DNA of 64,000 bases from Lacipirellulaceae bacterium (lineage in GTDB: Bacteria > Planctomycetota > Planctomycetia > Pirellulales > Lacipirellulaceae), in NCBI GenBank assembly GCA_040218535.1, contig JAVJRG010000010.1:310001-374000 (forward strand). Reading direction: 5' to 3'. The notes beneath the pieces are model-generated. The model did not search any database, was not told the DNA's origin, and saw nothing but the letters and a program-made list of their open reading frames with translations. How positions within the stretch are numbered: position 1 is the stretch's first letter; every line of letters begins with the position of its first letter. A program made the position numbers and the translations under genes. Of this stretch, positions 1 through 64,000 are shown in pieces.

Positions 1-1
1 C

Positions 2-133
2 TTTCTGGAAACTTTCAGCTTCCAGTCGCCTGAGTTTTATAAGACTTTGGGTTACTCCGTTGACTATCAGCGTGCAGGCTTTCCGCAAGGCATCGTGAAG
101 TACCTTATGTCGAAAAGCCTCGAGGAAGTCTAG
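2..133 (+). CDS. C-terminal fragment of a GNAT-family N-acetyltransferase
   Basis: Only the last 43 codons lie in the window; the gene begins upstream. The readable tail contains TFSFQSPEFYKTLGY and ends in KYLMSKSLEE. The 'FQ-x-P-x-FY-x-x-LGY' stretch followed by a 'P-x-G-x-x-x-x-x-L-x-K-x-L' end is the usual C-terminal strand of GNAT acetyltransferases, where the FY-x-x-LGF segment lies near the acetyl-CoA site. Substrate cannot be inferred. It ends 14 bases before the convergent sigma factor gene. Confidence 0.6.
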   Translation, partial: FLETFSFQSPEFYKTLGYSVDYQRAGFPQGIVKYLMSKSLEEV

Positions 134-147
134 AAGCACGTTGGGCT

Positions 148-753
148 TTACTCCGTCAGCATCCCCTGCAGCTTGGCCAGCGAACGCGAGAGCATCACCC
201 GCATCGCTCCATCGCTCTTGCCCATTTTCTCTGCGATTTCTTTTGAGGGTAATCCAACAAGGTAACGCAGTCTGAGCGCTTCGCGCTGTTCCTCTGGAAG
301 TGTATCGAGGGCGGCAAGCATCCGAAGCTGCCTCTGATCGCGGGAGAACGCTTCGCTGGGCGTCGTCATGCTGGCAGCAAGCAGATTGGCGATGCCCCCA
401 GCCCCTTGGCTCCCCTCGGGGAGTGCGGCCTCGCGGGATGCATCGCGTTTTTGACTAGCAAAGTGACGCCGATGGGCATCAATGATCTTCCGCTCGCAAA
501 TCTGGAAAAGCCAAGTAATCGGGTCGCGATCGGACAGATCGACCTTATTCAACGATTTAACTGCTTCCAGGCTCGCTTCTTGGAGAATATCCTCCGGCTC
601 GATCTTCTTCTTCAGCGGGCCGCCGATGCGACTGGTTATGAAGGCTAGCAGGGGCACACGCTTCGCCTCAGCAAACTCAGCCATCGCTGTTGAATCACCG
701 GATCGAATTCGCTCGACAAGTGCGGTAAGATCGGGATCGTTAGATTCGCTCAT
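148..753 (-). CDS. ECF-type RNA polymerase sigma factor
   Basis: A 201-residue sigma-70-family factor. Region 2 is at about residues 25-97 (EPEDILQEASLEAV, then DPITWLFQICERKIIDAHR, the -10 recognition/melting part). Region 4 is at about 145-200 (LPEEQREALRLRYLVGLPSKEIA followed by a helix-turn-helix with the RVMLSRSLAKL recognition helix). The length is typical of ECF factors. It starts at an ATG and is divergent from a Ser/Thr kinase gene whose ATG is 63 bases away, so both share one promoter region. Kinase-linked ECF groups are known in planctomycetes, so the kinase may control this factor or its anti-sigma function. No anti-sigma gene is visible beside it. Targets are unknown. Confidence 0.9.
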   Translation of the reverse strand: MSESNDPDLTALVERIRSGDSTAMAEFAEAKRVPLLAFITSRIGGPLKKKIEPEDILQEASLEAVKSLNKVDLSDRDPITWLFQICERKIIDAHRRHFASQKRDASREAALPEGSQGAGGIANLLAASMTTPSEAFSRDQRQLRMLAALDTLPEEQREALRLRYLVGLPSKEIAEKMGKSDGAMRVMLSRSLAKLQGMLTE

Positions 754-816
754 AATCGCCCGTTCTCCAATAAATACAGGCCCTGGTCAATAAACGGCCC
801 ACGCTGAACACACAGT

Positions 817-3165
817 ATGGCGACTTCGTCACATTCTAACCCTGAATCGGCTGGTTCCCAGAGCGGTTCCGCAGCGCGGGACGAAGATGCCTTTTGGGAA
901 CTCGTTGCCGAAAGAATTGACGCTCTAGCCGCTGCGTGGGACGAACTCTCCGATGTCGTCGTCTCGTCGGTTAAGTTCTCGCCACCCCATCTTCGATCGT
1001 TCACTACAGGCTTAAGCGTAGATGAAACACGCCTGTTACTCATCGAACTCGTAAAAACTGACTTGGAATTCCGCTGGCAGCGTGATTTCGAGCCGCTAGA
1101 GATCGAACACTACGTCCGAGACTACCCTGAACTCGGGCTCGTCGAGCAACTTCCTTTGGAACTCTTGTACGAAGAGTTTCAGGCGAAAATCCAGGCCGGG
1201 CAACCCGTCTACGAGGAAGAGATTCGCGAGCGTTTTCCAGACAAGGCCGACGCGTTACTGGAATTGTTGGGCGGAATGGCGATCTCGGGTTCGCCAACCT
1301 GCACTTATTTCGCGGACACGCGACTGGCCGGACAACTGCCGGATACGCTCAAAGGCAATCACTCGGGGAGCCAAGCCCCCAAGAGCATCCAGCAGCAACT
1401 GGCAGATCTCCAACCGGGCGATTCGATTGAGGACTTTCAACTCGTCGCTTCGTTGGGCAGCGGTGCGTTCGCGCGTGTGTTTCTCGCCCGACAAGTCTCG
1501 ATGGAACGGCTCGTAGCGCTCAAAATTTCAGCCACATCTGGACGCGAGCCACAGACGCTCGCTCAGCTCGATCATCCGAACATCATACGGGTCTTCGATC
1601 AGCGCGAGTGCCAATCGCCGCCCGCACGGCTCCTCTACATGGAAGTCGCCCCTGGGGGGACGCTGCACGACCTGCTGAAATTGCTCGCTCAAAAACGCAA
1701 ATCTGTGGGAGGCATCAACTCGGCAGGGCAGGCGTTGCTGGATTCCATCGACTCACGATTGGCCACACTCGGGATGAGTCGGCCTGCTGATTCGTCGCGA
1801 CGAGAACGAATTGAAAATGCTCCATGGGTAGAGGTAGCTTGTCTGTTGGGTTCTGAAATCGCCGAGGGCCTCGCCTACGCCCACAAGCGCGGCGTACTGC
1901 ATCGCGACATCAAGCCAGCCAACGTGCTGCTTACCGCTGAGGCGACTCCGAAGCTAGCTGACTTCAACGTCAGTTACAACGGTGGACATGCTGAGGAGGA
2001 CCCGAAGGACGCTTTCGGGGGATCGCTTGCGTACATGTCGCCGGAGCAGCTCGAAGCTTGCCACCCACTGCTGGGCGGTTCGCCTCAACTGGTCCGTGAA
2101 TCGGCAGACATTTTTGCTTTTGGCGTGATGATGTGGGAGATGCTCACCGGAAAGCGTCCCTTTCGCGACGAGCTGGCCGGCTCACAGGGGGGTCAGCTAG
2201 CCCGCCTGCAACGCATGATCGAGATGCGTCTCAATACCGACTTCCAAGAACTTTCACGAGTTCTCCCCGACGACTGCCCGCCACCCTTACGCCGCACGCT
2301 CGAGCGTTGCCTGAACCCCGATAAAAAAGAGCGTTACCGCACAGCAGGACAACTCGCCCAAGCGCTCAGAGTTTGTCTCAACCCAAGAGCTTGGAAGTTG
2401 CTGGAGCCTCCGACCAGCGCAATCGGAAAGTTCGCTCTCGGCTGGCCCGTGATGTCGATGATGCTGGCAGGACTAATTCCGAACATCTTCATTGCCGTAT
2501 TCAACTATCTCTATAACCGTTTGCGGATGAGTGGGGACTGGCCGGAACTCTATCAGCGATTCGATCACGTTCAGTTGATAATCAACTCGGTCGCTTTCCC
2601 GTTGGGAATCGGCATCATGGTTTGGGCAGGCCTGAGAGTCTCCCGGCAATTAAAGGAGCCCCCCTTACGCGAGAAGGCCGTGCATCGCGTGCTGTTATTC
2701 GGCAACTTCGTTGCGATGGTGCTCCTCTTCCTGTGGTCGGCTTCGGGAGCTGCTTTCCCGTTGGCGATTGCTTGGGGTAGCCCACTAAAGGAGGGTTGGG
2801 GATTTCACCTCCATTTCTTCACGTCGCTAGCCATCTGCGGACTGGGAGCGATCGTTTACCCCTATTTCATCATCACCGCTTTGGCAACGCGTTACGGTGT
2901 TCCAGCGCTGGTGCGGAACGAAATCGTTGAAGGTCCTGCTCAAAGCGACCTGGAGCGACTCAAGAAACTGAATCGAGTGTACCTAGCGCTCGCAGGCTTG
3001 GTACCTCTCCTGGCCCTGTTGCTACTGGCTTTGACCGGCACTCAACAATCGTGGGCGCTGATCGTCGCAAGTGGAGTGGGGCTCGTGGGACTCGCAGCAA
3101 TGTTTTGGCTGGAGAGCCAAATCGGGCTGGATTTGGAGGCGTTGGAGACGATAACCGTCGATTAG
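817..3165 (+). CDS. membrane-anchored Ser/Thr protein kinase with DFN in place of DFG
   Basis: A 782-residue protein. Residues 1-200 are a helical N-terminal part. The kinase domain spans about 205-515: glycine loop GSGAFARV from G214, ATP lysine K236 in VALKIS, catalytic loop HRDIKPAN with D364, and SPE at 408-410 in place of APE. The magnesium-binding DFG is D382-F383-N384, so the glycine is replaced by asparagine while the metal-binding aspartate is kept. Residues about 535-770 form some six hydrophobic segments, so the kinase domain is N-terminal to a polytopic membrane part, not the more common single-helix sensor layout. It is divergent from the ECF sigma gene, suggesting a signalling pair. 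No Shine-Dalgarno site is evident before the ATG. Substrate unknown. Confidence 0.9.
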   Translation: MATSSHSNPESAGSQSGSAARDEDAFWELVAERIDALAAAWDELSDVVVSSVKFSPPHLRSFTTGLSVDETRLLLIELVKTDLEFRWQRDFEPLEIEHYVRDYPELGLVEQLPLELLYEEFQAKIQAGQPVYEEEIRERFPDKADALLELLGGMAISGSPTCTYFADTRLAGQLPDTLKGNHSGSQAPKSIQQQLADLQPGDSIEDFQLVASLGSGAFARVFLARQVSMERLVALKISATSGREPQTLAQLDHPNIIRVFDQRECQSPPARLLYMEVAPGGTLHDLLKLLAQKRKSVGGINSAGQALLDSIDSRLATLGMSRPADSSRRERIENAPWVEVACLLGSEIAEGLAYAHKRGVLHRDIKPANVLLTAEATPKLADFNVSYNGGHAEEDPKDAFGGSLAYMSPEQLEACHPLLGGSPQLVRESADIFAFGVMMWEMLTGKRPFRDELAGSQGGQLARLQRMIEMRLNTDFQELSRVLPDDCPPPLRRTLERCLNPDKKERYRTAGQLAQALRVCLNPRAWKLLEPPTSAIGKFALGWPVMSMMLAGLIPNIFIAVFNYLYNRLRMSGDWPELYQRFDHVQLIINSVAFPLGIGIMVWAGLRVSRQLKEPPLREKAVHRVLLFGNFVAMVLLFLWSASGAAFPLAIAWGSPLKEGWGFHLHFFTSLAICGLGAIVYPYFIITALATRYGVPALVRNEIVEGPAQSDLERLKKLNRVYLALAGLVPLLALLLLALTGTQQSWALIVASGVGLVGLAAMFWLESQIGLDLEALETITVD

Positions 3166-3203
3166 TCCGTAGATATCGGCCCAACTTATAAGAACCTACG
3201 AAG

Positions 3204-6200
3204 CTAAACCAGCCGCCCAATCCATTCTGACGGCAGCGAGCTCCAATCATCAAACGCATCGTCAACCACTTCTTCCTGATTCGCTACGGGTGCATCAAAC
3301 TCACAATTCACCCCAAATGCCAGAGGCAAATCATTCGACGCGTCGGCTGCCGGAAGCTGGTAGTCGCCTAAGCTAGGCATCGCTGGCACCAACTCGCCTT
3401 CGGCCTCTTTCGGTTCTTCATACGCCAACCAGAAAAGTTCGCTGGCAAACTCGTCCCCCTCGCTAGCCGACGAATCCACAGGGGTTTCGCTTTGGATCGC
3501 AGCGACTCCGATTGCGACGTTCTCGCTACCGTAGTTACTGGCGAAGGTGAGCAATTCATCATCACCCACGACTGCATCTTCACCAAGGTCCCCGACGCCG
3601 ACATTCGATTGGCCGGCGATAGTCTGGAATTCCAAGAAGTCGGAGCCTTCAATACTGCCATCAAAGTTGAAGTCGCCTGTCGCAGCTTGTGCCGCGGCAG
3701 CTTGATTGGTAGGCGTGAACTGCATACGCCCGATGGTGCCGTTGCGATTGTCCGCGTAATAGATGAGCCCATCAGGCGCCAAAGACATTTCTACCGCCCC
3801 AGGCATCTGGGCCCCCAGATTAGAGCGCTGCACGCTACCATCGGCGAAAATCTCTAGCGAGCGGAAGGTTGGCTCGCCGTAATCGGTATAGAACAGTTGG
3901 TTCTGGAACCGCGAAGGGTAAACATCGCCGGTGTAAAAATCTCCCACAACCATCGCAATACCACCACTGGAGTGGGTACGCCCGAGGATTGGCGGAACCG
4001 CGTTGTTGTTGGCGTAGAACTCACTGGCACCGGAGATATTTTCGTAACCGCCCGTGCGCAGGTTGACGCCATCGCCCCCCTCGTACCAAGGCCAGCCGAA
4101 GTTCTCACCGAAACCAGCATTGATTTCCTCCCAGGCGGTCCAACCGACGTCCCCGACATACGGGATTCCTGTGACAGGGTGAATCGCTAAACGGAACGGA
4201 TTGCGGTATCCCAGATTCACTACTTTCGACACGTTGGCGTTGGGATCGCCGTTGAAGAAAGGATTATCGGGTAAGCCTGCACCCGTGATGGGGTCGATCC
4301 GGATCAGCTTACCAGCCAAGCTATTGAGATCTTGAACACGACGCGTGCGACCATCGACCTGGTTGAACGAGGTTCCATCACCGTTAGTAACGTAAAGGCT
4401 GCCATCCAATCCGAAGGCAATGTTACCAATCGTATGGGAACGCGAGTCAGCAGGAAGACAATCATCGAGCGTGCCATTGCTACCGCACGAGTGACCGACG
4501 CCCAGATTGATAGTTCCGTCGACATCTGGTCGATTGATGTTGTCCCAGGTACTGTTGGTCCCCAAGAGAACCGTTTCGCTACCGGGTACCACGGTATTGA
4601 AACCATTGGAAGCGTCGGCCGTAACACGGGTCAAGCGAGCGACACGATTCCCACCCCCGTCGGGCCCCGCTAAACCGCTCCTTGTAAGTGTCTCTGGCGG
4701 ATCATACGTGTATGAGAGATAGACATAGGGTGTCTGTGGGAAATTTGGGTGCAGCGCAATTCCGATCAGCCCACGATCTTGAATGTTATTCACTCGAGAG
4801 GAAAAATCGAGGAACGGCGTTGGCAGTAGTGTATTGTTCTGTGCGACCCGCACGACGCCTTCTTGTAAGGCGATGAACATCTTCCCGGAATCATCAAAGT
4901 CCAATGCAGTTGGATCGGTGAGCCCCGTGATGACCGTTTGTGAAGAAAAGAAGCCTGTTTCGCTTGGGTCTGGCTCATCGCTATAGAGTTGACTTTGAGG
5001 CACGATCTCGCGCGGTTGGCTAGCGCTGCTCCATTGTAGGTTCTGCAATGCTTGCCCCTGGTTGTCGTACATCTCCAAGCGAACATCGTAACGCTGCCCG
5101 GCTTGCAAGCTAATCGGTGCCGAGTCAAAGACGGTGCGCTGGTCCCGCCACTCATTGATGATTTGCTGACCGTTGATCCATAAACGAGTGCCGTCATCAG
5201 TGGCGACGCGGAACGTATAGTCTTCGCTGTAGAGCGGCTGGATCTCTCCTTCCCAACGCACAGAAAAAGTATCTGAGCCGATCCCTGGGCCAGGCGACCC
5301 GCTCCCCCAATCGTAATTGACCGTTGCATCGGTACGTTGAAAGACCAACGCCGTGAAATTGGTATTGTTATAGTAGCTACCCAGCAGGCCGTTCCCCGTA
5401 CCAATGCTGGGGCCGCCGTCATCGTCGAGGATGGTAACCGTTGCCGTACGTGGCTCGCCGAGGCTCGCTTCTCCGCGTGTTGCGATAGCGGTAATCGCAA
5501 AGAACTCGTTCTCCTCATCTTGCACATCGTTGATGAGGGGCACCTCGATAGTGGTCGAGGTCTGCCCAGGATAAAGAATCGCTAGTCCCGAGGTGGCTAC
5601 GTAATCGCCGCCAGCCGTAGCGGTTCGATTCTCTGTGGAATACTGCAAAGCAACAGTTCCTTCGGAACCGCCTGTCCTCACCACAGGAATAAAAGCAGTC
5701 CCGGCGGCTTCGTCAAATGAGAACAGTGACCCACCCAGACCCAGAGTGCCCTGATTGAGGCTTGTTCCGAATTGCAAAAACCCGCCGCACTGCAAGAACT
5801 CGCTTTGCCATACCCCCGGCTGACAGCCGATCCCCTCGACGAACGAGCCGGTCGAAAACACGTCACTCGCTTCACTTTCGAAGAAGTTTCCGTCCAGGCG
5901 AATGCCGTCGATCCTTGCGTTCAAGTCGTTCCCAAACTGATCAATGTCACCATCGACCAACTCCACTTGGATTTGCGAAACGGAAACCGCCTCGGAATGT
6001 TGGTAGAAGAAGCTGTTATAGCCTGCAGCGAAGTAGTCTCCTCCGATATCATCAAAACTGGCCACGACGTTGCCATCAATGCGTAGGCGAAGGTCTTCGT
6101 TGCCGGTCTCACCTGCCGCGCGGACTTCGATAATCGAACCAAAGGTTCCGAACTGAAAGTAACCGTTGCAGTTGAGGAATTCGCTTCGCTGGTGACCAGG

Positions 6201-6584
6201 ATTGCAGCCCGTGCCATCCCAGGAACCTGTGGACCAAACGTTCCAGGCTTCGGTCTCGAACTTCTGCCCTTCGATGATGACTCCATCGACTCGCAGGTCT
6301 TTGTCGACGCCTCCCTCAACTCCGTCGTTGAGGAAATCAACCCTGACCTGTCCAATTTCGACATCGGTTGGATGCGTGTAAGAGAAGGTGGCAAACGTCC
6401 CCGCATTGGCGTCGCCACCGACATTCGTCCAAGTCGCTACCGGGACGTTATCGATCTGCAACTGAGCCGTTTCAGTTCCGGTAGTCCCCGCCAAAAGAAC
6501 CTCGATGGTCGTCGCCGCTAGCATTTTGCGGCTCTCGAGGGTTTCAAACCGGAGCTTACGCCTTGTGTGATTATGTAAAGTCAT
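3204..6584 (-). CDS. secreted multidomain protein: two xylan-binding-like CBMs, Calx-beta, PA14, glucose/sorbosone dehydrogenase-like propeller, dockerin-like tail
   Basis: A 1126-residue protein. It begins with RRKLRFETLESRKMLA (residues 8-23), the LE-x-R-x-x-LA motif common at the N-terminus of large planctomycete secreted proteins. Two homologous modules follow (about 25-150 and 152-275), each with a D-G-x-x-x-x-G-x-x-F-E-x-E-A core and a 'C-x-P-G-x-x-x-S-E-F-L-x-C' pair; they resemble CBM60-type Ca-dependent xylan-binding modules. Then come a Calx-beta-like repeat (about 290-390), a PA14-like domain (about 395-535) and a six-bladed propeller of the glucose/sorbosone dehydrogenase family (about 546-955, with HPNFPQTPYVYLSYT and GYRNPFRLAIHP). 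A calcium-loop, dockerin-like segment (DFNFDGSIEGSDFL) lies at about 965-1018. Likely an extracellular carbohydrate-binding oxidoreductase; whether the propeller keeps PQQ chemistry cannot be judged. Confidence 0.8.
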   Translation of the reverse strand: MTLHNHTRRKLRFETLESRKMLAATTIEVLLAGTTGTETAQLQIDNVPVATWTNVGGDANAGTFATFSYTHPTDVEIGQVRVDFLNDGVEGGVDKDLRVDGVIIEGQKFETEAWNVWSTGSWDGTGCNPGHQRSEFLNCNGYFQFGTFGSIIEVRAAGETGNEDLRLRIDGNVVASFDDIGGDYFAAGYNSFFYQHSEAVSVSQIQVELVDGDIDQFGNDLNARIDGIRLDGNFFESEASDVFSTGSFVEGIGCQPGVWQSEFLQCGGFLQFGTSLNQGTLGLGGSLFSFDEAAGTAFIPVVRTGGSEGTVALQYSTENRTATAGGDYVATSGLAILYPGQTSTTIEVPLINDVQDEENEFFAITAIATRGEASLGEPRTATVTILDDDGGPSIGTGNGLLGSYYNNTNFTALVFQRTDATVNYDWGSGSPGPGIGSDTFSVRWEGEIQPLYSEDYTFRVATDDGTRLWINGQQIINEWRDQRTVFDSAPISLQAGQRYDVRLEMYDNQGQALQNLQWSSASQPREIVPQSQLYSDEPDPSETGFFSSQTVITGLTDPTALDFDDSGKMFIALQEGVVRVAQNNTLLPTPFLDFSSRVNNIQDRGLIGIALHPNFPQTPYVYLSYTYDPPETLTRSGLAGPDGGGNRVARLTRVTADASNGFNTVVPGSETVLLGTNSTWDNINRPDVDGTINLGVGHSCGSNGTLDDCLPADSRSHTIGNIAFGLDGSLYVTNGDGTSFNQVDGRTRRVQDLNSLAGKLIRIDPITGAGLPDNPFFNGDPNANVSKVVNLGYRNPFRLAIHPVTGIPYVGDVGWTAWEEINAGFGENFGWPWYEGGDGVNLRTGGYENISGASEFYANNNAVPPILGRTHSSGGIAMVVGDFYTGDVYPSRFQNQLFYTDYGEPTFRSLEIFADGSVQRSNLGAQMPGAVEMSLAPDGLIYYADNRNGTIGRMQFTPTNQAAAAQAATGDFNFDGSIEGSDFLEFQTIAGQSNVGVGDLGEDAVVGDDELLTFASNYGSENVAIGVAAIQSETPVDSSASEGDEFASELFWLAYEEPKEAEGELVPAMPSLGDYQLPAADASNDLPLAFGVNCEFDAPVANQEEVVDDAFDDWSSLPSEWIGRLV

Positions 6585-6966
6585 GGCAACTCCTCGAAAA
6601 TCTGTCTCCCCAGCCGACGGGCACCTGTTTACCGGCAGATTGTTAATTTAGGTATTCTGGAGAAGTCTACCGGAGCCTACTTAAGCCACGCAATAACTTG
6701 CTCACCAAATATGTAGGAAAAGTGAGGGTGCGATGGAGATGGCGGGCTGGGAAATGTTTTCAGGCTGTGAGTCTCAGCGAAGCATGGCAAACGCTCAGCA
6801 AGTTAAAAGTCTTGCGTTGGTAAAGAGTTACGTTTGCTTTTTCAGTTCTATAGCGCACTCTTACACGGCTTGAAAACGGACTGGACACACCCTCAAGCCT
6901 CTTACCGTGCCACTGAAGCCTCAGCGGCAACCTTCCCCCCTCCCGAGGTCCGAAAGGAACGTGCGT
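6585..6966. other. intergenic region between divergent genes
   Basis: 382 bases between the start of the large secreted protein (minus strand) and the small lipoprotein (plus strand). It must hold both promoters. No convincing sigma-70 hexamer pair, operator or structured RNA was recognised, and no reading frame of interest is present. Confidence 0.5.
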
Positions 6967-7224
6967 ATGATTAGAATCCTCTTTGCCATGATGGTGGCTG
7001 TCGGCCTCGCTGTGACCAGCGGCTGCGGCTGTTGCTCAAACCTGTTCGGCTCACGAACGACTGCTGCGAGACCAATCATGGCCCCAGCAGGTCCCGTCTG
7101 TGCTCCCTCGTGTAATAGCTGCGACGCCTGTAGCGGCGGTGCCTCGTATGGCCAACCCTATTCCGGAACCGTATTGCCAGCGGGTCCCACCGAAGGCTAT
7201 CCGGTGATGATGCCTCCGGGGTAG
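6967..7224 (+). CDS. small cysteine-rich putative lipoprotein
   Basis: An 85-residue protein. The ATG is preferred over an in-frame GTG 60 bases upstream because AAGGA lies 8 bases before it and because it places a clean signal peptide at the start: MIRILFAMMVAVGLAVTSGC. The TSGC end is a weak lipobox, so C20 is a likely lipidation site. The mature part is rich in Gly, Pro, Ala and Cys, with C20, C22, C23 and a later C-x-x-x-C-x-x-C-x-x-C set, and ends in a PVMMPPG tail. No known domain. Small secreted proteins of this sort are common in planctomycetes; the cysteines could form disulfides or bind metal, which is inference. Confidence 0.65.
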   Translation: MIRILFAMMVAVGLAVTSGCGCCSNLFGSRTTAARPIMAPAGPVCAPSCNSCDACSGGASYGQPYSGTVLPAGPTEGYPVMMPPG

Positions 7225-7234
7225 CTATCGTCGC

Positions 7235-7251
7235 GATTCGCGAAGCGAATC
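7235..7251. terminator. hairpin between convergent genes, no T tract
   Basis: A perfect 7-bp stem GATTCGC/GCGAATC with a GAA loop. It lies 11 bases past the lipoprotein stop and 10 bases before the stop of the convergent nei gene, a position fitting a bidirectional transcription stop. No T run follows on either strand, so activity as a factor-independent terminator is uncertain. Confidence 0.35.
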
Positions 7252-7260
7252 TCGACTATC

Positions 7261-8052
7261 TCATGCCTGACATTCAGGACACCAATAGGTCGACCTTCCC
7301 AGGTCGCCTTGCCTTTGCATTTGAATCGTTGCTCCGCACTTCGGGCAGGGGTTACCGCTACGGTTATAAACCCACTGGCGGTCGCCCCCCTCGAAGCGTG
7401 TCTTACGAGGATGCCCTTCAAGATTTCTCAGCATGAGTTTCTGAGCCCGTGTGAGCAATTGCTGTAGTCGCGAATCAGGGATTTCCCCGACCCGCTGGAA
7501 CGGATTCAGACGCTCTAGGAAGAGGGTCTCCGACTTATAAACGTTACCGATACCGCTCACCAGCGTCTGATCCATCACGGCTTCGCCAATGGTGAGATCG
7601 TCACGTTTGCGAAGGCGTTGAATCGCCTTTTCTAGCTCAAAACCTGGGTCCAACAAATCAGACCCCAAGCGGCTCAAGTGGCGATGTCTGCGCAGCTCAT
7701 CCGTCGTCAGCAACTCCAGTAACTTTGGTGTGAAACAAACGACCGACCAGTCCGCCATCTGCAGTTCTAAAGAAGCGAACGGGCGGCCCTTTTGCCACGG
7801 CTCGCCAATGCGATAGACGTGCCACGAGCCGGTCATTCCCATGTGCGAGTGGATGACATCTCTGCTAGATAGATGCATTAACAGATGCTTACCGCGGGCT
7901 TCGACGCGTTCGCAAGATTGGCCAACCAATCTTGCTGGAGAGAGCGGCTGCTCAAATCTGGAATTATGACAGAGTGCGGCGTCGATGGTTTCGCCCTCCA
8001 TCGCCTTGCGGAGGTTCGCCGCCGATCGGTAAATCGTATCCCCTTCAGGCAT
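7261..8052 (-). CDS. nei: Nei/Fpg-family DNA glycosylase-AP lyase (endonuclease VIII type)
   Basis: A 263-residue protein. The start is set at the ATG giving MPEGDTIYRSA, because this family needs Pro2 as the Schiff-base nucleophile and Glu3 as the catalytic acid; longer readings would bury them. Further family marks are the H2TH region (LTIGEAVMDQTLVSGIGNVYKSE) and a C-terminal zinc finger C-x-x-C ... C-x-x-C in PCPKCG ... WCPECQ. It removes oxidised bases and cuts the abasic site. Its ATG overlaps the end of the upstream helicase gene by 8 bases (ATGCCTGA), so the two are probably translated together. Neighbouring lhr and nei genes are also known in actinobacteria, which supports a joint repair role. 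Confidence 0.92.
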   Translation of the reverse strand: MPEGDTIYRSAANLRKAMEGETIDAALCHNSRFEQPLSPARLVGQSCERVEARGKHLLMHLSSRDVIHSHMGMTGSWHVYRIGEPWQKGRPFASLELQMADWSVVCFTPKLLELLTTDELRRHRHLSRLGSDLLDPGFELEKAIQRLRKRDDLTIGEAVMDQTLVSGIGNVYKSETLFLERLNPFQRVGEIPDSRLQQLLTRAQKLMLRNLEGHPRKTRFEGGDRQWVYNRSGNPCPKCGATIQMQRQGDLGRSTYWCPECQA

Positions 8053-11000
8053 CGCGAGTCTCATAAATTTCCGCGGTCTCATCAAGCAGACGGCCACGCA
8101 AGCGACGCTTCGGTTCCGAACGCCCGGTCACCCTCGGGTCCGGACCCCGATGCTGCAAGCCGCTATGGGTGGCGTGAAAGCCGTGCTTCAACAGGACCTT
8201 CGCGAGTGACGAATCACTCGGTGCATCTCCGTCAATCTTGGCAATCAAGATCGGCCGTTCTGCTGCCAAGTGTTCCAGCGTTTGGGCAAGCCGTTGATGC
8301 CGACTTTCCCTGATGTTCGGATCGTCGACCGCGAAGGTGATGATGCTTCCCGCCCGCAGATTCAAAACACTCAAGATCTGTCCACCGTCAAGCACGACTT
8401 GCGAGCCGGTTGTGCGTTGAGGCTGGGTCTCAGCCGAGGTGGTCTCCGGCCACTTGAGCATCGCTCCGTAAGCGTTAGCCGGGTCCACTGCAGAGAGAAC
8501 GAAGGGAAGAAGTTGCCCGTCGCTCGCGTCTTCGCCGCGAGTGTCGGCTTTCTTCTGTCGAATCAGATCGTCAGCCCCCGGTGAGGCGAACTGTGCCCCG
8601 CCGAGCCCTTCAACGAAGTAGCCCCGGCGGACCCGACCCGAATCTTCCATCGCGCGGAGGATCGGATAGAGTGCCGAAAACCCGCCATCGACTGACTCGC
8701 GATCAATCGAGGGTCGCGTGAGAATTCCGTGACGGCGGATCAGCAGTTCGGTCAGTGCCGTCTGACGCTCGGTGGGGCTTGGCGATGACTCGCCTTCGAC
8801 ATAGCGTAGCAGCGACCAGCGACCTTCCGATCCTGGCAATTGCGACTGGCGCCGCGAACGGAACCGATTCCGGCTGCGCTCCCGTCGGCGACCGCCTTGC
8901 TTCTCTTTCTTTCCACGGCAGAGAGAACGAAGCGGAGCCATCGTATCATTCGTCAAATACCCAGCCCACACGAGCGTCCACAGCGAAGCCAAGACATCAT
9001 TGCGGAAACCGCCGAGATGGCGGGCGATTTCATCGAAGAATAAGGCGCCTCGCTGTGTGAGCAACTCGAGAATCTGCTTGGTCGCTTCCTCTTCTTCATC
9101 AAGAACGGTTGGGCGGGGAGCGAGCAATGGAACATTGTCTGCTAAGTAAAGTGCAATCCGCCCATCGCGCGGGCCGACGCTTTCCAGCCCACGCCAGACG
9201 ATCTCTCCGGCGTTGAACAGCTCATCCAAGTCGCTCGGTTGATACTCGGCGATTCGTGCTGGCAGGATGGTCGTTTCCAGCTCCGAGGCGGGCAGGGGAG
9301 CGGCTTGCAACTGCTCAATCACGTCGAGCAAACCATCCAGTCCTTTCCGCGGACGTGTCACCCCCTGCCAGACAGGTAAGAACCGCGCGAGTTGCTCCGC
9401 GGCAACCGGCTCGACCTGCTTGCGCAGCTTAGCCAGTGACTTCCGCTTGATTTGCCGCAGCACGCCGGTGTCGCACCATTCGCGACCCGTGCCGCCGGGC
9501 AGGAACTCGCCGGAGACGACGCGATCGCGCTCGGCCAGCTTCTCCAAGGCAAGCTTGGCGGCTGCTTCACTGATTCCCAGTCGGGCGGCAACGTCGGGCA
9601 GCCGGAATGGGCCGTGTGTTCGAGCATAGCGCGAAACCAGGTCCGTGAGCGGGTCTTCGCCTGAGGCGAGAAATGCTTCCGGGAGCCCCGGTGGCGGGAC
9701 AACGCCTAACCCATCGCGGAGGCGCGAAGCATCTTCAGCCGCGGCGAGGCGTAGCTCGCCGGCTATTTTGACTTTGATGATTCGGCGTGAAGCGAGTAGC
9801 TCTTCGACCCATCCAGTTGCATCATTGGTGGAGCTACCGGGGCTAAGCCGACAAGCGACTTCTTCCTCGCTCAAGTCCCCCAAGTGCAAAAGCAAACCAT
9901 GCAGCGAATCAGGGTCTTTGACGCGCGGCTCATCGAGCCGTTGCAAAGCGAGCGACACACCGTCGATTGCATCAGCGTCGAGTAATTCGCGGAAGTCCGC
10001 CGCTCCGAGCAGCTCGCGAAGTTGCACCTGATCGAGCGCCAGCGCCTGTGCCTTTCGTTCAGCTAGTGGTGCATCACCGTTGTAGAGAAAGTTTGCCGTG
10101 TAGTTGAAGAGCAGCGCAGAGGCAAAGGGCGAAGGGTTTGCATTCTCGACTTGGTGGACGCGAATCGCTTGGCTCTGCACTTCGCTAAGGATTTGCTTGA
10201 GGCCACCGAGATCGAACACGTCGCGCAGGCACTCGCGGTAGGTCTCTAAGAGAATGGGGAACCGTTCATATCGCGAGGCTACTTTCAAGAGGTCGGCAGA
10301 CTTCCTGCGTTGTAGCCATAACGGCGTGCGCTTATTGGGCTGCCGTCGTGGCAACAGCAACGCACGGGCTGCGTTTTCGCGAAAGCGAGCGGCGAACAGC
10401 GAGGAACTGCCAAGATGCTTAACAAGCTCGTCCTCGACAAGCTCGGGGGCGGGAAAGAGCGTCTCCAAGCTCGGCAGACTCTCGCTCTCTGGCAGACGCA
10501 GCACGATGCCATCGTCGCCCCACGTGAAATCGATATCCTCGCCCGTCTGTTCGCGAATTCGTCCTATCATCGCCAATGCCCAAGGAGCATGAACACGCGA
10601 ACCGAAGGGCGAGAGGATGACGACACGCCAGTCGCCGATCTCGTCGAGAAACGATTCGACGACAATCGTTTTATCCGTAGGCAACTCGGCGGTCGCTTCC
10701 GCCTGATCGCGCAGGTAGCGGACGAGATTCTCTGCCGCTTGCTCGTCGAGCCCGCTTTCAGCTCGAAGCTTTTCCTCTGCCGCGGTATACGGCAAGGCAG
10801 CCAGTTGCCGTGTGGTTTCGCCGATGGCCCGACCAAAATCGAGCGGTCTGCCCGGACCATCACCACGCCAGAAAGGCATCCGTCCCGGTTCTCCAGGCGC
10901 TGGCGTGACGAGCACCCGGTCTCGCGTGATGTCCATCACCCGCCAAGAGGAAGCCCCCAGCAGAAAGACATCTCCAGGGCGAGTTTCGAAAACCATCTCC

Positions 11001-12685
11001 TCGTCGAGCTCGCCAACTCGCGCTCCGCCCTCATCTCCAGCAGCAAGATAAACTCCATAGAGCCCACGGTCGGGGATCGTCCCTCCGTTGAGCACCGCGA
11101 TCCGTTGCGAACCCTTGCGCGGGGAAATCACGCCCGTGAGGCGATCCCAATTGATGCGTGGACGTAGCTCGGAAAACTCGTCAGAGGGATAAAGGCCCGA
11201 AAGGAGATCGAGAACACCCTCGAAGAGGCTCTTCGGCAACTCGTGAAATGGAGCAGCACCGCGAACGAGTCCGTAGAGATCATCGACGGAGTAGGGCTCT
11301 TGCGAAACAATCGCAACGATCTGTTGAGCTAAGACATCGAGCGGATTTCGCGGGTAGCGCGTTGATTCAACTTTTCCGCCAAGCATGTTCGCCACCGCAG
11401 CGCTACAGGCCAGCAGGTCACCGCGATACTTGGGAAAGATCACCCCCTCGCTCGCCGCCCCAATATGGTGTCCGGCACGTCCGATCCGTTGCAGGCCCGA
11501 CGCCACTGACGGTGGAGCTTCGATCTGGATCACCAGATCCACCGCTCCCATGTCGATGCCAAGCTCTAAGGAAGACGTCGCAACAATCGCCGGCAAGTCA
11601 CCGCGTTTGAGACGGTCTTCAATTTCCACGCGTTGCTCGCGTGCGAGCGAACCGTGGTGTGCCAACGCGATTTCTTCCTCTGCCAATTCGTTGATCGACG
11701 CAGAAAGTCGTTCCGCTAAACGGCGACTGTTCACAAAGATCATTGTTGATCGGTGCGCGCGGATCAGTTCCACCAGCCGCGGGTGGATTGCCGGCCAGAT
11801 GGAGGGCAGGGAAGGCCCGGCAGAGGTAGGACCCGTTTGCACCTCAGCCGGTTTGCCCATTGCCGCCATATCTTCGACAGGCACCTCGACGGTGATCTCC
11901 AGTTGCTTCCGGCTACCCGCGTCGATGATTTCCACGGGCCGGGGGGCGGGGGGCTTATCGGGATCGGACGTTGCCTCGCCACCGCCGAGAAGTCTGGCGA
12001 TTTCTTCTAAGGGGCGTTGCGTGGCAGAGAGGCCGATGCGCTGGAGTGGCGGAGTTTTCTCCGGCGAAACCGCAAGCGGTTGGCTTGCCTTGTCCGTGAC
12101 GCTTGCGGTTCCGCCGCGTCGGAGGCGTTCTAATCGCTCCAACGTTAAGAACAAGTGCGACCCTCGCTTCGTCGCGGCAACCGCGTGAATCTCATCGACG
12201 ATCACCGTTTCGACCGAACGCAGCACTTCGCGCGCTTGCGAAGTGAGCATCAAGTACAGCGACTCAGGCGTTGTGATGAGAATATCCGGCGGATGACGGG
12301 TAATCTGTTGCCGCTCGCGCGAACTCGTATCTCCTGATCGGACGGCCACGGTTGGTTCGTGGAAATCAAAGCCCAACCGCCCAGCCACGGTACGGATGCC
12401 CGCCAGAGGTGCACGCAGGTTGCGATCAACGTCCACGCCGAGGGCTTTCAGCGGAGAGACATATAGAACGCGAATCCCAGGGTTATCCTCGTTTGGCGGT
12501 TCGCCAAACATCAGTCGATCAATAGCCGCCAGAAACGCGGCTAGTGTTTTGCCTGAACCCGTGGGCGCGAGAAGCAGTGCATTTTTCCCGACGGCGAGTT
12601 GGGGCCAAGCCTGTTGTTGGATCTTCGTCGGCGACTCGAACGCTTCCGCGAGCCAGGTTCGAGTTGCTTCGTGAAGAGTATCCAT
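8045..12685 (-). CDS. lhr: Lhr-type DEAD/DEAH-box superfamily 2 helicase, full length
   Basis: A 1546-residue protein, close to the length of E. coli Lhr. Helicase motifs: Walker A APTGSGKT at about 41-48, DEIH at about 164-167, LSAT for motif III, and motif VI-type QRIGRAGH in the second RecA domain. The winged-helix and Lhr-specific core follows (about 430-870). The long C-terminal part (about 900-1546) matches the extra domain of full-length Lhr proteins, which in E. coli carries uracil-DNA glycosylase activity. Lhr is a 3'-5' single-strand DNA translocase in repair. Photolyase lies 24 bases upstream and nei overlaps its stop, so it sits within a repair operon. AGGAA abuts the ATG. Annotation is secure from motifs and length; activity of the C-terminal domain is inferred. 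Confidence 0.95.
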   Translation of the reverse strand: MDTLHEATRTWLAEAFESPTKIQQQAWPQLAVGKNALLLAPTGSGKTLAAFLAAIDRLMFGEPPNEDNPGIRVLYVSPLKALGVDVDRNLRAPLAGIRTVAGRLGFDFHEPTVAVRSGDTSSRERQQITRHPPDILITTPESLYLMLTSQAREVLRSVETVIVDEIHAVAATKRGSHLFLTLERLERLRRGGTASVTDKASQPLAVSPEKTPPLQRIGLSATQRPLEEIARLLGGGEATSDPDKPPAPRPVEIIDAGSRKQLEITVEVPVEDMAAMGKPAEVQTGPTSAGPSLPSIWPAIHPRLVELIRAHRSTMIFVNSRRLAERLSASINELAEEEIALAHHGSLAREQRVEIEDRLKRGDLPAIVATSSLELGIDMGAVDLVIQIEAPPSVASGLQRIGRAGHHIGAASEGVIFPKYRGDLLACSAAVANMLGGKVESTRYPRNPLDVLAQQIVAIVSQEPYSVDDLYGLVRGAAPFHELPKSLFEGVLDLLSGLYPSDEFSELRPRINWDRLTGVISPRKGSQRIAVLNGGTIPDRGLYGVYLAAGDEGGARVGELDEEMVFETRPGDVFLLGASSWRVMDITRDRVLVTPAPGEPGRMPFWRGDGPGRPLDFGRAIGETTRQLAALPYTAAEEKLRAESGLDEQAAENLVRYLRDQAEATAELPTDKTIVVESFLDEIGDWRVVILSPFGSRVHAPWALAMIGRIREQTGEDIDFTWGDDGIVLRLPESESLPSLETLFPAPELVEDELVKHLGSSSLFAARFRENAARALLLPRRQPNKRTPLWLQRRKSADLLKVASRYERFPILLETYRECLRDVFDLGGLKQILSEVQSQAIRVHQVENANPSPFASALLFNYTANFLYNGDAPLAERKAQALALDQVQLRELLGAADFRELLDADAIDGVSLALQRLDEPRVKDPDSLHGLLLHLGDLSEEEVACRLSPGSSTNDATGWVEELLASRRIIKVKIAGELRLAAAEDASRLRDGLGVVPPPGLPEAFLASGEDPLTDLVSRYARTHGPFRLPDVAARLGISEAAAKLALEKLAERDRVVSGEFLPGGTGREWCDTGVLRQIKRKSLAKLRKQVEPVAAEQLARFLPVWQGVTRPRKGLDGLLDVIEQLQAAPLPASELETTILPARIAEYQPSDLDELFNAGEIVWRGLESVGPRDGRIALYLADNVPLLAPRPTVLDEEEEATKQILELLTQRGALFFDEIARHLGGFRNDVLASLWTLVWAGYLTNDTMAPLRSLCRGKKEKQGGRRRERSRNRFRSRRQSQLPGSEGRWSLLRYVEGESSPSPTERQTALTELLIRRHGILTRPSIDRESVDGGFSALYPILRAMEDSGRVRRGYFVEGLGGAQFASPGADDLIRQKKADTRGEDASDGQLLPFVLSAVDPANAYGAMLKWPETTSAETQPQRTTGSQVVLDGGQILSVLNLRAGSIITFAVDDPNIRESRHQRLAQTLEHLAAERPILIAKIDGDAPSDSSLAKVLLKHGFHATHSGLQHRGPDPRVTGRSEPKRRLRGRLLDETAEIYETRDA

Positions 12686-12709
12686 TTCCTGCCGCCGGCC
12701 ACCTGAGCA

Positions 12710-14146
12710 TCACTTGATCTCATTGTAGGCGACTAACGCCTCGTCGCGGGCCTCAAAATGATCAACGATCGGCTCGGGGTAATCTTTGCCAAGTTCGACG
12801 CCTGCTGCTTCAAGCACCTCGTCCTCGGCTTCCCAGGGCTTGTTCAGGTACTTGTCGGGCAGATCGGCAATCTCCGGAACCCACTTGCGCACGTAGTCGC
12901 CCTGGGGGTCGAATTTCTCTCCCTGAGTCATGGGATTGAAGATGCGAAAGTATGGCGCGGCGTCCGCCCCACACCCGGCGGTCCACTGCCAACCGAGCGT
13001 GTTGCTCGCCAGATCCGCGTCGCACAGCGTATCCCAAAACCACTCCGCCCCACGTTGCCAAGGAATCCGCAAATGTTTGGTCAGAAACGAAGCGACAATC
13101 ATGCGGGCACGATTCGGCATAAAGCCGGTCGCCCACAGATCCCGCATGGCGGCGTCGACTACGGGATAGCCGGTCTGTCCGCGTTGCCAGCGTTTCAGGT
13201 TTTCTGCATCCTCATCCCAAGGGAAGTCCGCGAACTTCTCGCGTAACGGCTTATTCGTGGTCGAGGGGAAATAATAGAGCAGATGATAAGCGAACTCCCG
13301 CCAACCGATTTCGCTAAGAAACGTATCTGAGCTTTTCTTCAAAGACTCAGCCCCATTGAATGCGGCTTTCACCGACGCCCAAACTTGCCGCGGGCTGACC
13401 TCTCCAAAATGCAGCCGTGGCGAGAGTTGCGACCAGCCTTTGATGTCGAGCCGATTGCGATCCTCTTTGTAGTCACCCAGTCGGCCCTCTGAGATGAACT
13501 CTTCCAAGCACTCCTCTGCCGCCTTAGCCCCCACCTGCCAGACGTCGTAGAAAGTTTCGTCCCAGTCGATTTTGGGCAGCAACCCCAAGTCATCAAGCTT
13601 CATTGATTTTGGCCAGCTTGAAGGCGACTCCAGCTCGCTAGGTGCCTCTAGGGGATCGTGATCGGTGTGCTGTGACCGGCACGCCTTCCAAAACGGAGTG
13701 AATACCTTGTAAGGGTCGCCACTTTTGGTTTCGATCTCCCAAGGTTCGTAGAGGAGGCTGCCGTTGAAACTTTCAACTTCAATGCCGTCTGACTTGAGCG
13801 CGGACTTCACTTCCTGATCACGGTCGATGGCAGCCGGCTCGTAGCGGCGACTCCAATAAACGGCCGATGCGCCACTCTGCTCGATGAGATCGCGAAGGGA
13901 CTTTAGAGAATCGCCTTCGCGAATGACTAAGCGAGAACCCAACTTCTCAAGTTGGGAATTGAGACTCTGCAGCGAGTGATGCAGCCACCACTTCGAGGCC
14001 CCGCCTAACGGCCAGTCGCCTTCTTCATCTGGGGCCCAGATAAAGACCGGCAGGACAACACCACGCTCAGCGGCTTTCAAGAGGGCAGGGTGATCTGCGA
14101 TTCGAAGATCTTGTCGAAACCAAACAATTGACGTCGGCTTATCCAC
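12710..14146 (-). CDS. phrB: deoxyribodipyrimidine photolyase (cryptochrome/photolyase family)
   Basis: A 478-residue protein. The N-terminal alpha/beta antenna domain begins with SIVWFRQDLRIADHPAL. The C-terminal FAD-binding helical domain carries LSPRLHFGEVSPRQVW, the GYPVVDAAMRDLWATGFMPNRARMIVASF region and NTLGWQWTAGCGADAAPYFRIFNP, all hallmarks of class I photolyases. It splits UV-induced pyrimidine dimers using blue light and reduced FAD. The second chromophore type cannot be read from the sequence. It is the second gene of a same-strand run ending in lhr and nei. A cryptochrome-like signalling role is less likely than repair given these neighbours. Confidence 0.95.
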   Translation of the reverse strand: MDKPTSIVWFRQDLRIADHPALLKAAERGVVLPVFIWAPDEEGDWPLGGASKWWLHHSLQSLNSQLEKLGSRLVIREGDSLKSLRDLIEQSGASAVYWSRRYEPAAIDRDQEVKSALKSDGIEVESFNGSLLYEPWEIETKSGDPYKVFTPFWKACRSQHTDHDPLEAPSELESPSSWPKSMKLDDLGLLPKIDWDETFYDVWQVGAKAAEECLEEFISEGRLGDYKEDRNRLDIKGWSQLSPRLHFGEVSPRQVWASVKAAFNGAESLKKSSDTFLSEIGWREFAYHLLYYFPSTTNKPLREKFADFPWDEDAENLKRWQRGQTGYPVVDAAMRDLWATGFMPNRARMIVASFLTKHLRIPWQRGAEWFWDTLCDADLASNTLGWQWTAGCGADAAPYFRIFNPMTQGEKFDPQGDYVRKWVPEIADLPDKYLNKPWEAEDEVLEAAGVELGKDYPEPIVDHFEARDEALVAYNEIK

Positions 14147-14243
14147 GGCTCAGTCCGCTGCATAGACACAATAGAATAGCTCAGCACCAAGCTGAGCCAA
14201 GCACGAAGCAAACCGAGAAAGCAAGAAGAGCGTAATCGCCGCT

Positions 14244-14525
14244 CTAGGCTTCGTCAGTCTCAGGCAATGCCAAGCGGATTGGGCCACGGGCCGTATCTGG
14301 ATCGACGGTCTCACCCTTCTGCGTGGCGCGGAGCTCACCCTTGGTGATCAGTTCAGCGGCCACATCACGGACCTGCTGCATGATGTCGCGATAGTCTCCA
14401 CCACCCAAGTGGCGAGCAGCCTCGGAAGGGCAGATGCTCTTCTTGGGGCCACGTAGATTCACGAGGCGAAGGATTTCTTCAGCTATTTGTTCGTCGCTAA
14501 ACGTTTCGGCGGTTGATTGGTCCAC
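14244..14525 (-). CDS. DUF3253 small winged-helix-like protein
   Basis: A 93-residue protein. The core matches DUF3253: EQIAEEILRLV followed by the SICPSEAARHLGGG stretch, VRDVAAELITKGELRATQKG, and the ending 'G-P-I-R-L'. The pattern suggests a small DNA-binding-like wing fold, but no activity is established. A GTG start is chosen because AGGAA lies about 5 bases upstream; a TTG 33 bases earlier is also open. The gene is followed after 97 bases by photolyase on the same strand, suggesting a link to DNA damage or light stress, which is inference. Confidence 0.75.
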   Translation of the reverse strand: MDQSTAETFSDEQIAEEILRLVNLRGPKKSICPSEAARHLGGGDYRDIMQQVRDVAAELITKGELRATQKGETVDPDTARGPIRLALPETDEA

Positions 14526-14759
14526 GAAATTCCTCGCTGACTCTGATTTCGGTTTCAAGCTTAGGTAACAATGCCGTGGATTGCCGGATAACGTTAAAAT
14601 CCGCTCCTCTCCACGGTCTTATAGTCTACCGTTTGGAAGGCTCCACGACCAGTCGCTAGGGGCCTCACTTTCCAGCGGCGATTTCACTTATTCGCAAGTT
14701 CCCGCACGCCGAATTGTTCGGTACGCCGCGAATCTTGTCAGACCCCAGGATTGAGGCTT

Positions 14760-15509
14760 ATGCCAGAGCAAACTACTGACGTTGGTGTAATTGTAATTCT
14801 GGGGGCCACGGGAAGTGTCGGCACCGCTCTCGCCAGTCACCTTGCCGCCCAGGGGACGAAATTGCTCCTTGGAGGCCGAGATCGAGACGCTATCGACCGT
14901 CTGGGAGAGCAATTCGACTGCCGCACCAGCAATGTCGAAGCGAGCGATGGCGAGAGCATTACAGCCGCCATCGAATTGGCGAAGAAGGAACATGGTCGGG
15001 TTGATGGCGTAGTCAACTGCATTGGTTCTGTGCTACTGAAGCCTGCTCACACCACCAGTGACGAGGAATGGAACGACGTCCTGACGACAAATCTCTTCAG
15101 CTCGTTCGCCGCGGTCCGAGCCGCTGCAAAAGCGATGCGTAGCGAAGGTGGCTCGATCGCCCTTGTTTCTTCTGCCGCTGCCCAGATTGGATTACCGAAT
15201 CATGAAGCGATCGCAGCAGCGAAGGCGGGAATCGCGGGACTAGTCCGTTCGGCTGCTGCCACTTATGGCAATCGCGGTATACGAGTGAACGCCGTCTCAC
15301 CCGGCCTGGTGAAATCGGAGATGACACGTAAACTTTGGGAGAGTGAAGCCACCGCCAAGCACAGTGAAGGAATGCACGCTTTAGGTCGGTTGGGCGAGCC
15401 TGAAGATATCGCTTCCGCGTTGGCGTGGCTTGTTGATCCAAAGAACAGTTGGGTCACCGGACAAGTTCTTGGAGTTGATGGCGGTTTGGGAAGTTTGATC
15501 CCGCGATAG
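14760..15509 (+). CDS. SDR-family protein lacking the catalytic tyrosine
   Basis: A 249-residue Rossmann protein of the short-chain dehydrogenase/reductase family. It has the nucleotide-binding GATGSVG near residues 14-20, a V-N-C-I-G in place of the usual NNAG, LVSSAAAQIG with the catalytic-region serine, and AAAKAGIAGLVRSAA. The residue four before the conserved lysine is isoleucine (HEAIAAAK), where active SDRs have tyrosine. The C-terminal LGRLGEPEDIASALAWL and VDGG tail is standard. A related SDR subgroup with HEA-x-AAAK is familiar, so this looks like a family trait rather than damage. Substrate unknown. The ATG is preferred to the TTG 9 bases upstream. Confidence 0.85.
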   Translation: MPEQTTDVGVIVILGATGSVGTALASHLAAQGTKLLLGGRDRDAIDRLGEQFDCRTSNVEASDGESITAAIELAKKEHGRVDGVVNCIGSVLLKPAHTTSDEEWNDVLTTNLFSSFAAVRAAAKAMRSEGGSIALVSSAAAQIGLPNHEAIAAAKAGIAGLVRSAAATYGNRGIRVNAVSPGLVKSEMTRKLWESEATAKHSEGMHALGRLGEPEDIASALAWLVDPKNSWVTGQVLGVDGGLGSLIPR

Positions 15510-15539
15510 TCCCAAATTCGAATATGAGTCAATCCTGAA

Positions 15540-15711
15540 TTTGGCCACGGATTGCACGGATGACACGGATCGACCTCATGATTACTCGAGCAAGGATCAC
15601 ACTGCTAAAACGCGCGATGGCTACTATTTCTCAAACTCTATCTTGGGTTTCTTAATTACCCTCGTTGCCTTCTGTGATTTATCCGTGTCATCCGTGCAAT
15701 CCGTGGCCAAA
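15540..15711. repeat. 31-bp perfect inverted repeat, CACGGAT type, with 110-bp core
   Basis: The left arm at 15540-15570 (TTTGGCCACGGATTGCACGG...) is the exact reverse complement of the right arm at 15681-15711. The arms contain the repeated unit CACGGAT three times. The element fills the gap between the SDR gene and the next plus-strand gene. The core contains no gene; a frame running through it is only the repeat read in one direction. A second, diverged copy of the same arm sequence lies at 17666-17813. Confidence 0.85.
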
Positions 15712-15737
15712 ACCTACCGCAACAATCTTGAAACGGC

Positions 15738-16169
15738 ATGACTGAAGAAACCGGCCAGCCCTGGATGCGATGGACTCTCTATCTCGCTGGAGCCTACAAT
15801 CTAGCGTGGGGAGCTTGGGCGATCTTCATGCCGGAGTCCATCTTTCGCTGGGCAGGTTTCGATCCGTTGCCGAACTATCTGGAACTTTGGCAATGCATTG
15901 GAATGATTGTCGGCGTTTACGGAATCGGCTACGCAATCGCCGGGCTTAGGCCCTATCGCCATTGGCCGATTGTCCTCGTCGGACTCTTGGGCAAGATTTT
16001 TGGTCCGATCGGTTTCATTGGGGCTGTGAGCAGTGGTCGTTTTCCCGCCACGATGGGCTGGACGATCCTCACGAATGATCTCATTTGGTGGGTGCCCTTC
16101 ACAGTGATTCTGTGGCGTGCCTACCAGTTCCACTGCCGAGCAGAGGCAGTTGATAGGACGACTGAATGA
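15738..16169 (+). CDS. small four-helix membrane protein, unknown
   Basis: A 143-residue hydrophobic protein with about four predicted membrane helices (WTLYLAGAYNLAWGAWAIF; CIGMIVGVYGIGYAIAG; WPIVLVGLLGKIFGPIGFIG; ILTNDLIWWVPFTVILW). Short polar ends. No catalytic motif or family recognised. Its stop overlaps the next start as ATGA, so it is co-translated with another small membrane protein, and the two may act as a pair. Confidence 0.7.
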   Translation: MTEETGQPWMRWTLYLAGAYNLAWGAWAIFMPESIFRWAGFDPLPNYLELWQCIGMIVGVYGIGYAIAGLRPYRHWPIVLVGLLGKIFGPIGFIGAVSSGRFPATMGWTILTNDLIWWVPFTVILWRAYQFHCRAEAVDRTTE

Positions 16170-16609
16170 TCCGATTCCTGGTGCTTACGCAGCTAGCCTC
16201 GACCTGGGCGATGGTAGGCTTGATCTGGTTCGTGCAGATCGTCCACTATCCGCTCTTCGATCGCGTCGGCGAGGCCGGATTCGGGGCCTATGAACAAATC
16301 CACCAACGGGCCACCACCTGGGTCGTCGCCCCTTTGATGTTCGCCGAGCTGATCTCTGCCGGACTATTACTCTGGTTTCGACCTGCTGGCGTGCCCAGCT
16401 GGCTTCTCTGGACTGGTGCGGGGCTTGTCGTCGTGAATTGGGCTTCGACAGCTTTCTTGCAAGTGCCATTGCATACGAAGCTGCTGGAAGGCTTCGACCA
16501 AGACGTCTACGAGCGACTGGTCAGCACGAATTGGATCCGCACGATTGCTTGGAGCCTGCGAGGGCTCATTGTGCTGGCGGTGATCACTAGTTGGAAGCCA
16601 AACGTGTAA
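16166..16609 (+). CDS. small four-helix membrane protein, unknown
   Basis: A 147-residue membrane protein with about four helices. The N-terminal helix is LASTWAMVGLIWFVQIVHYPLF, and the I-V-H-Y-P-L-F end with the following H-Q-R stretch is its most distinctive feature; later there is LQVPLHTKLLEGFD between helices three and four. The histidines near the membrane face could bind metal or haem, but this is only a guess. It overlaps the previous membrane-protein gene by four bases. Confidence 0.7.
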   Translation: MIRFLVLTQLASTWAMVGLIWFVQIVHYPLFDRVGEAGFGAYEQIHQRATTWVVAPLMFAELISAGLLLWFRPAGVPSWLLWTGAGLVVVNWASTAFLQVPLHTKLLEGFDQDVYERLVSTNWIRTIAWSLRGLIVLAVITSWKPNV

Positions 16610-16621
16610 GAACATTGTATT

Positions 16622-16660
16622 GGGTGGCTGGGGGCTCGCTACGCTCGTCCCCAGCCACCC
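16622..16660. terminator. 12-bp perfect hairpin between convergent genes
   Basis: GGGTGGCTGGGG at 16622-16633 pairs with CCCCAGCCACCC at 16649-16660 around a 15-base loop. It lies between the stop of a plus-strand gene (16609) and that of the convergent minus-strand gene (16684), as expected for a bidirectional terminator. No T tract follows. Confidence 0.5.
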
Positions 16661-16683
16661 TTGAGTTCAGGGCTATTCTGGAT

Positions 16684-17655
16684 TTACTCAGACTCATCGT
16701 GAAACTCGACTCGCTTCACCCCTGGCACGAAGGTGACTTCATAGACTTCGCTCCCCCCCTTGGTGAATTCGAGCCTGCCGATCAATCGTCCCGTATCGGC
16801 TTCCACGGCAGCCACGCCAGCTTGGACCGTGGACTCAGCTTTGCGCAGCAGTGGCGTATCAAGAATGTGCTTCTCGCGGATCTTCGACAATCCCACGAGC
16901 GCCACCTTCCCAACAAAAGAAAGCCCACGGGTGAAGCCAGGCAATTCGCTAACGGTCGTGCGGGTGCCGGTCAATGGGTCGAACTTTTCCAAGCCACCGA
17001 TGCCTGAGTTGCAAAGCCACCACTGACTGTCATGCCAACGTGGTGAGTGAGGCATGCAGAGGCCGCTGACCACGGTCTCATTCTTCGCGACATCGATCAC
17101 CACACCGCTGGTTAAACGGTCAAGACTGCGCCAGCCTTTTGGCTCGCTCGTTTCCCCAAACGCGGTCACCATCGTGGGTCGGCCTTCGCACATTCCCAGT
17201 CCGTTGAGATGGCAGCAATCCTTCGGGCGCATCTCCTCAATGAAACTAGGTTGCCAGCTTCGCAAAAAATTAACTCGCGAACTGGGACGTGCCAAACAGT
17301 TGAACTTCGTGTTCATGAAATAGATCCCACGGCGTCCGAATGCCACGTCGTGCATGTCGAGTCTGCCCGTTGCGTATTTCGTTTCGAGAGTGAATAGATT
17401 CGACTCAGCTTTAGAAAAAACACGCAGGTACTCACGTGCAGCCAACGCGATCTTGTTACCACGAATGGCCATGCCCATTGGCCGCGGAAACTTCCAGACT
17501 TTGACGTGCAGGCCGCCCTTGCCGACAGAAAACGATGCAAGTTTCCCCGAATTATAGGTCGTCACCAAGAGCGTGCCGCCGGTTGATTCGAGCCATTCCA
17601 GGAACTCACCGTGAGCCACAACTTCGATAGGGGCAGGCTTTTTGGGCGAGGCCAT
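16684..17655 (-). CDS. TIGR03032 / DUF4915 family protein
   Basis: A 323-residue beta-propeller-like protein. Recognised by the TIGR03032-type pattern: GTLLVTTYNSGKLASFSV, FPRPMGMAI, the MHDVAFGRRGIYFMNTKFNCLA stretch, CHLNGLGM, the SGLCMPHSPRWHD stretch followed by LCNSG, and LPGFTRGLSF near the C-terminus. The family has no firmly established function; members occur near glycan or secretion genes in several phyla. No signal peptide is visible, so it is probably cytoplasmic. No Shine-Dalgarno site is evident. Confidence 0.85.
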   Translation of the reverse strand: MASPKKPAPIEVVAHGEFLEWLESTGGTLLVTTYNSGKLASFSVGKGGLHVKVWKFPRPMGMAIRGNKIALAAREYLRVFSKAESNLFTLETKYATGRLDMHDVAFGRRGIYFMNTKFNCLARPSSRVNFLRSWQPSFIEEMRPKDCCHLNGLGMCEGRPTMVTAFGETSEPKGWRSLDRLTSGVVIDVAKNETVVSGLCMPHSPRWHDSQWWLCNSGIGGLEKFDPLTGTRTTVSELPGFTRGLSFVGKVALVGLSKIREKHILDTPLLRKAESTVQAGVAAVEADTGRLIGRLEFTKGGSEVYEVTFVPGVKRVEFHDESE

Positions 17656-17665
17656 AAGGAATCTT

Positions 17666-17813
17666 TGTCAACGAATTGCACGAATCTCACGAATAGCCCT
17701 AACGCATCAGACGCCTGTCAGATGCTGACAACTCAACGAGGCACGACAAGTTGTAGCTACTTGAAGAGGATCAACGCAACAACCATTTGTGCGATTCGTT
17801 CAATTCGTTGACA
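17666..17813. repeat. 29-bp imperfect inverted repeat, CACGAAT type
   Basis: The left arm 17666-17694 and right arm 17785-17813 are reverse complements at 26 of 29 positions. The arm (TGTCAACGAATTGCACGAAT...) aligns with the arm of the element at 15540-15711 with CACGGAT changed to CACGAAT, so the two belong to one family. It fills the gap between the DUF1501 gene and the TIGR03032 gene on the same strand. Confidence 0.8.
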
Positions 17814-17819
17814 GAAACC

Positions 17820-19301
17820 TTACGCGACGATCTCATTGACCACGCGAGCTTTGATCACACCCGTGAGTTTCTGGTCGAGACCCTGCGACGGGAAAATGAG
17901 CTTTTCGTGGTTGATGCCCAAGAGGTGCATCAGCGTCGCGTGCATGTCACGGACATGGACCGACTCGCCGACCGTCGCATACCCAACCGGGTCTGTCTCG
18001 CCGTAGCTAAATCCGGGCTTGACTCCTCCACCTGCCATCCAGAGCGTAAAGGCATTCGGATGATGGTCACGGCCCACGAACTTCATTTCCGCTCCACCAC
18101 GGTTTTCACGCATCGGTGTCCGACCGAACTCACCCGACCAGACAACGAGTGTATCTTCGAGCAGGCCCCGTTGTTCGAGATCGAGAAGCAGGGCAGACAT
18201 GGGCTGATCGATGTCCTTACACTTGCGTTTGAAGCCGTGATTAATCGCTTCGCTCTCGGCAGCCCCGTGAGCGTCCCAACCCCAATCAAACAGTTGCACG
18301 TATCTCACGCCGCGTTCCACTAAACGACGCGCCAAAAGGCAATTGTTGGCGAAGCTCTCCTTGCCCGGCTCGGAGCCGTAGAGATCTTTGATGTGCTGTG
18401 GCTCGTCGTTCAAGTCCATCGCATCGGTAGCGCTCATTTGCATGCGATACGCCATTTCGTACTGCGCAATCCGTGTGACGGTTTCAGGGTCGTTGAACTC
18501 CTGATAAGTCTGTCGATTCACATCATTAATCGCATCAACGATACTGCCACGCAAGTCAGTGTCGATGCCCTTGGGGTTCGACAAGAACAACACCGGGTCG
18601 CCCTGCGAACGGCATTGCACGCCCTGATAGACCGAGGGCAAGAAGCCTGATCCCCAAGTGCTTTTGCCCGCGCTGGGAAACTTACCGCCGGAGAGCAGCA
18701 CCACGTAGCCGGGAAGGTTTTGGTTTTCCGACCCCAGGCCATAAGTGACCCAGGAGCCAATCGAACCGTAACCCAGATTCTGGTTCCCAGTGTGGATCAA
18801 CAACTGTGCCGGGCCGTGATTGAATTGGTCGGTCTGCATGTTTCTCACAAAGCAGACCTTGTCGACTACTTTCGCGAAGTGCGGCAAGCGGTCCGACAGC
18901 CAAGTGCCCGATTCGCCATGCTGGGCAAACTTAAACTGAGGTCCAAGCAGCTTCGGCACGCCGCGGATGAACGCAAACCGCTGCCCCTCCATCAACGAAG
19001 CGGGGCAATCCTCCCCATCGAGTCGGGCCAACTCCGGCTTGTGCTCGAAAAGGTCCAACTGGCTCGGAGCTCCCGCCATATGCAGGAAAATCACTCGCTT
19101 CGCACGCGGTTTGAAATGCGGATCGAGTGGCGCCAACGGCTTTGCTGGATTTCGCTGGATGGGAGAAGCAGAGCCGAGCGAGTTTTCTGCCAAAAGACCT
19201 GCCAGACCAAAACCACCCAAACCGGCAACACAATCTCTGAGGAAGTGCCGTCGCGTGGCTTGTTCGACCGTCAGCTTGGCCAAATGTTCCTGATGATTCA
19301 T
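17820..19301 (-). CDS. DUF1501 protein (secreted sulfatase-like fold)
   Basis: A 493-residue protein. A twin-arginine-type export signal is present (ATRRHFLRDCVAGLGGFGLAG, arginines 17-18). Family marks follow: AKRVIFLHMAGAPSQLDLFEHKP, TGNQNLGYGSIGSWVTYGLGSENQNLPG, VRYVQLFDWGWDAHG, VVWSGEFGRTP and GRDHHPNAFTLWMAGGGVKPG. DUF1501 proteins are abundant in planctomycetes and have an alkaline-phosphatase/sulfatase-like fold; their substrates are not firmly known. It overlaps the upstream PSCyt1 gene by ATGA, the usual pairing of the two families, so they likely form one exported system. Confidence 0.93.
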   Translation of the reverse strand: MNHQEHLAKLTVEQATRRHFLRDCVAGLGGFGLAGLLAENSLGSASPIQRNPAKPLAPLDPHFKPRAKRVIFLHMAGAPSQLDLFEHKPELARLDGEDCPASLMEGQRFAFIRGVPKLLGPQFKFAQHGESGTWLSDRLPHFAKVVDKVCFVRNMQTDQFNHGPAQLLIHTGNQNLGYGSIGSWVTYGLGSENQNLPGYVVLLSGGKFPSAGKSTWGSGFLPSVYQGVQCRSQGDPVLFLSNPKGIDTDLRGSIVDAINDVNRQTYQEFNDPETVTRIAQYEMAYRMQMSATDAMDLNDEPQHIKDLYGSEPGKESFANNCLLARRLVERGVRYVQLFDWGWDAHGAAESEAINHGFKRKCKDIDQPMSALLLDLEQRGLLEDTLVVWSGEFGRTPMRENRGGAEMKFVGRDHHPNAFTLWMAGGGVKPGFSYGETDPVGYATVGESVHVRDMHATLMHLLGINHEKLIFPSQGLDQKLTGVIKARVVNEIVA

Positions 19302-22225
19302 CGAGATAGGACCTCATCCAAATTCAACATCGCGTTGGCGACGATCGTCATCGCGAATTCTTCGCGTGTTTCCGCCAGTTGCCTGGCAGCGTCGGGATCG
19401 TCATCGAATTTCGCGAGAGCCGTTTCATAAAGTTCAACCAGTCGACCAAGCTTGTCCGCTCCAATCTCTTGCCCAACGGCTAGGGCGTAACCCGCGGCAA
19501 TGCTATCCTGGGGTGACTGCTCGATTTCGGTTATCCGTTTCGCAAACTCTTGAGCCAACTCGACAAACGCTTCGTCGTTCAGCGTCACTAAGGCTTGCAG
19601 CGGAGTGTTGGTTGTTATGCGTCGCAGCGAGCAAACCTCGCGGCTGGGCATGTCGAAGGTGATAAAGCTGGGATAGCCGCTGGTTCGTTTCCAATAGGTA
19701 TAAATCGCACGGCGGTAGCGGTTCTCTCCTTCGGAGACTTCCCACTTGGCACCGCTATAAACTGATCGCCAAATGCCGTCCGGTTGCGGCGGCATCACTG
19801 GCTTACCGTACATTTTGCGGGAGAGCTTGCCAGAGAAAAGCAACGCCTGATCACGCACCATCTCTGCCGTGAGACGTTGCCGCGGACCGCGGGCGAGCAA
19901 GCGGTTCTGGCGGTCTCGCTCGACTTTCTCTGGGGTGGCGTGGCTCGATTGGCGGTAGGTTGCTGAGAGAACGATGCTGCGCAGCAGTTTCTTCACACTC
20001 CACTGATGGTCGTTCTGGAATCTTAGCGCGAGGTGATCAAGCAACTCGGGATGAGAGGGCAGGGTACCGGAGGTGCCGAAGTCTTCGACCGTCTCAACAA
20101 TTCCCATCCCAAACAGTTGCTCCCATAGTCGGTTGACCATGACACGAGCGGTCAGCGGATTCTCTTTGGAAACAAGCCAGCGTGCCATCGCCAAGCGGTC
20201 TGCTGATTCCTCGGGCAAGCTACCGAATAAGGCCGGAATGTCGGACTCAACCTCTTCGCCCTTGTCGAGCCAATTACCACGGGTGAATACGAAGCTGCGC
20301 CGCTGCAGCTCATCGGGAAGCTCCGCCATGACTGGCAACTTGATGCCTTCAATGGCATTGCGCTGCTTCTTCACCTCCGCGAGTTCGCTTTGGAGTTCTC
20401 GAAACCCGTCGTCAGAAAGCAGCTCCGTCCAACGCTTGCTGTCCGAGACGGAAAACTGTCCCCGCTGGATACAGAGCGCGATCGCCCCAGTTGCGGACAT
20501 ACTAAAACGCATCGAAAGACGAAGTCCGCTGCCCGGAGGAACGGGCACAGGTTGGCTGGTAACAAACACTCCGTAGCGTGGGAATGAAATCTTCGTGTGG
20601 TCCGCCCAACCTTCGCCGTTGTGTTCGAGGCTTTTCTTTGGGTCGAACTTCGGGTGCGGCTCGTCGCAGAAAGCATCGGCGAATTTGACTTCGCTGATCT
20701 CCTTTCCGTTCTCGTCAATCAAATGCACCCGGAGGATGCTCAGCACGAATCCCATCTCAGGGGTGCGGATCGCAGCTTCTAAGTCTTTCGGCAACGCGTC
20801 GATTCTCAGAGCGGTCAGTTCGCGGATCCCTTCGGGCAGCTTCGTATCAATTGTGTATGTAGAGTTCGCGGTGATCGTGCCCTCGGCTATCACCTCGCTG
20901 ATCTTTTGGGACGAATCCGTTGCTATCTTTAGTTGCGTCTGACCTGTCGAATCGGCTTTGCTGATTTCAGCCGGATTCCAAACATTGGCGTCTTGAGCAA
21001 TCGCGTCAGTCTGCTGGAAAATCGCCTCGCGTAATCCGGCAGCTTTGGCATCGAGTTCGTCAGCACGCTGCCAGTCCTCTTGCTTCGCGGGTACGTTTGC
21101 GACAGGGAACTCATCTGGCTGATCCATGTCGCGGCTCGTGTTGAACAATGACAGGAACTTGTAGTACTCGTCATGGCGAATCGGATCGTACGGATGCGAG
21201 TGACATTGCACGCAGCGGAAAGTTGTGGCTCCCCAGACCTGCCACGTGGTATTCACCCGATCAATCACTGCCGCGGTGCGAAATTCCTCGTCGTCGGTGC
21301 CCCCTTCGGTATTCGTTTGCGTATTGCGATGGAACGCGGTGGCGATGCGATCTTCAAGCGTCGCCTCGGAGAGTAAATCGCCGGCGAGTTGTTTAATTGT
21401 AAACTCGTCGAACGGCATGTCGTCGTTGAAAGCACGAATGAGCCAATCGCGATAAGGCCAGATGTTGCGGTGCGGGTCCTTCTCATACCCCATCGTGTCA
21501 GCGTACCGGGCCAGGTCGAGCCACATCGAAGCCCAACGCTCGCCATAAGCGGACGAGGCGAGCAGTCGATCGACCACCTTCTCGTAAGCATCGACTGAAT
21601 CGTCACTCTTAAACGACTCGTACTCCTCCGCAGTTGGCGGAAGCCCTGTCAGGTCGAGAGTCGCGCGTCGCAACCATGAGGCACGGTTTCCCTCCCCGGC
21701 GGGCTTCAACCCTTCCTCGTCCAGACGGGCAAGGATGAAATGGTCCATGGCGTTTCTCGGCCAATTCTTGTCGCTGACTCTCGGTGGCTCTGTGGTTTCT
21801 GGTAATACGAAAGCCCAATGTTCCTGCCATTTGGCTCCTTGCTCAATCCACCGCTTCAATAGAGCGACGTCGTGCGGCGCGAGTGCCGGTCCGTGTTCCG
21901 CGGGTGGCATGCGGAAGTCAGGGTCGGGATCGGAAACGCGCTCGATCAAGTACGAGGAATCGACGTCGCCAGGGACGATGGCACGTTCGCCGGAGTCTCC
22001 TTCACCGATTGCTGATTCTCGATAGATGAAAGAGACGCCGCTCGCCTCCTTCACACCACCGTGGCAGGCAACGCAGTGCTTCGCGAAGATGGGTCGGATA
22101 TGTTCGTTGAAGCTGACCTCTCGCGGAAAACCTTCGCTCGAGTCACTCTCCGCCTGGGTCCTCGACAAGTCGAGACCACTGAAGAGAGCAAGTAGGATAG
22201 CAAGCCTGTGGGAAACAGAATTCAT
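19298..22225 (-). CDS. planctomycete cytochrome c / DUF1549 / DUF1553 protein with an inserted domain
   Basis: A 975-residue exported protein. A signal peptide covers about 1-25. The N-terminal PSCyt1 haem domain has CVACH at C51-C54-H55. DUF1549 follows ([60 protein letters not shown] has a second C-x-x-C-H). DUF1553 is at the C-terminus ([49 protein letters not shown]). Between DUF1549 and DUF1553 lies an insert of roughly 200 residues of beta-strand type, absent from the 779-residue relative at 56386. The haem motifs suggest periplasmic electron transfer; the partner is the overlapping DUF1501 gene. Substrate is not known. Confidence 0.93.
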   Translation of the reverse strand: MNSVSHRLAILLALFSGLDLSRTQAESDSSEGFPREVSFNEHIRPIFAKHCVACHGGVKEASGVSFIYRESAIGEGDSGERAIVPGDVDSSYLIERVSDPDPDFRMPPAEHGPALAPHDVALLKRWIEQGAKWQEHWAFVLPETTEPPRVSDKNWPRNAMDHFILARLDEEGLKPAGEGNRASWLRRATLDLTGLPPTAEEYESFKSDDSVDAYEKVVDRLLASSAYGERWASMWLDLARYADTMGYEKDPHRNIWPYRDWLIRAFNDDMPFDEFTIKQLAGDLLSEATLEDRIATAFHRNTQTNTEGGTDDEEFRTAAVIDRVNTTWQVWGATTFRCVQCHSHPYDPIRHDEYYKFLSLFNTSRDMDQPDEFPVANVPAKQEDWQRADELDAKAAGLREAIFQQTDAIAQDANVWNPAEISKADSTGQTQLKIATDSSQKISEVIAEGTITANSTYTIDTKLPEGIRELTALRIDALPKDLEAAIRTPEMGFVLSILRVHLIDENGKEISEVKFADAFCDEPHPKFDPKKSLEHNGEGWADHTKISFPRYGVFVTSQPVPVPPGSGLRLSMRFSMSATGAIALCIQRGQFSVSDSKRWTELLSDDGFRELQSELAEVKKQRNAIEGIKLPVMAELPDELQRRSFVFTRGNWLDKGEEVESDIPALFGSLPEESADRLAMARWLVSKENPLTARVMVNRLWEQLFGMGIVETVEDFGTSGTLPSHPELLDHLALRFQNDHQWSVKKLLRSIVLSATYRQSSHATPEKVERDRQNRLLARGPRQRLTAEMVRDQALLFSGKLSRKMYGKPVMPPQPDGIWRSVYSGAKWEVSEGENRYRRAIYTYWKRTSGYPSFITFDMPSREVCSLRRITTNTPLQALVTLNDEAFVELAQEFAKRITEIEQSPQDSIAAGYALAVGQEIGADKLGRLVELYETALAKFDDDPDAARQLAETREEFAMTIVANAMLNLDEVLSR

Positions 22226-22541
22226 CGGTAGCTTTAGGAGATAGGCAAACGCTTAGATTGGAGTCGTCTGCTAGGAAGCTGCGATCTCAAGGCGAGCGCA
22301 GCTACAAACTCTCATTCTAACAGGAATGCTCTGGGTGGCAGTGGAATGTGAGTTCGCGTTCTAGTGTAAGTGTCATACAACGGCAAAATTGGACAGATTG
22401 TCTGCACCAGGTAACTCCCAAAACCGCTGATATTTCATCAAATTCATCTCTGAATTGTGCAGGCCTAGCTGCGAAACGTAATTTGCTATACTACGCACTC
22501 GACAAGCCTGAGACTATCCAACGAAAGAGATCAATCTAAGT
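22226..22541. other. intergenic region between divergent PSCyt1 and galE genes
   Basis: 316 bases that must hold promoters for both directions. A TATACT at about 22489-22494 could be a -10 box for galE, but no matching -35 box at the right spacing was seen. No gene or clear structure. Confidence 0.4.
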
Positions 22542-23525
22542 ATGAATGTGCTTTTAACCGGCGGCGCAGGATATGTAGGATCGCACGCAGCCAGAATGCT
22601 TCGCCTGGCAGGGCACGAGGCTTGGGTCTACGACAATCTCAGCTACGGCCATCGTCAAGCGGTCCCTGCGGACCGCTTCATCGAAGGCGACCTCATGAAT
22701 GGTGCCCAGCTAGCGGCTGCTTTTCGCGACCACCAGATCGATGCCGTCATGCACTTCGCGGCCTTTGCTTATGTCGGCGAGTCAGTTTCCGACCCCGCGA
22801 AGTATTACCAGAACAATGTTGTTGGGACGCTCTCACTGCTAGAAGCAATGCGGGCGACCAACGTCAAGAAAATCGTCTTCTCCAGCACATGTGCGACTTA
22901 CGGAATCCCTGAGATTGTCCCAATCACCGAGGCTGAAAAACAAGCGCCAATCAACCCTTACGGTTTTACCAAACTCGTCATCGAGCACGCCCTGAAGGAC
23001 TACGCAGCCGCTTACGGTTTCGGCTATGCCGCGCTCCGCTACTTCAATGCCTCGGGTGCTGCCGATGATGGATCGATTGGTGAAGATCATTCGCCCGAGA
23101 CGCATTTGATTCCACTGGTCCTCGATGTTGCCCTGGGGAAACGCGAGGAGATCAAGATCTTCGGCGACGACTACGACACGCCCGACGGGACTTGCATCCG
23201 CGATTACATTCACGTGGACGATCTGGCGACCGCACACATCGCCGCGCTCCAGCGGCTAGAACCTGGTAAAGGGCTTTGCTTGAACCTGGGCACTGGAGAA
23301 GGAGCCAGCGTGAAGGAAGTGATCGACGCCTGCCGCGAAGTAACAGGACATGAGATCCCCGCTACAACGGTCGATCGCCGCCCAGGGGACCCTGACAGGC
23401 TTGTCGCCGACGCACGTCTCGCTCGTAAGACCCTCGACTGGGAGCCCAAGTATGTCGGCATCAAGCCGATTGTGCAGTCCGCCTGGGAGTGGCATCGCGA
23501 CCATCCGAACGGGTTTGAGCAATAG
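22542..23525 (+). CDS. galE: UDP-glucose 4-epimerase
   Basis: A 327-residue extended SDR. The N-terminal GGAGYVGSH binds NAD. FAAFAYVGESVSDPAKYYQNNV is the classic GalE stretch, with the catalytic serine-threonine in FSSTCATYG and the catalytic YGFTK. YFNASGAADDGSIGEDH and the C-terminal RRPGDPDRLVAD are family signatures. It interconverts UDP-glucose and UDP-galactose for polysaccharide and glycan synthesis. Length is normal. Its last 65 bases overlap the end of a convergent GNAT gene. Confidence 0.96.
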   Translation: MNVLLTGGAGYVGSHAARMLRLAGHEAWVYDNLSYGHRQAVPADRFIEGDLMNGAQLAAAFRDHQIDAVMHFAAFAYVGESVSDPAKYYQNNVVGTLSLLEAMRATNVKKIVFSSTCATYGIPEIVPITEAEKQAPINPYGFTKLVIEHALKDYAAAYGFGYAALRYFNASGAADDGSIGEDHSPETHLIPLVLDVALGKREEIKIFGDDYDTPDGTCIRDYIHVDDLATAHIAALQRLEPGKGLCLNLGTGEGASVKEVIDACREVTGHEIPATTVDRRPGDPDRLVADARLARKTLDWEPKYVGIKPIVQSAWEWHRDHPNGFEQ

Positions 23526-24198
23526 GGTCGCAACGCTTCGAACTTCTAGCCCGAAGCTCCGAAATGCTCTTCCCTGCACGAACATCAATTGCTTTGGCGT
23601 CTGCGGTGACCTTCAGGACGGTTTCGCCGGCTGCTCCCGCAACAAAGATTCGCCCAACAGGCCGAAAGCCAACGCGTTGGTGATTCTCTAATTCCTTTTT
23701 GTCATTCCATTCCGCCGTCGAAAGCAGCGTATTGATTCCTCGGCTGTTGAATGTTCGCAAAGCATGCTGCTGAATCAACCCAATGAGTCCACGAGCTTGA
23801 AATTTCGGGTGGGTGAAGCCTTTATAGAGAAAAACCATGCTTCTTGGATAAGTCAGCGCTACGCCTGAAGCATCATCCGCTCCGCGGTTGAGTTTCGCGG
23901 CCACTCCTTCAAAAGCATACCAAGCATAAGCGGCGAGCTGATTATCGACGAATGCAGCTAAGCATTCATGACTGGCCCTCCGCAGACGGTCAGCATCTTC
24001 TGCGGCAAGTTGGTAGTCGGGCAACAGGCTATGCGAGCGAACGTCTTGTTCCGAGAGTCGTCGCAGAGCAACGTCGCCAGGCGTTCGCTTGGCTCTGAGA
24101 TCCTTCGCCTCCAGGGTCATCAACCAAGTAATGTCAAGCGTGACAAACTTTTGCAAGCTCTTGTAGAGAAGAGATATTGGCTGTGGAGGCGGCAGCAT
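23461..24198 (-). CDS. GNAT-like acetyltransferase
   Basis: A 245-residue protein. The central part is GNAT-like: VALRRLSEQDV, CLAAFVDNQLAAYAWYAF, the SMVFLYKGFTHPKFQARGLIGLIQQ acetyl-CoA-binding stretch (P-x-F-Q-A-R-G) and a final GFRPVG. An N-terminal extension (LYKSLQKFVTLDITWLMTLEA) also appears in related planctomycete proteins, so the longer start is kept, though an ATG at 24120 is possible and neither start has a clear Shine-Dalgarno site. The last ~20 residues are encoded opposite the 3' end of galE and look like chance sequence (Arg, Ser, Thr rich), suggesting that an original stop was lost. Substrate unknown. Confidence 0.7.
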   Translation of the reverse strand: MLPPPQPISLLYKSLQKFVTLDITWLMTLEAKDLRAKRTPGDVALRRLSEQDVRSHSLLPDYQLAAEDADRLRRASHECLAAFVDNQLAAYAWYAFEGVAAKLNRGADDASGVALTYPRSMVFLYKGFTHPKFQARGLIGLIQQHALRTFNSRGINTLLSTAEWNDKKELENHQRVGFRPVGRIFVAGAAGETVLKVTADAKAIDVRAGKSISELRARSSKRCDPIAQTRSDGRDATPRRTAQSA

Positions 24199-24226
24199 CG
24201 CTTAAAGTCCGACCGGCTGAAAAGAC

Positions 24227-24257
24227 CGCAGGGAACGCTTTCAGGGCGTTCCCTGCG
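24227..24257. repeat. 12-bp perfect hairpin CGCAGGGAACGC
   Basis: CGCAGGGAACGC at 24227-24238 pairs exactly with GCGTTCCCTGCG at 24246-24257 around a 7-base loop. It lies between two minus-strand genes, 35 bases past the stop of the upstream cupin-like gene and just before the GNAT start. It may end the cupin transcript, but no T tract is present. Confidence 0.6.
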
Positions 24258-24291
24258 AGAAACTTGAGAAAACCAAACGCCGAGCGTCATC

Positions 24292-25293
24292 TCAGCTGGC
24301 CACTGGCTCCAACTCTTCGTGAGGAGCAACCACAGCATGCTCTTGACCTTCGAGAATCCGGTACCCGTGCGGAGCGTTCGCATCGACCACGAAGCTCTTC
24401 GGATAAACGAATTGTTCCTTTTCTTTGCCAGCGAATTTGTCCGCGTAGCGGAAGGCACGCGCTAACCACTGCTTGCTGTGGGCGATCGGTCCGTCGACTT
24501 CGATACTCCTCGGCGTCACGCCAAAGCTCTTGCGAAGGTGATAGTTCGCGTTGTGAACGTTCAATCGACGACGGGCACGGGCATTCTTATGCTCAGTCGA
24601 GAGCGAAACGTTCAACCCCTCCAAGTTCCTCACACGATGCGGCGTCAGTTGAGGCCACGTGATCAGTTCGCCAGGCTTGGCATCGAAAACCAAAGCGTAG
24701 CGATCGTAGTCCGTACTGTAAGGGACATCCTCAGACCATTCGCCTGAGCAAACCTTCTCTAGCACTTCGATGGAGGCAAATCGCGTATCAAACGGAGGAT
24801 AGACCCAAACACGCTTCGAACCACGGATATGCCAGAGCATGTTTACTGGCATATCGACGTGGTAGGGAACCCAAGCCGTTGGCGAGGAAAGCAAGAGATT
24901 CGCTGTGCGATTCTCCGCTTTGAAGCCTGACTTGTTCTGTTCGATCTCGTCGTACATCGAATGAATGGCTGCAGCGTGCTCAGGATGGAAATCCAACAGC
25001 CGACGAATGTTCACCCAGAGCTGGCCGCTCTTGAGGAGTTCTACCAACTCTGCCCCAGACTCACCATCACGATGTCCCTCACGCCAATCAAAGACGTTCG
25101 GGTCAACGCCCATCGTGCTGACACCAAGATGTTCGGGGGGATGCGAGTCGATTATTTCCGCCAATGCTTCGTCGGAAAACAAACCTGTTTCTTCCAGCTT
25201 GTGCCGAGCGACCAACACGCCCTCTTCAACCGTGTCGAAAGTTTTCTGTGTCCAGTTTTCAAGTAGCGATTGATTGTTCGATGGGGTCGACAT
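24292..25293 (-). CDS. cupin-like (JmjC-related) putative Fe(II)/2-oxoglutarate oxygenase
   Basis: A 333-residue protein. The double-stranded beta-helix core carries PYHVDMPVNMLWHIRGSKRVW with H145 and D147, and TPHRVRNLEGLNVSL with H219: an H-x-D...H facial triad as in JmjC and related Fe(II) oxygenases. LWVNIRRLLDFHPEHAAAIHSMY precedes the core. Length and layout resemble cupin-like proteins of the JmjC group that hydroxylate proteins or small molecules. AGGA lies 7 bases before the ATG, so the start is well supported. The substrate is not known; the neighbouring transporter and terpenoid genes on the same strand allow, but do not prove, a metabolic link. Confidence 0.65.
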   Translation of the reverse strand: MSTPSNNQSLLENWTQKTFDTVEEGVLVARHKLEETGLFSDEALAEIIDSHPPEHLGVSTMGVDPNVFDWREGHRDGESGAELVELLKSGQLWVNIRRLLDFHPEHAAAIHSMYDEIEQNKSGFKAENRTANLLLSSPTAWVPYHVDMPVNMLWHIRGSKRVWVYPPFDTRFASIEVLEKVCSGEWSEDVPYSTDYDRYALVFDAKPGELITWPQLTPHRVRNLEGLNVSLSTEHKNARARRRLNVHNANYHLRKSFGVTPRSIEVDGPIAHSKQWLARAFRYADKFAGKEKEQFVYPKSFVVDANAPHGYRILEGQEHAVVAPHEELEPVAS

Positions 25294-25324
25294 GGGCGGT
25301 CCTCACAGGAGAAAGATAAAGTCG

Positions 25325-25356
25325 CCGCGAAAGGGTACGAATGCTACCCGTCGCGG
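25325..25356. other. two-step stem-loop upstream of the cupin-like gene
   Basis: CCGCGA/TCGCGG forms an outer stem and GGGTA/TACCC an inner stem, with a 7-base loop and a small internal loop. On the minus strand it lies about 30 bases before the start codon of the cupin-like gene, within its probable leader, and could be either a leader structure or the end of the preceding symporter transcript. Confidence 0.45.
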
Positions 25357-25520
25357 TCGGTACTGGCAGGGTTTACCGCAAGGCCCATGCCAGTTCACAG
25401 TTTTCCCGCAGAAAGCGGTCGAAACAGGCAAGCAAGGAGCGGGCCCTTGCCTGATTAGTGTGAGAAACCAAACACGATGATGCCGAAACGCGACAACAAA
25501 CGTCCTTGTCACACAGCAGC

Positions 25521-27125
25521 CTAAGCTCGTTCGGCGAAGAACTTCCGCAGCGTCTCTTCTTTCGGCGGCGACGTAATCAGCGAAACGCCCACGAGGGCTG
25601 CTGCGGAGGCTAGGAAGATGCCTGCCACTGGCATCACTTCATAGCCAAACAGATCGATCGCGTAGCTGCGGTTCTTTCCATAGCCTGACTCGCGGAACAG
25701 GTAAAACCAAGCCGCGATGGTGGCGATAACGCAAGCGTACGCCCCCGGTTTGGTTAGCCCACGCCAGTAGACAGCCGCCAGGACGAGGGGAAACAGGCTT
25801 GCAAATCCGCTGAAGCACCACACGCCCAGCGTAAAGACGCTTTTCGCTTCGTAGAGGCTGAACCAGTAGGTCAATGCAACAATGGCGATGATAAACCCGC
25901 GAGTGAGCATCACTTCCTGACGGTCGGTGAAGCGGCCTTTGCCTCCATAGTGGGTCGCAATGTCGTTAGTGAACATGGTGCCAATGCAAAGAAACTGACT
26001 GTCGAGCGAAGACATGATCGCCGCTAAAATCCCAGCGGTTAATAATCCGCCAAGCAGAGGCGAGGTGAGGCTCTTCACCAGTACCGTGAGCACCGCATTG
26101 GGATTCTTGGGGATCGGCACATTGGCAGGAATCAAGTCCGTGGTCGCCCAGACACCAATCAGCACGCAAGGCACCCAAACGATCATGATGAACAGCGGAT
26201 GCGCGACGACTGAAAGGCGGAAACTCTTGGCGCTCTTGGCAGTCAACCAATGCTGGAATAAGTGCGGGAACATCCCTACAGAGAGCGGAATCAAGAGATA
26301 GCTAAAGAACTTGGTCTTCGACATTTCCATCCGCGTGGCCTTCTCGGGCGGAATCGCTTCGCCCAGCTTGCGGAGGTTCGCCAGCAGCGACTCCTCGCCA
26401 CCGAGCCGATTAGCAATCACACAAAACGTGACTACTCCAAGCACCATAAACACGATCGTTTGAAACGCATTCGCCCAGGCAGTGCCGCGCATCCCGCCGA
26501 AAAACACATAACTAAGCACGACACAGCAGACGACTAGAGAGCCGAGGTACTTCGGCACGCCAAAACTGGTTGCCGGAGAATCGGTCTTGAAAGCCTCAAC
26601 ATCAGGAAAAGCACCGGCGGTCATTGTCTGAATCACCGTTCCACTGCCCATGACGCCGATCAGCAAATAAGGAATCACCAAGGAAACAAGGATCGGAAAT
26701 AGGAGCAATCCAATTAAGTCGCTATCCAGTCGGTCACGGAAAAACTGAATTTGAGTCGCGTAACCATATCTCTTCCCAAACGACCAGAGCCGAATGCCGA
26801 CCACGAAGAAGCAAAGCGAATGGATAATGCCGCTGGAGGAAGCCAACATTCCGTACACGCCGACGCCTTCCTTAAACGCTTCGCCCGTCGAACCAAGTAG
26901 AGCGAAGGCGGTCATCGTTGTGCCGAAGATGCTCATCAGCAGCAAGAACGGCCCAATCGAGTGGCTTGCCAACTGGTAGTCACTCTTCGTGCCCGTGAAC
27001 ATGCGACTGGCAAAGAAGCCAAGGCCCACAAGCAGGCAGAGATAACCGAGAATGATCCAGAATTGTGTCAGCCCTGAGGGCGGAGTCTTGGCAGCTTCTG
27101 CCGCTATCAACAAAGGCAAGTTCAT
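25521..27125 (-). CDS. sodium:solute symporter (SSS family)
   Basis: A 534-residue membrane protein with about 13 helices. Family features: FGTTMTAFALLGSTGEAFKEGVGVYG near the N-terminus, the FFGGMRGTAWANAFQTIVFM stretch with the SSS-type G-G-x-x-x-x-W-x-D/A-x-x-Q, the LTAGILAAIMSSLDSQFL conserved SSS signature, and WCFSGFASLFPLVLAAVYWRG. It imports an organic solute with sodium. Substrate cannot be read; the overlapping DUF3311 partner is typical of pantothenate/organic-acid-type members of the family. The DUF3311 gene overlaps its start by ATGA. Confidence 0.92.
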   Translation of the reverse strand: MNLPLLIAAEAAKTPPSGLTQFWIILGYLCLLVGLGFFASRMFTGTKSDYQLASHSIGPFLLLMSIFGTTMTAFALLGSTGEAFKEGVGVYGMLASSSGIIHSLCFFVVGIRLWSFGKRYGYATQIQFFRDRLDSDLIGLLLFPILVSLVIPYLLIGVMGSGTVIQTMTAGAFPDVEAFKTDSPATSFGVPKYLGSLVVCCVVLSYVFFGGMRGTAWANAFQTIVFMVLGVVTFCVIANRLGGEESLLANLRKLGEAIPPEKATRMEMSKTKFFSYLLIPLSVGMFPHLFQHWLTAKSAKSFRLSVVAHPLFIMIVWVPCVLIGVWATTDLIPANVPIPKNPNAVLTVLVKSLTSPLLGGLLTAGILAAIMSSLDSQFLCIGTMFTNDIATHYGGKGRFTDRQEVMLTRGFIIAIVALTYWFSLYEAKSVFTLGVWCFSGFASLFPLVLAAVYWRGLTKPGAYACVIATIAAWFYLFRESGYGKNRSYAIDLFGYEVMPVAGIFLASAAALVGVSLITSPPKEETLRKFFAERA

Positions 27126-27346
27126 GAGGGGCTCCCCCCCTCGTTACCGTTCTCTTCATCGAGCTGCTTTGGCCAACAAAAAAGTACCACGAGCAGCCAA
27201 GTCGTCGCAGCCGCGACCGAGATGCAGGCGTGGTAGAAGAGCCCCTTTGGGATAAAACCAAACACAAGGGTGCCGTCCTCCCAGTTCCAATCGTCTTGAT
27301 GCAGAACAATCAGCAGGAGGACTAATGGCCAGATGAAACGAAGCAT
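27122..27346 (-). CDS. DUF3311 small membrane protein, partner of the symporter
   Basis: A 74-residue protein with two helices (FIWPLVLLLIVLHQDDWNW; FYHACISVAAATTWLLVVLF) and a Phe/Trp/Pro pattern matching DUF3311, including the final F-C-W-P before a polar tail. DUF3311 genes usually sit beside SSS symporters as small accessory subunits. The overlap ATGA with the symporter gene supports coupling. Own activity unknown. Confidence 0.85.
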   Translation of the reverse strand: MLRFIWPLVLLLIVLHQDDWNWEDGTLVFGFIPKGLFYHACISVAAATTWLLVVLFCWPKQLDEENGNEGGSPS

Positions 27347-27425
27347 AGCAAGCCTGGGTAGAGAGTCGGTCAGTCGACGAAGGCTTGATTTTAGCTAGCT
27401 CAGTTTCAAAAGAGAACCGCAAACC

Positions 27426-28685
27426 TTAAGCGCGTTGTGCTGCCAGCCAGGGCTCGAGGTCGTCGAAGATCTTGCCTTCACGCCCATCAAAGACTCGACC
27501 GATTAATAGATCAACCAGCTCTTCCTGATGTTGAGGATGCTCAGCGATGAACTTCCCGACGCGAAATTCAGGTGAGTAGAAGGCGTAGACCAACTTGCGA
27601 ATCAATGCGGTCTGCTGATTGAATTGCCCAACCCAACGCCCCAGAGCTTCCCCTGATATATCGCCCGTTTGCAATGCTTCGATGACACAATCGGCGGCTT
27701 GTTCGGCAGATTTCAACGCAAAGTAAACGCCTGAGGAGTACACAGGATCAATAAACCCCCAGGCATCTCCTACCAAGACCCAGCCATCGCCCGCAGACTG
27801 CTCTGTGGTGTAAGAAAATTCCTTCGCGGCAACCAGTTCGTCGGTAGGCTCAGCATCGCGTAGCCGTTCTACGACGCCGGGGCACTTCGCCAATTCCTCC
27901 TGCCATGTTTTCTCGAAATCGCCACGTCCTTTGAGAAGGTACTCTCGATCACCGACCACTCCAACGCTGACGATGTCGTTGGCCTGCGGAATGTACCAGA
28001 ACCAAGCAGTCTGGTCTTCATTCTGCAAGATGATTGTTTTCACTCCGCCACCCGACTCATCCCGCTCGCCGCCGCGATAGTGCTTCCAGAGCGATGCCTT
28101 CTTCAGCTTTGGATTGATCGTTCGACCGCCGATACGAGAACCGAGAATTGCCTGCTGTCCGGTGGCATCGACAACTACCTTGGCTTTGACCTCTTGGGAC
28201 TTCAAGCTGCCGTCCAGATCCTTAAACTGAAGCTTGGCACCGACGGCACGCTTATTGCCCGAGGAGGTTTCTTCGAGCAGAACTTCTACGACTCGGACCT
28301 CTTGCTGGACTTCGGCACCGTTCTCCGCGGCGTTCTCAAAAAGCATTTGGTCGAATTCAGCACGATCGACATGCCAGGTTTCGCTTGATTCGTGATCATC
28401 ATGTGATCGAAAGAAGAAGGGGGCCGACTCTTTGCCGGTGTTATTGACGAACTGGACGCCCACTTTCTTGGCGTAGCCTGAACGCTTGAGCTTTTCCAGC
28501 ATTCCTAACCGTTCAAAGGTCCAATACGTCTCCGGCATGAGAGATTCGCCCACGTGGGGTCGTGGAAATTTCTCTCGCTCCACGAGGAGTGTTTTGAACC
28601 CAGCTTGGGCAATCAAGGTTGCGGCAGTTGAACCAGCCGGCCCACCACCCATGACAAGGCAGTCGTATTGGGAGTCGAAACTCAC
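27426..28685 (-). CDS. FAD-dependent oxidoreductase of the halogenase/geranylgeranyl-reductase group
   Basis: A 419-residue flavoprotein. FAD-binding GGGPAGST is at 13-20 and PHVGESLMP at 43-51, typical of flavin-dependent halogenases and relatives. K73-K74 in SGYAKKVG sit where phenol/pyrrole halogenases hold their catalytic lysine. W228-F-W-Y-I-P233 matches the WxWxIP halogenase signature. GDAWGFIDPVYSSGVYFAL is the FAD-binding tail. The start is a GTG overlapping the chorismate-lyase-like stop as GTGA, so the two are co-translated. Possible reactions are halogenation, hydroxylation or saturation of a terpenoid or aromatic product; the sequence alone cannot choose. An ordinary FAD hydroxylase with a chance motif is the main alternative. 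Confidence 0.8.
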   Translation of the reverse strand: MSFDSQYDCLVMGGGPAGSTAATLIAQAGFKTLLVEREKFPRPHVGESLMPETYWTFERLGMLEKLKRSGYAKKVGVQFVNNTGKESAPFFFRSHDDHESSETWHVDRAEFDQMLFENAAENGAEVQQEVRVVEVLLEETSSGNKRAVGAKLQFKDLDGSLKSQEVKAKVVVDATGQQAILGSRIGGRTINPKLKKASLWKHYRGGERDESGGGVKTIILQNEDQTAWFWYIPQANDIVSVGVVGDREYLLKGRGDFEKTWQEELAKCPGVVERLRDAEPTDELVAAKEFSYTTEQSAGDGWVLVGDAWGFIDPVYSSGVYFALKSAEQAADCVIEALQTGDISGEALGRWVGQFNQQTALIRKLVYAFYSPEFRVGKFIAEHPQHQEELVDLLIGRVFDGREGKIFDDLEPWLAAQRA

Positions 28686-29206
28686 TGTGTCACAATCTCC
28701 AGAAGTTCAACGGCAGGGATGCCATCGACCAGGATGCGTGCCGAACGCCCGTAAACGGTCGATAGCTCGGGATTCTGGAGCTTTAACCGCAATGTCGCCG
28801 ACGGTTTCACTTTCCAAAGTGCACAGAGCTCAACCTCGCGCAAGACGTGATGGCGAATAAGAATCCGGCCTAGCGGCAAGGCTTGCGATTCGATTTCCAT
28901 ACGAACGATCTCAGGGAGCCCTGCCAGATCGATTCGCATGATACCGTACTGAACGATCCCGCCATCGCGCTGGCGTGCCAGGAGGATTTCTCTTGCGTAG
29001 ATATTGCCGTCGCGGTGCTCACGTAGGACACGCACGTCAACCAGGCTATTGTGCCATGCTTCGACCGTTACCGTCATATGGTCGTCATGGTCGAGCAACG
29101 ACGGAAACGGAGCCGGCATCTCTTCGCCGGTACTTGGGCTGAACTCTCCCAGTGCATCAGGAGAATCGTAAAACAGTTCTACCAGTGAGGCGAAGTCGGC
29201 TGCCAT
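28682..29206 (-). CDS. chorismate pyruvate-lyase-like protein
   Basis: A 174-residue protein. The stretch MTVTVEAWHNSLVDVRVL, then YAREILLARQ and IESQALPLGRIL resemble the UbiC/DUF98 chorismate-lyase fold, where an invariant Arg and the 'P-L-G-x-x-L' segment line the active site and which makes 4-hydroxybenzoate from chorismate. The match is at fold and motif level, so a related non-lyase use is possible. It lies between the polyprenyl synthase fusion (33-base gap) and the FAD protein (4-base overlap). No other ubiquinone-pathway gene is nearby, so a role in the local terpenoid set is more likely than ubiquinone synthesis. An A/G-rich AAGAAG lies before the ATG. Confidence 0.6.
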   Translation of the reverse strand: MAADFASLVELFYDSPDALGEFSPSTGEEMPAPFPSLLDHDDHMTVTVEAWHNSLVDVRVLREHRDGNIYAREILLARQRDGGIVQYGIMRIDLAGLPEIVRMEIESQALPLGRILIRHHVLREVELCALWKVKPSATLRLKLQNPELSTVYGRSARILVDGIPAVELLEIVTQ

Positions 29207-29239
29207 TTCTTCTTGAACTCGACGAAAGTAGGAAGGGCA

Positions 29240-31069
29240 CTACGAGACAATCATCGTAGGCTGGACGATCGTTGGTTCCGGGTCAGCGGGGCGTTCCAAG
29301 ACCGTGTCGATCAAGTAATAGAGCAACCGCCGTAATGGTTCCGGCTCAATCTCGTCAGCCAATTGTTCGGCTCGAACCTGATACTTATCGACAAGCTGGT
29401 TGGCTTTCTCGAAAACACCGGCTTCGGAATAAAGTCGGCGGATTTCCTGGACTCGGGTACGCTCCTCAAGTGAAGCGTCTTCTGCGTATCGCGTCAGCTC
29501 GGTTTGTTTTTCTGGACTCAGAGTTTCGCAGGCCAACGCCCACAATAAAGTTGGCCGCCCTCCTAGGGCGTCCAACCCGGCAGCCAATTTGTTGTCGTCG
29601 TCACCACGCCAATCCTTCAAGTCGTTCAAGATCTGGAACGCCACGCCCAAGTGCTTTGCCAACTGCTTGAGTGGTTGTTCCAGATTGTCCAGCGGTTGTG
29701 CACAGCGAACCCCGCACAGCAATGCCGCTTCGAACGCCGGGGCGGTCTTTAAGGCATAGATCTTCAAGGCGTCCAACGGTGTGAGCTGTTTCTTGGAATT
29801 GTCACGCCACAGAAGTTCGGCGCCTTGCCCTTCACTTAGCCTGAGGTGTGCATCCGCTAGTCGGTCGAGCAGATCGGCACACTTCTCCCCACCGAGGTCC
29901 GCTGCTTCACGACTGACAAGCCGGTAGCCAAGCCCGATCAGATAATCGCCCACGTTGATCGCAGTAGCGTCGCCATATTGGCGGTGCAGTGTTGGTTCAC
30001 CGTAGCGGTGGGCGTCGTTGTCCTGAATATCGTCATGAACAAGCGAAGCCTTGTGGAAGGTTTCGATTGAAAGTGCGACGCTCTTAACGAACTTGGGAAT
30101 TTCCGCGACCGCCTCAGCTCCCTCGGCGGTTGTCGCCCTACCTCCGGTCAAAGCATCGTAGGCGGCTAGAGTGATAAAGGGCCGAGCATACTTGCCACCA
30201 CGGGCGAGAAAGTCTTGCGCAATGGCCTCAGTCGCTGCCACCGGATCGAGCCCTCCGACGCCCTCGCCGTTCATCTCTGCCAATGAGGGTCCACTACGAA
30301 CTCGTGGCACGAGCGTCTTCAATGCGTCCTGCTCGAACATTCCGCTCGCAGCGCGCAACAAGTGCAAGTAAGTGTTCGTCTGTGCCGTTGAAGATTCTTT
30401 CTGAAGTCCAATTAGTTCGGTCACCCATGGCTCATCAACCGACGTGTTTCGGCAGTCGCTGGAGAGTAGCGGCACTGCCATGCAGGGAATGCCGGCCAGC
30501 AATACCTTATCGATCGCTTTCTCAAGCACATTCAAACAGGCGACACCAACAATCGCATCAACATAACCGCTGACGATGATCTTCATTACGATCGGCGAAC
30601 CTTCGGCCACCAGAACTTTGTAGCCCAAATCTTCAGCCTGAGTACGAAAGTCTGCAATGCTACACGCGCCACACGTTTTGCAAGCGAGACCAAACTCGTC
30701 GTAATCCGCGGGGCAACCTTCAGCATGCTTGAGGCAGTGCGGAAGGAGAAACAGACGACGAGACGGCGGCACTGCGGCGACTTGGTCCCGCCAGAATTCG
30801 CTAGAGAGCATCACCATCGTCCAACCAAGATAGCCTTCGGGCTGACCTTGATCCTTGAGCAGCTCGCGGGCAATCTGCTCCATCTCATCTTTGGTGAGCG
30901 GCGTACTCTTCTCGAGCTTCGCAGCCGTCTGCTGGCAGACCTCGCGGAGCTGCTCGCGAAGTTCTAGCGTAGGTGGAACGTCTTTGAGATGGCTCGTGCG
31001 ACGACGCTTCTTGCGTGGTGCAGCGTCGACTGCCGATGACGCATCCGATGGCACAGTTTCAGTCGACAC
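29240..31069 (-). CDS. DUF116-polyprenyl synthase fusion
   Basis: A 609-residue two-part protein. Residues about 20-245 match DUF116, with PHCLKHAEGCPADYDEFGLA, the cysteine cluster CKTCGAC and VGVACLNVLE. Residues about 275-600 are a trans-isoprenyl diphosphate synthase: first Asp-rich motif LVHDDIQDND, second motif FQILNDLKDW (first Asp replaced by Asn), and GGKYARPFITL for the substrate-binding N-terminal part. It condenses isopentenyl diphosphate to a polyprenyl diphosphate. DUF116 may bind an Fe-S cluster, from its cysteines, but its role is not established. The start is a GTG with GGAAAG about 10 bases upstream. Gene order places it between the cyclase and the chorismate-lyase-like gene. 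Confidence 0.88.
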   Translation of the reverse strand: MSTETVPSDASSAVDAAPRKKRRRTSHLKDVPPTLELREQLREVCQQTAAKLEKSTPLTKDEMEQIARELLKDQGQPEGYLGWTMVMLSSEFWRDQVAAVPPSRRLFLLPHCLKHAEGCPADYDEFGLACKTCGACSIADFRTQAEDLGYKVLVAEGSPIVMKIIVSGYVDAIVGVACLNVLEKAIDKVLLAGIPCMAVPLLSSDCRNTSVDEPWVTELIGLQKESSTAQTNTYLHLLRAASGMFEQDALKTLVPRVRSGPSLAEMNGEGVGGLDPVAATEAIAQDFLARGGKYARPFITLAAYDALTGGRATTAEGAEAVAEIPKFVKSVALSIETFHKASLVHDDIQDNDAHRYGEPTLHRQYGDATAINVGDYLIGLGYRLVSREAADLGGEKCADLLDRLADAHLRLSEGQGAELLWRDNSKKQLTPLDALKIYALKTAPAFEAALLCGVRCAQPLDNLEQPLKQLAKHLGVAFQILNDLKDWRGDDDNKLAAGLDALGGRPTLLWALACETLSPEKQTELTRYAEDASLEERTRVQEIRRLYSEAGVFEKANQLVDKYQVRAEQLADEIEPEPLRRLLYYLIDTVLERPADPEPTIVQPTMIVS

Positions 31070-31157
31070 GGGCTATTAGCTTTCCGAGCGCAAGTGACTT
31101 CTAGCTTTGTTGATTTCGCCGCTGGGCACCATCAGCACTTCACAACTTTGTAGTCAA

Positions 31158-33176
31158 CTAGACAGCGGCAACTAATGCGGATGTTGCTGCCTTGTCCAAC
31201 AACTGCCGAGCTCGACGTAGTGCTTGCGTTGCGAATATCTGCGGGTACAACTCTTCATGGTACCAAAGCTTGGCGAAATAGAAACCGATGGTCGCAGGTT
31301 CCGTGTGCCGTCCTGACTCCACTGCATCGCACAGCCACTGGACGCCCTGCTGCACACTCTGAGCGATTTTCGCGTCCTGCTCAGCCCAAGGCAGCAAAGC
31401 CTCGACTGCTAAAGCGGTTTCCTCGACGCTACAAACTGCTTGGCCATCTTCCTTAGGGTGCGACTTGGTAACACGCTTCTGCTCGACATCCGCTACGCCC
31501 CATCCGCCACAGGCGTGCTGGACCTTCGCAAGCCAATTGACGCCTTTGAGGTATGCCGCCTTCAAGTCCACGCCCTCGCCGGCGAAACCGCAAGCGTCGA
31601 GCTTGAGCGATTCTAGGGCTATGAGTGCTTTAGAGGTGCCGTAGACGGGGTTCGATTCGTCGGGCTGCAGTTGGTTGCCAAACCACAAAGGGTTCCAACG
31701 ACCGTCTTCCTGCTGCTGATTGATCAGAAAAGCCGTTGCCGACTTCAAAGCAGCCTCGACTCGCTCAATCCTAACGCTGGTTTGAAGCAACGGTTGCCAG
31801 CTAACGAAAGCTCGAACCGCGTGAGCAGTAATATCCGTGCTGCTACGGTCGAAAGGCAACTTACCCCAACCGCGGCAGAAGGTAGGCATCCCGCCGTCGG
31901 TATTCTGCAGGTCAAGTAACCAGTCGACGCCCGCGGACGCTGCTTTTTGTATCTCTGCCCGACGAACTTCGGGGTGCTTCTGATGAAAGGCCGCCAATGC
32001 CAACAAGGCAGCCGAAGTGTCATCCGCATCGGGCACACCGCCAGACAAATCTGTCCAGGCCCAGCCGCCGGGGGCTGCGCCCGTGTAGGGATGCCTCTCT
32101 TTCAGTTGGCAATCGAACAACCAATCGAGCGTGGCCAACTCCGCGTCGCTGGGAGCCGCGTCGTGAGAGTCGTGGTAAAGATCGCCGTCGTCGACATTGG
32201 TGTCGAACTCCCAGCCGAGCGCACTAATCGCTTGGGACGTGTTCCATGTGGCCAGATTGGTATCGATCGGCCAACTGCCATCGCTGCGGATCGAAGAGAG
32301 CAGAAACTCGACTCCCATCCGGACCACTTCGGAATCTGCCTGCCCAATGCTGGCGAGACTCATCACCACGAAGCTAGTCAATGGGGTCGCCTCCAAGAAG
32401 CCGCCGCTACGAGGCTGCATTTTCTCTAAGACTTCCAGCGTTTTCTGCTTCGTGCGGTTACGTATCCATCGAGCAAGAGGATTCCATGAAGGTCGGTGAT
32501 GATGCCGGGCTTGGCCAATTGCTACCAAGGCAGGAATCGCATAGCTCACCACCGGCAAGCCGAGTTTGTGGTACCAGCTTTGGGGCAGAGCGGCAAACTC
32601 GAAGGGCAATTGCGGGACTTTCTTCCAGGGAATCAGTCCGGCTAACGCACAGTTGGTAAGGATCGGCACGGCAAACGTCTTATCGCGACCGTAACGCTCG
32701 CGCAAGCCACGAATGCCTCCCTGCTTCTTGATGTACTGTTCGGCCCGTTCCATTAAGTCCGAATATTTCGCAGGAACACCAGTCAACTGGAACGCTGCCT
32801 CGACAAGCATCGTGGCGGAAATATTCGAGGGTCCCTCGTCCGTATCGCCCCAGCCACCATCCTCGTTCTGGTGCTTCGCCAGATAACTAAGACTTTGCGT
32901 GAGTAGTTCGCTCAACTCGTTCCGCATCATCACGCCAGTTAGCCAGCCCTGATCGGTCTTCCCTTCCAGGCGCTGGTCGTCATCTACGTGCTGTTCTGCG
33001 AGCGCAAGCGCACTGACAGCCGTTGCCGTAGCCAACGGTGAACTCGAGAGGCGGCCTTCGAACACACCGCGTGAATTGCGAGCAGCCAGCAGCGTTTGTC
33101 TGGCCGTTTGAAGGGCGGCGTCAATCCGCTGAGCATCGGAGGATGCGGCGGAGAAGCCAACCGTGGTAGAACTCAT
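31158..33176 (-). CDS. class II terpene cyclase of the squalene-hopene cyclase family
   Basis: A 672-residue protein of usual SHC length. The proton-donor motif is VPDADDTSAALL, with D-x-D-D at about 383-386 (in SHC the middle Asp starts the cyclisation). QW-type repeats are seen at NEDGGWG, SDGSWPIDTN, NTDGGMPTF, EDGRWNPLWFG and ACGGWG. GFYFAKLWYHEELYP near the C-terminus is also SHC-like. It should cyclise a linear polyprenyl chain. The ATG is preferred to a TTG 9 bases upstream; neither has an ideal Shine-Dalgarno site. The same-strand downstream gene makes the polyprenyl chain, so its substrate may be that product rather than squalene; no squalene synthase gene is in the window. Confidence 0.88.
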   Translation of the reverse strand: MSSTTVGFSAASSDAQRIDAALQTARQTLLAARNSRGVFEGRLSSSPLATATAVSALALAEQHVDDDQRLEGKTDQGWLTGVMMRNELSELLTQSLSYLAKHQNEDGGWGDTDEGPSNISATMLVEAAFQLTGVPAKYSDLMERAEQYIKKQGGIRGLRERYGRDKTFAVPILTNCALAGLIPWKKVPQLPFEFAALPQSWYHKLGLPVVSYAIPALVAIGQARHHHRPSWNPLARWIRNRTKQKTLEVLEKMQPRSGGFLEATPLTSFVVMSLASIGQADSEVVRMGVEFLLSSIRSDGSWPIDTNLATWNTSQAISALGWEFDTNVDDGDLYHDSHDAAPSDAELATLDWLFDCQLKERHPYTGAAPGGWAWTDLSGGVPDADDTSAALLALAAFHQKHPEVRRAEIQKAASAGVDWLLDLQNTDGGMPTFCRGWGKLPFDRSSTDITAHAVRAFVSWQPLLQTSVRIERVEAALKSATAFLINQQQEDGRWNPLWFGNQLQPDESNPVYGTSKALIALESLKLDACGFAGEGVDLKAAYLKGVNWLAKVQHACGGWGVADVEQKRVTKSHPKEDGQAVCSVEETALAVEALLPWAEQDAKIAQSVQQGVQWLCDAVESGRHTEPATIGFYFAKLWYHEELYPQIFATQALRRARQLLDKAATSALVAAV

Positions 33177-33319
33177 ACGAGCCAAAAGGCTCCGGGGTGA
33201 GGTGAACTGGGCTGAATTCGTTCAATTCAGTCGAGGTGCAATGATATTCACCGATCACAGGATTGTCGAGCGACGGATTCGCGCACGTGACGCAAGTCGC
33301 TTAATCACAAAGGTTTACA

Positions 33320-33355
33320 ACTTGGATTGCTGGCTTTTCGGGCAGCAATCCAAGT
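33320..33355 (-). terminator. 13-bp perfect hairpin after the EF-hand gene
   Basis: ACTTGGATTGCTG pairs exactly with CAGCAATCCAAGT around a 10-base loop. It lies 42 bases past the stop of the minus-strand EF-hand gene and 144 bases before the cyclase start on the same strand, so it probably ends the EF-hand transcript. No T tract follows. Confidence 0.5.
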
Positions 33356-33396
33356 CGCTTCGGATGCAATCCTCGTTTCTCGATAGCTAGCGAGGC

Positions 33397-34245
33397 CTAT
33401 TCGCCCCGAGCTCGTCCCTCAGGCCGCTCTCGCCCACCAGCCCCGCGTTCGCCCCCAGGACCGCGACGGCGTCCACGCATGTCTTGCATGGCTGCGCTAA
33501 GTTCTTCAGCACTGATCGCACCGTCGCCGTTAGTGTCTTTGCCTTGGAGCATCTGGCGCATTCGCTCGGGAACTTCGTCCGGGGTCAACTGCCCGTCGCC
33601 GTTGGCGTCGGTCCGCTGCATCATTTGCTCGACCATCTGCGGACCGCCGCGCTCCCCACCAGGACCACCGCGGAATCCACGCCCCCGGCGTCCACCTTGA
33701 GCTTCGGCAATGGCTAGTAGTTCCTCTTCGTCGATGGCTTTGTCGCCGTTGGTGTCGCCACCCTGCAGCATGGGCATCAGTTGTTCGGGAACTTCGTTAG
33801 GCGTGAGCTTCTTGTCACCATTCGCATCGTTCTCCATGAGTCGAGCGACAAATGCCTCGGGGCCACCGCCGCGTCGCTCACCGCCCGGCCCCTCTTCGCC
33901 AGGACTTCCAGGACCACGCGGCGGAGTCGCTTCCGCAAGGGTGATCTTGCCGTCTTTATCGGCGTCAAGCTTCTTCAGTGCAGCTGCTGCTTTCCGAAGT
34001 TCGACGGCGGATATCTCACCGTCGTTGTTGAGATCAATTGCCTCGAACAGCAGATTCTGTGGTCGCCCCCGATCGCGGAAACTGCCAGGCCCCCCACGCC
34101 GGCCTTGCACCTCACGACCCGCCACGTCAGCGTCACCTGACGAGCGTTCAAATCCGCCGCGTCTTTCAGGCTGGGCAAGCGAGTTGTCGACAGTGAGGAC
34201 CAGAATTGACAGACCGGCTACGACAGCGACGGTGATACGATGCAT
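33397..34245 (-). CDS. secreted EF-hand calcium-binding protein
   Basis: A 282-residue exported protein. A signal peptide ends at SLAQPERRGG; the start is placed at the ATG giving this signal, with GGAG about 7 bases upstream, not at the in-frame codon 57 bases earlier. Six EF-hand loops of the D-x-N/D-x-D-G pattern: DLNNDGEIS, DADKDGKIT, DANGDKKLT, DTNGDKAID, DANGDGQLT and DTNGDGAIS. Linkers are rich in Arg, Gly and Pro (RRGPGG type), as in many planctomycete EF-hand proteins. It binds calcium outside the cytoplasm or in the cell wall zone; partner unknown. The repeats may explain the many overlapping false frames here. Confidence 0.85.
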   Translation of the reverse strand: MHRITVAVVAGLSILVLTVDNSLAQPERRGGFERSSGDADVAGREVQGRRGGPGSFRDRGRPQNLLFEAIDLNNDGEISAVELRKAAAALKKLDADKDGKITLAEATPPRGPGSPGEEGPGGERRGGGPEAFVARLMENDANGDKKLTPNEVPEQLMPMLQGGDTNGDKAIDEEELLAIAEAQGGRRGRGFRGGPGGERGGPQMVEQMMQRTDANGDGQLTPDEVPERMRQMLQGKDTNGDGAISAEELSAAMQDMRGRRRGPGGERGAGGRERPEGRARGE

Positions 34246-34462
34246 GATTTTGCTCCGAAGAAGCAGGAAAGGGGAGTTGGCCGTGGCTATGTGTGTGACC
34301 ACCCGAATTCTAACCCGCTGCTTTCGAGGGCGTTCCGTGAATTCTCACGAAAAGAGAGAATTTCGCAGAACTGATCGACCCGTTGACAGCACGCAGGTAA
34401 GACAGCATTCCCACCTGCGAAGGCTGAGCGAAGCGGGATTGTAGATTTAGCAATGCGCCGTC

Positions 34463-37400
34463 TTAAGCTCCGGGCAGTCCAACCAACCCACCAATCATTG
34501 GCATTTCAGTCGTATTCTCAGGAGCAAACTCTCCGGCGATGCGAAGACCAAACTGATCGCTCAGCTGCTGATTTGTTAGCCCTACATACTGAGTCGGTAT
34601 ATGTGGGAGTGCCTCTGGGAAAGGAACCGAACTCGGACGTTGCTGGCCGAAGTAAGCCTTTTGGTTGTCGAAGGATCCGTAGTTTAGCGTCACGCTATTG
34701 CTTGAGAACAAGTATGAGATTGAGTCATGATTCGGAACAGTATCGAACCTCAAACGAACCTCGGTTTGTTCTTTTTGCCCCAGGATTTCCGGAGCAATCT
34801 CACCGAATTCCGGATTACCTTGCACAATCACTTCTCGACCGGATCTGCTACTTGGGCCGATTACGATCGCATCGATCGCCTCAAAATAGCCCCCGTCGAC
34901 GATGGAAGTTCCACGTCGAGCCACATCAATTCCTCGGTAGTAACCGGTGATGTGGAGATCTTCATAGGTGATTCCCTGGGTAACGATGTTCTCGCTCACC
35001 CCGTTGCCGTAGTAATCTTCCGTCACTTCTCTTGCAATGTGGAGATTCCTCAACACGACCTGTTGCGAGTAAGGAAGATGCACTCCCGTCTCATTGTTCC
35101 AGAATTGAGAATCTTGGATGACGCTCTGGAAGTCATGAGTCGCGTTACGCAAGTGGTAGCGAACCGTCAGGCCTCGGGAAGATGAGTAGCCTTGGTTGCC
35201 CCGGAACTCAAGCACGGGTACATGATCGGTAATGATCGAGTCGGCCTCTCCCGCGATGTAGGGATATTCGAGCCCCTCGGCCGGAAATTCAGCCGGGTCA
35301 CCCGGGAAACCGAATCCTTCCGAATAGTAGAAAAAGGCACTTCCGTGGGCATCGGCCGCGACGTTATCAACGACACGTATCGCTGACCCTTGGAACCAGA
35401 AACCATCGCCACCGTGTCCAAAGTCTTGCTCTCTTCTTCTTGAGTCGGCTCGTTCATCCGTTCCATCAATATTAATCGCGATGTTTCCAACAAAGCTGCC
35501 AATCTCATCGCCAACTTCAGTTGTGAATCCGGCTCCGGTGATGTCATAAGCGACGTTGTCAGTGAAATCGACGTAGCTACTGTGATTGACGTAGCCCCAG
35601 CCGACGTTGTCTGTCACGACACTTCCGTGGACCTGACTGGCAGGCGAATCAGCCAGCACCCCGTTTCGGTGGAAATGTATCGCATAACGGGCACGATTAT
35701 TGGTGCCAGTCCCAGCTTCCAGGTTCCAACTCGCGTCAACGACCGCATCGTTCACTGTGACGAGTTTGTCCGTTCGACCGAGCTTGTCAAACGTTGCGTA
35801 GCTGACTTTCACATCACGATTGTGCATGAACATCGTATGGCCACGGCGGTCCGCAGCCTCTGCTTCCGATGTCAATACGATGTTGCGAGTAAGGTTCGCC
35901 ACATGCACGCCGCCAGTGGTGGTCGGCAAGGCATGGTCATAGTCGAGAGGTTCCACAAAGACCGTATTGCCAACGATCAAGAGGATGGTCCGTTGCTCGC
36001 TCTGCGACTCTTCATTGACACTTCCTGCGATGACGATCTGGTCTCCAGCTTTCCAACCGACGGGCACACTTTGCAGCGTTATCGAAGTCGCTCCAGCCGT
36101 GAGTGCCCCAGTTGCTCGAACGTGTGCTGTTCTTTCCGCGCCGTGAATTTCAACGGCACCGTGAGTGATCAAGCCCCGACTTATGCCGAAAGGATCCCAA
36201 TTGCGATCGATTGTACCGTTATCAGTAAACACAAGCTTTGCTGTCACGTGCTCCTGCACAGGCTCAGCGGCAGTTCCCATCTGGAAGCGCCCCATTTCTG
36301 AAACGACAATCGTATCGGCGCGGAGTTCGCTATTCCCATCCGCTGAGAAACTCAGGGTTCCATCAACACGTATCGTCGTTACCTCTGCAGAGATCGCCCG
36401 ATCGACATTGAGTTCTATGCCAACGGGAACCAAAATACGCGCGCCGTCACCCGGCATCTGCTCATCTTTCCAGGTGCTTGGATCCGACCAATCGCCACTT
36501 TCAGCGACGGTATGGGTGACTTGGTCATACCGAACGAGTTCGAAGAGCGCGAGATGCTCAAGTCGCTTGCTTGGCTCGGAGGCATGTGGGATCACTGTAT
36601 GCAGGACGTCCTCGTCATTAAGATCTCCCAAGTTGTCGAGAGAATCGATGAGGGCGAATCCCTCGACCACCGGCGGATGGTCGATGATCGTACCGCCGTG
36701 GCTGTGACCGCCGTCATGAGTATGGCTATGACTTGAGTGATCGTGATTAGGCGAGTCATGTGGAATCGAAGATCCGAACGGATCGTAGGTAGCATGGATT
36801 CCCGGAAGAAGAATCCAGTCGCTTTCTGTGCCGCCGAAAACTTGATCCACGACGTGATCGTCGACCACTGAAACGTTCATTTGCAACGCCAGTGTTTCGG
36901 AATCCTGGATATCGTTGATCCGGCGGGCGAACGAGGCAGTACTGCCCCAGATCGCATGGAGATTACTTAAAGCGGAGTGATTGTGCGTTATTTCCGTCCC
37001 AACTAGCAGGTCTTCGCCTGCCCCGCCGGTTAATCGATCGATCTGGCCTCCGCCGATCAAGACATCCTGACCCGCGCTCCCTAGTAACTCGTCTTCTCCT
37101 TGCCCGCCTGACATTAGGTCGTTGCCCAGGTCACCACTGAGTAGGTCGGCCCCCTCGTCTCCAAGAATTAAGTCGTCGCCATCTTCGCCAAAGAGTAGGT
37201 CATCACCAGTCCCGCCAAACAGTGAGTCGTTTCCTTCAGAGCCGTAGAGCGCATCATTTCCTTCCTGCCCCGAGAGACTGTCGTTTCCCACTCCAGCAGT
37301 TAGGAAATCATTTCCCGATCCACCATCCAACTGGTCATCTTGATTTCCTCCATTCAAGTAGTCGTCACCTGTTCCGCCAAACAATTGATCGGCACCGTCT

Positions 37401-39184
37401 TCTCCACGTAGCTGATCATTGCCGTCATCTCCGATCAACAAGTCATCACCATGTTCGCCATAGATTTTGTCATCACCTGGTCCCCCGTGAAGAGCATCGT
37501 TTCCTTCTGCCCCATACAGAACATCCGATCCGTCTTGACCATTTAAGTTGTCGTTCCCCACTCCAGCAGTTAGGAAATCATCTCCTAAACCACCATCCAA
37601 CTCGTCGTCCTGGTCGCCGCCACTCAAGTAGTCGTCTCCAGTTCCGCCAAATAATCGATCAGCACCATCTTCACCATACAGCTGATCGTTGCCCTCATTA
37701 CCCAGCAAAGTGTCTGCACCCTCTTCGCCGCGTAGATTATCGTCATGATCTCCGCCTGCCAGCGTATCGTTACCAAAGCCACCGAACAGGCTGTCGACGT
37801 CGGCCCCACCATAAAGGGAATCATCTCCCTGGCCGCCAAGAAGAAAGTCGCTACCGGTTCCCCCGCTGAGATAGTCGCTACCAGTACCGCCGTTGATGTA
37901 GTCATCTCCTGCCGCGCCAAGCAGAATGTCCGAATCCTCATCTCCGTAGAGTCGGTCCGCTCCTGCGTCTGCCAACAAAAGGTCATTGCCGGCAGAGCCC
38001 CGCAAAAGGTCGTCCCCGAGTCCCCCGTGAATTTGGTCCGAGCCGTCCCCTCCCTCTAAGGTATCATTCCCAGAACCGCCTTCGAGGATGTCGTTTCCAT
38101 CGTTGCCGTAGGCGTTATCAGCTCCCTCACCTCCTATGAGATGGTCATCCCCTAAGCCCCCTTGAAGATAGTCATTACCATCTTCTCCAGTTAGACGATC
38201 GTCGTCCTGATCACCGTAGAGTCTGTCATCACCTGTGCCTCCTGACAATTCGTCGTCTCCATTGCCACCGTTGAGCCTATCGTTGTTTTCACCTCCAACA
38301 AGACGATCGTTACCGTCATGTCCATTCAGGAGATCGTCTCCCTCCCCGCCCTCTAGCTGGTCATTCCCCGACCCGCCCCCTAGCAAGTCTTCTCCCGAAC
38401 CGCCAATCAGGTAATCGTCTTCCGTACCGCCGTTGAGAACATCGTTTCCTGCGTCACCAATTAAAATGTCTGCTCCTTGAGCACCGTCAAGTTGGTCGTT
38501 CCCTGCGTGACCTTCGATGATGTCATGCCCCGTATCTCCCCAGAGCGCGTCGTCCCCGTCGCCTCCCTCCAGTCGATCGTTGCCTGCATGTCCGTAGATG
38601 CGATCGTTCCCCGCTTGGCCAGAGATCCAATCGTCTCCGACGTTCCCCGAGAGGAAGTCATCTCCCGCTTCACCAAAAAGAATGTCGTTGCCCACACCGC
38701 CACGAAGCACATCATCTCCTCCGCCCCCTAGCAAAATGTCGTCCCCTTCGTCTCCGTTGAGGACGTCAACTCCTGTGCTGCTCTGCAAATAATCGTTTCC
38801 GGCATTGCCAAATGCGAGCACGTTTAGGCTAGTGAGATTAGTGAACGAGTCGTCGCCACCGTTGCCGTAAAAAACAATCGAGCTAACCGATGTCGTATCG
38901 AAGCTTACTTCCGAAAGCTGCCCATCGTGGTGGAAGCTTACATCGATGATTCCTGGAATCGATTCAGAAACAACCGCTGTATCGGCGACATCCGAGCCAA
39001 CGAAAGTCAGCTTCGACGTGTTCGAATTGAGATAGACTTGGCTAACACTCAGCAGACGACGCTCTTCGAGAGATTCGATACGGAGTCCGCGGTTTATGAC
39101 TGTGCCGCGACAATGGTCCCTCTTCGACCGATTGCGGTAGAGGTGATCTAAGAACTGCTGCCAGCGTGCTGAATAGAGTGCCAT
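34463..39184 (-). CDS. giant secreted RTX-repeat / G8 / beta-helix protein
   Basis: A 1573-residue protein. The N-terminus carries RIESLEERRLLSVSQVYLN (LE-x-R-x-L-L-S at 39-46), the planctomycete secreted-protein motif. Residues about 125-725 are several dozen GG-x-G-x-D-x-L RTX nonapeptides, a calcium-bound beta-roll. A His-rich stretch is at about 805-835 (DHSSHSHTHDGGHSHGG). A G8 domain is at about 890-1050 (SGDWSDPSTWKDEQMPGDG, VHVAN further on) and a right-handed beta-helix at about 1130-1460. This order of G8 and beta-helix resembles CEMIP/TMEM2-like polysaccharide-binding or hyaluronan-depolymerising proteins. RTX tails often mark type I secretion, but here the repeats are N-terminal. 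Probably binds or acts on extracellular polysaccharide. Confidence 0.82.
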   Translation of the reverse strand: MALYSARWQQFLDHLYRNRSKRDHCRGTVINRGLRIESLEERRLLSVSQVYLNSNTSKLTFVGSDVADTAVVSESIPGIIDVSFHHDGQLSEVSFDTTSVSSIVFYGNGGDDSFTNLTSLNVLAFGNAGNDYLQSSTGVDVLNGDEGDDILLGGGGDDVLRGGVGNDILFGEAGDDFLSGNVGDDWISGQAGNDRIYGHAGNDRLEGGDGDDALWGDTGHDIIEGHAGNDQLDGAQGADILIGDAGNDVLNGGTEDDYLIGGSGEDLLGGGSGNDQLEGGEGDDLLNGHDGNDRLVGGENNDRLNGGNGDDELSGGTGDDRLYGDQDDDRLTGEDGNDYLQGGLGDDHLIGGEGADNAYGNDGNDILEGGSGNDTLEGGDGSDQIHGGLGDDLLRGSAGNDLLLADAGADRLYGDEDSDILLGAAGDDYINGGTGSDYLSGGTGSDFLLGGQGDDSLYGGADVDSLFGGFGNDTLAGGDHDDNLRGEEGADTLLGNEGNDQLYGEDGADRLFGGTGDDYLSGGDQDDELDGGLGDDFLTAGVGNDNLNGQDGSDVLYGAEGNDALHGGPGDDKIYGEHGDDLLIGDDGNDQLRGEDGADQLFGGTGDDYLNGGNQDDQLDGGSGNDFLTAGVGNDSLSGQEGNDALYGSEGNDSLFGGTGDDLLFGEDGDDLILGDEGADLLSGDLGNDLMSGGQGEDELLGSAGQDVLIGGGQIDRLTGGAGEDLLVGTEITHNHSALSNLHAIWGSTASFARRINDIQDSETLALQMNVSVVDDHVVDQVFGGTESDWILLPGIHATYDPFGSSIPHDSPNHDHSSHSHTHDGGHSHGGTIIDHPPVVEGFALIDSLDNLGDLNDEDVLHTVIPHASEPSKRLEHLALFELVRYDQVTHTVAESGDWSDPSTWKDEQMPGDGARILVPVGIELNVDRAISAEVTTIRVDGTLSFSADGNSELRADTIVVSEMGRFQMGTAAEPVQEHVTAKLVFTDNGTIDRNWDPFGISRGLITHGAVEIHGAERTAHVRATGALTAGATSITLQSVPVGWKAGDQIVIAGSVNEESQSEQRTILLIVGNTVFVEPLDYDHALPTTTGGVHVANLTRNIVLTSEAEAADRRGHTMFMHNRDVKVSYATFDKLGRTDKLVTVNDAVVDASWNLEAGTGTNNRARYAIHFHRNGVLADSPASQVHGSVVTDNVGWGYVNHSSYVDFTDNVAYDITGAGFTTEVGDEIGSFVGNIAINIDGTDERADSRRREQDFGHGGDGFWFQGSAIRVVDNVAADAHGSAFFYYSEGFGFPGDPAEFPAEGLEYPYIAGEADSIITDHVPVLEFRGNQGYSSSRGLTVRYHLRNATHDFQSVIQDSQFWNNETGVHLPYSQQVVLRNLHIAREVTEDYYGNGVSENIVTQGITYEDLHITGYYRGIDVARRGTSIVDGGYFEAIDAIVIGPSSRSGREVIVQGNPEFGEIAPEILGQKEQTEVRLRFDTVPNHDSISYLFSSNSVTLNYGSFDNQKAYFGQQRPSSVPFPEALPHIPTQYVGLTNQQLSDQFGLRIAGEFAPENTTEMPMIGGLVGLPGA
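37010..38810 (-). repeat. DNA repeats encoding the RTX beta-roll
   Basis: About 1.8 kb of imperfect repeats with a 27-base period (three nine-residue codon sets), coding for GG-x-G-x-D-x-L units. Sub-blocks are near duplicates: the segments around 37195-37430 and 37495-37710 read almost the same in protein, so recent duplication inside the array is likely. Confidence 0.8.
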
Positions 39185-39723
39185 CGAAATCCACCTTGAA
39201 TGCGACTAGCTAATGACAAGAACTTGCGAGGAGAAGAGCTGTTCATTTCGCCGGAAGTGCATGTGCCCAGTGCGAAGTCTGTCTACTTTTTTGGTTACGA
39301 AAACGCACCCAATGCGCGCAGAGTTGCCGCATTGAGTGTTGTGCCGCTATGGCACCGTGTGCCCCAGTTAATCTGGGTGTCCCGTCTTGCCTCGTGCCAC
39401 CGGCCTAGCGTGTCCCCCTGGGCCTTGCTGAATACAGTTGTGGCGGTGCTACTTTTCTTGGAGATGCCTGTTCCGTGAGGCCTCGCTGACCAAGTGGCTA
39501 ATTAGGATAATCGGCCAAGTCAACTTGGGTAATTAAGCAGAGTTTTCCGCCCGGGTAAAGACTGGACCTGGGTATTTGCGGCAATTGGTGAATCAAACCA
39601 CCCATTAGGGCTAAAATGGGTAACTCTGTTACAGCAACGGAAACCTAAGCCAATCAAGCAGATAGGTCCGATGGAGCACAAAGTTACTCTGTCAGCTCCA
39701 GCTAGCGAGGGAAGATTTTTATC
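39185..39723. other. intergenic region upstream of the M50-like gene
   Basis: 539 bases without a gene I can support. A 92-codon frame at 39200-39478 has no homology-like pattern, no Shine-Dalgarno site and ends in a low-quality tail. The only visible structure is a short CCCAG/CTGGG hairpin at about 39364-39380. No clear promoter. Confidence 0.5.
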
Positions 39724-40233
39724 TTGATTGAGAAAACTGGAGGAAAATTGTGCGCTCGACTCCCCAAACTCCTGTCACTCGTGATGGTGTCTTGGTGTGT
39801 GATGGCAGTTTCACACGAAACTGGCCATCTCCTGGGCGGCTGGATCGGCGGCAGCACGCTCCTGAAATGCGACCTCGCACCTTGGCGGCTTCCTTACAGC
39901 ATCCATAACCCAGATCCAAATCCTGCGCTAACCCTTTGGTCAGGTCCGCTAGTGGGAGTTGGCTTACCGGCCCTGTTGGCGTTTGCGATTGGCCGTTGGT
40001 GGACTTGGTTTATTGCAGACTTCTGCATCCTTGCAAACGGAACCTACCTAGCACTTGCCGCACTGTCTGGCGATCCCCTTCTGGATACCCCTAGGATGAT
40101 CGCTGCCGGTATTCATCCAACTTGGATTGCCTCGTTTTGCCTAATCACAATCTCTGTGGGATACTTTCGTTTTCGAAGAGATATCCTGACTGTTCTCAAA
40201 GGAAAGCGGCTTTCTGACTTGCCGAAGCATTAG
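39724..40233 (+). CDS. small membrane protein with HExxH motif, M50-like protease candidate
   Basis: A 169-residue protein with about four helices. HETGH at H31-E32-H35 (from the TTG) lies within the first membrane helix in AVSHETGHLLGGWIGG, the M50/site-2-protease layout. LSGDPLLDTPRM could give the third metal-binding Asp. The protein is short for the family and no PDZ part is seen, so an inactive relative is possible. The TTG start is uncertain; another TTG 24 bases downstream has GGAGGA just before it and may be the true start. Confidence 0.55.
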   Translation: MIEKTGGKLCARLPKLLSLVMVSWCVMAVSHETGHLLGGWIGGSTLLKCDLAPWRLPYSIHNPDPNPALTLWSGPLVGVGLPALLAFAIGRWWTWFIADFCILANGTYLALAALSGDPLLDTPRMIAAGIHPTWIASFCLITISVGYFRFRRDILTVLKGKRLSDLPKH

Positions 40234-40403
40234 TAGAAAACCATTCATTAAGGATGCTGGTGTGAGAAAAATCACCCGGATTTAGAGAAATCGCTACAAT
40301 CGATTAGATACTATCAGACGTATTCTGCCCGCGGACCAAGCTTCACTGATAAATCACAAACGCAAGTGGATCATCACTCTACCCAAGACAATTCTCCGAG
40401 CCC

Positions 40404-41657
40404 ATGTATCTCCGCTACGCCAAACGCCTGCTCACTGAAACCGATAAGCGGCTGCTCTGGAAGCTGGGTTGGAACTTTGCCTTCAAGGGCGCGCGCGCGA
40501 TCCAGAAACATAAGCAGCGTTTGAAGCGGGGAGAGTTCTTTCCACCTTTTCTTTATATCTCAATCATCAATAGTTGCAATTTGCGCTGCCAAGGGTGCTG
40601 GGTGGATGTGGCTGCCAAACAGGAACGCATTGAGATCGATGCGCTCTCGAAAGTTATCACTGAAGCGAACGAACAAGGGAACTACTTCTTCGGCATCGTC
40701 GGTGGCGAACCGTTTATGCATCCCGACATTTTGAAAATCTTCCGCCAGCATCCGAAGTGCTACTTCCAAGTGTTCACAAACGGGCACTTCATCACCGACG
40801 ACGTAGCCGCTGAACTTCGCAAGTGCGGCAACGTCACGCCGCTCATCTCGGTCGAAGGAACAGAAATTGTCAGCGATGAGCGCCGCGGCGGAGCGGAAGT
40901 GCTCAACAAGACGATGCAGGGCATTCACAACTGCGTGAAGCATAACATCGTGACTGGCGTCTGCACGAGCGTCTGCAAAACGAACCTAGATGACCTGGTA
41001 AACGAAGCATGGGTAGACCGCCTGATTGAACTGGGAGTTCTCTACATGTGGTACCACACCTACCGCCCGATGGGTCCCGAGCCAAACGAAGCCTTAGCCC
41101 TTTCGCCGGAAGAGCAACTTCGCATCCGTAAGTTCGTCGTCGAGATGCGTGTGAAAAAACCGATTGCGATTGTCGACGCTTACTACGATGGCGAGGGACA
41201 AGCACTTTGCCCGGCTGCCACGGGTTTCACCCATCACATCTCGCCTTGGGGAGCGATCGAGCCTTGCCCCATTGTGCAATTCGCTAAGGAAAGCATTTAC
41301 GATTCGCAACCGCTCGCGGAGACGTTCAACAATTCACAGTACTTGAAGGACTTTCGCGAATTAGCGGCCAGCCAGACCCGTGGCTGCATCGTGCTGGAAA
41401 GGCCCGATCTTCTGCACCAATTAAACGTGTTGCACGAAGCCGAGGACACGACCATTCGCAAGACGGCCGCGGCAGAATTGCTAGCGATGTCACCGCGTCC
41501 CTCGCAACACAATAAGATAAAGGCCGTGCCCGAGAAAAGCTGGGCGTACCGCTTCGCCAAGAGGCACTTTTTCAATGATTTCGGAGCCTACGATTCCCCA
41601 CAGAATCCGCTGGAAGCTGCGGCAGTTTCCCAGAAAAACTCCACGGCAACAGAATAA
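40404..41657 (+). CDS. radical SAM/SPASM-like protein
   Basis: A 417-residue protein. The [4Fe-4S]-SAM motif is SCNLRCQGC with C58, C62 and C65 (C-x3-C-x2-C). VGGEPFMHPDIL and CYFQVFTNGH follow as the radical SAM barrel. The C-terminal part has CPAATGFTHHISPWGAIEPCPI and RGCIVLERP, cysteine placements resembling a SPASM-type second cluster. The N-terminal RLLTETDKRLLWKLGWNFA region is a helical extension. The reaction is unknown; such enzymes may modify peptides or small molecules. The next gene, 133 bases on, encodes a 52-residue basic protein. It differs from HpnH, which has a CNLACAGC core. Confidence 0.85.
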   Translation: MYLRYAKRLLTETDKRLLWKLGWNFAFKGARAIQKHKQRLKRGEFFPPFLYISIINSCNLRCQGCWVDVAAKQERIEIDALSKVITEANEQGNYFFGIVGGEPFMHPDILKIFRQHPKCYFQVFTNGHFITDDVAAELRKCGNVTPLISVEGTEIVSDERRGGAEVLNKTMQGIHNCVKHNIVTGVCTSVCKTNLDDLVNEAWVDRLIELGVLYMWYHTYRPMGPEPNEALALSPEEQLRIRKFVVEMRVKKPIAIVDAYYDGEGQALCPAATGFTHHISPWGAIEPCPIVQFAKESIYDSQPLAETFNNSQYLKDFRELAASQTRGCIVLERPDLLHQLNVLHEAEDTTIRKTAAAELLAMSPRPSQHNKIKAVPEKSWAYRFAKRHFFNDFGAYDSPQNPLEAAAVSQKNSTATE

Positions 41658-41790
41658 AGTTGCCAAAAACAGTAACAACTGGCAGGCGAATTCGCTGAAC
41701 TTCCTGTGGCCAATTGCGTATAGATCGCGGTTGGCACAACAGCAGCTAACTAACAGATCAGAGAAGATCGTTCCCGAGAGGAGACTCCCC

Positions 41791-41949
41791 ATGCCGATTA
41801 ATCAGGTGAAGAAGGTCGCACGCGAAATCCGCCAGCGGTGGACCAGTGACGAACGTATCCGTCGTGCCCGCTTAGCTGAAGCGATGCAGGCCCGTTTTTT
41901 ACAGCTCGCTGGCGTGAAACTCGCCCCAGTTGTTGCAGAGAAAAAGTAA
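41791..41949 (+). CDS. small basic protein, 52 residues
   Basis: Begins at an ATG giving MPINQVKKVAREIRQRW. The longer frame upstream (from 41575) overlaps the radical SAM gene and is not needed, because GAGAGGAG lies 7-8 bases before this ATG, the best ribosome-binding site in the area. The protein is rich in Arg, Lys and Ala, probably mostly helical, with no cysteine. A perfect Rho-independent terminator lies 39 bases after the stop, so this is an expressed, discrete small gene. No family recognised. It could be a nucleic-acid-binding protein or a substrate of the radical SAM enzyme; neither is shown. Confidence 0.65.
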   Translation: MPINQVKKVAREIRQRWTSDERIRRARLAEAMQARFLQLAGVKLAPVVAEKK

Positions 41950-41988
41950 GCAGCTCCAAGTTTATTTGAAGCCCCAATGAGTTGAATG

Positions 41989-42020
41989 GCGTTGCCGGTC
42001 CAGACCGGCAACGCTTTTTT
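41989..42020 (+). terminator. Rho-independent terminator
   Basis: GCGTTGCCGGT at 41989-41999 pairs exactly with ACCGGCAACGC at 42004-42014 around a CCAG loop and is followed by six T. An 11-bp perfect stem plus T tract, 39 bases past the stop of the 52-residue gene. It ends that gene, perhaps together with the radical SAM gene. Confidence 0.92.
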
Positions 42021-42201
42021 CTTGCCTGGAACTCAAATTACGTAACAAAGTTGCCATCTTCCGGCCTAAGTTCACTAGCAGCTCGTAAATCATAGGTTCA
42101 ATGGTAAGATCTGAGAACATTGGTTACAGGGGCTCTTAAACTCATGCTACTGCGCTGCTTTTTCTTTCTTTCTTTTTCTCCAAACAAATAGAGGTGCGCT
42201 A

Positions 42202-42840
42202 ATGAAATTTAAAAGGACAGTCTTGAGTCTAATCGCAGGACTATGGCTACTTTACGGCGGATCAACAACGGATGCCGCGGAAGTTGACCTAAGCCTGAAT
42301 CTTACCTTCAACGATCCGACTGACATCAATTCCGGCGGCACGTGGACGGTTGTTGCAAAAGCGGACGAAAGCGGCATTGCTGGGCTCAGTCTTGACTTTG
42401 TTGCAGACAGTCTCAACTTCGAACCCGCTACCGGGTTTCTCACTCCCGCAGGATTTGAAGTCGAGAATTCTGCCGTGTTTGGTTTACGACTGAACATCGT
42501 TCAAGGAGATGATCTTTCCGACCCAACTCTGGATGTGGGTGTCGTAGGAGGAAGCTTCCCAAGTTCTTATGTCGATGCCCCCAACTTAGACCCTATCCTC
42601 GGAAATCCCGATCTCGGCTCCTTTAGTGGGGGAGTGGAACTCGCCACAGGCTCCTTTGACGCCGGTGACATTCCTGAGTGGTTTGGGACCTCGGGAGCCA
42701 ATGTGTTTGACAGTTCCAGCCGAGCTATAAGTGCAACGGTTAGCACGACAGTCCGCGCCAGCCTGATTCCGGAACCTATCTCGCTGGTACTTCTCGCACT
42801 TTCCACAGCTCCGATGGCCTTGATACGCCGGAGAAAGTAG
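42202..42840 (+). CDS. PEP-CTERM sorting-domain protein
   Basis: A 212-residue exported protein. The signal peptide is about 1-26 (SLIAGLWLLYGGSTTDAAE). The C-terminus is IPEPISLVLLALSTAPMALIRRRK: the PEP motif, a membrane helix and a basic tail, which an exosortase recognises. The middle is beta-rich with few landmarks (DISSL-like patterns absent; many Asp, Gly and Ser). GAGGTG lies 6-7 bases before the ATG. Probably anchored or released at the cell surface; the exosortase gene itself is not in the window. A terminator follows. Confidence 0.88.
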   Translation: MKFKRTVLSLIAGLWLLYGGSTTDAAEVDLSLNLTFNDPTDINSGGTWTVVAKADESGIAGLSLDFVADSLNFEPATGFLTPAGFEVENSAVFGLRLNIVQGDDLSDPTLDVGVVGGSFPSSYVDAPNLDPILGNPDLGSFSGGVELATGSFDAGDIPEWFGTSGANVFDSSSRAISATVSTTVRASLIPEPISLVLLALSTAPMALIRRRK

Positions 42841-42877
42841 TAAGCTGTACCAGCTTCGATCATCAATCTTCTCAAGC

Positions 42878-42910
42878 GTGCCGTCTGACTACATCAGACG
42901 GCACTTTTTT
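42878..42910 (+). terminator. Rho-independent terminator
   Basis: GTGCCGTCTGA at 42878-42888 pairs exactly with TCAGACGGCAC at 42894-42904 around a CTACA loop and is followed by six T. It lies 38 bases past the PEP-CTERM stop. Confidence 0.92.
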
Positions 42911-43074
42911 ATATTTTCTCTGAATATTGCGGGTGAATCACGCAACGAAATCGGAGCTAGCCAGCGGGTGTTAATGGTAAACTGGGGAGTTATAATCGGA
43001 CGTACATTCAGCAGTTGGCGTGAAACTTATTGTTCCCGATAGATCTGAAAACCTACAACCTTCCAAAGAGAACT

Positions 43075-44241
43075 ATGAAACGATTCGCTCTCACCGCATT
43101 ACTTCTCTCGGCCATTACTCCCGCGTCTTTTGCGGAAGATAAGCCCGTCAATTTCGAGACGCAGATCCTTCCAATCCTGGACACGAACTGCGTCTATTGC
43201 CACGGTCCTGAGAAGGCGATCAAGAAGCTTCGACTTGATTCTGCGGAACAAATCCAAGCGTTTCACGAAGACGAACTCATCGTCGCCGGAAAGCCCGACG
43301 AAAGCGAACTCTACGAGCGACTCATACTTCCTGAAGATCACAAGAAGCTGATGCCTAAGGACGCTGGTCCGCTCGAGAAAGAAGACATCGAACTCATTCG
43401 TAAATGGATCGCACAAGGAGCTTCGTTCACCTCAGCGACTGTACCGTCAGGCAAACCTGCCGAAACAAAGCCGGCAGCCGAAGAGAAGTCGTCGAATGAT
43501 ACTGTTCCTGAGGACTCCGAAGAGCTGAAGGATGTGAAACCCGCCTCTGCAGAAGCGATCAAGAGGATTTCTGCGACTGGCGCAAGCGTCATGCCCTTGT
43601 TTGGCAAAAGCGCGTTATTGCAGGTCAGCTTCGCCCAAGACCCAGGAGCGGCAACTCAGGAAAACTTGCAGATGCTGACTCAGGCGAGCGAGCAAATTGT
43701 TTGGCTGAATCTTGCGGGAGCACAGGTCAATGGTGATTCGCTGGCCGCACTTGCCAAGTTGCCCAACATCTCTCAGCTTCACCTTGAGAAATCGGCGGTC
43801 GACGATGCGGCCATTAAACATCTCTCAGGTCTGAATCGTCTAACTTACTTGAACCTCTACGGCACGCAGGTTAGCGATGCGGGCTTGCTGCACATAGCAG
43901 GCCTCAAGCGTCTGCGGAAGCTCTACGTCTGGGACACCAAAGTCAGCTACGATGGCGCGATGGCTCTCGAGAAGGCGATTCCAGGTCTCTCGGTCAACCT
44001 TGGCTGGAACCACCCTGTCGTCGCCAAAAAACGCATCGAAAAGCAGCTTGCTTCGGCGAAAAAAGAAGCCGAGGAGGCCAAAAAGCAGGCCGATGAAACG
44101 GCCAAGGCCGCCGCTAGAGCCAAGGAAGCCAACGAGCGTGCTGCCAAGCGATTGAAGGAATTGAATGAGGAGCTGAAGGCGTTGCAGGCACCTCCCGCCG
44201 AGAAAAGGGAAGAAGCCGCTAAGAAGGATGACAAAAAGTAG
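43075..44241 (+). CDS. secreted cytochrome c (PSCyt1)-LRR-like-coiled-coil protein
   Basis: A 388-residue exported protein. The ATG giving MKRFALTALLLSAITPASFA is preferred to an in-frame codon 45 bases upstream because it makes the signal peptide N-terminal. A single haem motif CVYCH is at C39-C42-H43, in a planctomycete-type cytochrome domain (KLRLDSAEQI, PDESELYERLIL, KLMPKDAGPLEKEDIELIRKWI). A Ser/Glu/Pro-rich linker follows, then LRR-like repeats (INLQ-like LHLEKSAVDDAAIKHL and LNLYGTQVSDAGLLHI). The C-terminus is a Lys/Glu/Ala coiled coil of about 65 residues. Possibly a scaffolded periplasmic electron carrier. Usually PSCyt1 is joined to DUF1549; this LRR form is distinct. Confidence 0.83.
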   Translation: MKRFALTALLLSAITPASFAEDKPVNFETQILPILDTNCVYCHGPEKAIKKLRLDSAEQIQAFHEDELIVAGKPDESELYERLILPEDHKKLMPKDAGPLEKEDIELIRKWIAQGASFTSATVPSGKPAETKPAAEEKSSNDTVPEDSEELKDVKPASAEAIKRISATGASVMPLFGKSALLQVSFAQDPGAATQENLQMLTQASEQIVWLNLAGAQVNGDSLAALAKLPNISQLHLEKSAVDDAAIKHLSGLNRLTYLNLYGTQVSDAGLLHIAGLKRLRKLYVWDTKVSYDGAMALEKAIPGLSVNLGWNHPVVAKKRIEKQLASAKKEAEEAKKQADETAKAAARAKEANERAAKRLKELNEELKALQAPPAEKREEAAKKDDKK

Positions 44242-44277
44242 AGAACATCCCTACTCACGCCAAAACGAGCTTAGAGT

Positions 44278-45498
44278 CTAAGCACCAAACTTGCCCAGTC
44301 GTCCGGCGTTCGCGAGCGCTAGCGTCATCAGATGCTTTGCCTCGAACTGCCCCAAGCCGCCACGTAGGCACTCCGCTTCGCCGAAGCTCTCGCACGGATC
44401 AGTACGGCAGTTCTTTGCCCACAGCAAGGTCGGCACGGGGTGCCAACTGTGGCTGGCCAGCATCGCAGGCGTGCTGTGGTCGCCGGTGGCGATGAAGACA
44501 TCCGGTCCCAGCTCCATAATTTTTGGCACTGCCGCGTCGAACTGCTCCGTGCGTTTCACTTTCTCCTCAAAGTTGCCATCCTCGCCGGTGCTGTCGGTGT
44601 ATTTGAAGTGGATGAAGAAGAAGTCGTAAGCGTCCCAATTGTCTTTTAAGACTTGCATCTGTTCGTCGAGCGTCTTGGCATCTCCCAGGATGTCCATCCC
44701 AACCAGCTGAGCCAGTCCTTTGTACATCGGATAAACAGCGATGGCTCCGGCACGTAAGCCGTAGACTTCTTCGTAGCTCGGTAAACTGGGCTTTGCTGCA
44801 ACGCCACGCAGCGTGCAGCAATTGGCCTTCGGTTGGCCGGCTAGGAGCTCGCGGGCTTGCTTCACAAACTCGTCGCAGATGTCAGCGGTGAGCTTGCTAT
44901 CCGGATCGTTTGCCTCTGCAGAAAGCGGCGGCACGCCTGTCGCTTGCGGATCGGTATCGGCTACGTTGCCATGCAGTTTGCCCTCATTCACGCCGGTACC
45001 ACGCAGCACAACGACAAAGCGGTGTTCCTTCACGGGTTCGACAAAGACTTCGACGTTGGGAATCGACACTTTACGCAATTTGATCGCTAGCGGAGCGCTC
45101 TCTTCGGTCGGCAGCCGACCAGCCCGGCGGTCGGTGATGTTGCCCGCGTCATCAATCGTGCAAAAGTTCGCACGAATCGCGACGTCTCCCTCTTTCAACT
45201 CGAAGCCGATGCCCGTCGCTTCTAAGGCACCTCGACCGATCAGATACTGCAGCGGGTCATAGCCGAACAGCCCCAAGTGACCGGGACCGCTACCCGGCGA
45301 GATTCCGTGGGTTACCGGGATGCTACCACCGCAAACGCCCTCCAAGGCTAACCTATCAAGATTCGGCGTCTGGGCGGTTTCCAGCTCAGTCATCCCCCCA
45401 GGCTGCTGGGGTAAACCGCCAAGGCCATCGCCGACATACATGACGATTTTCGAGTCGTTCTTGGTGAAGAGCTGCCGAGTGAGTGCGTGTAGATCCAT
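44278..45498 (-). CDS. apgM: 2,3-bisphosphoglycerate-independent phosphoglycerate mutase (ApgM type)
   Basis: A 406-residue enzyme of the archaeal-type iPGM family, alkaline-phosphatase superfamily. The metal-binding start is KIVMYVGDGLGGL, and the substrate-nucleophile region is THGISPGSGPGHLGLFGYDP with the catalytic serine. VFIATGDHSTPAMLASHSWHPVP holds further metal-ligand Asp and His residues. It interconverts 3- and 2-phosphoglycerate in glycolysis. It is divergent from pgi, 223 bases apart, so two glycolytic genes may share control. Confidence 0.92.
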   Translation of the reverse strand: MDLHALTRQLFTKNDSKIVMYVGDGLGGLPQQPGGMTELETAQTPNLDRLALEGVCGGSIPVTHGISPGSGPGHLGLFGYDPLQYLIGRGALEATGIGFELKEGDVAIRANFCTIDDAGNITDRRAGRLPTEESAPLAIKLRKVSIPNVEVFVEPVKEHRFVVVLRGTGVNEGKLHGNVADTDPQATGVPPLSAEANDPDSKLTADICDEFVKQARELLAGQPKANCCTLRGVAAKPSLPSYEEVYGLRAGAIAVYPMYKGLAQLVGMDILGDAKTLDEQMQVLKDNWDAYDFFFIHFKYTDSTGEDGNFEEKVKRTEQFDAAVPKIMELGPDVFIATGDHSTPAMLASHSWHPVPTLLWAKNCRTDPCESFGEAECLRGGLGQFEAKHLMTLALANAGRLGKFGA

Positions 45499-45721
45499 AG
45501 TAAAAGTGGGCAGTAATTAGGGGGCAGGGGGCAGTTTTGTTGGAGGGAACAGTCGGCGTGTTGTGTCTCGCCGACGCTTGAACCGAGATTCTATCGACTC
45601 GAACGCGAATCGTCACCTGTAGGCTCTTGCGGCTCCACAAGGAATGGAGACGATGAAGGACTGTGATTCAAACATTCTCTCTCACAACAGCCGAAATACG
45701 CACCTTCTAGGAATTCGAGAT

Positions 45722-47131
45722 ATGCCCAACAACCTGATCTCCTACGACCCCTCAGGCGTGATGATCCCTGAGCACGGCATCACGCCCGACGACCTAGCCG
45801 GAATCGCTCAAAGACTTGATGACGTTCGCGACGAGGTGCTGGCTGATTCACAGCTCTGGGCCGACGGCGTCGAGCCCGAAGAGAAGAAACCGCTTGATGC
45901 AGGTTTTCACGAGCTTCCGGGGCGTCTTCTCTCGGAGTTTCGCACCACAGGCCCTGAGAGTGAGGTGGGAAGAATTCAGGCGACGGCCGAACGACTCTCC
46001 GACCAAGTTGATCGAGTCGTGTCGCTCGGGATCGGCGGCTCCTACATGGGTGCCCGTGCCCTCATGGAAGCCTGCTGTCACCCCTACCATAACGAACTCC
46101 CCCGAGACCGCCGCGGCGGCCATCCTCGGATCACCTTCGAGGGAAACAATGTCGACAATGATGCCTTACGCGGACTGTTCGACTTGCTGCATCCCGATGA
46201 AGGGGGCGGGGTGGCTGACCAGTGGGGCATTGTCGTTATCAGCAAGAGTGGCGGCACGCTGGAGACGGCAGCTACTTTTCGCATCCTGCTCGAAAAACTC
46301 ACTGAATCATGTGATGACGATCTGGCGGAAGTCGCTCAACGCGTCGTCCCTGTCACCGGCAAAAGTGGCAAGCTGTTCGACTTGGCGGCAGCCATCGGCT
46401 GTCCCGATGTCTATGAAGTCCCCGACGGTGTCGGTGGTCGCTTCTCCGTCCTGTCAGCCGTTGGTCTCCTTCCCGCCGCGATCATGGGACTCGACATTGT
46501 GAAGCTTCTCGAAGGAGCCGAAGCAATGAACGAGCACTTCCGTAACAATCGGGTCGAGGACAACTTGGTCCTGCAGTATGTCGGTGTCTGTCACCTGATG
46601 GAAACGATGCGCGGCTGCGACATTCGCTTACTTTCCACGTGGGGCAAGCAGTTGGAGTCGCTTGGCCTATGGTACGACCAGCTCCTCTCCGAAAGCCTCG
46701 GCAAACAGGAACGAGGTGCCATGCCGTTGACCGTCGTCAACACACGCGACCTACACAGCCGCGGCCAACAGCATCAGGAAGGCAAACGTGACAAGCTGGT
46801 CACGAACGTGATCGTCGACGAGTTCCGCCGCGAACCGGTCGAAATCGGCGATAGCAAAAACAATCAGGACGGGCTCAATGAGCTATCAGAAAAGTCGCTG
46901 ATCGATGTTCTCGATGCAGCCACGAAAGGCACCAATCAAGCCTATCGCGAAGACGGACGTCCCACCGCAAATCTCCACTTACCACGAATCGACGAGCACA
47001 CCATGGGGCAGGTTTTCCAAATGCTCATGCTTGCGACGGTCGCTGAGGGTCGCCTAATTGGGATCAATCCATATGGGCAACCAGGGGTCGAGGCTTACAA
47101 AAAGAACATGAACGCGATCCTGCGCAGCTAA
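45722..47131 (+). CDS. pgi: glucose-6-phosphate isomerase
   Basis: A 469-residue protein. The start at the ATG giving MPNNLISYDPSG is chosen over one 78 bases upstream because AGGA lies about 9 bases before it and the family begins here; the upstream part looks non-coding. Phosphosugar-isomerase marks: VVSLGIGGSYMGARAL, the VVISKSGGTLETAATF substrate loop, PDGVGGRFSVLSAVGLLPAA and the C-terminal EHTMGQVFQMLMLATV. It converts glucose 6-phosphate and fructose 6-phosphate. Divergent neighbour apgM. Confidence 0.94.
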   Translation: MPNNLISYDPSGVMIPEHGITPDDLAGIAQRLDDVRDEVLADSQLWADGVEPEEKKPLDAGFHELPGRLLSEFRTTGPESEVGRIQATAERLSDQVDRVVSLGIGGSYMGARALMEACCHPYHNELPRDRRGGHPRITFEGNNVDNDALRGLFDLLHPDEGGGVADQWGIVVISKSGGTLETAATFRILLEKLTESCDDDLAEVAQRVVPVTGKSGKLFDLAAAIGCPDVYEVPDGVGGRFSVLSAVGLLPAAIMGLDIVKLLEGAEAMNEHFRNNRVEDNLVLQYVGVCHLMETMRGCDIRLLSTWGKQLESLGLWYDQLLSESLGKQERGAMPLTVVNTRDLHSRGQQHQEGKRDKLVTNVIVDEFRREPVEIGDSKNNQDGLNELSEKSLIDVLDAATKGTNQAYREDGRPTANLHLPRIDEHTMGQVFQMLMLATVAEGRLIGINPYGQPGVEAYKKNMNAILRS

Positions 47132-47292
47132 TATTTGACCGGATAACCGGAAAGAACTGGATCAACAAGATTATTTATTGTTAACCATGCTACAGTTTTG
47201 CGCTGGTTCGATCTCCTCTTCTTGAACTACCACTGCCAATTCTAAAAAACAACGTCCTGTAAATCTCGCGAATCCTGTTATCCGGTCCAATC

Positions 47293-47982
47293 ATGTCCCT
47301 CGAAATCACTTGGCTCGGCCACTCCACGTTCAAGATCGTTTCCGGTGAGTACACTCTGCTCGTCGACCCTTTCCTTAACGACTCGCCAGTCGCACCTATC
47401 AAAGCCGACGAAGCCGAAGCGGACTTCGTTTTACTCACGCATGGCCACTTTGATCACGTCGCTGACGCCGTCTCGATTGCCAAGCGTACGGAGGCCACGG
47501 TCATCGCCAACTTTGAGATTTGCGAGTGGCTCAAAGGGCAGGGCATTGCGGAAGAAAACGTTGTGCCACTCAACACCGGCGGTGGCTGCGATCAATCCTT
47601 TGGTCGCGTGACGATGACACTCGCTCATCACAGTTCAAGCCTCCCAGACGGATCGTATGGCGGAATCGCTGGAGGCTTTCTCCTCGAACTCGATGGCAAA
47701 CGGATCTACTTTGCAGGCGACACAAGCCTGTTTCTTGACATGAAGTTGATCGGCCTGGGCGGCATCGACTTAGCAGTCATACCAATCGGCGATCAGTTCA
47801 CGATGGGGCCGAACGATTCGCTCGAAGCGGTCAAGTTCCTCGGCGCGAAGAAAGTCATTCCTTGTCACTACAATACATGGCCTCCCATCGAGCAAGATGC
47901 ACAGGCTTGGTCAGAAACAGTCCGCGAACAGACCGCCGCTGAGCCAATCGTGCTCGAGCCAGGGCAATCAACCAGTTTCTAG
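47293..47982 (+). CDS. UPF0173-type metal-dependent hydrolase
   Basis: A 229-residue metallo-beta-lactamase-fold protein. The start is ITWLGHSTFKI; the dinuclear metal motif is LTHGHFDHVAD (H50, H52, D54, H55); YFAGDTSLFLDMKLIGLGGIDLAVIPIGDQFTMGP and ViPCHYNTWPPI complete the UPF0173 pattern. It is a cytoplasmic hydrolase with no firmly known natural substrate. No clear Shine-Dalgarno site before the ATG. Next gene is 163 bases away. Confidence 0.93.
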   Translation: MSLEITWLGHSTFKIVSGEYTLLVDPFLNDSPVAPIKADEAEADFVLLTHGHFDHVADAVSIAKRTEATVIANFEICEWLKGQGIAEENVVPLNTGGGCDQSFGRVTMTLAHHSSSLPDGSYGGIAGGFLLELDGKRIYFAGDTSLFLDMKLIGLGGIDLAVIPIGDQFTMGPNDSLEAVKFLGAKKVIPCHYNTWPPIEQDAQAWSETVREQTAAEPIVLEPGQSTSF

Positions 47983-48145
47983 CTGACGCCGACCCAGCTT
48001 TCGTCTCCGCTTGCAGCTGCATTTGATGGTTGCGGGCCATTTTTTACGCTTTCCCGGCGACCAAGAACGCTCCATAATGCGTATTGATCGTGCGGGCACT
48101 CCATGCTCGCAACGACTGTAATCCCAACAATCCAAGGACCTTTTC

Positions 48146-49096
48146 ATGCTTCGTCTCTCTCCCCTGAGAACTATTCTCTCACTTGCCCTCGTCGCCTGCG
48201 TCAACTCACCATCATTCGTTCGCGCACAAGCCACTGCGACTGCTGCAGCTCCGCTTGCGTGGAAATTCGAAGCTGGCGACCAGCATCATTACGAGATGAC
48301 TCAGAAGATGAATATGTCCATGAACATGGGCCAGGCCGGCAAGATGGACACGAGCATCAGCACGTTCATCGATACCACCTGGGACGTGGAAGGAATGAAC
48401 GATGAGGGCAATGCGGTCGTCAAACAAAACATCAACCGCATGAAGATGGACATCCAAGGCCCCGGCGGTCAGAACATCTCCGTCGACACGGCAGCCAAGG
48501 AAAAGCCCGAAGGCTTTGGGGCTCAGTTAGCACCTCTGGTCGAAGCGTTAACCTCGCAACCCTTCACGGTCACGATGACACCTCAGGGTAAAATCTTGAC
48601 CGTGGACGTTCCTGACGAATTACTCAAGAAGATGCAAGCCGCCCCAGGCGCAGCCATGATGGGCGAGTTGGCCTCGAAGAAAGGTTTTGAGCAACTCATT
48701 CGTCAAGGCTCTCTCTACTTCCCCGAAGGGGAAATCAAAGAAGGCCAAAATTGGAGTAACAAGGTCGAAACCAAGAACCCCATGTTTGGTAAACAAACCA
48801 TCGAAACCACCTACACTTATGCAGGCTCGAAGGAACTGGAAGGCAAAGAGTACGAAGTCTTCAAGCCGAACTTGAAGCTCGACTTCGGCGACGGCGAAGG
48901 TGCCCGCGGCACGCAAGTCGTCATCGACAAGCAAGGCTCTTCAGGTGAAATCCTCTTTGATCGCGAAGCCGGGCATCTTGCTCAGTCCATGATCAAGCAA
49001 AACATGGAGCTGACGATCACCGCCGGTGGACAAAATATCAATCAAGTCATCAAGCAGACGATCGACTTGAAGCGTGTTGAGAAGAAAGAAAAGTAG
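48146..49096 (+). CDS. secreted DUF6263-like protein
   Basis: A 316-residue exported protein. Signal peptide about 1-28 ending VRAQATA. AAGGA lies 7 bases before the ATG. The mature protein is beta-rich, with AWKFEAGDQHHYEMTQKMNM, VSVDT-like EGAQLAPLVEALTSQPFTVT and IDKQGSSGEILFD; this matches the DUF6263 pattern of planctomycete secreted proteins. Function unknown. It is rich in Met and Gln near the start. Confidence 0.65.
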   Translation: MLRLSPLRTILSLALVACVNSPSFVRAQATATAAAPLAWKFEAGDQHHYEMTQKMNMSMNMGQAGKMDTSISTFIDTTWDVEGMNDEGNAVVKQNINRMKMDIQGPGGQNISVDTAAKEKPEGFGAQLAPLVEALTSQPFTVTMTPQGKILTVDVPDELLKKMQAAPGAAMMGELASKKGFEQLIRQGSLYFPEGEIKEGQNWSNKVETKNPMFGKQTIETTYTYAGSKELEGKEYEVFKPNLKLDFGDGEGARGTQVVIDKQGSSGEILFDREAGHLAQSMIKQNMELTITAGGQNINQVIKQTIDLKRVEKKEK

Positions 49097-49141
49097 CGTC
49101 GCGGGCTGAAAAGTACCAGAATTAGCCGGCGAGCACGGCTC

Positions 49142-49507
49142 TTAGTGGTTTTGCTCGCCCGGTGAGTTTTCTTCGCTAGTTTCCTCTAAGATTTTGACAG
49201 GTCGCACTTGCACGTCATCGCCTTGAACGCGCACTTCAAACCGGTCGATCTTCAACCGCGGATTGTCCATCCAACGTCCATCCGTCACGTTGAAAGACCA
49301 AGCGTGCCAGGGGCACATGACGCAACCGTTTTCGTCGAGCTGACCCGCCCCGAGTGACGCTCCCATGTGGGGGCAGAGGTCGTCGATCGCAAAGTATTCA
49401 CCCTGATGATTGAACACAGCGATCAGCCGCTCTCCCACATGAAAAGTTCCCCCCTGCCCAACGGGCAAGGCATCGGTCGTCGTCACGGTCACAAATTCTT
49501 CGCTCAT
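49142..49507 (-). CDS. Rieske [2Fe-2S] protein, ferredoxin/nitrite-reductase-subunit type
   Basis: A 121-residue protein with the Rieske motif CPHMGASLGAG (C45, H47) and CPWHAWSF (C65, H68). Length and lack of an export signal fit a soluble Rieske ferredoxin or the small subunit of nitrite reductase. The ATG giving MSEEFVTVTT is chosen because upstream residues look non-coding. It likely passes electrons to an oxygenase or reductase encoded elsewhere. Confidence 0.9.
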   Translation of the reverse strand: MSEEFVTVTTTDALPVGQGGTFHVGERLIAVFNHQGEYFAIDDLCPHMGASLGAGQLDENGCVMCPWHAWSFNVTDGRWMDNPRLKIDRFEVRVQGDDVQVRPVKILEETSEENSPGEQNH

Positions 49508-49590
49508 ACCCTCTATCTTACCAGTGTTGGACAATCGGAAACACTGGTGATTCACTTCATGCGAAGCTATTCTAGTAGACGCAGTTATCA

Positions 49591-49630
49591 GCACTGAAAA
49601 CTGAACACTGACAGTTGAAAACTCTTCTTT
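49591..49630 (+). repeat. leader repeat copy 1, directly before the MazG-like gene
   Basis: A 40-base A-rich sequence ending at the base before the ATG, with GAAAACTGAACACTG and then GAAAACTCTTC. A near copy lies at 52201-52240 directly before the ABC ATPase gene. Neither has a Shine-Dalgarno site. Confidence 0.75.
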
Positions 49631-49951
49631 ATGCCCAACCCTAAAACTGAAATCTCATTGCGCGATTTCCAGCAACTCATTCGCAACATGTACCACGACA
49701 AGGACGTGGCGCGGGGAGTTGATGGGACGTTCATGTGGCTGATGGAGGAAGTTGGCGAACTGGCTTCAGCACTGCGAGAAGGGACACCTGAAGAGCTAGC
49801 TGCCGAGTTTGCCGATGTCTTTGCCTGGCTGACAACAATCGCCAACGTCGCCGGCGTAGACCTTACCGCAGCCATCGCTGAGAAGTACGGCAGCGGCTGC
49901 CCCGGCTGCGGACTCCTCGCCTGCACCTGCGACGACTCGGAGAAGCCGTGA
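49631..49951 (+). CDS. MazG-like nucleotide pyrophosphohydrolase
   Basis: A 106-residue single-domain protein. The helical MazG-type metal site is WLMEEVGELASAL followed by LAAEFADVFAWL (E-E-x-x-E ... E-x-x-D). It would cleave nucleoside triphosphates to monophosphates and pyrophosphate, for example to clear non-canonical nucleotides. The C-terminal CPGCGLLACTC is unusual, with four cysteines that could bind zinc or an Fe-S cluster. Its stop overlaps the next start as GTGA. Confidence 0.85.
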   Translation: MPNPKTEISLRDFQQLIRNMYHDKDVARGVDGTFMWLMEEVGELASALREGTPEELAAEFADVFAWLTTIANVAGVDLTAAIAEKYGSGCPGCGLLACTCDDSEKP

Positions 49952-52197
49952 CGCGTTCTCAGCACCGAAACTTTCGCACAAAATTCAGTCTCTGGCTAAC
50001 GCTCTGCCTATCGCTTGTCGTCTTCGCCGCCCCTACCGGCAAAGCACAAGAGCCCAAGCCAACGCAAATCGCTGATTTGCAGCTCGGCTTCGAGGGCTCT
50101 TACAAAGCCGGCTGTTGGACACAACTTGAAGCCACGATTGCCGGAGCCGAAAAAGCAACGGCCTTGCTGACTGTCACGATGCCGGACTCCGACGGTGTGC
50201 CGGTCTCCTACGTGACTCCACCGGAGCGTCTTGTCTCCGTCTCGCCTGGCAACCTCACGAAGGCGCGACTGTTGGTCCGCCCTGGGCAAACGGGTGCTGG
50301 CATTAAGTTGGATCTCGTTTCTACTGAAGGCAAACTGCTCGCCAGCCGGAAATACATCAGCGGCTATGAGAAGGCCCCCGGCATCATACGGACCGGTCAC
50401 GCTTCGACCAATCGCCTGATCGTAGGAATTGGCAACCAGTCCGGGATGGCAGAAATCGTCCGCAACCAAAACAACGACATCGAAGACTACGCGACTCGCT
50501 TCGCTGGAGTCGAGGACGCAGCTAGTTTACCGCTCGATTGGCAGGGCTATGAAGGCGTCGATTCGGTGGTCCTCACTACGTCGGACCCGACCTTTTACCG
50601 CGCTATGTCAGCAAACTCGTCTCGACTGGACGCATTGAATCGTTGGGTTGAGCTGGGCGGTCGCCTCGTCATCTTCTGCGGCGCGGAAGCGGAGGAACTA
50701 CTCGGCAAGGAAGGCCCGCTTGCAAGGTTCTCACCAGGAGAATTCGCTGGTATGGCCCCGTTGCGCGACTCTTCGAAAATCGAGCGTTTCGCCAATGTCA
50801 ATGAATCAATCAATCGCGGACGCATTGATCTCCGCATCCCGCGTTTTGCGAGCGTCAAAGGCACCGTCCTCGCGTCGGCTGGTAATGAGCCCGGTGAATT
50901 ACCACTCGCGGTTCGTACGCGTGTTGGGTTGGGAGAAGTAACCTTCGTGGGACTTGATCCAGACGCAGCTCCTCTCTCTGGCTGGGAAGGGCGGACGGAA
51001 CTTCTTCGCACGGCACTTGGCTGGCCCATTATCGACCCTGACGACCAGCAGCAGGTGAATGACTATGCCTACACGGCCATGCCGGATTTTGTGAATCAGC
51101 TCCGCGCCGCCCTCGACAATAAATTCGAGGGGGTAACCCCGGTGCCCTTCGGTATCGTTGCTCTGCTGGTGCTCCTCTACATCGCGCTGATCGGTCCCGG
51201 CGACTACTTCTTCGTCAAACGCGTCTTCAAGCGAATGGAGCTCACTTGGGTAACGTTTCCGCTAACGGTCGCCTTGGTTTCATTAGGTGCCTATTGGTTG
51301 GCTTATTACCTCAAAGGGGACCAACTCCGCGTGAACCAGGTGGAGATCATCGACGTGGATGTCTCCACCGGCGAAACTCGTGGCACGGTTTGGACCAACT
51401 TCTTCAGTCCCCGCGCCAAAAAATACGAACTGACGCTAAAGCCTTACTTTGCCACCCAAAAGGCGACCGTCTCGAAACCACCAATGACTGCCTGGCTCGG
51501 CATGCCAGGCGTTGGGTTAGGCGGAATGCAAGCCGGCGGGATGCAAACCACGATGTTTGATCGCGGCTACCTCATCCCTCCTACGATGGATGCAATGGTC
51601 GGCTTGCCCGTCCAGGAATGGTCGACGAAAACCATCACGGCCCGTTGGATTGGAACCGTGGACGACTCCAACGACGGCCCAATTAATGCTCGCTTACAAA
51701 TCGACGACGACGGTATGCTGACAGGACGCCTTGAGAACACTTCGGGTGTGAATTGGAAAGAGTGTTTACTTCTCCACAACACGTGGGCGTACCGACTGAA
51801 ATCGGTCGCCGCTGGAGAGACCGCGAAGATCGACTCCTCCGTCGAGCCAAAGTCGATCCAAACGGTGCTAACAGGCGGATCTAGAGAAACGACCAAGAAC
51901 GGTACGACCGTGTATCCTGGTTACAATGACGACATTCCAAAAATGCTTAGAACGATGATGTTCTACGAGGCTGCCGGCGGCATGTCCTACGCCAACATGG
52001 TGAGCCGCTATCAACACTTCGTCGACCTCAGCCACCTGCTACAAGGGGACCAGGCAATCCTGGTAGCTCGCGTCAAACAGCAGCAAAGCAGCCAGTGGTT
52101 CGACAAGGATTCGCCTCTTCGTAGCGATAAAGACCTTAACTGGACTTATTATCGATTTGTCATCCCATTGAAAAAGCTCGAAGTCCTGGGGCCGTAA
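49948..52197 (+). CDS. large exported membrane protein with amidotransferase-like domain
   Basis: A 749-residue protein. The start is a GTG overlapping the MazG-like stop. A signal helix (LWLTLCLSLVVFAAPTGKAQ) opens the protein. About 190-250 (DSVVLTTSDPTFYRAMSANS; LGGRLVIFCGAEAEELL) is like the glutamine-amidotransferase/ThuA-type Rossmann fold of planctomycete membrane proteins. About 395-450 holds two helices (GIVALLVLLYIALIGPGDYFF; FPLTVALVSLGAYWLAYYL). The C-terminal half is beta-rich and periplasmic. No catalytic residues could be assigned. The next gene is an ABC ATPase, so it may be the membrane or accessory part of that system. Confidence 0.75.
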   Translation: MTRSQHRNFRTKFSLWLTLCLSLVVFAAPTGKAQEPKPTQIADLQLGFEGSYKAGCWTQLEATIAGAEKATALLTVTMPDSDGVPVSYVTPPERLVSVSPGNLTKARLLVRPGQTGAGIKLDLVSTEGKLLASRKYISGYEKAPGIIRTGHASTNRLIVGIGNQSGMAEIVRNQNNDIEDYATRFAGVEDAASLPLDWQGYEGVDSVVLTTSDPTFYRAMSANSSRLDALNRWVELGGRLVIFCGAEAEELLGKEGPLARFSPGEFAGMAPLRDSSKIERFANVNESINRGRIDLRIPRFASVKGTVLASAGNEPGELPLAVRTRVGLGEVTFVGLDPDAAPLSGWEGRTELLRTALGWPIIDPDDQQQVNDYAYTAMPDFVNQLRAALDNKFEGVTPVPFGIVALLVLLYIALIGPGDYFFVKRVFKRMELTWVTFPLTVALVSLGAYWLAYYLKGDQLRVNQVEIIDVDVSTGETRGTVWTNFFSPRAKKYELTLKPYFATQKATVSKPPMTAWLGMPGVGLGGMQAGGMQTTMFDRGYLIPPTMDAMVGLPVQEWSTKTITARWIGTVDDSNDGPINARLQIDDDGMLTGRLENTSGVNWKECLLLHNTWAYRLKSVAAGETAKIDSSVEPKSIQTVLTGGSRETTKNGTTVYPGYNDDIPKMLRTMMFYEAAGGMSYANMVSRYQHFVDLSHLLQGDQAILVARVKQQQSSQWFDKDSPLRSDKDLNWTYYRFVIPLKKLEVLGP

Positions 52198-52200
52198 GCT

Positions 52201-52240
52201 GCGTATTGAAAACTGAACACTGTAAACTGAAAACTCTTCA
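52201..52240 (+). repeat. leader repeat copy 2, directly before the ABC ATPase gene
   Basis: A 40-base sequence ending at the base before the ATG. It shares GAAAACTGAACACTG and GAAAACTCTTC in the same order and spacing with the copy at 49591-49630. Confidence 0.75.
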
Positions 52241-53182
52241 ATGATCGAAGTCCGCGACCTCACGAAAAAATACGGCGATCTGTTCGCTATTCATAAAATC
52301 GACTTGAAGCTCGAAGCCGGCGATGTGTTCGGCTTTATTGGGCCTAATGGCGCAGGGAAGACCACAACCATGCGCATCCTGGCCACATTGCTCAATCCTA
52401 CTTGGGGCGAAGCGTACGTCGGTGGCTACTCAATCTACACCAAGCCAAAAGAAATCCGTCGCATCATTGGCTACATGCCGGACTTCTTTGGCGTGTACGA
52501 CAACATGAAGGTGATTGAGTACCTCGAGTTCTTCGCCGCCGCCTATCGCATCAAAGGACCGGCACGCCGTAAGATTTGCGATGAAGTTCTCGAACTGGTC
52601 GACCTCGGCTACAAGCGTGAAGCGCTCGTCACCAGCCTTTCGCGCGGCATGACCCAACGCCTGGGACTTGCACGCGTCTTGTTGCACGACCCGCAAGTCT
52701 TGCTGCTCGACGAGCCTGCTTCTGGACTCGACCCGCGTGCCCGTATCGAGATCCGCGGATTGCTCAAAGAACTTCGCAACATGGGCAAAACAATCATGGT
52801 CAGCAGTCACATTCTGCCAGAACTCGCCGACATCTGTAATAAGATCGGCATCATCGAAAAGGGCGAGTTGCAAGTCAACGATTCGGTAGCCGACGTCATG
52901 AAGAAAGTCCGCCAACAGACGGTTCTTCGCATCAACGTCGTTGATGGTGCCAACTCCGACCAACGCGAGGCTGCCGCTAGTCAACTTCAGGAGCATGAGA
53001 TCGTCGAACAGGTCGAAGTTCTCCCCGACGATCTCCGTGTCACGCTCATCCCCGGCGAGCATGACGTAAGCGTCCTTGCCAAACTTCTTCTCGACAAAGG
53101 CCACGGACTTACACGGCTCACCGAAGAATCGATCGACCTCGAAACCGCGTTCATGACGCTGACGAAGGGCATCACGAGTTAA
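52241..53182 (+). CDS. ABC transporter ATP-binding protein
   Basis: A 313-residue protein. Walker A GPNGAGKTT at 34-42, signature SLSRGMTQRLGLAR near 132, Walker B VLLLDEPASGLD near 154, and the H-loop in VSSHILPEL. The C-terminal extension (about 225-313) is of the kind found on ATPases that work with ABC-2 exporters. No permease gene is beside it; the large membrane protein upstream is the only candidate partner in the window. A tRNA gene follows 63 bases after its stop. Confidence 0.93.
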   Translation: MIEVRDLTKKYGDLFAIHKIDLKLEAGDVFGFIGPNGAGKTTTMRILATLLNPTWGEAYVGGYSIYTKPKEIRRIIGYMPDFFGVYDNMKVIEYLEFFAAAYRIKGPARRKICDEVLELVDLGYKREALVTSLSRGMTQRLGLARVLLHDPQVLLLDEPASGLDPRARIEIRGLLKELRNMGKTIMVSSHILPELADICNKIGIIEKGELQVNDSVADVMKKVRQQTVLRINVVDGANSDQREAAASQLQEHEIVEQVEVLPDDLRVTLIPGEHDVSVLAKLLLDKGHGLTRLTEESIDLETAFMTLTKGITS

Positions 53183-53245
53183 TGCTCTGAGCGGTCCAAT
53201 AGACAACCCGCCCGCTGCTTCGTAGAATACTCAATCCGACGCCAC

Positions 53246-53318
53246 GCCCCGTTCGTCTAGTGGCCCAGGACACCGCCCTCTCACGGCGGAGACAGGGGTT
53301 CGACTCCCCTACGGGGTA
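53246..53318 (+). tRNA. tRNA-Glu (CTC)
   Basis: A 73-base cloverleaf reads directly: acceptor GCCCCGT/ACGGGGT (first pair G-U), D arm with AGTGGCCCAGGAC, anticodon stem CCGCC/GGCGG around loop CTCTCAC with anticodon CTC, variable bases and T arm AGGGGTTCGACTCCCCT, discriminator A. CCA is not encoded. A glutamate identity fits CTC and the usual bacterial tRNA-Glu sequence. Confidence 0.97.
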
Positions 53319-53458
53319 CTTGGCTTTCCTGCTCGCAACGGTTTTGCTGCAAGATTGCGCGAAACTGCTGCGCATCGGCCTCCTTCTCTTGGCTTGTTCG
53401 GTCCTGCTGGTTTGTTAAATTCGAGGTCCCAGCGCAACCACCAGCAAGGCATGTCGTG

Positions 53459-54769
53459 ATGTCGAATTTCTCAAAGTCATCGGACGTTTCCATTTCGCGG
53501 CGTCGGTTTGTCACACAGGCTGCCCTTGCGTCCGGGGGTACTTCAGTTGCTACGCAACTGTTGTACGCACAAGCCGGACCGACTCCTGCACCCAGCGAAC
53601 GCATTCAGTTGGGCTTCATCGGTGTAGGAGGCATGGGGCAGTTTCATTTGCAGTGGTTTGCCAAACAGCCGGACGTGCAAATCGTTTCCGTTTGCGATGT
53701 CGATCGCAATCGGTTTGCCGCGGTTGAAAATATTCTCCAGTCCAAAGACTATGAAACTTATCACGACTACCGCGAACTCCTCACAAACGAATCGCTCGAC
53801 GCAGTGGTGGTCGCTACGCCAGATCATTGGCACGGTTTGGTTGCCATTGCTGCGGCACGTGCAGGCAAAGGGATTTACTGCGAGAAACCACTGACCAACT
53901 CCGTGGGAGAAGGCCGCGCGCTTTGCGATGCGGTGCAAGAAAACAAGGTCATCCTACAAACAGGCTCTCACGAGCGTTCGAACCCTGGCGCGGCGATTGC
54001 CAAAAAACTAATCGCTGAAGGACGTTTCGGAGAAATCGAAACCGTACGGATTCAGCTACCGACCGATGAGCAGCATTTGCAAACGGTCAAGAATTTCAAA
54101 GGAGTACCACCGGCTTCAGATCCACCGGAGGGCTTCGATTACAACTTCTGGCTAGGGCACACCCCAGAGGTTCCTTACACAGAAAAACGATGCCATTTCT
54201 GGTGGCGTTTTATTAGCTCCTACGGCGGGGGCGAGATGACTGACCGCGGTTGCCACGTCATCGACCTGGCTCAAATGATTCTTGGCCTTGATGACACCGG
54301 ACCAACCCGAATTGAAGCGACTGGCGAAACGCCCGCGCCGGGGCTCTACGACGCGTTTCTCGACTTTGAATTCGAGAACCGTTTCGCCAGCGGGTTGCGT
54401 ATGATCGGAAGCAATGAAGGCCCCCGAGGAGTTTGGTTTGAAGGCACTGAGGGAAAACTGTTTGTCAGTGTTCACGGGGCCGAACTCACCGCCGAACCGG
54501 CTGCTTTGCTTGAGGACATAAGAGTCCCCAAAAAACCTCACTACGTAAAACATCGTCGCGAGTTTCTGGAGGCCGTTAAAACCGGCAGCCCCGTAATCGC
54601 CCCCGTGGAAGCCGGCCACCGTACCGCCACGATTTGCCATCTCAACAACCTGGCCCTCCGGCTTGGTCGCTCGTTCAACTGGGACCCAACAACTGAGCAA
54701 TCCGACGACCAGGAAGTCAACGCTTTGTTAACGCCATCTATGCGTGAGCCCTGGTCTCTGGAAAGTTAA
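53459..54769 (+). CDS. exported Gfo/Idh/MocA-family oxidoreductase
   Basis: A 436-residue protein. A twin-arginine signal (SRRRFVTQAALASGGTS) fits export with bound cofactor. The NAD(P)-binding domain has IQLGFIGVGGMGQFH, VVSVCDVDRNR and VVVATPDHWHGL; the conserved catalytic-site CEKPLTNSVGEG follows. HHF-like GGEMTDRGCHVIDL marks the C-terminal domain, as in planctomycete sugar oxidoreductases. The ATG is used; a GTG three bases earlier is also in frame. Substrate is probably a sugar or sugar derivative, not defined. It follows tRNA-Glu. Confidence 0.92.
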   Translation: MSNFSKSSDVSISRRRFVTQAALASGGTSVATQLLYAQAGPTPAPSERIQLGFIGVGGMGQFHLQWFAKQPDVQIVSVCDVDRNRFAAVENILQSKDYETYHDYRELLTNESLDAVVVATPDHWHGLVAIAAARAGKGIYCEKPLTNSVGEGRALCDAVQENKVILQTGSHERSNPGAAIAKKLIAEGRFGEIETVRIQLPTDEQHLQTVKNFKGVPPASDPPEGFDYNFWLGHTPEVPYTEKRCHFWWRFISSYGGGEMTDRGCHVIDLAQMILGLDDTGPTRIEATGETPAPGLYDAFLDFEFENRFASGLRMIGSNEGPRGVWFEGTEGKLFVSVHGAELTAEPAALLEDIRVPKKPHYVKHRREFLEAVKTGSPVIAPVEAGHRTATICHLNNLALRLGRSFNWDPTTEQSDDQEVNALLTPSMREPWSLES

Positions 54770-54878
54770 GTTGCGTGAGTTTTTTGGTAACTTTAGCAGC
54801 CAAGTCCGCTCTCGCCTTCCTTACGAAAATCCTTGCCCGATTCTGCGTTCCTGAACGGGCTAGTAATTAGCAAGGGCT

Positions 54879-56342
54879 TCAGAGCAGGATTTCGTGCCGC
54901 ACTTTGGGATCGTTTGCAGGGCCGATCAGTCGGGCGTTCAAACCTTGGAACGGATAACTTAGACAGTGCGGATCGAACCCAAGCAGGTGCAATAGCGTTG
55001 CCTGCAGATCATGGACCGGCACCTTACCGTCCTGAACAAAGTAGCCGAAATCATCGGTTGTTCCGTGGACCGTCCCTGGCTTCATTCCACCGCCGGCGAA
55101 GAGCATGGTAAACGCATGGGGGTGATGATCACGCCCCAGGAATTTCGATCCGTTGCGAGCCTCATTCATCGAGGTACGGCCGAACTCGCCGCCCCAGATC
55201 ACGAGGGTATCGTCCAGCAGGCCCCGTTGCTTGAGGTCGTTGATTAACGCGGCAACGGGGCGATCCATCTCGCCGCACTTCCGCGGGAGTCCTTGATCGA
55301 TGCTGTTGCCAGCGCCGGTGCCGTGCATGTCCCAGCCGTAGTCAAACAGTTGGACGAAGCGAACGCCCTGTTCGACAAGGCGGCGAGCCAGCAAACAATT
55401 GTTGGCGATCGAGGCGACCCCCGGTTTCGCGCCGTAAGCCTTAAGGGTGTGATCCGATTCCTTGGAGAGATCCATCACTTCGGGGACCGTCACTTGCATC
55501 CGATAAGCAAGCTCGTACTGCTCAATGCGCGTGAGCGTCTCCGGGTCGCCGAATTGCTCCTGTTGCATTTGATTCAAGTCTGCCAATGCATCGAGACTCT
55601 GTCGGCGGACCTGACGCGACATTCCCTTGGGGTTGGAAACAAACAGAATCGGATCGCCCACACTTCGGCACTGAACGCCTTGATAAACACTCGGCAGGAA
55701 GCCGCTGCCCCAAGCATTCTTACCCGAACTGGGTGCCTTGCCCCCTGAGAGCAATACGACGAAGCCCGGAAGGTTCTGATTCTCGGTCCCTAGACCATAC
55801 GTGGCCCAGGCGCCGAAAGACGGATAGCCAAACCGGGCGTTGCCTGTGAGCAACGCCAGTTGTGCAGGGGCGTGGTTAAACTGCTCCGTGTGCATCGAGC
55901 GGACAACGGTAAGATCGTCAGCAATGGAAGCAAGATGGGGAACCAGATTCGAGTACCAGCCGCCCGCCTCACCATGCTGCTTAAAGTTGTGCATCGTGCC
56001 CAGCAACTTCGGCGTCCCCTTGATGAAGGCAAAACGTTGCCCTTCCGTCAAACTGCTCGGGCAATCTTGGCCACTCATCTCAACAAGCTTGGGCTTGTAG
56101 TCGAACATGTCCAGTTGCGAGGGCGAGCCGGCCAGATGGATGTAGATGACTCGCTTTGCCTTCGGAGCAAGGTGCGTTCGGGGCGAATCGTCGATTGCCA
56201 GCTTTGGCTGAGGCGACGCCGTTGCGTCGGCCCGGTCGTTCGCGAGCAGGCTCCCCAAGGCAAGCCCCCCCAAGCCTACTTGGCAATTGCGAAGGAAGTG
56301 CCGGCGTGTAACCGCTTCAAGATATTGTTGGTGGAAGTTCAT
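54879..56342 (-). CDS. DUF1501 protein, second copy
   Basis: A 487-residue relative of the protein at 17820-19301. The twin-arginine-type signal is [21 protein letters not shown]. Shared marks are [58 protein letters not shown] and [16 protein letters not shown]. An ATG 21 bases upstream is also possible. It is 43 bases downstream of the PSCyt1 gene and probably co-transcribed with it. Activity unknown. Confidence 0.92.
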
Positions 56343-56385
56343 GGTAGAGTCGAATGAGTTCATGGCCCGGTAGGGCGACGTACGA

Positions 56386-58725
56386 TCAATTCTGAGTAAG
56401 CACTTCATCCAGGTTAAGCAAGACGTTGGCGACAACCGTCCAAGCTGCAACTTCGGCGACTCGGTCCTCGGGGAAGGTTGTTTCTAGGCTTTCCGAAGTC
56501 GCCAGCCGCTTTGCGTTTTCTTGATCGGCCTGGAAGTGCGAAAGTTGTGTCTGATAGAGCTCGGCTAATCGCTCTGCCTCTTCTGCAGTCGGTGGTCGAA
56601 CAAGGATCTGGCGGAACACGCGCTCCAGTCGCTGGGCGGATTCTAGATGACTCCATTGGGCAGCCTCGGCAGCGATCGCTTGTGCCGCCTCCACGAATGC
56701 CGGATCGTTCAAAGTGACGAAAGCTCCAACCGGAGTATTGGTGGAAATCCGGCGTACCGTGCAGACAGTTCGATCTGGCGCATCCAGCGCGATCATCGAA
56801 GGGTAAGGGGCTAGCCGGCGCCACCGCGTGTAGAGCCCACGACGGTGACGGTTTTCTCCCTCGCTCGCCTCCCAGTCGAAGCTCGTCCCGAAAGCAGCGG
56901 CTAAACCAATCTTCGGTTGCGGGGGCCGAACCGGGGGGCCGAACATCTTGTCGCTCAACAAGCCCGTGGCGGCGAGCGTGTAATCGCGAATCTGTTCGGC
57001 GGAGAGCCGATGTCGCGGTCCTCGAGCCAGAAGTCGATTACGTGGATCCAGTTCTAGTTTTTCTGGAGCTATCCGCGAGGACTGACGATAGGTTGCGGAG
57101 GTCACGACCAAGCGGCACAACTCTTTCATGGACCAACCGCGCTCGATGAACTCTAGCGCTAGCCAGTCCAACAGTTCGGGATGCGAAGGCATTTCTCCCT
57201 GCATGCCAAAGTCTTCGCTCGTTTCGACGATGCCGATGCCGAAAAGCTTTTCCCAGTGACGGTTCACGGCAACCCGAGCTGTGAGAGGGTTCTCAGGAGA
57301 TACCAGCCAATGTGCCAACCCTAGTCGGTTCTTCGGTTGTTGCTCATCCCAATCGTGAAACGCCGCCGGAACCCCTGCCGTGACCTCGTCTCCCTTGTCA
57401 AGAAAACTGCCACGAATCGCGATCTGCGTCTTCCGCCTGTTGCCTGCTGGCAATTCCTTCATGACCGGCGTCGTACTGACCTGTTCCTTCAGAAGTGTTT
57501 GTTCCTCTTTGAGCCTATTCTGTACGCCCCCGTTTTTCTCTTCACGTCTCAGCTTCTCGATTTCCTTCAGGCGAGCGGTCTGCTCTTCGGTGGGAAACGT
57601 AATGAAGGGCCGATTGTCGGACTTGTCAGAATCCGCTGTCTGATTGAAGAATGCGAAGAACTGGTAGTATTCTTCGTGGGTCAGCGGATCGTATTTGTGA
57701 GTGTGGCATTGGGCACAGCCCAGGGTCATCGCCATCCAAACTTGCATTGTCGTATTCGTGCGATCAACAACGGCCGCGTGGCGGAACTCCTCGTCGTCGG
57801 TCCCGCCTTCGTCGTTGGTCATCGTGTTACGATGGAAGGCCGTCGCCGTGAGCTGCTCTCTTGTCGGTTCCGGAAGCATATCCCCGGCTAGCTGTTCAAT
57901 CGTGAACTGATCATAGGGCAGGTCGCGATTGAAAGCTTGGATCACCCAGTCACGGTACGGCCAGATGGTCCGCAAATTATCGTTGGCGTAACCTTGTGAA
58001 TCGGCGTAGCGAGCTAAGTCGAGCCACATGCGGGCCCACTTCTCCCCGTAGCGAGGCGATTCCAGTAGCCGATCGACCAAACGCTCGTAAGCCCCCGGCT
58101 CCTTGTCATTGATAAAAACATCTGTTTCTTCAACGGTTGGCGGCAATCCGGTGAGGTCCAACGAAACGCGGCGAATCAGTCGATAGCGATCGGCTTCAGG
58201 CTCTGGCTCAAGGCCTTCCTTCTCAAGTCGGGCGAGCACAAAGGCATCGATTTCATTACGGACCCAACCAGGATTCTCCACCTTGGGAATCTTCGGAGCG
58301 GAGGGTGGGACCAGCGACCAGTGCTTCTCGTAATTCGCACCCGACTCAATCCACCGTCGAAGCAATTCAACCTCGTCCTCCCTAAGCCGCTCGCTAACAT
58401 CCGCTGGGGGCATGCGATAGTCGTCATCGGCTTCAAGGACGCGGATTAGTGCCTCACTTTCATCTGGCTTTCCTGGGACGATCGCTCGGACACCGCTGTC
58501 GAGTTCCCGAATCACATCCTCACGGGTGGCAAATGAAAGCCCCGATTCGCGATGCTCCTCGTCAGGCCCGTGGCAAGCAATGCACTTACTGAGAATGGGC
58601 CGAATCTCCATATTGAAGTTGACCTCTTCCTCAGCCGAAACATCCATTGCATGCACGCTCTCTGAGGACACAGAGGCCGTGCAGGCCAAGAGGCAGACAA
58701 GAAGAGTTCGAAATCTCAACAGCAT
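56386..58725 (-). CDS. planctomycete cytochrome c / DUF1549 / DUF1553 protein, second copy
   Basis: A 779-residue exported protein. Signal peptide about 1-26. Haem motif CIACH at C48-C51-H52, with a second C-x-x-C-H in [14 protein letters not shown]1549: [20 protein letters not shown] and [22 protein letters not shown]1553: [37 protein letters not shown] and [18 protein letters not shown]. It lacks the roughly 200-residue insert of the copy at 19298-22225. It is paired with the DUF1501 gene. Confidence 0.93.
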
Positions 58726-59048
58726 GGCGACTCAGATCGCTTGGAGTATCTAGGGGCGAAAGGCAGGAGAGACATGGCTTTCCTATCTCATAACGTTGCA
58801 AAAAGCAGGTTTTTTACTCGATCTCCAGGAAGCTTGTGGCCTAATCGCCCAAATATAGGGTCGGGGCTAGGTTCGCATAGTTGGAATATAATTCCGCCGG
58901 AGGGACTCCATCTCAACGGAAAAACTCGTCAAAATGCTAAAATCCGAGGTTTTAGGTGCTTTCTGGGTAAACCCGGTGCAAACCCACACGTTAAGAGAGT
59001 GTCAGCTCACGTGCATTTTGGACGTGATACGGCAGGAGGTTCGTAGCT
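58726..59048 (+). other. leader/intergenic region with small hairpins
   Basis: 323 bases between the divergent PSCyt1 and ECF sigma genes. GGAAT-ATA-ATTCC with a TATAAT box lies at 58883-58895, but no matching -35 box was seen. Three short hairpins follow in a row: GGGT/ACCC (58965-58974), ACAC/GTGT (58986-59002) and TCACGT/ACGTGA (59007-59027). A GGAGG at 59035-59039 precedes a GTG. The stretch resembles a structured leader, although no known riboswitch class was recognised. Confidence 0.45.
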
Positions 59049-59189
59049 GTGGGCATTAGGCGGCACGGACCGTGTTCTTTTGAGATTGCCCCTATGGGCA
59101 GAGGTTCCTTATTCGAGGAGCTTTCAAAGACGCGAGACCCGAATGTCCAGAAGCGAAGAACAGGATGGCAGCGAGAGTACCGACGATAG
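59049..59189 (+). CDS. possible 46-residue leader ORF overlapping the sigma gene
   Basis: GTG start with GGAGG 9 bases upstream, the best-spaced ribosome-binding site in this leader; the sigma gene itself has none. It encodes 46 residues rich in Arg and Gly (starting V-G-I-R-R-H) and ends at TAG after overlapping the first 47 bases of the sigma gene in another frame. Its translation could couple to or damp sigma expression. It may also be chance. Confidence 0.35.
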   Translation: MGIRRHGPCSFEIAPMGRGSLFEELSKTRDPNVQKRRTGWQREYRR

Positions 59190-59730
59190 TCGTCGTCGCT
59201 TGGACCAATCTCCCGAAGAGCTTTTTGAGGATTTGCTCAGTGCGCATCAGCACCGGGTCTACGGTTACATTTTCGCAATGCTGCGTGACACGGCCGACTC
59301 ACAAGATGTGTTGCAGCAGACGGCAGTCATCCTTTGGCAGAAGTTCGAGCAGTTTGATCCCGACACCGACTTTTTCCGGTGGGCGGTGACAGTTGCGCGA
59401 TACGAAGTATTGAACTTTACAAAATACCGGCGGCGTAGCCGGATGTATTTTAATCAAGACTTGATGGAGCAACTGGCAGACGACCTCTCAGGGCAGGACA
59501 ATGATTTCGTCGAGACTCGACGAGCCGCTCTGAAGCAGTGTTTGCAGAAGCTCCCCGAGGCTGATCGAAAACTGATAGAAAGTCGTTATTCTCACGGCCT
59601 TGGTTCAAGGCAGATGTCGGAAATCCTGGGCAGATCTCCAAGCAGTATCTGTAACTCATTAAGACGCGTTCGTGAGGCACTTCATGGATGCATCGAGCAC
59701 ACACTGCTAAGAGAGGATTCAAAAGCATGA
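59143..59730 (+). CDS. ECF-type RNA polymerase sigma factor
   Basis: A 195-residue sigma factor. Region 2 includes YGYIFAMLRDTADSQDVLQQTAVILWQKF and DFFRWAVTVARYEVLNFTKYRRR; region 4 includes LPEADRKLIESRYSHGLGSRQMSEILGRSPSSICNSLRRVREAL. The group with W-A-x-x-x-A-R-x-x-V-L is common in planctomycetes and verrucomicrobia. An ATG without a Shine-Dalgarno site is used; an in-frame TTG at 59080 is possible. Its stop overlaps the FecR-like gene as ATGA, so the latter is likely its regulator. Confidence 0.9.
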   Translation: MSRSEEQDGSESTDDSRRRLDQSPEELFEDLLSAHQHRVYGYIFAMLRDTADSQDVLQQTAVILWQKFEQFDPDTDFFRWAVTVARYEVLNFTKYRRRSRMYFNQDLMEQLADDLSGQDNDFVETRRAALKQCLQKLPEADRKLIESRYSHGLGSRQMSEILGRSPSSICNSLRRVREALHGCIEHTLLREDSKA

Positions 59731-61481
59731 GCAAGTTTCATTATTTCAACGCAGATAATAAATTACGTCGCTTGATTCAAAAAAGCCTGGACGAGCCGCT
59801 TACCGGCGACGAGGTTCGGGAGCTCGAACAAGCACTACAGGCAGACCCCAACTTGAGGTTAGCCTATCTCGAAGCGACTCAAATGCACGTTAGTCTCGTG
59901 GAACATGGGCAGGCACTGGAAATGTGCCGTCGTGCCGCAGAAGAGTTTCCCAAATCGACAGCGAACGCAGTGTCTCGCGAAAATTTGGCGGTCGCTGATG
60001 AGACGCCCTCCCGGCAGCGTCTCCTGCGTTTCCCTTCCCTTCCTAAAGCATTGCCGTATGCGGCTGCCCTGCTATTGGTTGGCATGGGGCTTGGCTGCGG
60101 TCTCGGTATTGTTGCGGCCTCGGTCATGTACAAACAGCCGGAATTCACTTCCGTGAAGTGGAACTATCCAAGTTCACCGGGAGTCACTGCACGGGTGGTT
60201 GCAACCGCTGATGTTAGTTGGCAGGCTTCAGAGAGTCCTGACACCCTGCCGACGCGCAACTTAAAGGTCGGGCAAGAAGTTCGTCTGGATGCAGGACTTG
60301 TTGAGATTGCCTTCCGTGACGGCGCTCACACAATTCTTGAGGGCCCTGGGGTACTCGAAATTCGTTCCGGCTCATCCTGCAAGCTTTATTCCGGCAAGTT
60401 ATGCGTCTCAAAAGATGACGAGACTCCATCCAATTTTGTTGTGGACACGCCCTCGGGAGTCATACAGCTTCGCGCAGGGCAGTTTGGCTTGGTCACCGCC
60501 GATCAAACGACGCACTGCCACAACTTCACGGCTACGATGCAAGTTGAAGCGCTCCGAGAGGTCTCCGTCCGGCAAGCGTTGGAACCGAAACACAATCAAC
60601 TGGTGGAGCTAGACGCAATCACGGGTATCAAGACGATTCTGCAACCAGCCGACCCCTCGATCTTTACGCGTCGGATGCCGAGTCGCTCCAGTGACCACTT
60701 CACCGATGATGTGATCCTTCTAGGAAATCTCTTTGACGATGGTACAACCGCTTCGCTTACTCAGGCGATGCAGACCGACGCCTATCAGGCTGCTGGGGAA
60801 ACAATCGATTTGGGCGTCGCGGCCGTACGCGATGGGGGACTTGATGTTGATTTCCCTCTCTTCGACGCAGGACCGCGGTTTAACCTGATCAATGTTGGTG
60901 GCGGTGGCCCCCGAGTCCGTGGCCTTCCATCCAACGACACCTATCGCTCGACCCATGCGGAAGCCATCCGCACGCTCGGCGAACTTTATGACCGCGAAGA
61001 TGCCTATCTGACAAAAGTTGAGGACGGCATCGGCATGTGCACCAATGAAATGATCACTTTCGACCTGCAAGAAATCCGGGACGCTGGTCACTTGGGCAAG
61101 ATACCAATGCGACTCAAAGTCGATCGTGCTGGCGTAAACGATCGTTTTGTCGATAGTGAACACATACTAGGAGGCGTGCGGTTTGTGGTTATCCTCAGTA
61201 ACCGTTCAAAAGTGCAAGATGCTTACGTCAACGGCGAGCATTACCCGATCCAGCGTAAGGCGGGTGTCTACTCCTTCGACCTGCGAGAGAAGAAAGCCCC
61301 GCGGCCGATTCAACGCGGGCGTGGCTACGTTGCGTTTGATGTTCCTATCCCGGCAGACGTAACCCATTTGACGCTTGCTACCACCATGTGTGGCCTGGAA
61401 GACGACGACCACGCGGTGTTCTCTGGCGCGAGGTTGGAGATCATTCGCGAAGCGTCGCCACAGGCGACTGCCGCAAAATAG
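59727..61481 (+). CDS. FecR-like membrane protein with NPCBM-like domain, putative ECF partner
   Basis: A 584-residue protein. The start overlaps the sigma stop; AGAGGA lies about 9 bases before the ATG. Residues 1-105 are a cytoplasmic anti-sigma-like helical part. A membrane helix is at about 110-135 (ALPYAAALLLVGMGLGCGLG). A FecR-type beta domain follows at about 155-300 (LDAGLVEIAFRDGAHTILEGPG; FVVDTPSGVIQLRAGQFGLV). The C-terminus is beta-rich and like the NPCBM or carbohydrate-binding type (ILGGVRFVVILS). It would sense an outside sugar-related signal and pass it to the sigma factor. Confidence 0.8.
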   Translation: MSKFHYFNADNKLRRLIQKSLDEPLTGDEVRELEQALQADPNLRLAYLEATQMHVSLVEHGQALEMCRRAAEEFPKSTANAVSRENLAVADETPSRQRLLRFPSLPKALPYAAALLLVGMGLGCGLGIVAASVMYKQPEFTSVKWNYPSSPGVTARVVATADVSWQASESPDTLPTRNLKVGQEVRLDAGLVEIAFRDGAHTILEGPGVLEIRSGSSCKLYSGKLCVSKDDETPSNFVVDTPSGVIQLRAGQFGLVTADQTTHCHNFTATMQVEALREVSVRQALEPKHNQLVELDAITGIKTILQPADPSIFTRRMPSRSSDHFTDDVILLGNLFDDGTTASLTQAMQTDAYQAAGETIDLGVAAVRDGGLDVDFPLFDAGPRFNLINVGGGGPRVRGLPSNDTYRSTHAEAIRTLGELYDREDAYLTKVEDGIGMCTNEMITFDLQEIRDAGHLGKIPMRLKVDRAGVNDRFVDSEHILGGVRFVVILSNRSKVQDAYVNGEHYPIQRKAGVYSFDLREKKAPRPIQRGRGYVAFDVPIPADVTHLTLATTMCGLEDDDHAVFSGARLEIIREASPQATAAK

Positions 61482-61486
61482 TACAG

Positions 61487-61554
61487 ACAAGCACGAAGCG
61501 CAAGCGAGTGAATAAACACGGCAAAGAACTCACTCGTCTGTGCTTCGTGCTTGT
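61487..61554. repeat. 24-bp imperfect inverted repeat ACAAGCACGAAGCG
   Basis: The left arm 61487-61510 and right arm 61531-61554 are reverse complements at 21 of 24 positions around a 20-base spacer. A T-rich stretch follows the right arm (TTGTTTTCTTT), so it might also end the FecR-like transcript. Confidence 0.75.
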
Positions 61555-61674
61555 TTTCTTTGGGCAAACTCTCCCAGCGAAGAGTCGATACGATTACGCT
61601 ATCGATTCTCGTCACCCGGAATTCCTTCCACCAGGTCGCACGTAGTGCGCTGCTAAACCTATAGGCCAAATTCA

Positions 61675-63594
61675 ATGAAAACGTGTACTCGAATCGCTCT
61701 CTCGATTGCTCTTGTCTGCTTAGCTTGCCTAGCACGCCAGTCCATGTGTCTCGCCAAGGGAGAATTCTTTTCACACAACATCAGAATGCAAGCATCACTT
61801 GTTGAAGACGATGGAATAATCCGACTGCTTGTTTACCGTGACGGCGAACCGCTTCTTAAAGATATCCGATTGGGCATCGAACTTGAGGGGAGCCATGACA
61901 ACCAAGAAATCGTTCAGGTTTCGTCAAGCGAGCATGAGAACTCATGGAAGCCCGTTTGGGGCAAACGGAATCAAGTGCAGGACAAGTTCGTGGAATGTAG
62001 GTTTAAAACGGACCAATACTCAATCGTGGTGCGTATCTACGATGACGGGATCGCTGTCCGTTATGAGCTGCCAGCCGACATCGATGGAGAACTCGTAAAG
62101 CACACCATTCTAAAGGATCTCACCACCTTCAACTTCGCCACCGACGCCACCTGCTACAGCTACAACGGCGAAAACCCGAACATCGGCCCTGAAAAGCTCA
62201 GCGACACGGGCGGTGACCGCCAAGCCCCGCTGCTCGCGAAGTGTGCGGACGACTGCTATGTCGCGATCCACGAAGCGGCCCTCTACGACGCTCCCTGGAT
62301 GAAGTTGCATAGCGAGACGGGATCGAACTCAATCCGAGTCAAGACATCCAAGTACGAAGTCAAGCCGGGCTTCAAGACACCCTGGCGAGTGTTGATGGTT
62401 GGGGATACCCCAGGCGATTTGCTCGACAGCGATCTCCTGATGAATCTCAACCCGCCTTGTCAGGTCGAAGATCCAACATGGATCAAGCCGGGGGTTTGTT
62501 TCTGGGATTGGCGTGCCTGGGGGCATAAGACGAAAGATGGATTTACCTACGGCCTAGACTTGCCTTCTTGGAAACGCTTCGTCGATTTCGCTGAGGAGAC
62601 CGGCGTTCCCTATCTGTTGCTCGACGCCAACTGGTACGGGCCGGAGTTTGAGAAAGAGTCCAACCCCACCGAAACGGGCAAGGTCAATGACGTCCGCGAA
62701 CTACTCGACTACGCCAACGCCCACAATGTCGGCGTGCTGCTTTACTTGAACGACGTTGCTGGGCGGAAGTACGACCTTGATGCTGTGCTGAAGAATTATC
62801 ACGAGTGGGGCGCAAAGGGGATTAAGTACGGCTTCATGAGCGGAGGCGGCAAAGACAAAGTTGAGCGGACACGACGCATCATCGAACTTTGCGCGAAGAA
62901 CGAATTGGTAGTCGACTTCCACGACGGCCCAATTCCCCCGTCGGGCGATATGCGAACCTATCCAAATTGCTTGACCCGGGAATTCTGCCACGCACAGAGC
63001 GACTCACTTCGTGCTTTCACACCAAAGACGTTCGTAACCGCTTGCTTTGTGAACGGCTTGGCAGGTCCCCTCGATATGGCCAATGGAATGTTTGATCTGG
63101 AGAATTCGATGGCGCAGCGACCGCGAATATTCGAGGACGTTCGCTCAACGGTTGTTGGTGAAGCAGCCCGCTCGTTGATTGTCTTCACAGGGCTGAATGT
63201 CTTGCCGGACTCTCCCGACGCCTATCGAGAGAAGGCTCCCTTGTTCGAGTTCATTGCCGCGCAGAAGATGCCTTGGGATGAGAGCAAGACGCTAGCCGGA
63301 GAAATCGGACAGTACATCACCACGATGCGCCGCACGGGTGATACATGGTTAGTGGCAACAGCCACGAATGAGGAACCGCTGGAGACAAAGATCGAAATCG
63401 ACTTTTTACCGCCCGGGAAATACGCTGTGGTGGTTTACAGGGACGCTCCTGACTCTCACTATGAAACCAATCGCGAGACGTACCAATTCTCATCAGAAAC
63501 TTGGGACATCACCGGTTCGAAAACGATTACTGCTAGGCTTGCCCCAGGCGGCGGTCATTGTTTGAAGATAAAGCGACTTGAAGAAGACAAGTAA
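61675..63594 (+). CDS. GH97-family glycoside hydrolase
   Basis: A 639-residue exported enzyme. Signal peptide about 1-28. The N-terminal beta-sandwich includes IVVRIYDDGIAVRYELP. The TIM barrel has KPGVCFWDWRAWGHKTKDGFTY, VPYLLLDANWYGPEFE, AKGIKYGFMSGGG, the DFHDGPIPPSGDMRTYPNCLTRE stretch and MDNGMFDL-like MANGMFDL; the C-terminal beta domain ends GGGHCLKIKRL. In the retaining GH97 type the IK-x-D motif carries the nucleophile; here it is IKYG, so the inverting type is more likely. It should hydrolyse alpha-linked glucosides or galactosides in the periplasm. Follows the ECF/FecR pair. Confidence 0.88.
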   Translation: MKTCTRIALSIALVCLACLARQSMCLAKGEFFSHNIRMQASLVEDDGIIRLLVYRDGEPLLKDIRLGIELEGSHDNQEIVQVSSSEHENSWKPVWGKRNQVQDKFVECRFKTDQYSIVVRIYDDGIAVRYELPADIDGELVKHTILKDLTTFNFATDATCYSYNGENPNIGPEKLSDTGGDRQAPLLAKCADDCYVAIHEAALYDAPWMKLHSETGSNSIRVKTSKYEVKPGFKTPWRVLMVGDTPGDLLDSDLLMNLNPPCQVEDPTWIKPGVCFWDWRAWGHKTKDGFTYGLDLPSWKRFVDFAEETGVPYLLLDANWYGPEFEKESNPTETGKVNDVRELLDYANAHNVGVLLYLNDVAGRKYDLDAVLKNYHEWGAKGIKYGFMSGGGKDKVERTRRIIELCAKNELVVDFHDGPIPPSGDMRTYPNCLTREFCHAQSDSLRAFTPKTFVTACFVNGLAGPLDMANGMFDLENSMAQRPRIFEDVRSTVVGEAARSLIVFTGLNVLPDSPDAYREKAPLFEFIAAQKMPWDESKTLAGEIGQYITTMRRTGDTWLVATATNEEPLETKIEIDFLPPGKYAVVVYRDAPDSHYETNRETYQFSSETWDITGSKTITARLAPGGGHCLKIKRLEEDK

Positions 63595-63625
63595 CGACAT
63601 CGCACTGACGCAATGAACAATGCGT

Positions 63626-63708
63626 CCCTAGCCCCCAGCGCAAGCTGTGGGGTTGGAATCGTCAATACGCGGAACGGAGAACCGCACAGCTTGCGCTGGG
63701 GGCTAGGG
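63626..63708. repeat. 24-bp perfect inverted repeat CCCTAGCCCCCAGCGC
   Basis: The left arm 63626-63649 and right arm 63685-63708 are exact reverse complements around a 35-base spacer, between two convergent GH97 genes. The position fits a bidirectional terminator, but the arms are much longer than needed and lack a T tract. Confidence 0.8.
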
Positions 63709-63744
63709 CTGATCGTTCTCGACCCCTGCGCGACTTCCCATTTG

Positions 63745-63999
63745 CTACTTCGCTGGCACAATCCGTACTGCTTGGCCACTATTGGCGATCAGCTTGATGG
63801 GTAGAGTGCTCTCTTGATCGACTTCGAGGCGTTCGATTCTTACATGAGTACGCGTTTGGAGCGAAGGATCGTGCGAATAGACGTGGGCGATGTACTTCTG
63901 ATTCGGCTCAAGAAAATCCAGATCGGCTTTGAGGTCTTGCGGATCGTCGGAATTTAAGGACACAACGTACCAGTCGAGCCCCGAGCGCCGCGCGATGGT
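63745..63999 (-). CDS. C-terminal end of a second GH97-family glycoside hydrolase
   Basis: The last 84 codons of a gene that begins beyond the window. The readable part has RRSGLDWYVVSLN, LDFLEPNQKYIAHVYSHDP and a final NSGQAVRIVP: the C-terminal beta domain of GH97 enzymes (W-Y-V-x-x-x-x, L-x-F-L, Y-x-A-x-x-Y, G-x-A-x-R-I). It converges on the GH97 gene at 61675-63594, so two related glycosidases lie side by side under or near one ECF system. Confidence 0.75.
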   Translation of the reverse strand, partial: TIARRSGLDWYVVSLNSDDPQDLKADLDFLEPNQKYIAHVYSHDPSLQTRTHVRIERLEVDQESTLPIKLIANSGQAVRIVPAK

Positions 64000-64000
64000 T

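Follow-up and report, generated by a model that had tools for sequence, protein, structure and literature searches.

Closest described systems

Flavin-dependent halogenases are normally scattered genes of specialised metabolism. Their chemistry, i.e., reduced flavin, C4a-hydroperoxide, HOX, passage through a tunnel, a lysine and electrophilic attack, has been reviewed (PMC10696468, PMC8407142). A tunnel motif, FxxPxxSxG, is described in PMC8407142, and residues K74, D325 and F328 are essential in RadH (PMC10377541).

The FAD protein considered here is encoded in a window of 64,000 nucleotides from a Lacipirellulaceae genome (the whole stretch that was analysed). The small carrier-bound pyrrole or aryl halogenases PltA, Mpy16, ChlB4 and Bmp2 are comparable to it in size (chains of 409-455 aa) and in fold (Z about 47), and the first three share with it GESxxP, KKxG, WxWxIP and FxDPxxSSG. 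However, their identity to the FAD protein is about 30%, and PltA, Mpy16 and ChlB4 form a separate clade. FasV (8zop) is the best match by profile as well as by fold (Z 47.8, 31% identity), but the tree groups it with CndH, CmlS and RadH and not with the clade of the FAD protein. The catalytic lysine aligns in RadH, CndH and CmlS, as do the tunnel residues of RadH; these proteins differ by their longer chains (512-591 aa) and their separate clade. The Cytophaga hutchinsonii protein 3nix has both signature motifs (Z 45.4) and no assigned function, which was counted against a halogenase; its position in the tree is unsure because of long branches. At 21% identity and Z 35, geranylgeranyl reductase 3oz2 has the FAD-binding fold in common with the FAD protein, but neither the lysine nor the first Trp.

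As regards gene context, the halogenase gene arcA of a xanthomonadin-type cluster adjoins that of chorismatase arcB, with an AMP ligase and a glycosyltransferase (PMC3949708). Like the present gene, ArcA-type halogenase genes of Proteobacteria adjoin the gene of a chorismate-to-hydroxybenzoate enzyme. They differ by their polyketide aryl-polyene pathway and by a XanB2-type chorismatase instead of the UbiC-type enzyme found here. Two proteobacterial relatives (L053, L055) adjoin FabA/ApeI-like, acyltransferase, ACP and ligase genes, an aryl-polyene-like context.

Halogenated phenolics of planctomycetes are documented, among them 3,5-dibromo-p-anisic acid and the 4-hydroxybenzoate ester alichondrichlorin, whose genes PMC12078418 describes as unknown. 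The literature search found no paper on a halogenase in Pirellulales, none on FasV and none linking planctomycete halogenated phenolics to the operon described below; in the literature found, no halogenated product was tied to the FAD gene or to the operon genes.

Features of the locus

The features are collected in Table 1. The chorismate-lyase-like (UbiC-like) gene is located upstream of the FAD gene and overlaps it by 4 bases (GTGA). PPS and SHC are located farther upstream, DUF3311 and the SSF symporter downstream.

Table 1. Positions of the features in the window, with the basis of each assignment
Feature	Position	Strand	Basis
SSF-family sodium:solute symporter	25521..27125	(-)	PF00474
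DUF3311 small protein	27122..27346	(-)	PF11755
Flavin-dependent-halogenase-like protein (FAD protein), 419 aa, GTG start	27426..28685	(-)	ORF; PF04820; AlphaFold model
FIDPVYSSG (residues 311-319), FxxPxxSxG tunnel motif	27729..27755	(-)	alignment
WFWYIP (residues 228-233), WxWxIP	27987..28004	(-)	sequence and alignment
K74, candidate catalytic lysine	28464..28466	(-)	invariance and alignment with halogenases
GESLMP (residues 46-51)	28533..28550	(-)	sequence and alignment
GGGPAG (residues 13-18), FAD-binding GxGxxG	28632..28649	(-)	sequence and alignment
Chorismate-lyase/DUF98-like (UbiC-like) protein, 174 aa	28682..29206	(-)	predicted fold, family profile and residues
DUF116-polyprenyl synthetase fusion (PPS), 609 aa	29240..31069	(-)	PF00348, PF01976
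Squalene/hopene-cyclase-like protein (SHC), 675 aa, with PDADDT	31158..33185	(-)	PF13243, PF13249

Motifs and their conservation

The WFWYIP motif reported in the first-pass annotation is indeed present in the 419-aa translation. GESLMP is present as well, although its first residue had been missed by one (47-51 instead of 46-51). The segment SGYAKKVG, also pointed out there, places lysines at 73 and 74. Of these, K74 is aligned with the halogenase lysine, whereas residue 73 is variable among relatives (K, R, H, E or Q). K74 is therefore the candidate catalytic lysine of the FAD protein and K73 was rejected.

The Adhaeretor mobilis homologue has 79% identity to the FAD protein. Conservation was expressed on an alignment of 45 relatives with a mean column identity of 54%. 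Invariant residues are (i) K74, W228, W230, I232 and P233; (ii) G46-E47-S48, P51, F311, D313, P314, S317 and G319; (iii) G13, G15 and G18 of GGGPAG, which follows the GxGxxG pattern. In view of this mean identity, the conservation of the motifs is far beyond chance. K74 is unchanged in planctomycetes, Verrucomicrobiota, Latescibacterota and Proteobacteria. The stretch F311-G319 conforms to the FxxPxxSxG tunnel motif, and D313 and Y316 correspond to D325 and F328 of RadH.

Family assignment: profiles, fold and tree

Pfam model PF04820 (Trp_halogenase), which also matches in genomes without known halogenases, matches the FAD protein at 85.7 bits for a gathering cut-off of 21. The NCBIfam models of CmlS halogenase (176.6 bits) and of GG-red-SF (TIGR02032; 141.1 bits, E 6e-41, cut-off 158.8) both remain below their cut-offs; the FAD protein is thus not an equivalog of CmlS or of the reductase superfamily. 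The QhpG and LodB models match in the same NCBIfam search.

The leading matches of the PDB profile search are FasV, PltA, Mpy16, ChlB4, CndH, 3nix, CmlS, Bmp2 and RadH. The top ten chains (E 1e-74 to 1e-98) are all halogenases except 3nix; reductase 3oz2 comes at E 1.5e-26 and hydroxylase QhpG (7ctq) at 1e-12. The comparison of the AlphaFold model (pLDDT 93) with known structures gives a similar ranking: Z 47-48 for FasV, Bmp2, Mpy16, ChlB4 and PltA, then 3nix, RadH (44), CndH (43) and CmlS (37), with phenol hydroxylases at 34-35, i.e., close to 3oz2.

An alignment against PltA and geranylgeranyl reductases had been proposed as a check of the halogenase assignment. K74 falls on the lysine of all reference halogenases in the motif table (K74 of RadH, K76 of CndH, the second K of KKFG in PltA, and CmlS), and 3oz2 has no such lysine. 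The outcome first named as refuting, an alignment with both lysines away from the halogenase tunnel, did not occur. The halogenase motif set (lysine plus first Trp) is missing in 3oz2 as in five planctomycete reductase-superfamily proteins (L121, L123, L129, L130 and L137).

In a maximum-likelihood tree of 54 proteins, the FAD protein belongs to its own 30-row clade (support 96/99), made of Planctomycetota, Verrucomicrobiota and Latescibacterota. The other groups are PltA/Mpy16/ChlB4, FasV/CndH/CmlS/RadH and the proteobacterial sequences. Reductases are located outside the group of the FAD protein, so that the proposed grouping with reductases, which would have spoken against a halogenase, is not observed; support for the separating branch is 93/44, and there are several long end branches. 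In this tree the clade is nested neither in the PltA clade, nor in the CndH/RadH/FasV clade, nor in that of any other characterised halogenase, and we know of no characterised member within it. The separation from proven halogenases weakens a claim of proven function and leaves membership in the family untouched.

Membership of the FAD protein in the flavin-dependent halogenase family, as first annotated, is supported by the lysine, WxWxIP, FxxPxxSxG, the fold and the tree, its activity being presumed. The «pyrrole type» also proposed does not hold, since the protein lies outside the PltA/Mpy16/ChlB4 clade.

Elsewhere in the source genome (G000:C5:1471230-1474068; L059-L062, L135), two longer FAD proteins are encoded in tandem, with open frames of 583 and 562 aa. 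They are distant relatives of the halogenase family, and L135 keeps the lysine and WVWLIP. They are possible further halogenases of this organism.

The overlapping chorismate-lyase-like gene

The UbiC-like protein alone has no match in Pfam or PDB sequence searches. The profile of its family finds the DUF98 structure 2nwi at E 3e-4, and Pfam PF01947 matches 3 of 33 family members (best E 0.026). Its model (pLDDT 93) reaches Z 17.2 with 2nwi and 11.6 with chorismate lyase UbiC (1g81); GntR effector domains, which have the same fold, match at Z 12-13. The hhalign alignment pairs R72 with R76 and G88 with G90 of E. coli UbiC; E170 was matched to E155 by eye, since the latter lies shortly beyond the point where the alignment stops. 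We take these UbiC residues, in this numbering, to be the key ones. Across the family alignment G88 and E170 never vary, and R72 is kept in at least 90%. The suggestion that the neighbour could supply a phenolic acid thus gains from both the chorismate-lyase/DUF98 fold and the kept residues.

Operon organization and co-inheritance

In other planctomycete classes the gene order is: EhpF-like ligase, aldehyde dehydrogenase (ALDH), iron ADH, PQQ propeller, HemN-like protein, UbiC-like protein, FAD enzyme, followed by a glycosyltransferase, a thioesterase or a symporter. The operon is divided into two parts in many Pirellulales. In the source genome the ligase-to-HemN part is on a different contig (C8, about 315-325 kb; G000:C8; L110:3485-12813) and contains the EhpF-like ligase, ALDH, iron ADH, PQQ propeller, HemN-like radical-SAM protein, a GcvH-like protein and a 4Fe-4S protein. 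We noticed no ketosynthase in planctomycete operons, and saw no carrier protein in the operon of the window and no terpene genes in the operons of other planctomycete classes.

Against EhpF, the ligase scores E 8e-41. EhpF activates an aromatic acid, a phenazine carboxylic acid, by adenylation, after which this acid is reduced to the aldehyde. An aryl-acid route is thus more likely than a fatty-acid route, and the assignment of ligase and ALDH as LuxE/LuxC fatty-acid reductases was dropped. Two neighbours (f10, f12) considered as ketosynthases are actually the PQQ propeller and the HemN-like radical-SAM protein.

The FAD enzyme is found in 82 of 97 Pirellulales genomes, nearly always as a single copy, the UbiC-like protein in 84 and the HemN-like protein in 82. 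One family (f17, 10 genomes) has none of the three; this natural loss would be useful for a comparison of metabolomes. Of the 97 genomes, 63 have PPS and 57 SHC. Each of the two is present in 6 of the 10 genomes of that family and absent from many genomes with the FAD enzyme; 26 genomes have this enzyme and no PPS match.

In the phylum sample (199 genomes), the FAD clade was defined by a profile E ≤ 1e-112, a threshold chosen after the tree. So defined, it occurs in 45 genomes; the ALDH-like protein (45) and the HemN-like protein (44) occur in the same ones (45/45 and 44/45), i.e., these two members of the C8 set are co-inherited with the FAD gene. The UbiC-like protein occurs in 31 genomes, all within these 45; it was not found in the other 14, which was counted against a halogenase pathway. 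Fisher p for co-occurrence ranges from 1e-25 to 1e-45 over the 199 genomes, shared ancestry being ignored. This co-distribution is that of a pathway inherited together, with terpene genes outside.

Single in-frame stops are present in a few relatives (e.g., FDH, i.e., the FAD enzyme gene, of G011, UBIC of G041, G027 and G060, and L079); they are possibly assembly errors or decaying copies.

Proposed function and alternatives

What was observed directly comprises the motifs of the family, the fold, the position within the family, the overlap of the genes, a conserved operon and co-inheritance; from these we infer halogenation itself, as well as halide, substrate, order of the steps and product. 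On this basis the FAD protein is best explained as a flavin-dependent halogenase from an undescribed clade centred on planctomycetes, acting in a conserved pathway of 4-hydroxybenzoate type; we put the probability of this reading slightly below 60%. Reduced flavin would probably be supplied by a separate reductase. FADH2 and O2 would give the C4a-hydroperoxide, which would react with halide to form HOX. The latter would reach K74 through the tunnel that runs behind the WxWxIP wall, and K74 would deliver X+ to an electron-rich phenol. The likeliest substrate would be 4-hydroxybenzoate from the overlapping chorismate-lyase-like gene; alternatively, it may be a derivative obtained after adenylation (EhpF-like ligase) and reduction (ALDH-like enzyme, iron ADH).

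The near-universal and mostly single-copy presence in the order is odd for a halogenase and counts against this reading. A core-gene distribution is more in keeping with a constitutive pathway than with a halogenated specialised metabolite, which favours a flavin monooxygenase that would hydroxylate (or oxidatively decarboxylate) the same phenolic intermediate while retaining the halogenase architecture. QhpG is such a case, i.e., a hydroxylase in which the WxW residues W181 and W183 line the same channel (PMC7876137), and the matches of the QhpG and LodB models point the same way. However, K74 is invariant across four groups of bacteria, QhpG itself is far more distant in the profile search, and phenol hydroxylases rank below halogenases by fold. 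A hydroxylase is thus the less probable solution, though the main rival.

The first-pass annotation had also envisaged a halogenated terpenoid. Indeed, SHC, PPS, UBIC and FDH form a same-strand block in many Pirellulales, and the product of the SHC-like cyclase and the polyprenyl synthase, a cyclised terpenoid or meroterpenoid, might be the substrate. But terpene genes are distributed independently of the FAD gene, as they persist in the family devoid of it and PPS is missing beside it elsewhere, and the operon of other classes is free of them. This terpenoid substrate is accordingly quite unlikely, whereas the phenolic half of the same proposal is favoured by the chorismate-lyase-like neighbour. 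Given their independent distribution, PPS and SHC are probably one terpenoid module separate from the FAD gene. The least probable reading by far, to which the GG-red-SF match could point, is an enzyme akin to geranylgeranyl reductases that would saturate what the polyprenyl synthase, encoded two genes upstream, makes. This reading was rejected: the score is below cut-off, reductases lack the lysine and first Trp and branch off outside the family, motifs and fold contradict it, and the prenyl genes do not share the inheritance of the FAD enzyme.

Significance of the flavin-dependent halogenase reading

The near-universal, mostly single-copy presence in the order and the strict co-inheritance with a small, compact group of enzymes for aryl acids point to a basic, unnamed planctomycete pathway. 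Co-inheritance with phenol-processing genes suggests that an undescribed halogenation pathway is widespread in planctomycetes. A broader proposal is tentative and rather doubtful: much of Planctomycetia, with scattered other planctomycete classes, Verrucomicrobiota and Latescibacterota, would have one undescribed pathway that leads from chorismate to 4-hydroxybenzoate, adenylates and reduces the aryl acid, and includes a step by the HemN-like radical-SAM protein as well as halogenation by the flavoenzyme, with halogenated phenolics as a normal product. On this hypothesis, the operon may hold the genes so far lacking for 3,5-dibromo-p-anisic acid or alichondrichlorin.

If the FAD protein halogenates, (i) organohalogens would have a widespread natural source in abundant aquatic bacteria and (ii) a knock-out would directly test the gene origin of the known planctomycete halogenated phenolics. 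Otherwise, the clade would be a good natural case of a halogenase architecture turned to hydroxylation.

Other genes of the window

The DUF116-polyprenyl synthetase fusion is kept in many Pirellulales. In Lacipirellulaceae the FAD gene is followed by DUF3311 and the SSF symporter. Latescibacterota/Gemmatimonadota contigs (L036-L043) likewise have an SSF symporter after the FAD enzyme; it may be a transporter of the substrate or of halide. Upstream of the block, at 34463-39184, the window encodes a protein of 1573 aa with many glycine/aspartate-rich GGxGxD-like repeats.
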